Part shown: positions 1-20,721 of the stretch, piece by piece | Layout: every line of letters starts with the position of its first letter | Numbering within the stretch: the first letter of the stretch is position 1 | Source of the DNA: Calditrichota bacterium | Lineage (GTDB): Bacteria; CLD3 | Direction: 5' to 3' | Assembly (NCBI GenBank): GCA_008501735.1 | Contig: QQUF01000025.1 | Location: forward strand, 1 to 20,721 | DNA length: 20,721 nt | Notes under the pieces: generated by a model | Told to the model about the DNA's origin: nothing | Database searches by the model: none | The model's input: the letters and a program-made list of their open reading frames with translations, nothing else | Program-made: the position numbers and the translations under genes

Positions 1-988
1 TGATATCGAAGACTTAAGAGTAAAAGCAATCCAGTACAAAGATTCACTTTCAGCTTTAATGGTAACTTATCCTTCGACTCACGGAGTTTTTGAAGAAGGT
101 ATTAAGGAAATCTGCTCAATTGGTCACGAGAATGGTGGACAAGTTTATATGGATGGAGCGAATATGAACGCTCAAGTTGGTTTGACAAGTCCAGCAATTA
201 TTGGTGCTGATGTTTGTCATTTAAATTTACATAAAACTTTTGCAATTCCTCACGGAGGAGGAGGACCTGGAATGGGTCCAATTTGTGTTGCAAAGCATCT
301 TTCACCTTACTTACCAAGTCATACTTTACTACCAATGGGCGGGAATAAACCTATTTCTGCAATTTCTGCGGCACCTTGGGGAAGTCCAAGTATTTTGCTA
401 ATTTCTTATGGGTACATTAAAATGCTTGGCAGAGAAGGAGTAACTAACTCAACTAAGTATGCAATTTTGAATGCAAATTACATTAAGTCAAGACTTCAAA
501 ATCATTACAAATTGCTTTATGGCGGAACTAAGGGTAGAGTAGCTCACGAAATGATTTTTGATTTTAGAGAATTTAAAAAAATTGGAATCGAAGTTGAAGA
601 TATTGCAAAAAGATTAATGGATTATGGATTTCACGCTCCGACAATTTCATTTCCAGTTGCAGGAACAATTATGATTGAGCCAACAGAAAGTGAAGACAAA
701 GCCGAATTAGATAGATTCTGCGATACAATGATTTCAATTCGTGAGGAAATTCGTGAAGTCGAAGAAGGCAAAGCAGATTCTAAAAATAATGTTTTGGTAA
801 ACGCTCCTCATACTTCTTTGAAAGTAACTTCTGATGAATGGAACTTTGATTACTCACGCCAAAAAGCTGCTTTTCCGTTGCCTCATTTAAAAAACAATAA
901 ATTCTGGACTCCTGTTTCAAGAATTGATAATACTTTTGGTGACAGAAACATAATGTGTTCTTGTCCTCCAATTGAAGATTACTCATAA
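1..988 (+). CDS. gcvP: Glycine dehydrogenase (glycine cleavage P-protein), C-terminal part
   Basis: The gene runs in from the left edge; the first complete codon is at base 2 and the last about 328 residues are present. P-protein is the PLP enzyme that decarboxylates glycine and passes the aminomethyl group to the lipoyl H-protein. The fragment holds the PLP-lysine motif [17 protein letters not shown], with the lysine codon at 233-235, and the substrate-site stretch [10 protein letters not shown] before it. The C-terminus [16 protein letters not shown] matches the ending of the long single-chain GcvP rather than the split subunit-2 form, so the whole protein is probably about 950 residues (inference). 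The ATG at base 59 is internal and not the start. A terminator follows at 998-1029. Family assignment is secure; only the upstream extent is unknown. Confidence 0.96.
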
Positions 989-997
989 ATTTCTATC

Positions 998-1029
998 AAG
1001 ACCTTTGTTCCTTTTACGAAGGTCTTTTT
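998..1029 (+). terminator. Rho-independent terminator after gcvP
   Basis: AAGACCTT (998-1005) pairs perfectly with AAGGTCTT (1019-1026); a G.T and a G-C pair extend the stem inward to 10 pairs with a 9-base loop. The right arm runs into a T tract. It lies 10 bases after the gcvP stop and only 12 bases before the next ATG, so the next gene needs either read-through or a promoter overlapping this structure. Confidence 0.85.
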
Positions 1030-1041
1030 CCTTTCAATTCA

Positions 1042-1935
1042 ATGAATGATTTTAAAACCAAAATTGCAACAAACAAAGATTTCAAACGAATCTCAGAGTT
1101 CATCTTTGAAATTAGCAAATTTCAAGAGAAACAGTGTATTCACAGTTCAATTGGTGAAACTGTAAAGTCTTTAGTAAATGAATTTGAAGAATTAGCTAAT
1201 AAAGACGAATTATTTTGTGTCTTTTCTGAAAACCCTATCGGTGAAGTTTGTGGTTTCTTAGCCTGTGAATTTGATAGAGAATCGAAAAGAGGTTGGCTAA
1301 AAGGTCCTTTGGCTGAAAATAATAACGAAGAAATTTATCAAGAATTGCTTGATATTTTGGTTATGGAATTGCCTATTAAAATTGACAAATTTTCTGCATT
1401 TCCAAATCTCAAAAATCAGGATTTAACAAGATTTTATTTAAGTAATGATTTTGAAAAAGATGACATTTCCTTCATTTATGAATTTCATAAATGCCAAATT
1501 GGTAAGAAAGGTGAAATTGACAAACTTTTTAGAGAAGATTTGCCTACTGAAAATGAAAGTGATTTTAAATTACTGCACGAAGAGGCTTTCCCGAATACTT
1601 ATTACACAGTAAAAGAAATTTTAGCTTTGGTTGATGAAAATCATAAAATTTTGACTTTGGTAAAAGATGAAATTCTTTTAGGGTATATTTATCTCTCAAA
1701 TGACGTGGAATCAAGAATTGTTGATTTTGAATTCATTACGATACGATCAAACATTCGTGGAAAAGGTTTTGGTAGGAAATTAATCTCATCTGCAATTAGT
1801 TATTCTTTTAACAAACTCAAAACTTCAAAAGTAACTTTGACAGTTACTAGCAAAAATAATAAAGCTAAAAAACTATACGAAGAAATTGGCTTTCAATTAC
1901 TTTATTCAGGCATTAGCCTTCATCGAAAAAATTAA
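1042..1935 (+). CDS. GNAT-family acetyltransferase with two GNAT-like halves
   Basis: A 297-residue protein. The C-terminal half (about 165-297) is a typical GNAT acetyl-CoA-binding domain: beta-strand VDFEFITIRSNI, then the pyrophosphate loop RGKGFG (239-244, R-x-x-G-x-G), then AKKLYEEIGF (275-284). The N-terminal half (about 1-150) looks like a second, degenerate GNAT fold (IGEVCGFLACEF near 66-77; FYLSNDFEK near 131-139) without a clear R-x-x-G-x-G loop, so only one active site is expected. The substrate cannot be told. The ATG at 1042 has no clear Shine-Dalgarno site and sits just after the gcvP terminator. The stop is separated from the relA-like ATG by 3 bases, so the two are probably co-transcribed. 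The fold call is firm; the function is unknown. Confidence 0.85.
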   Translation: MNDFKTKIATNKDFKRISEFIFEISKFQEKQCIHSSIGETVKSLVNEFEELANKDELFCVFSENPIGEVCGFLACEFDRESKRGWLKGPLAENNNEEIYQELLDILVMELPIKIDKFSAFPNLKNQDLTRFYLSNDFEKDDISFIYEFHKCQIGKKGEIDKLFREDLPTENESDFKLLHEEAFPNTYYTVKEILALVDENHKILTLVKDEILLGYIYLSNDVESRIVDFEFITIRSNIRGKGFGRKLISSAISYSFNKLKTSKVTLTVTSKNNKAKKLYEEIGFQLLYSGISLHRKN

Positions 1936-1938
1936 AAA

Positions 1939-4158
1939 ATGGCAAAAGAAATTTTAGATATAAATTTACTTAACTCAAAATTTGACGAACTTTTAAGACT
2001 TCTAAAAAATATTTCTGAAAATGATAAAAAGTTAATTTCAAAGGCATACAAATTAGCTTTAGAAAATTATTCATCAATTGAGGAAAGTCAGATTATTTCG
2101 AATTCAATTGAACTTTCTAAAATTGCTTATCAATTGTTTGGACTTGGAACATCTTCTATAATTAGCATTTTTCTTTTTAATGCAGTAAAAGATGAGAAAC
2201 TCAAACTATCAAAGATTCAGAAAAATTTCACTCAGTCGGCTGCAAAAATCACAGATGGTTTAGTGAAATTAGCAAATATTGACAGGCGGTTTTTGTCATC
2301 TCAAACCAAATCACACAGTTCTTCAATTCAGATTGAAAATTACATTAAATTACTTTTTTCATTAACTCAAGATGCTCGTTGTATTCTTTTAAGAATAGCT
2401 TTCAGGCTCTTTGTAATGCGAAATCTCAAAAAATTTTCTACAAAAGATAGAAAAGAAATTGCTTTAGAAACTTCGCTGACCCACGTTCCAATTGCCCACA
2501 GATTAGGACTTTATGAAGTTAAAAGTGAACTCGAAGAATTAGCAATGAAATTTGCTTACTCAGAAAGGTATAAGGAAATAAGCAAAAAGTTGAAAGCGAC
2601 CAAAAAAGATAGAGAAAACTATATTAAAAGTTTTGTTTCGCCTCTCAAAAAACGACTTTCTACTGCTGGGTTAAACTTTCAAATTAAATGGCGAACCAAA
2701 TCTATTCACTCAATTTGGAATAAAATGCTTAAGCAAAATGTGCCTTTTGAAAGTGTTTATGATATTTTTGCAGTGAGAATAATTTTGGATTGTGAAAAGG
2801 AAAGTGAAAAAAGTAGCTGCTGGCAAGTTTATTCAATGATAACAGAAGATTACCAACCAGATCCAAATCGGCTTAGAGATTGGATTTCTGCACCAAAAGA
2901 AAGTGGTTATGAATCTTTGCACACAACTGTTAGAGGTCCTGAGAATAAATGGATTGAAATTCAGATTCGCACCAAACGAATGGACGAAATTGCTGAAAAA
3001 GGAAATGCAGCACATTGGCGTTACAAAGAGTCTTCTAAAACAAGTGAAAATATCGACGAATGGCTTGTAAATATTCGTGAAGTTTTAGAAACAAAATCAC
3101 AGAATATTTATCAGGAATTCGAACAAAGAGAAGTAAAATTTGACTCAGATGAGATATTTATTTTCACACCTACTAATGACATTATGAGGTTAAGAGCTGG
3201 TTCAACGGTTTTAGATTTTGCCTATTCTATTCATACAGGAATTGGTTCGACTTGCACAGGAGCAAAAATTGATAACAAAAATTACCCTTTAAATTATGTT
3301 CTTTCAACAGGACAAAAAGTCGAAATAAAAACTTCAAAGAACCAAAAACCAAGAGTAGAGTGGTTAAATTTTGTCATTTCTTCTAAAGCTAAAACACGTA
3401 TTAAAAGCACTCTGAATGCGGAAAAATTTAAAAATTCTGAACTTGGAAAAGAAAAACTCCGAAGAAAATTTAAACAACTCAAAATACCTTTTGAAACGGA
3501 CCAAATTGATAAATTATTAACACATTACGGTTGCAAGTTACAAAATGAACTTTTTCACGGTTTTGGAACTGATAAATTTGACATAAGTAATGTAAAAACA
3601 ATCTTTGAAGAGATTTCTTCACCTAATAAAGTTGAAGAAAAAATCCACTTAGAAGCATCAACTGAAAACAAAGTTATTGCACCTAAAAATGAAGAACTTT
3701 TAATTTTAGACAAGGGATTAAGTGGTATTGATAGCAGATTAGCTAAATGCTGTAACCCAATTTGGGGAGACCCAGTTTTTGGATTTGTCACAGTAAGCAA
3801 AGGTGTAAAAATCCATAAAAGAAATTGCCCGAATTCTAAAGATCTATTTCAAAACCATTCTCATAGAATCATTAAAGCAAAATGGAATGAAACAAGTGAC
3901 GAAGCAGGTTCAACTAATTTTGTTGCTAATATTCGAGTTGTTGGGAAAGATTCATTTGGAATTGTTGCGAGTATTTCCGACTTAATATCTAACAAATTAG
4001 GGCTTTATATGCATTCTGTTGAAGTTAAATCCAAACCAGATGGGACATTTATCGGAGATATTGGAGTTCAGGTAACAGGAAAACAACAATTAGAAATGGT
4101 AATTAGAAAATTAAATACCATAAAAGGTATTCAATATGTTCATAGGGTTTCAGCTTAA
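1939..4158 (+). CDS. relA: RelA/SpoT-family (p)ppGpp synthetase with degenerate hydrolase domain
   Basis: A full-length 739-residue long RSH protein that makes the stringent-response alarmone (p)ppGpp. Domains in order: HD hydrolase-like (about 40-190), synthetase (about 235-365), TGS (402-465), helical and Cys domain (CC at 604-605, C630), ACT (660-739). The synthetase motifs look intact: WRTKSIHSIW (251-260), YDIFAVRI with D275, PKESGYESLHTTV (319-331), and EIQIRT with E340. The RXKD/EXDD position reads RLRD (311-314), closer to the bifunctional type. The HD domain is broken: the expected HD...ED signature is FNAVKD (80-85), and the segment usually reading LADRLHNMRTL is IAFRLFVMRNL (153-163). 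I infer a synthetase-only enzyme, so a separate hydrolase must exist elsewhere in the genome. It follows the acetyltransferase by 3 bases. Confidence 0.93.
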   Translation: MAKEILDINLLNSKFDELLRLLKNISENDKKLISKAYKLALENYSSIEESQIISNSIELSKIAYQLFGLGTSSIISIFLFNAVKDEKLKLSKIQKNFTQSAAKITDGLVKLANIDRRFLSSQTKSHSSSIQIENYIKLLFSLTQDARCILLRIAFRLFVMRNLKKFSTKDRKEIALETSLTHVPIAHRLGLYEVKSELEELAMKFAYSERYKEISKKLKATKKDRENYIKSFVSPLKKRLSTAGLNFQIKWRTKSIHSIWNKMLKQNVPFESVYDIFAVRIILDCEKESEKSSCWQVYSMITEDYQPDPNRLRDWISAPKESGYESLHTTVRGPENKWIEIQIRTKRMDEIAEKGNAAHWRYKESSKTSENIDEWLVNIREVLETKSQNIYQEFEQREVKFDSDEIFIFTPTNDIMRLRAGSTVLDFAYSIHTGIGSTCTGAKIDNKNYPLNYVLSTGQKVEIKTSKNQKPRVEWLNFVISSKAKTRIKSTLNAEKFKNSELGKEKLRRKFKQLKIPFETDQIDKLLTHYGCKLQNELFHGFGTDKFDISNVKTIFEEISSPNKVEEKIHLEASTENKVIAPKNEELLILDKGLSGIDSRLAKCCNPIWGDPVFGFVTVSKGVKIHKRNCPNSKDLFQNHSHRIIKAKWNETSDEAGSTNFVANIRVVGKDSFGIVASISDLISNKLGLYMHSVEVKSKPDGTFIGDIGVQVTGKQQLEMVIRKLNTIKGIQYVHRVSA

Positions 4159-4167
4159 TAGTATGTT

Positions 4168-4183
4168 CATAATGTGTATTATG
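4168..4183. other. Short inverted repeat after relA
   Basis: CATAAT (4168-4173) and ATTATG (4178-4183) form a perfect 6-base inverted repeat around GTGT. It lies 9 bases after the relA stop. There is no T tract, so it is not a normal intrinsic terminator; it could be an operator or a chance match in AT-rich DNA. No other structure was found in the 186-base gap before the next gene. Confidence 0.25.
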
Positions 4184-4274
4184 TAAACTTGTAATTCTTA
4201 TATTAGTTAAGTATTTTACCCTTTTTACGTAATCCTATTTCTTTTTTATACACTCTTTTTTATCTTTATTAAAT

Positions 4275-4302
4275 TTTGTACTGAATCTTACCAGTATATT
4301 TT
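4275..4302 (+). promoter_or_regulatory. Possible Bacteroidota-type promoter for the 606-residue gene
   Basis: TTTG (4275-4278) is followed after 16 bases by TATATTTT (4295-4302), which fits TAnnTTTG at 7 of 8 positions. The spacer is shorter than the usual 17-23 bases. It lies about 43 bases before the ATG. Weak evidence based on consensus only. Confidence 0.25.
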
Positions 4303-4344
4303 GTTCTTAAGCGTTAATTTTTCACCAAAAAAGAAAAGAATTTT

Positions 4345-6165
4345 ATGCAAAACTACTTTCACAAATTCATCATTCCTGTAATGGGAACAGGTCATTCGAT
4401 TGATTCTCCGATTCGCGTGGCTCCTTATGGAATTTCTTCTGTAATTTCAATGCTAGATGATGTTTTAATGGAGGATATTCGAGAGTATTACTGCAAAAAA
4501 TATAATTTGGAATTTGCAAAAATTGCCAAAAAAGAATTTGACGGAAGGGCTAAAAGAGTTACTGCTTATTTAGAAACCGTCAAAGAAATAGTTAATCTCA
4601 AAGTTGAAGAGATTAAAAATCTCCCTTTCTTTGAAGAAAATGAAAAAACGAAATATTTTGAAATGCTTCCTGATGACGGTATTTTAAAACAAACTTATCA
4701 AAAGTTACAGAACCTTACTTCTAAAGAAGAACGTGAAAAACTAGCAAAAGAACTTACTGAATTAATTACTCCAGGTTCAATTGACGTAAACATTATGGTT
4801 AAAGTTGACCCAACTAAATACAACAAAGACAACTCTCCAATGAGTTTTGAGTTTAGCGATGCAAAATCTGCTCTACGTGGTTATGCTAATAGCTCTTTGG
4901 AATCAAGTGTTGTTTTCTCAGCAGGAATTAACCAAAGTCTTTTCGCCTATATGACAAAATTCAAAGACTTTTACAGAAATGAAAAAGGTGAAATCAAAAA
5001 GAAAATTATCATAAAAGTTAGTGACTTCCGCTCTGCTCTCATTCAAGGAAAATATATGGCGAAAAAAGGTTTGGAAGTTTCTGAGTTTAGAATCGAATCT
5101 GGTTTGAACTGTGGTGGTCACGCATTTTCTGCAAAAGGAAGTATCTTACCAGTTGTTTTAAAAGAATTCGCTGAAAATAGAAATAATTTTAAAGAACAAT
5201 TTCGCCCATTTATCAAAAATTTCTACGAAAAAATGGGTTGGGAATTTGTTGAAAAAGAAAATGAAACTGAACCGTTAATTACTGTTCAAGGTGGAATCGG
5301 AAATCACGGTGAAGTTGAAAGGCTTTTTGAAGAATTCAAAATTGACCAAACAGGTTGGGCAAGTCCTTTTCTCTTAGTTCCAGAAGCAACTTGTATTGAC
5401 GACCCAACAATGCAACTTTTGATTAATGCAACAGAAGAAGACCTTTATTTAAGCGATGTTTCACCTCTTGGAATTCCTTTTAATAACATTCGCAACACAG
5501 GTTCTGAACTTTGGACAAAAGAAAGAATCGCAAAAGGAACTCCTGGTTCTCCTTGTCCTAAAAAATACGCAGTAACAACTAAAGAATACACTGAAACTGA
5601 AATCTGTATTGCTTCCCGACAATATCAAAAACTAAAGCTTGATGAAATTGAAGCATCTGAGGAGTTTAGTTTTGAGGAAAAACAATTCTACTCAGAAGCT
5701 GCAATGGAAAGAACTTGTATTTGTGCTCATTTAGGAAATGGTGCTTTAATTGCTCTTGGAATTGAAGATGACCCAAAGAAAACTCCACAATCAATTTGCC
5801 CTGGACCAAACATAGCTTGGTTTGATAGGAAATACTCGCTTAAAGAGATGGTTGACCATATTTATGGAAGAATCGCTTCTCTTGTTCCCGAAGAAAGACC
5901 TCATATGTTTGCAAAAGAATTGACTTTAAATGTAAACTTTTTTGAAAAGAAAATAAGAAACCACAGATTTTTTCCATTTTCTGAAAAAGAATTTAAAGAA
6001 TATAAAAAGAACATTCAAAGTGGTTTTGACTACTGCACTGAGCTTTCCCAAAAAACTCCGTTCAAATTGGAAAATATTGAATCAGTAAAACAAATGTTAG
6101 AAGAATTGAAATTTAAATTCGATTACGTTTGCATAAAATACGAAAATCAACTTGAAATAGCGTAA
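4345..6165 (+). CDS. Conserved uncharacterised protein, possible FMN-type TIM-barrel, cysteine motifs
   Basis: A 606-residue soluble protein with no signal peptide or membrane helix. I recognise it as resembling conserved proteins of Bacteroidota with no known function. Features: an N-terminal block MGTGHSIDSPIRVAPYGISS (13-32); a charged helical insert (about 50-140); RIESGLNCGGHAF (249-261); LITVQGGIGNHGEVERLFEE (311-330) running into WASPFLLVPEA (338-348). The last two resemble the phosphate-binding strands of nitronate monooxygenase/IMPDH-like flavin barrels, but this is a motif impression only. A C-terminal set of cysteines follows: GSPCPKK (C404), EICIAS (C421), TCICAHLG (C458, C460) and SICPGPN (C485), which could bind metal or an Fe-S cluster. 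The ABC ATPase gene starts 7 bases after the stop, suggesting one transcript. Function is not known. Confidence 0.8.
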   Translation: MQNYFHKFIIPVMGTGHSIDSPIRVAPYGISSVISMLDDVLMEDIREYYCKKYNLEFAKIAKKEFDGRAKRVTAYLETVKEIVNLKVEEIKNLPFFEENEKTKYFEMLPDDGILKQTYQKLQNLTSKEEREKLAKELTELITPGSIDVNIMVKVDPTKYNKDNSPMSFEFSDAKSALRGYANSSLESSVVFSAGINQSLFAYMTKFKDFYRNEKGEIKKKIIIKVSDFRSALIQGKYMAKKGLEVSEFRIESGLNCGGHAFSAKGSILPVVLKEFAENRNNFKEQFRPFIKNFYEKMGWEFVEKENETEPLITVQGGIGNHGEVERLFEEFKIDQTGWASPFLLVPEATCIDDPTMQLLINATEEDLYLSDVSPLGIPFNNIRNTGSELWTKERIAKGTPGSPCPKKYAVTTKEYTETEICIASRQYQKLKLDEIEASEEFSFEEKQFYSEAAMERTCICAHLGNGALIALGIEDDPKKTPQSICPGPNIAWFDRKYSLKEMVDHIYGRIASLVPEERPHMFAKELTLNVNFFEKKIRNHRFFPFSEKEFKEYKKNIQSGFDYCTELSQKTPFKLENIESVKQMLEELKFKFDYVCIKYENQLEIA

Positions 6166-6172
6166 GTGGTAA

Positions 6173-7276
6173 ATGATAGCTGTAGAATTTAAGCAACTCA
6201 CCAAATCATTCGGCGATGTTCATATTCTCAAAGGAATTGACTTAGAAATTCAAGAAGGAGAATTTCTTGTTCTTGTTGGACCTTCAGGTTGTGGAAAATC
6301 AACTTCGTTAAGAATACTTGCAGGTTTAGAAACAACGACTTCTGGTGATGTGAATATTCACGGAACAAGGGTAAATGAACTTGACCCTTCCAAAAGAGAT
6401 ATTGGAATGGTTTTTCAAAGTTATGCTCTCTACCCTCACCTTGATGTTTATGAAAATATGGCTTTTGGACTTAGAATTCGCAAAACTTCTGATTCTGAAA
6501 TTGAAGAACGTGTTACAAAAGCTGCCGAAATTTTAAAAATTACAGACCTACTTCGCAGAAAACCAAAAGAACTTTCAGGTGGTCAACGACAAAGAGTCGC
6601 TCTCGGAAGAGCAATTGTCCGCCAACCTAGAGTTTTCCTTTTTGATGAACCACTTTCAAATCTTGATGCTAAACTTCGTGGAGAGATGAGAGTTGAGATC
6701 AAGAGACTTCATCAACTACTTGGAAACACAATGATTTACGTTACTCACGACCAAGTGGAAGCTATGACAATGGGTGACAGAATCGCAATTATGAATGGTG
6801 GAATTATTGAACAACTTGCTTCACCAAGAGAAATGTATGCAAAACCTGTGAATACATTTGTCGCAGGATTCATCGGAACTCCTCAAATGAATTTCCTTGA
6901 AGGTGAAATTTTCAAAAATTCAAATGAAGCCTACTTTAAGTCCGGAAGTTTTAGATTGGACTTAAAGCCTTACAAAAACAATTCAGCTTTTGAAGACAAA
7001 CAAAAAGTCATTCTCGGAATACGACCTGAAGATATTTTCGACTCAAATCACGCTCCAAATGAGATTTCCAAAGAAAACCCATTAGACGCAAACGTTGAAC
7101 TTGTAGAACCTCTTGGTTCAGATATTTTAGCTCATTTAGTTTGTTCTAGTGTAAATTTAACGGGAAGATTTAAAGGAGATTCTCAAGCAAATGCAGGTGA
7201 TAAAATTAAAATAATTTTTAATTACGACAATTTACACTTCTTCGACAAAAGCACAAAATTAAGAATTACAAATTAA
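6173..7276 (+). CDS. ugpC: ABC transporter ATP-binding protein, MalK/UgpC/MsmX type
   Basis: A 367-residue ATPase of the carbohydrate-uptake CUT1 class. It energises import of sugars or glycerol-3-phosphate through a permease pair in the inner membrane. Walker A GPSGCGKST (36-44), Q-loop FQSYALYP (Q82), signature LSGGQRQ (134-140), Walker B FLFDEP (155-160), D-loop SNLDA (162-166) and H192 are all present, so it should be active. The C-terminal 130 residues form the MalK-like TOBE/OB regulatory region (GTPQMNFLEGE and GIRPEDI visible). No permease or binding protein is in the window, so it may serve several importers, as MsmX does in Bacillus (inference); the symbol indicates family, not substrate. 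Its last codons lie in a degenerate heptamer repeat (C-terminus KLRITN), and a palindromic terminator follows. Confidence 0.9.
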   Translation: MIAVEFKQLTKSFGDVHILKGIDLEIQEGEFLVLVGPSGCGKSTSLRILAGLETTTSGDVNIHGTRVNELDPSKRDIGMVFQSYALYPHLDVYENMAFGLRIRKTSDSEIEERVTKAAEILKITDLLRRKPKELSGGQRQRVALGRAIVRQPRVFLFDEPLSNLDAKLRGEMRVEIKRLHQLLGNTMIYVTHDQVEAMTMGDRIAIMNGGIIEQLASPREMYAKPVNTFVAGFIGTPQMNFLEGEIFKNSNEAYFKSGSFRLDLKPYKNNSAFEDKQKVILGIRPEDIFDSNHAPNEISKENPLDANVELVEPLGSDILAHLVCSSVNLTGRFKGDSQANAGDKIKIIFNYDNLHFFDKSTKLRITN

Positions 7277-7277
7277 G
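7257..7277 (+). repeat. Degenerate AATTAAG heptamer repeat at ugpC 3' end
   Basis: Three heptamers in a row, AATTAAG, AATTACA and AATTAAG, form the final codons and stop of the ATPase gene. The unit is the reverse complement (rotated) of the AATTCTT repeats at 9587-9614 and 15540-15560. Two mismatches make this the most decayed of the three. Confidence 0.5.
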
Positions 7278-7290
7278 ATACAAATTTACG

Positions 7291-7316
7291 TAGAGACGCA
7301 AAGCTTTGCGTCTTTT
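7291..7316 (+). terminator. Palindromic repeat copy 1, terminator of the ATPase gene
   Basis: AGACGCAAAGCTTTGCGTCT (7294-7313) is a perfect 20-base palindrome. As RNA it gives an 8-pair stem with an AGCT loop followed by TTT (7314-7316), 14 bases after the ATPase stop. Its left end, GTAGAGACGCA (7290-7300), is the exact reverse complement of 7347-7357. Confidence 0.8.
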
Positions 7317-7333
7317 CTCAAATTTTAAAAATT

Positions 7334-7357
7334 AGATGCACCGCCGTGCGTCTCTAC
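7334..7357 (-). repeat. Palindromic repeat copy 2, probable terminator of the minus-strand gene
   Basis: Read on the minus strand this is GTAGAGACGCAC, then GGCG, then GTGCATCT, folding into an 8-pair stem with one T.G pair and followed by AATTTTT. It closely matches 15451-15475 (one core difference, C to A). The TAG inside TAGAGACGC is the stop codon of the minus-strand gene at 7354-7890. With copy 1 it gives a perfect 11-base inverted repeat bounding 7290-7357. Confidence 0.75.
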
Positions 7358-7890
7358 TCTTCTGCAAACATCTTTTGCTCAATTTTTATTTGTTCAATCA
7401 ATGTTGCTAGTTCCCTGTATGACTGAAACTTGTTTTCAAACTTTTTCAAGAACTTACCATTTTCATCGTAAACTTCTGTAAATCCATTTAAAGTAATGCA
7501 CTTATAAGTTCCAACGAAAGTTGCGACTGGTTTTGCAGGAATTACTTTCTCTTTCTCCTTTTTTCTACGCCTTGTATGGAATCTTTGTGTTCTCTTACGA
7601 ACTCTTCTCGGTTCTAAGTAAACTTCGGGTTTTCTATTTTTATCATATTTCTTTTCTTCCTTTTTCTTCTCAACGAAAGGGAGATTTAAAACCAAATCTT
7701 GAAGTTTTGACTCAATTACATTTTCAACTGTCTTCGGATTTTTTTCGATTAAATCCTTTGTGTAGTTGGTAAAACTGCTGAAAGCAAAAAATATTAGCGT
7801 ACACAGACCAAAAATTAATGAAACCCTAAGTAATAATTTATTAATTCTTTGGTTTGGGTTTGGAGGTTTTGAATTTAAACTTTTGTTCAA
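7354..7890 (-). CDS. Hypothetical single-pass membrane protein, lysine/arginine-rich
   Basis: A 178-residue protein I do not recognise. Residues 18-41 form one hydrophobic helix near the N-terminus, probably a membrane anchor. A strongly basic, low-complexity stretch (about 74-116) follows, then a small folded-looking C-terminal part (FVGTYKCITLNGFTEVYDEN, 125-144). The start is a TTG at 7890; there is no in-frame ATG near it. An ATG 14 bases upstream (ATGAAAGCAAAATTTTGA) is one base out of frame and would join it if the T run held one more T, so a sequencing error or frameshift is possible. The start lies 17 bases beyond the proS terminator, leaving no room for a separate promoter. The stop lies inside a repeat copy. 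Confidence 0.6.
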   Translation of the reverse strand: MNKSLNSKPPNPNQRINKLLLRVSLIFGLCTLIFFAFSSFTNYTKDLIEKNPKTVENVIESKLQDLVLNLPFVEKKKEEKKYDKNRKPEVYLEPRRVRKRTQRFHTRRRKKEKEKVIPAKPVATFVGTYKCITLNGFTEVYDENGKFLKKFENKFQSYRELATLIEQIKIEQKMFAEE

Positions 7891-7906
7891 AATTTTGCTT
7901 TCATAT

Positions 7907-7942
7907 AAAAAAAGGAGAGTTATTTAAATTCAATAACTCTCC
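7907..7942 (-). terminator. Rho-independent terminator after proS
   Basis: GGAGAGTTATT (7914-7924) and AATAACTCTCC (7932-7942) form a perfect 11-pair stem with a 7-base loop. On the minus strand seven T residues follow (7913-7907). It lies 27 bases after the proS stop and just ahead of the TTG start of the next minus-strand gene. Confidence 0.9.
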
Positions 7943-7969
7943 TCAATAAAATATTATTTCATAATATAG

Positions 7970-9403
7970 TTAAAAAGATTTTGCTGCAAGAACTCTTTCA
8001 TTCGATTCAAAGCCACAAACGATACATTTTCCTTTTTCTTGTGGATTGTCAAAAGGAATGCAACGAATTGTGATTTTGTTATCATTTTGAAGTTTGTCTT
8101 CACAAGCTCTTGAACCACACCAATGAATGTTAAAAAATCCATTATCTTCGTCATTTTTCTTAACCATCCAATTGTAATCATCAGTTGTAAAAGTGTTTTC
8201 ATCTCTCAACTTTTTAGCTTTGTCAAAAAGTGAGCTCTGAATGTCAACTAACAAATTTTGGACAGTTTCAGTAACTGACTCAACAGAAACTTTAACTTTT
8301 TCCGAAGTGTCTCTTCTTGCGATGACGACTTGATTTTCTGCCAAATCTCTTGGTCCGATTTCAATTCTTACAGGAATTCCTTGAAGTTCCCATTCATTGA
8401 ATTTCCAACCTGGTTTGTAATTATCTCTGTCGTCAATCTTAAATCTGATTCCTGCATTTTTCCAATTTTCGGTAATTTCTTTACACTTTCCGATAATTTC
8501 TTCTTTGTTGTCTTTTTTGAAAATCGGAACTAAAACTGCCTGAATTGGAGCAAGTTTTGGAGGAATCACTAAACCGTTGTCGTCAGAATGTTGGTGAACA
8601 AGTCCACCGATTAATCGAGTCGAAACTCCCCAACTTGTCGCCCAAACGTATTCGAGTTTTCCTTCTTTACTTTGGTAAGTAACATCAAACGCTTTTGCGA
8701 AATTCTGTCCGAGATTGTGCGAAGTTCCTGCTTGCAAAGCGATTTTATTTTGCATCATTGGTTCGATGCAATAAGTTGAAACAGCTCCTGCAAACTTCTC
8801 TTTGTCGGTTTTTTGTCCAATGTAACAAGGCATTGCCATAAATTCTTCAGCAAATTCTTTGTAAATATTGACCATTTTCAAAGTTTCTTCCTGAGCTTCT
8901 TCTTGTGTTGCGTGAGCTGTGTGTCCTTCTTGCCAAAGAAATTCAGTTGTTCTTGTGAAAAGCCTTGTTCGCATTTCCCAACGAAAAACGTTTGCCCATT
9001 GATTATAAAGAATTGGCAAGTCTCTCCAACTTTGAATCCATTTTTTGTACATCGACCAAATTATCGTTTCGGAAGTTGGTCTCAAAACGTAAGGTTCTTC
9101 AAGTTTTTTTCCACCTGCGTGAGTCATTACTGCAAGTTCAGGAGAAAATCCTTCGACGTGTTCAGCTTCTTTGTGAATAAAACTTTCGGGAATTAGCAAA
9201 GGAAAGTAAGCATTCACGTGACCTGTTTCCTTGAACATTTCGTCCAAAGTTTTTTGAATGTTTTCCCATAAACCGTAGCCATTCGGACGAATTACCATAC
9301 AACCTTTAACCGGAGCATAATCTGCCAATTTTGATTGTAAAACTACATCAATGTACCACTGCGAGTAATCCTTGTCTCTTGGCGTAATGTTTTGCTTTGC
9401 CAT
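7970..9403 (-). CDS. proS: Prolyl-tRNA synthetase, short eukaryote/archaeal-like type
   Basis: A 477-residue class II synthetase that charges tRNA-Pro in the cytosol. Motif 1 lies around [18 protein letters not shown] (32-49), motif 2 is [20 protein letters not shown] (140-159), and motif 3 lies in [20 protein letters not shown] (255-274). The anticodon-binding domain covers about 285-390. The C-terminal domain has a zinc-type cysteine set: C429, C434, C448, C460 and C463. The protein lacks the editing insertion between motifs 2 and 3 found in the E. coli-type enzyme, so it belongs to the short ProS type. The ATG at 9403 follows a weak AGGGA. A strong terminator follows the gene. Complete, with no anomaly seen. 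Confidence 0.97.
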
Positions 9404-9586
9404 TTTAATTCCCTAATGAATTTATTTAAAAAAGTTAAAAATAATTTCAACTACCAATTTACTTTGGCAATTGAAAACGAAATGTAAAAAACAAACGAAT
9501 GTAAAAAAACTAATAACTAAAATTTTGCCCACGAAAAATCAAATTTGTAAACTAAATTTTTGCTCCAAATACGAATTCTAAATTAG
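9404..9586. other. Divergent intergenic region, proS / pgsW-like gene
   Basis: Very AT-rich DNA between two outward-facing genes, so promoters for both must lie here. I see no convincing TTTG/TAnnTTTG pair on either strand and no RNA structure. Runs such as TGTAAAAAACAAACGAATGTAAAAAAA look like low-complexity sequence. Confidence 0.4.
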
Positions 9587-9614
9587 AATTCTTAATTCTT
9601 AATTCTTAATTCTT
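9587..9614. repeat. Tandem heptamer AATTCTT, four perfect copies
   Basis: AATTCTT is repeated four times without mismatch, with a partial fifth copy (AATTTTT, 9615-9621). It sits 45 bases before the ATG at 9660 and ends at a TTG codon (9621) in frame with that gene. The same unit occurs at 15540-15560 and, reversed and decayed, at 7257-7277. Confidence 0.9.
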
Positions 9615-9650
9615 AATTTTTTGTTAAATTCTCCGCTAATCAAAACTCAC

Positions 9651-9655
9651 GAGGA
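9651..9655 (+). promoter_or_regulatory. Ribosome binding site deciding the pgsW-like start
   Basis: GAGGA lies 4 bases before the ATG at 9660. It favours this start over the in-frame TTG at 9621, which has only heptamer repeats upstream. Confidence 0.65.
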
Positions 9656-9659
9656 TTTA

Positions 9660-10721
9660 ATGTCAGCTCAAAAACATTACTACAAAAGTAATTTAACTAC
9701 TTCAAATTACTTAGCTTTAGCAGCTTTAACTTTAGTTTTTATCTTAGCTTCCGACCTATTTTTAATCCAAGTAAAACGAAAAAATTATTCAAAAAAATTA
9801 GAAGCCTCAGAACTTGCTCTTGAAGCTCAACTTACTTTGAGAAACGAAAATTTTGACTTAATCGGTGAAGAAATCTCCGTTATCACAACAGATTTGGGAG
9901 ATTCACTTTCAAAGCAAGTTTCGACAAACCCGAATTTCGCAGCAGCATTCATCGAAATGTTCGACGAAATCGGAATCAAACGAGGCGATACAGTAAGTGT
10001 TGCAATTACAGGTTCTTTTCCTGCAATTAACATTGCCTTTTACTCAGCTTGCAAAGTTTCAGGAGTTCATCCGATTGTGATTACTTCTGTTGGAGCTTCA
10101 CAATGGGGAGCGAACAAACCTGATGAAACTTGGCTTGATTTTGAAAAATTTTTTAACGAGAAAGGAGTTTTTCCTTACAAATCTGTCGCCGCTTCAATTG
10201 GTGGGAAGTCTGACATTGCAAGAGATTTGTCGGAAGAAGGAAAAAATATTTTGACAAATACTATTGGAAGACACGAAACAAGATTCATTCGAGCAAATTC
10301 AATTGTTGAATCTGCAAGAGAAAGAGTTACGATTTTTGACTCAGTTTCCACGAATGTAAAAGCATTTGTGAACATTGGAGGAGGAGTTTCAAGTCTTGGA
10401 GTTGGAAATTCCAAGTTCATTTCTCCGGGAGTTAATCTTGACCTTTTCGACGTAGAATTTCCCAAAATCGGAGCATTGACAATTCTTGCCGAAAGAGGTT
10501 TGCCAATCATTCACATTTCAGAAATTGTTGACTTGGAAAAGAGATACGGACTTAAAGAAGAAAATTACATTATTCCAAGAGTCGGCAAAGGCGAGATTTT
10601 CGAGACAATAAAATACAACCTAATTTACTTAGCTCCTTTTGCTATACTCTATTGGGCAATTCTATTTTTTATGTTAAGTAAATTCAGAAATGCAGCGATA
10701 AAGAAAGCTTCGGGAAATTAG
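9660..10721 (+). CDS. pgsW: Poly-gamma-glutamate system protein (PgsW-like), orphan
   Basis: A 353-residue membrane protein recognised as resembling the 'poly-gamma-glutamate system protein' family by its pattern: an N-terminal helix (16-36), the block ITSVGASQWGANKPDETWLD (141-160), AASIGGKSDIARDLSEEGK (177-195), a glycine-rich strand VNIGGGVSSLGVG (237-249), and a C-terminal helix (319-340). The soluble part between the helices probably faces outside the membrane (inference). In other genomes this family sits with the PgsB/CapB ligase and PgsC/CapC; neither is in this window, and both neighbours are on the opposite strand, so the gene stands alone here. The start at 9660 is chosen for its GAGGA site. 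The role in polymer synthesis or export is unproven for the family, so the symbol is tentative. Confidence 0.65.
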   Translation: MSAQKHYYKSNLTTSNYLALAALTLVFILASDLFLIQVKRKNYSKKLEASELALEAQLTLRNENFDLIGEEISVITTDLGDSLSKQVSTNPNFAAAFIEMFDEIGIKRGDTVSVAITGSFPAINIAFYSACKVSGVHPIVITSVGASQWGANKPDETWLDFEKFFNEKGVFPYKSVAASIGGKSDIARDLSEEGKNILTNTIGRHETRFIRANSIVESARERVTIFDSVSTNVKAFVNIGGGVSSLGVGNSKFISPGVNLDLFDVEFPKIGALTILAERGLPIIHISEIVDLEKRYGLKEENYIIPRVGKGEIFETIKYNLIYLAPFAILYWAILFFMLSKFRNAAIKKASGN

Positions 10722-10738
10722 AAAATCTTATTTTTCAA

Positions 10739-11776
10739 TTACTCACATTCTGAACAAGGTACAAATTTACATTTAGGCAAAGAAAGTTTTAGCTTTATTA
10801 TATCTTCTTTAAGAATTTTTGTACCATAAATATCAATCATTTTTAATTTGCTTAAATTCAATATCGTGTCAATTTTACTAACGATAGTAAAGAATAGATT
10901 TAGCTCCTCAAGCTCAGTCAAGTTATTAAGAATATTTGTATTCTTGAAGTTCGTCGAAGATAAATTTAGGTATTTTAATTTTGTTAACTTTGAAATCGGA
11001 CTAAAATCTTTAATATTTTTGACACCTTTTAAGTTTAAGTACTCAAGATTTGTTAAATGTTCAATTGGCTCTATATTTTCTATAGCTGAATGAGATAAAT
11101 CTAAATATGTAATATTTTTTAAATTAGCCAATCCTTTAATATCTTCAATTTGAGAACCGTATAAAATCAATGTATCTAAATTTTCCAACTTAGATAAAGA
11201 GTTAAGACTTTTAATTTTTAGTGACCATCTTAAATTTAATAAAGTGAGTTTACTTAAATTTGACAATGGTTTTAGATTCTCAACCCGAGTACCACTTAAA
11301 GATAAATTTTTTAAATTTGTTAATCTAGATAATGGAGTAATATCATTTATTCCTGTACTATGTAAACTTAAATTTCTTAAGTTTGTTAAATTTGCTAAGA
11401 ATTCATAATTACTTATTTCTGTATCTCCAATGTCTAAATGTTTCAGATTTCTTAGTTCCTTCAAAGGAGATATGTCCTTAACAGAAGTATAATACAAGTC
11501 CAACCACTCTAGTTTTTTTAGATTTTTCAAAGAGCTTATATCTTCTACAGTTGTCATTCTTAAATCCAATTCTTTCAAATGGACAGAATCTGCTAAAAAA
11601 TCTATCCTAAGTTCATCTTGATCCTTTTTTGGAATTTTATGAAGAAAATTAATTTTAAGATGTGTTGAACTATTCTTTTGGAATTTTGAATTATTTTCAG
11701 AACAGGATAATGAAGAGCTTAAAAGAAAAATAACAAATAAGATTTGAGAAATAATTTTAAAATTTAAGAACAACAT
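10739..11776 (-). CDS. Leucine-rich-repeat lipoprotein
   Basis: A 345-residue predicted lipoprotein. The start at 11776 is chosen because AAGGAG lies 6 bases upstream and the protein then begins with a signal peptide, MLFLNFKIISQILFVIFLLS, ending in the lipobox SSLSC; a longer reading to 11833 would overlap nagZ and bury the signal. Twelve consecutive repeats of 22-23 residues follow (about 70-335), of the internalin/SDS22 class, such as LKNLSLSGTRVENLKPLSNL. A threonine or serine often replaces the usual asparagine at the ladder position (YYTSV, GDTEI, HSTGI). The C-terminus has clustered cysteines (CKFVPCSECE). It likely binds a protein or glycan at the cell surface or in the periplasm (inference). 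It follows nagZ by 20 bases. Confidence 0.88.
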   Translation of the reverse strand: MLFLNFKIISQILFVIFLLSSSLSCSENNSKFQKNSSTHLKINFLHKIPKKDQDELRIDFLADSVHLKELDLRMTTVEDISSLKNLKKLEWLDLYYTSVKDISPLKELRNLKHLDIGDTEISNYEFLANLTNLRNLSLHSTGINDITPLSRLTNLKNLSLSGTRVENLKPLSNLSKLTLLNLRWSLKIKSLNSLSKLENLDTLILYGSQIEDIKGLANLKNITYLDLSHSAIENIEPIEHLTNLEYLNLKGVKNIKDFSPISKLTKLKYLNLSSTNFKNTNILNNLTELEELNLFFTIVSKIDTILNLSKLKMIDIYGTKILKEDIIKLKLSLPKCKFVPCSECE

Positions 11777-11782
11777 TTTATT

Positions 11783-11788
11783 CTCCTT
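11783..11788 (-). promoter_or_regulatory. Strong Shine-Dalgarno site of the LRR lipoprotein
   Basis: On the minus strand AAGGAG precedes the ATG at 11776 by 6 bases. It is the strongest Shine-Dalgarno match I see in the window and fixes the start. Confidence 0.75.
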
Positions 11789-11796
11789 GTACAGTT

Positions 11797-13200
11797 TCAA
11801 ATAAAAACCAAATCTAACACAAATTTCTGGCAAGTCTCTGTAAAATCAAAAGTCTTACAAACCGAGCCTTTGAGTTTTTCAGCAGAATTTGGGCTTCCAA
11901 AAAGAATGTAATTTTCATTGCCTTTTGACACCGAATTCCAAAGTTCAATTTGCTTTGAGTTTAGGTTAATCGTGCCTTTATTCATTCGGATTTGCACTAA
12001 GCCAATTCCTAAAATTTCGGGTAATTCCTTTAATTGAGAAACTGAAATCCCATTTCCGCTAAAGTCTTTACTAAAAAGGAAGTTAAAAGAATCATCTTCA
12101 AGTTTTACTTTAATTTTCTTAAAACCATTTTCAGTGAAGAATTTATCAATTAACCACAAGTCTTTTTCGGTATCGTTTGTCTGAACTAAAACATTTTTGC
12201 TTGGTGAAACTCCTTGAACAACTCTTCCCCAAAAGTCATTCAACATTTTATTGAGATTGTTTGAATCAAATTCTTTTGGAAGTTCAGAATTAAATGCTGA
12301 AAAATTTTTTCTTAAAAACTCAATCCTTTGCTCAGACTCTAAAAGTTTCTCTTGAGAGATTTTCTTTTTGGCAAGTTCCTCTACTCTTTCAGGATTTTCG
12401 GGCATCAAAATTATATCAGTTCCAGCGAGTAATGACTCGACACAAAGTTCAGAATTGTCTCCTTCACCAATTCCTGCCATATACGAAAATGCATCAGTTG
12501 TCAAAACTCCATCGAACCCTAATTCCGTTCGCAAAATTTCAGTCAAAAAATAAGGTGAAAGCGAAGCAGGTTTGTTTTCAGAAAACTTAGGGAAAGAAAT
12601 GTGAGCATTCATAACCATTCCAACATTTTCAGAAATCGCTGCTTTGAAAGGCAGTAAATCAGTTTGCTCAAAAAAATCTTTGTCAGAATCACTTTGGACT
12701 AAACCTGTATGAGAATCTAAATCGGTGTTTCCGTGTCCGGGGAAATGTTTTGCACAAGCAACAACTCCATTTTTCTGAATTCCTCGAATAAAGGATTTCC
12801 CAAATTCAGCGACAGTTTTCGGATTACTTCCAAAACTTCTCAAATTAATTATTGGATTGTTCGGATTAGAATTTACATCTAAAACTGGTGCAAAGATTGT
12901 GTTAAGCCCCACAAATTGTGCCATTTTGGCAAGCTCGGAAGCAAATTCTTCGGTTTCTGCAAAAGTCGAATAATTTGCTAAAGCTAACTGCGACGGAATT
13001 TCTGGTAAATCGAAATTTCCTTCAACACTTGGTTTAAATCCTCTTTCTAAATCGTAACCAAGTATCGGTTTTGGCACATTTTTAAACTTTGAACAGATTT
13101 TCTTTATCTCACTTGAAGTGTATTCGAAGAAAATTAAGTGATTTTGGTTTGTATTACTTTTTTTAGATTTTCTAAGTTCTAAGATTGATTTTAAATTCAT
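11797..13200 (-). CDS. nagZ: Glycoside hydrolase family 3, NagZ-like beta-N-acetylglucosaminidase
   Basis: A 467-residue protein without a signal peptide, so probably cytosolic. It should cleave N-acetylglucosamine from muropeptides during peptidoglycan recycling or from related glycans. The NagZ loop KHFPGHGNTDLDSH (151-164) carries the general-acid histidine, and D236 in LTTDAF is the expected nucleophile. The barrel also shows FAPVLDVN (103-110) and the substrate loop LRSFGSN (120-126). At 467 residues it exceeds the single-domain E. coli enzyme; the C-terminal 130 residues look like a divergent second GH3 domain without recognisable catalytic residues. The LRR lipoprotein gene follows by 20 bases, so the two are probably co-transcribed. 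Confidence 0.85.
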   Translation of the reverse strand: MNLKSILELRKSKKSNTNQNHLIFFEYTSSEIKKICSKFKNVPKPILGYDLERGFKPSVEGNFDLPEIPSQLALANYSTFAETEEFASELAKMAQFVGLNTIFAPVLDVNSNPNNPIINLRSFGSNPKTVAEFGKSFIRGIQKNGVVACAKHFPGHGNTDLDSHTGLVQSDSDKDFFEQTDLLPFKAAISENVGMVMNAHISFPKFSENKPASLSPYFLTEILRTELGFDGVLTTDAFSYMAGIGEGDNSELCVESLLAGTDIILMPENPERVEELAKKKISQEKLLESEQRIEFLRKNFSAFNSELPKEFDSNNLNKMLNDFWGRVVQGVSPSKNVLVQTNDTEKDLWLIDKFFTENGFKKIKVKLEDDSFNFLFSKDFSGNGISVSQLKELPEILGIGLVQIRMNKGTINLNSKQIELWNSVSKGNENYILFGSPNSAEKLKGSVCKTFDFTETCQKFVLDLVFI

Positions 13201-13349
13201 TGCAATAACGGTAGTTTATTTAAATTTTTAATATTTTCTTTTATTCATTTTCTAAATCGGCTAAATTTTCTCGCTTTTGTTTTGAAAAACTAAGTTAAAA
13301 AATATTCTTATAATTCCTTATTCAATTCTAATACATAGGATTTTACCAA
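13201..13349. other. Divergent intergenic region, nagZ / M20 peptidase
   Basis: 149 bases of AT-rich DNA that must hold promoters for both genes. TTGAAA (from about 13282) and TATAAT (about 13309-13314) are present on the plus strand, but the spacer is about 21 bases, too long for a confident sigma-70 promoter. Nothing else is visible. Confidence 0.35.
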
Positions 13350-14744
13350 ATGTCAGAATTAAACGCTCAACTCTCTTTCTTAGAAGAAAAATTCGATTTC
13401 TATTTAGACGAACTTATTAATTTATCAAAAATTCCGAGTGTTAGTGCTCCTGACTTTCCTCCTGAAAAAGTCGAAGAATCCGCAGAATACGTTGCAAAAT
13501 TAATGAAAGAATGTGGGCTTGAGAATGTTGAAATTTTGAGGATTCCTGATTGTCATCCTTACGTTTACGCTGATTGGATTCGTAATCCGAATGCTCCGAC
13601 AGTTTTACTTTACGCTCACCACGACGTTCAACCTCCTTTGCGAGAAGAAATTTGGAAAACTAAACCTTTTGAGCCAACTGTAATTGACGGAAGACTTTAC
13701 GGAAGAGGAACTGCTGACGACAAAGCAGGAATTTTAATTCACATTTCAAGTGTTGCAGCTTACTTAAAAACAATTGGTGAACTTCCTGTAAATGTAAAAG
13801 TCATAATCGAAGGTGAAGAAGAAATCGGCTCTACTCACTTGGCAGAATTTTTAGACATTTACGCAGAAAAATTAAAATCAGACGTGATTGTTTTAACTGA
13901 CTTAGCAAATTTTGACACTGGAATTCCAAGTCTTACAACTTCACTAAGAGGTCTTGGAGTAATCGAATTAGAACTTTCGGTTTTGGAAAGTCCACTTCAC
14001 TCAGGGCTTTGGAGCGGACCAATTCCTGACGTAAATATGGCAATGTCAAAAGTTATCGCAGAACTAACAGACTCAGAAGGCAGAATCAACATTCCTGAAA
14101 TTTATGAAATGATTAAACCAACACCTTCTGAACTTTTAAAAGACTTTGACAAACTTCCACTCAACGAAGAAATTTTCAAGAAACAATCAAGAATGGTTGA
14201 AGGAACAGGTTTTATCGGTGGAAAAGGCAAACATCTTTTAGAGAAACTTTGGAGAATGCCTTCACTTGTTGTAAGTGCTGTTGTTTCAGGTGGAAAAAAG
14301 ATTTCTGGAAATGTGATAATGGATTCTTGTTGGGCAAAAATTGGAATCAGAACCGTTCCAAATATGGACACAGGAAAGACTTTAGAATTACTTAAAAAGA
14401 AAATTGAATCCTCAATCCCTTGGGGAGTTAAAGCCGAATTTAGAGTTGCAAACGGTGGAAATCCTTGGGTTACAGAAATTGACCACAAAGCATTTGAATT
14501 AGCAAAAAATGCTTTAAGCAAAGGTTACGACAAAGAAGCTGTTTTCATTGGTTGCGGTGCAAGTATTCCTTTTGTGAAACCATTTTCTGACGCATTCGGA
14601 AAGGTTCCTGCTCTTTTAGTCGGAGTTGAAGACCCTTACACAAATGCTCATTCTGAAAATGAATCTTTGGATTTAATCGATTTCAAAAAATCAATTCGTA
14701 GTCAAATTTATTTGTTTGACGAACTCAAAAAATTAAATGATTGA
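13350..14744 (+). CDS. M20-family metallopeptidase (dipeptidase, carnosinase/ArgE-like)
   Basis: A 464-residue cytosolic zinc peptidase of the M20 family, closest in pattern to CNDP-type dipeptidases of about 450-470 residues. The two-metal site is complete: H90 and D92 in YAHHDVQP, bridging D123 in GRGTADDKAG, general base E157 and metal ligand E158 in EGEEEIGS, D184 in VLTDLANF, and H434 in TNAHSENES. A dimerisation 'lid' domain lies about 195-330, with the expected substrate histidine in SPLHSGLWSG. It likely cleaves dipeptides or similar amides; the exact substrate cannot be read. trmH begins 7 bases after the stop, so the pair probably forms an operon. Confidence 0.92.
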   Translation: MSELNAQLSFLEEKFDFYLDELINLSKIPSVSAPDFPPEKVEESAEYVAKLMKECGLENVEILRIPDCHPYVYADWIRNPNAPTVLLYAHHDVQPPLREEIWKTKPFEPTVIDGRLYGRGTADDKAGILIHISSVAAYLKTIGELPVNVKVIIEGEEEIGSTHLAEFLDIYAEKLKSDVIVLTDLANFDTGIPSLTTSLRGLGVIELELSVLESPLHSGLWSGPIPDVNMAMSKVIAELTDSEGRINIPEIYEMIKPTPSELLKDFDKLPLNEEIFKKQSRMVEGTGFIGGKGKHLLEKLWRMPSLVVSAVVSGGKKISGNVIMDSCWAKIGIRTVPNMDTGKTLELLKKKIESSIPWGVKAEFRVANGGNPWVTEIDHKAFELAKNALSKGYDKEAVFIGCGASIPFVKPFSDAFGKVPALLVGVEDPYTNAHSENESLDLIDFKKSIRSQIYLFDELKKLND

Positions 14745-14751
14745 GTAAAAT

Positions 14752-15417
14752 TTGCCAAGTCGCCGAGTTGAAAAATTCATTTCCGTTTTAAACAAAAGAC
14801 AAACAGACCTTACCGTTTTAATGGAAAATGTACACAAACCGCATAACCTTGCAGCAATTGCAAGAACTTGCGACTCTGTTGGAATTGGCGAAATTCACGC
14901 AATTGCAGGAAACGAAAAAGTCCAGCTTTCGCAAAAGACTTCTGGCGGAACTCAAAAATTTGTAAAATTAAATCTTTACGAAACAACAAAAGAAGGAATG
15001 GAAACTTTAAAGAAAAAAGGCTTTAAAGTTTACGCAACACACATTTCCGAAACAGCAATAAGTTACCAAAAAGTGGATTTCACAAAACCATCAGCAATTG
15101 TTGTTGGTGCTGAACTTGGTGGAATTTCTCAAGAGATTTTGGATTTCACAGACCAAGACATAATTATTCCGATGAATGGAGTTGCTCAATCTCTGAACGT
15201 TTCAGTAGCAGCAGGAATTATTCTTTACGAAGCATTCCGCCAAAGACTTGAAGCAGGATTTTACGATAAAAGACAAATTTCAGAAGAAGAGTTTCGCGAA
15301 AAATTATTTGAATGGTGTCAGCCAAAAGCAGCAAGGATTTTGCGAGAAAAAGGTGAACCATTCCCCAAAATGAATGATTTAGGCGAAATAATTTCTGCTC
15401 AACAAAATAAACTTTAA
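14752..15417 (+). CDS. trmH: tRNA (guanosine(18)-2'-O)-methyltransferase
   Basis: A 221-residue SPOUT methyltransferase that uses SAM to 2'-O-methylate G18 in the tRNA D-loop. The three knot motifs are clear: NVHKPHNLAAIARTCDSVG (26-44) with R38, VVGAELGGIS (117-126) with E121, and IIIPMNGVAQSLNVSVA (137-153) with N149. The C-terminal helix LFEWCQPKAARILREKGEPF matches TrmH rather than RlmB. The start is a TTG at 14752: the only nearby in-frame ATG (14737) is followed by a stop, and the TTG start gives an N-terminus matching known TrmH. It follows the M20 gene by 7 bases. Confidence 0.95.
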   Translation: MPSRRVEKFISVLNKRQTDLTVLMENVHKPHNLAAIARTCDSVGIGEIHAIAGNEKVQLSQKTSGGTQKFVKLNLYETTKEGMETLKKKGFKVYATHISETAISYQKVDFTKPSAIVVGAELGGISQEILDFTDQDIIIPMNGVAQSLNVSVAAGIILYEAFRQRLEAGFYDKRQISEEEFREKLFEWCQPKAARILREKGEPFPKMNDLGEIISAQQNKL

Positions 15418-15450
15418 ATCCAAGAAAGACGCACAACTCCAACTTTAAGA

Positions 15451-15475
15451 TAGAGACGCACGGAGGTGCATCTCC
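15451..15475. repeat. Palindromic repeat copy 3 between convergent genes
   Basis: TAGAGACGCAC, GGAG, then GTGCATCTCC. Arms 15453-15461 and 15466-15474 pair over 9 bases with one C/A mismatch (a G.T pair on the minus strand). It shares its arms and nearly its loop with 7334-7357. It lies 33 bases after trmH, at the convergence with the DUF4091 gene; no T tract follows on either strand. A partial fragment, AAAGACGCAC, occurs at 15425-15434. Confidence 0.8.
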
Positions 15476-15537
15476 GAAACAAAAGTTAGATTTCAATTCT
15501 TGTTTTTTTGTCGTGAAGCATATTTTTCTGCGTAACA

Positions 15538-17823
15538 TCAATTCTTAATTCTTAATTCTTCAATGGCTTTTGCAATTTCATCTCGTCTCTTCAAAATTGG
15601 TTCGGGAGTTTTTGTAAATTCTGTAAGACCTTTTGAAATTGAATCTGGAACTTCCAGTAAATTTTTGTAGTAATTCAATTTCTCTTTACTAAGTCTTGAA
15701 AAATTCTCACTAACTAACTTTTCCAAAATTACTAAATATTCATAATCTTCAATTCCATCTCTTAAAACCTCCAAACGAATCGAGCTAACAGGTTTTTCAA
15801 AATTTGGAGAATCTGAATTTGAGAAAACAGATTCTGGTGGATAAATAAATCTTCCATCTCCATTTCCCCAAGGTCCTTTTTCATTTTCACCTGTAACAAA
15901 CCAACTCATTGGGTCAACGTAAGGATTTTGCAAAGGATATTTTTTGTTGTAAATCGACCAATAATTTGTTTGCCAAATTAAAATTCCTTCGACATTCATT
16001 TGATAAGTTTGCCAAAGCCAAACCCTTAAGTCCGTTGCTGGTCTGTCAATAAAAAGTCCAACGTAATCATTTTTAGGAATTGTGCAAATGTACCACCAAA
16101 ATTTTTCGCCTGCCTTTTTTCGTTCTTCTGCTTCGTCAAAATCAAATTCATTTATCAAAGGACACCAAATGTCAACGCTTCCGATTAGTTCATTTTCAAC
16201 TTGCTCCGTCAGAAGCCTTTGGATTTTTGGAGCAGAATTTTCCAATCTTCCAAAACCATTTTTCACAAAATTATAATTGCTTGGAGTTGGTTCGTCAAAT
16301 GAATAAATAAAAGCCTCGTCAAGCCAACCATTTTTCTCCAAATTGGCTTCAAGCTGCTTAAGGTAAGAATCAAACATAAATTGATAATGCTTAGTTTCAG
16401 GTGTAAAACCGTTAATTTGCGGTTCAACTTGCCACTGAAAATTTCCTCTACCTAACCCTTCAACCCAAAATCTAAACGAGGTAAAATTATACTTTTCAAT
16501 TCCTCTTCTTATCTCTCGATTCCAATTTACAAAGTCAACTTTCACTTCTAAATCAGAGGGTTCAAATTTTGGTAAGTAGAAATCTTTTTCAAAAGAATTG
16601 TTTTCTAACAGCTCTTCGTTAGTTTCAAAATTTTTAATAGAAATGTCGTCAAAGTAAACAAGCCCAGTTTTTTCACCTTTTGGAGTCCAAGTAGTTGCTC
16701 TCAAAACAACTTTGAAAGATTTTGCTCCTTTAGGAAAATTATCAATTTCCTTTTCAAAATTTTCCCAAAAGCCACTTCCAGTAACTAAGATGTCCAAATT
16801 CTTTCCGCGAATCCATTTTCCATTTTTATCAAAAAAGCTCAAAGCAAAGAGAAAACTGTGTTCAGGAAGAAATGTTTTATGCCAAAAGCTGATTTTAATC
16901 TTATTGAATTCAATTTTAATTCGATTTTTGTATTCAGCATAAATATCTTTCGATTTTTCGTCGTCAAAAATCATAAAACTGAACTTGCCAGAATGTTTTT
17001 CATTTTCAACATAGATTGAATTTGACCATAAATCCGAAAAAGGTTTAATACTTGGAAACTCAACTTTTATTGGGTCTAACGGCGTGAAATCGTAAGGTGA
17101 AATGTGATTTTTACTAAATAATTCAAAATACTTGTCAAAGACTTCCCGTTCCTGATTTTCATTTTCCAGTTTGTGGTAATCTTTTATAAAAGAAGGGTAA
17201 AAGCCAAAAGCTGTCTTACAGGTCATTTTATCAGGGATTTCAAAATCATAAACTTTAATTTGTAAGTTAATTTTTTGAGAAAAACTTTTTGAGTTAAGAC
17301 TCAAAGTTCCAAAATACTTTCCGCTTGTTGTGTTTTTTGGGATTTTAAAAGTAACCCACAAAATTGAATTTGAATTTTTCGGCAAGCTAAGCGGATTCTG
17401 AATTTCTGGTAAAGGGTCAGGACAAGAACCGACAAATCCAACTGAATCACTTGGAAATTCCAAATCTAAAAATTTAGCAATTTTGAATTCAAAGTTTTTA
17501 GAACTTAAAATCTTTTGGTTTTCATTTTTCAAATCTGAAACTTGAATCGTTAAATTTTCAATTTCATTTTTAGGATTTACAATAATTTGAAATGACTCCG
17601 ATTCATTCTTTGCAGAACTAACAAAAATATTTTTATCCTGCTCTTTTGGTGCTTTCCAATCTTTCCCAATTTTCCAACCCGAGTTTGCCCACCAAATTTC
17701 TAAGTTTGAATTTTTCTCAATTAGATTTCCATAATTTTGAGAGGAAGGTTGTTTTAACTTATTCTGTGCAATAACGGTATTTAATGAAGTAAAAATTACA
17801 AAAATTAATCTTAAAAATTTCAT
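15538..17823 (-). CDS. Secreted DUF4091 / GH123-like putative glycoside hydrolase
   Basis: A 761-residue exported protein. Residues 1-20 (MKFLRLIFVIFTSLNTVIAQ) form a signal peptide. An N-terminal beta-sandwich (about 40-195) precedes a barrel-type catalytic region (about 200-260 and 425-690), interrupted by a jelly-roll, carbohydrate-binding-like insert (about 265-400, ending in VYFDDISIKNF). IYSFDEPTP carries the neighbouring D510-E511 pair that in GH123 serves substrate-assisted N-acetylhexosaminidase catalysis. EGILIWQTNYW (612-622) and SIRLEVLRDGIEDYEYL (681-697) are typical of DUF4091. Probably acts on an N-acetylated hexosamine glycan outside the cytosol (inference). Its ATG overlaps the TGA of the phosphoesterase gene (ATGA). 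The last codons are heptamer repeat. Confidence 0.82.
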   Translation of the reverse strand: MKFLRLIFVIFTSLNTVIAQNKLKQPSSQNYGNLIEKNSNLEIWWANSGWKIGKDWKAPKEQDKNIFVSSAKNESESFQIIVNPKNEIENLTIQVSDLKNENQKILSSKNFEFKIAKFLDLEFPSDSVGFVGSCPDPLPEIQNPLSLPKNSNSILWVTFKIPKNTTSGKYFGTLSLNSKSFSQKINLQIKVYDFEIPDKMTCKTAFGFYPSFIKDYHKLENENQEREVFDKYFELFSKNHISPYDFTPLDPIKVEFPSIKPFSDLWSNSIYVENEKHSGKFSFMIFDDEKSKDIYAEYKNRIKIEFNKIKISFWHKTFLPEHSFLFALSFFDKNGKWIRGKNLDILVTGSGFWENFEKEIDNFPKGAKSFKVVLRATTWTPKGEKTGLVYFDDISIKNFETNEELLENNSFEKDFYLPKFEPSDLEVKVDFVNWNREIRRGIEKYNFTSFRFWVEGLGRGNFQWQVEPQINGFTPETKHYQFMFDSYLKQLEANLEKNGWLDEAFIYSFDEPTPSNYNFVKNGFGRLENSAPKIQRLLTEQVENELIGSVDIWCPLINEFDFDEAEERKKAGEKFWWYICTIPKNDYVGLFIDRPATDLRVWLWQTYQMNVEGILIWQTNYWSIYNKKYPLQNPYVDPMSWFVTGENEKGPWGNGDGRFIYPPESVFSNSDSPNFEKPVSSIRLEVLRDGIEDYEYLVILEKLVSENFSRLSKEKLNYYKNLLEVPDSISKGLTEFTKTPEPILKRRDEIAKAIEELRIKN
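15540..15560. repeat. Tandem heptamer AATTCTT, three perfect copies
   Basis: Three copies in tandem, identical to the unit at 9587-9614. On the minus strand they read AAGAATT and encode the C-terminal EELRIKN of the DUF4091 protein, whose TGA stop lies at the repeat edge. Confidence 0.85.
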
Positions 17824-18614
17824 TTTGTTTCCTCCAAACCATAAAATTTATTGCTCAATGAATCGTTCTTTGTGTCAAAAGTCCAAAGCCTAAACCCAAA
17901 AGGTCGTTTGTCAAAATTCCTGCTCGTAGTTTCGGTTGAAGCAAGTTTTATATTTTTGTAATTATTAAAAATCGTCTTGTGAGCGTGTCCAGAAAAGACA
18001 GCCTTAATTTCATTTTCAGATAAAAATTCTAAAATTTCAAGCCGTTTTCCAATTGGAAAATTGTAATAATTTTCTTCCTCTTTAACGTTTTCCACAAAAA
18101 ATGGGAAGTGCATTCCAACGAAAATATTCTTGTTTTTCGAGTTTAAGTTTTTAATGGTTTCCAAAAACCAATCATTGTGCTTTTGGCTTTCTTCTTCAAC
18201 TTCAACTTTCCAAAGTTGTGAATTTGCAACGACTAAAGCGTAATTTTCAAACTCCTGAACAAAGTAATCTGCACCAATCTTTTTTCGGTAAAACTCAAGG
18301 CTTTTTGAATTTGGATTATTTCCAACATCGTGATTTCCGGGAGCCAAAAAACAAGGGACTTTGAACTTTTCTTTGATTTCCAAAAAATCTTCAAAAGACT
18401 TTTCATTAGCTCTGTCAACCAAATCACCACAAACCAAAACAAAATCTGGATTTAAAAGATTAATTTTCTCAACGGCTTTGACAAATCTAATTTTGTCTTC
18501 TTCGTAACCGCCAAAACCCAATTGAGTATCGCACATTTGTATAAACGTAATTTTATTTTCTTTGCAAGAAATTAAAATTAACACAAGCAAAAGAAATAGG
18601 AATTTTATTTTCAT
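17820..18614 (-). CDS. Lipoprotein metallophosphoesterase, calcineurin-like (CPPED1-type)
   Basis: A 264-residue predicted lipoprotein starting at the ATG at 18614; a TTG six bases earlier would add only two residues. The signal peptide MKIKFLFLLLVLILISC ends in a lipobox with C17. Metallophosphoesterase motifs follow: D29 in CDTQLG (D-x-Q instead of the commoner D-x-H, a variant I associate with CPPED1-like members), GDLVDR (63-68), GNHD (93-96), H169 in GMHFP and GHAH (209-212). The two-metal site looks complete. It should hydrolyse a phosphate mono- or diester outside the inner membrane; the substrate is unknown. The stop overlaps the ATG of the DUF4091 gene by four bases, indicating translational coupling. 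Confidence 0.88.
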   Translation of the reverse strand: MKIKFLFLLLVLILISCKENKITFIQMCDTQLGFGGYEEDKIRFVKAVEKINLLNPDFVLVCGDLVDRANEKSFEDFLEIKEKFKVPCFLAPGNHDVGNNPNSKSLEFYRKKIGADYFVQEFENYALVVANSQLWKVEVEEESQKHNDWFLETIKNLNSKNKNIFVGMHFPFFVENVKEEENYYNFPIGKRLEILEFLSENEIKAVFSGHAHKTIFNNYKNIKLASTETTSRNFDKRPFGFRLWTFDTKNDSLSNKFYGLEETK

Positions 18615-18676
18615 TTTCAAGTTTATTTATTCAATTTCTGTTATCAATTTCCAAGAAAATAACAAAGAGTTTTCAC

Positions 18677-18707
18677 TTTGAAAGAACTTAATTTTTAAAT
18701 AAATTCT
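18677..18707 (+). promoter_or_regulatory. Possible Bacteroidota-type promoter for pgsA
   Basis: TTTG (18677-18680), a 19-base spacer, then TAAATTCT (18700-18707), matching TAnnTTTG at TA and the first TT. It ends 31 bases before the pgsA ATG in the divergent gap after the phosphoesterase gene. Consensus match only. Confidence 0.3.
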
Positions 18708-18738
18708 CAATCTAATTAATGTCTTTAGGTTTTCTTTA

Positions 18739-19335
18739 ATGTTCAACTCTGCTAATAGATTTACATTTTTAAGATTTTTACTGACTCCAGTTTTTATCTT
18801 TTTGATTCTTGGGCAAACTCACGAATTTAAAGTTTACTCCTACATTGTCTTTTTTATTGCAATGCTAACCGATTGGTTCGATGGTTATTTAGCAAGAAAA
18901 TACGAGGAAACAACGAAACTCGGAGCTTTTCTCGACCCTTTAGCAGACAAAGTTCTGGTTTCAAGTGCATTATTTATTTTTGTGCATTTGCAATACATCG
19001 AACTTTGGATGGTTATGATAATTGTTGTCAGAGATTTTTTGATTACAGGTTTGAGAAGTTATGCAATTTTTTCAGACAAGCCTGTTGTTACCTCATCAAT
19101 TGCAAAATGGAAAACATTTATCCAGCTTTTAATTATTCAAGTAATGCTTACAGACTTAGTTTTTCCTGAAGTTTTCTTTTGGATCCAAAACGGAACTTTA
19201 AAATACCTAATTAATCAAGCAATGCTTTTAACGGTTGTGATTTCAGTTTACACTGCTGCAAAATATTTATTTGAAAACAAGCAGCACTTAAAAGGTGTTT
19301 TAGCCTACTTCTTTAAAACAAATTCAATTCGATAG
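18739..19335 (+). CDS. pgsA: CDP-diacylglycerol--glycerol-3-phosphate 3-phosphatidyltransferase
   Basis: A 198-residue integral membrane enzyme that makes phosphatidylglycerophosphate, the precursor of phosphatidylglycerol and cardiolipin. The CDP-alcohol phosphotransferase signature D-x2-D-G-x2-A-R-x8-G-x3-D-x3-D is complete: D45, D48, G49, A52, R53, G62, D66, D70. About six hydrophobic helices are visible, including 11-24, 33-46, 73-84 and 90-104. The N-terminus FNSANRFTFLRFLLTPVF is typical of PgsA (usually NxxTxxR). The DUF58 gene starts 18 bases after the stop, so they may share a transcript. Confidence 0.92.
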   Translation: MFNSANRFTFLRFLLTPVFIFLILGQTHEFKVYSYIVFFIAMLTDWFDGYLARKYEETTKLGAFLDPLADKVLVSSALFIFVHLQYIELWMVMIIVVRDFLITGLRSYAIFSDKPVVTSSIAKWKTFIQLLIIQVMLTDLVFPEVFFWIQNGTLKYLINQAMLLTVVISVYTAAKYLFENKQHLKGVLAYFFKTNSIR

Positions 19336-19353
19336 AGTTTTTGAAATTTCCTT

Positions 19354-20280
19354 ATGGAAAATAACACAAAGTATTTACAGCCCGAACACATTTCTACTCT
19401 CGCAAACTTAGAACTTAAAGCAAAATTAGTCGTTGAGGGTTTTATTGCAGGTTTGCACAAATCTCCTTATCACGGATTTTCAGTTGAATTTGCAGAACAT
19501 CGCCAATATATGCCAGGAGATGAAATCAGACACATTGACTGGAAAGTTTACGGTAAAACAGGTCGTTATTACGTCAAGCAATACGAAGAGGAAACCAACC
19601 TTAAAAGCTATTTACTCCTTGACACAAGTAAGTCAATGTTTTTTCAAAAAGATGGAATCCAAAAGTTTGAATACGCTTCTTACTTAGCTGCATCGATTGC
19701 TTTTCTAATGATTAAACAACGTGATGCCGTTGGGCTTACACTTTTTGATTCAAAGATTAACAAATTCCTTCCTCCAAAATCTGTAAAAAGCTACTTAAGA
19801 CTTCTGTTAACTGAAATTTCTAATGTTAAATCTGAGGAATCCAAAACTTCGCTGAGTTCTGTTTTTCACGAAATTGCTGAAAAGATAAAACGAAGAGGCT
19901 TGATTGTAATTTTTACAGACCTTTTTCAGAATCAAGAGGTTGAGTCTTTGGAAGAAAAAATAAACCAAGTCATTTCAGGCTTAAAACATTTTAGACACAA
20001 AAGACACGAAGTTCTTGTTTTTCACATTTTTGACCCTGCGGAAATTAATTTCTCATTTACAAAAGATGCAATTTTTAAGGACGTTGAAACAGGCGACGAA
20101 ATTTCTACTCAACCTTGGCACATTCAAAAAGAATACAGACAACTCATTCAAGATTTTACTGAAAAGTATAAAAAAATGTGTCGCCTAAACAATATCGATT
20201 ACATTCCAATAAGCACTTCCGAACCATTTTCTACAGCCCTCACCGAATATTTGAAAAAACGTGTAACTCTTGGTGGTTAA
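19354..20280 (+). CDS. DUF58 domain protein (von Willebrand A-like)
   Basis: A 308-residue soluble protein. The DUF58 hallmark YMPGDEIRHIDWKVYGKTG is at 52-70, followed by the strand-turn LLDTSKSM (88-95), a MIDAS-like D-x-S-x-S metal motif of the vWA fold. Family members usually accompany a MoxR AAA+ ATPase and BatA/BatB proteins, with roles proposed in envelope stress or cofactor insertion. Here no MoxR lies within the window on either side; pgsA is upstream and asd downstream. Function is therefore open. No membrane helix is seen, unlike longer DUF58 proteins with N-terminal helices. Confidence 0.9.
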   Translation: MENNTKYLQPEHISTLANLELKAKLVVEGFIAGLHKSPYHGFSVEFAEHRQYMPGDEIRHIDWKVYGKTGRYYVKQYEEETNLKSYLLLDTSKSMFFQKDGIQKFEYASYLAASIAFLMIKQRDAVGLTLFDSKINKFLPPKSVKSYLRLLLTEISNVKSEESKTSLSSVFHEIAEKIKRRGLIVIFTDLFQNQEVESLEEKINQVISGLKHFRHKRHEVLVFHIFDPAEINFSFTKDAIFKDVETGDEISTQPWHIQKEYRQLIQDFTEKYKKMCRLNNIDYIPISTSEPFSTALTEYLKKRVTLGG

Positions 20281-20358
20281 GGTTTCTCATTTTCATAAAA
20301 AGTTATTAAATTTATTAGCTTTCAAGCAACAGAACTCAACCTTAATTAGCAGAAAATA

Positions 20359-20721
20359 ATGAATAAAATAAAAGTTGCGATTCTTGGTGCAACAGGAACA
20401 GTTGGACAAAGGTTCATTCAATTACTCGAAAACCATCCTTGGTTTGAAATCTCTGAACTACTAGCCTCTTCTCGCTCTGCTGGAAAAAGTTATTCCGATG
20501 CAGTTTCTTGGAAATTAGATTCTGAAATCCCAAATTCAGTTAAAAACCTTATTGTCAAATCTGAAGACGAAATTGAAAAATTCACTTCTCAAATTGCATT
20601 TTCAGGCTTAGACGCTTCGGTAGCTGGAGATTTAGAATTTCGTTGTGCAAATAGCGGAATGGCTGTTGTAAGTAATGCAAGGAACTTTCGAATGGAAAAA
20701 GAAGTTCCGCTTTTAATTCCA
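20359..20721 (+). CDS. asd: Aspartate-semialdehyde dehydrogenase, N-terminal part
   Basis: The first 121 residues; the gene runs off the right edge. The enzyme reduces aspartyl phosphate to aspartate semialdehyde with NADPH, at the branch to lysine/diaminopimelate, threonine and methionine. The nucleotide-binding loop LGATGTVGQRF (9-19) and RSAGK (39-43) are present, as is SGLDASVAGDLE (83-94), with VVSNARNFRM (102-111) leading toward the catalytic cysteine beyond the edge. The wording fits the archaeal/yeast-like ASADH group more than the E. coli type. ATG at 20359 without a clear Shine-Dalgarno site. Confidence 0.93.
   Translation, partial: MNKIKVAILGATGTVGQRFIQLLENHPWFEISELLASSRSAGKSYSDAVSWKLDSEIPNSVKNLIVKSEDEIEKFTSQIAFSGLDASVAGDLEFRCANSGMAVVSNARNFRMEKEVPLLIP

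Follow-up and report, generated by a model that had tools for sequence, protein, structure and literature searches.

FabX of Helicobacter pylori is an acyl-ACP dehydrogenase/isomerase of the nitronate monooxygenase family which carries both FMN and a [4Fe-4S] cluster (PMC8626469). Binding of FMN involves N99, E175, G180 and G221 among other residues, the enzyme uses H182 and this catalytic histidine is hydrogen-bonded by S273, while the cluster is held by C300, C304, C308 and C320 in a subdomain comprising residues 267-363 (PMC8626469). When FabX was described in 2021, such a cluster was absent from the other characterised members of the superfamily (PMC8626469). A homologue in Neisseria gonorrhoeae, NGO1024, is induced about 8-10-fold in anaerobic growth (PMC3032703) and has been reported, according to PMC11300592, to be indispensable for making unsaturated fatty acids anaerobically, the electron acceptor being unknown.

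The window, which is the whole stretch of 20,721 nt analysed here from a Calditrichota bacterium, contains at 4345..6165 (+) a real gene with an ATG start and 606 codons, whose product of 606 aa belongs to an unnamed protein family and is proposed to be a FabX-like flavin/Fe-S oxidoreductase. No match to this protein was found in Pfam, NCBIfam or the PDB sequences, and comparison of the family profile and of individual members with the same three collections returned nothing meaningful; weak apolipoprotein-like matches were dismissed as originating from the C-terminal helices. A viral structure library gave no match, plasmid records contained no homologue and a description of the family was not found in literature searches. 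The gene occurs as a single copy in the window's genome, and the Pfam NMO matches of that genome were rejected as paralogues, their barrels being of the IMPDH, HisF and DHODH types. Upstream, a relA/spoT gene is separated from the ORF by a gap of 186 bases; on the other side, a gene for a UgpC/MalK-type ABC ATPase starts seven bases 3' of the ORF and does not recur as a neighbour across the family loci.

Other features were noted in the window. Near its edge, an ORF at 59-988 (+) encodes only the C-terminal third of the glycine dehydrogenase GcvP (profile positions 633-939), and an ORF of 366 residues with a TTG start at 9621-10721 (+) has no Pfam match at E 1. A leucine-rich-repeat protein with ten LRR_4 stretches is encoded at 10739-11833 (-), the 5' end of its gene overlapping by 37 bases a GH3-family glycosidase gene located at 11797-13200 (-).

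A scan of genome contigs identified 185 stretches related to the window gene, and the best 80 of these 185 loci display about 42-59% identity and are almost all full length. Relatives were found in Bacteroidota, Balneolota, Ignavibacteriota and Marinimicrobia, along with a small number of further phyla. Of 247 evenly sampled Bacteroidota genomes, 96 possess the gene, almost always in one copy, so that about four in ten of those sampled carry a protein that none of the curated family models searched names. In the tree, the window protein falls within a supported clade of 17 members, chiefly from Balneolota and mixed with Ignavibacteriota and Marinimicrobia, and the eight other genomes searched from the family and class of the window organism are devoid of the gene; this patchy distribution suggests transfer or loss. 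One genome (G166) contains, in addition to an intact copy elsewhere, a second copy broken by stop codons (C1:4371167-4372877).

The AlphaFold2 model, built from a 75-member alignment, reached pLDDT 92.2 and pTM 0.93 and, as indicated by Foldseek and VIA-align, has the TIM-barrel type of fold that the first-pass annotation of this DNA had anticipated in proposing a comparison with nitronate monooxygenase, FabK/PfaD and IMPDH folds. The top Foldseek match was H. pylori FabX (E 6e-9), followed by PfaD, trans-acting enoyl reductases, FabK and nitronate monooxygenases. With VIA-align, five FabX entries ranked highest (Z 22.6-23.5, 324-339 residues, 2.8-3.1 A, 19% identity), with FabK (Z 20-21), PfaD (Z 17-18) and the classic nitronate monooxygenases (Z 15-17.5) at lower ranks. 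Since the best structural match is an enzyme with FMN and a [4Fe-4S] cluster, a protein with both flavin and Fe-S is the preferred interpretation. The 339-residue alignment spans FabX 12-363, with at most about 13 residues of this span unaligned, and therefore most likely includes, judging from these ranges, the greater part of the cluster subdomain. When residues 345-606 were folded alone (pLDDT 90.6), the matches listed were all generic three-helix or helical bundles and did not include FabX, so that the case for the cysteine module considered in isolation is weaker.

In the model, residues 1-344 (4345..5376, +) form a predicted (beta/alpha)8 flavin-binding barrel having FabX, FabK and PfaD as structural matches. 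Its second strand is followed by a mostly helical stretch, residues 39-139 (4459..4761, +), defined from the secondary structure of the model and from conservation, which contains a conserved KYFEMLPD block and has, as judged by eye, no close counterpart in FabX-like sequences. Beyond the barrel, structural alignment and hhalign place a cysteine module (residues 345-510; 5377..5874, +) where FabX has its [4Fe-4S] subdomain, and the model ends in an antiparallel three-helix bundle that is weakly conserved (residues 521-606; 5905..6162, +).

Profiles were compared using a FabX-like set composed of proteins with the CX3CX3C pattern from other genomes, one of which was verified against the PDB sequence of FabX (E 1e-74). 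The family aligned to this set in hhalign with E 2.5e-5 and a probability of 75%, and to a larger set that also contained H. pylori FabX with E 1.6e-4 and a probability of 50%, both probabilities being modest; FabK-like sequences gave E 0.087 over 12 columns. In these alignments H259 is paired with FabX H182 (the GGH histidine), S373 with S273 (SPxG) and C404 with C300, while E251 lies one residue off E175 owing to an extra loop residue. The counterparts of all four FabX residues are invariant in the family, as determined from alignments of a first 80 members and then of 110 members, 30 of which came from a separate search.

The motif-like blocks reported in the first pass are indeed present, with RIESGLNCGGHAF at residues 249-261 (5089..5127, +), ITVQGGIG at 312-319 and FLLVPEA at 342-348. 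On the basis of conservation and of the alignment to FabX, the first block, which includes E251, C256, G257, G258 and H259, matches E175-x3-S179-G180-x-H182 with one residue more, a segment that in FabX provides flavin contact and the catalytic histidine (PMC8626469). The GGH motif with its catalytic histidine, a hallmark of the superfamily, is represented by SGLNCGGH, whose H259 is present in 110/110 members and aligns to the GGH histidine of FabX. Further along, QGGIG (residues 315-319; 5287..5301, +), which we propose as the flavin phosphate loop, corresponds to FabX AGGI (G220, G221), PFLLVPE (residues 341-347; 5365..5385, +) matches the FabX TRF...E segment, and SPLG (residues 373-376; 5461..5472, +) contains S373. 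Besides E251, G257, G258 and H259, the invariant residues of the family alignment include N149, G194, G316, G317, S373, P374, G376, K431 and H505. The residues that match the FMN and H182 sites of FabX suggest FMN as cofactor and a catalytic histidine, and the window protein is very probably a flavin enzyme of the nitronate-monooxygenase superfamily.

The neighbourhood of the family gene was explored with neighbours named from Pfam where scanned and by eye otherwise. Numerous aquatic bacteria, from several lineages, carry genes for nitric oxide handling next to it. Genes resembling ric adjoin the family gene at 12 loci, nosDFY together with nosL or nosZ are found near it at five, NorB (PF22085) at four, and Rrf2 regulators occur at eight; further neighbours are hemerythrin, a DGC protein, a thioesterase and a truncated globin. 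At most loci, the window included, no gene related to nitric oxide (NO) is adjacent, and in the window's own genome ric is present on another contig. The gene orders vary between lineages and thus do not correspond to one inherited block, while the Balneolota loci that have NO genes share one arrangement. Two other arrangements were observed. At six Chitinophagaceae loci, a protein of 142-190 residues with cysteines near its N terminus, which by eye resembles a pyridoxamine-phosphate-oxidase-like protein and has no Pfam match, is encoded just upstream (-1), and at seven loci of Ignavibacteria type, an alanine-racemase-like gene of 383 residues lies at +1 to +3 on the opposite strand.

Among the 247 Bacteroidota genomes, ric was detected in 66/96 genomes with the family gene and in 34/151 without it (p 6e-13, counts ignoring shared ancestry). 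Because anaerobes lack both genes, the test was rerun in COX3-positive genomes only, in which ric occurred in 63/88 genomes with the family gene and 34/93 without (p 3e-6, again ignoring shared ancestry). In 16 of the 66 genomes having both, ric lies within 20 kb of the family gene, when ca. 1% would be expected from genome size. For nosZ, 14/46 genomes have it within 20 kb of the family gene and its association vanishes once ric is held constant, indicating that nosZ itself is not the link; the association with qNOR was not significant in COX3-positive genomes alone (p 0.10). This association with NO genes is not proof of the substrate, and related genomes are non-independent samples.

Overall, these data favour, on balance, a window protein that acts as an FMN-dependent oxidoreductase with an Fe-S cluster, closest to FabX within the nitronate-monooxygenase superfamily, and that serves under conditions of low O2 or NO. 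In the scheme that we infer for its FMN, cluster, substrate, electron partner and physiological role, the TIM barrel of residues 1-344 would hold FMN, H259 would act as acid/base beside the flavin with C256 next to it, and the gene would serve at low oxygen, in nitrogen-oxide respiration or upon NO exposure, the involvement of low oxygen and NO being suggested by the neighbourhood.

A direct role in nitrosative stress is a serious rival, although a tentative one. The flavin/Fe-S centre would then act on a nitro, nitroso or nitrosothiol compound derived from NO, or feed electrons to the repair of NO-damaged centres together with Ric, and no acyl thioester would be involved. Such a role would account for the neighbourhood and for the co-occurrence with ric, norB, nos genes, hemerythrin, truncated globin and Rrf2 regulators, and the fold is one common to nitronate monooxygenases; yet by both fold and profile the protein is closest to FabX and to enoyl reductases of fatty acids, the classic nitronate monooxygenases scoring lower, and about one third of the Bacteroidota genomes bearing the gene are without ric. 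The broader proposal of a widespread flavin/Fe-S family in Bacteroidota, Balneolota and Ignavibacteriota, with a new five-cysteine cluster site and an undescribed redox reaction in nitric-oxide or nitrogen-oxide metabolism, is likewise speculative.

Within the favoured reading of a FabX-side oxidoreductase, the substrate would most likely be an acyl thioester (acyl-ACP or acyl-CoA) undergoing dehydrogenation/isomerisation or the reverse reduction, a proposal suggested by FabX and to which we attach somewhat less than even confidence. NGO1024 joins the two aspects, acyl-thioester chemistry and low oxygen. A narrower form, in which the protein is an acyl-ACP dehydrogenase/isomerase making unsaturated fatty acids with no need for O2-dependent desaturases and plays the part of FabX during anoxic growth by denitrification, is likewise a tentative proposal. 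FabX is the nearest fold, its catalytic His, Ser and Glu have matches and the gonococcal homologue offers a precedent, but no gene of fatty-acid synthesis recurs beside the family gene and about 44% of the residues of the window protein are unaligned to FabX. Strong FabX was detected in only 2/247 Bacteroidota genomes, neither of which carries the family gene; this pattern fits a replacement, with two genomes being too few to prove it or to establish mutual exclusion. The association with ric, norB and nosZ makes two roles testable, namely O2-independent fatty-acid unsaturation in denitrification and a new nitrosative-stress enzyme.

The cysteines bear on the second cofactor. C404, C421, C458, C460 and C485, to which the first-pass annotation had drawn attention, lie exactly at the positions it gave and are all invariant (110/110), as is a sixth, C256, which belongs to that annotation's own first motif and had been overlooked there; C50, C350, C564 and C596 are not conserved among the first 80 members. 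Its interpretation is thus supported by the predicted fold and by the invariant cysteines, the two comparisons it had named. These cysteine and motif features are far above chance, and such invariance points to residues that may serve as ligands or in catalysis. The module has the spacing C404-x16-C421-x36-C458-x-C460-x24-C485, and C458 and C460 form a C-X-C pair with identical spacing in 110/110 members. C404 (GSPC; 5554..5556, +) matches the FabX cluster ligand C300, C421 (ICIAS; 5605..5607, +) is a proposed ligand, and C485 (ICPGPN; 5797..5799, +) falls where FabX-family proteins have FxGxN. The partner of FabX C320 differs between the alignments, being C458 of the C458-I-C460 pair (5716..5724, +) in the first and C421 in that with the larger set; C458 is favoured because the FxGxN/CPGPN and VKEL/LKEM segments downstream stay in register. 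The FabX ligand pattern CX3CX3CX11C is absent from the window protein, in which no two residues clearly correspond to both C304 and C308; C421, the C458/C460 pair and C485 are found instead.

An Fe-S cluster in the window protein is nonetheless probable; it would be ligated by four of the five module cysteines, or by all five in an unusual cluster, and would relay electrons between FMN and an outside partner. A flavin enzyme lacking any electron-transfer cluster, with cysteines that serve to bind zinc or have a structural role only, is unlikely since the module sits where FabX has its [4Fe-4S] subdomain and C404 is aligned to one of the FabX ligands, even if a C-X-C with separated cysteines is unlike CX3CX3CX11C and the model is silent on metals.

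Compared with known systems, the nitronate monooxygenases (2-nitropropane dioxygenase) share the superfamily fold but are, to our knowledge, without the cysteine module, and a search of the window protein with their Pfam model NMO (PF03060) gave no match at a threshold of E 1. PfaD, the enoyl reductase of polyunsaturated fatty acid synthase, also combines a barrel with extra helical parts, with a structural score below that of FabX, and we know of no cysteine cluster module in it. FabK (enoyl-ACP reductase II) has the TIM barrel and the GGH histidine but no profile match, and the region taken up by the cluster module in FabX, and presumably in the window protein, is in FabK devoted to NAD(P)H binding (PMC8626469). 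H. pylori FabX is the best PDB match and shares the barrel, the E...GGH and SPxGxP motifs, one aligned cluster cysteine and a cysteine module in the same place. The window protein differs from it in having 606 instead of about 363 residues, with the extra helical stretch 39-139 and the C-terminal helical bundle, in replacing CX3CX3CX11C by C-x16-C-x36-C-x-C-x24-C, and in the extra cysteine beside the histidine. Its cysteine pattern and its additional length of about 240 residues thus argue for a new variant and not a FabX, and the family appears to be a second flavin and Fe-S branch of a superfamily whose one characterised cluster-bearing member, as described in 2021, was FabX.
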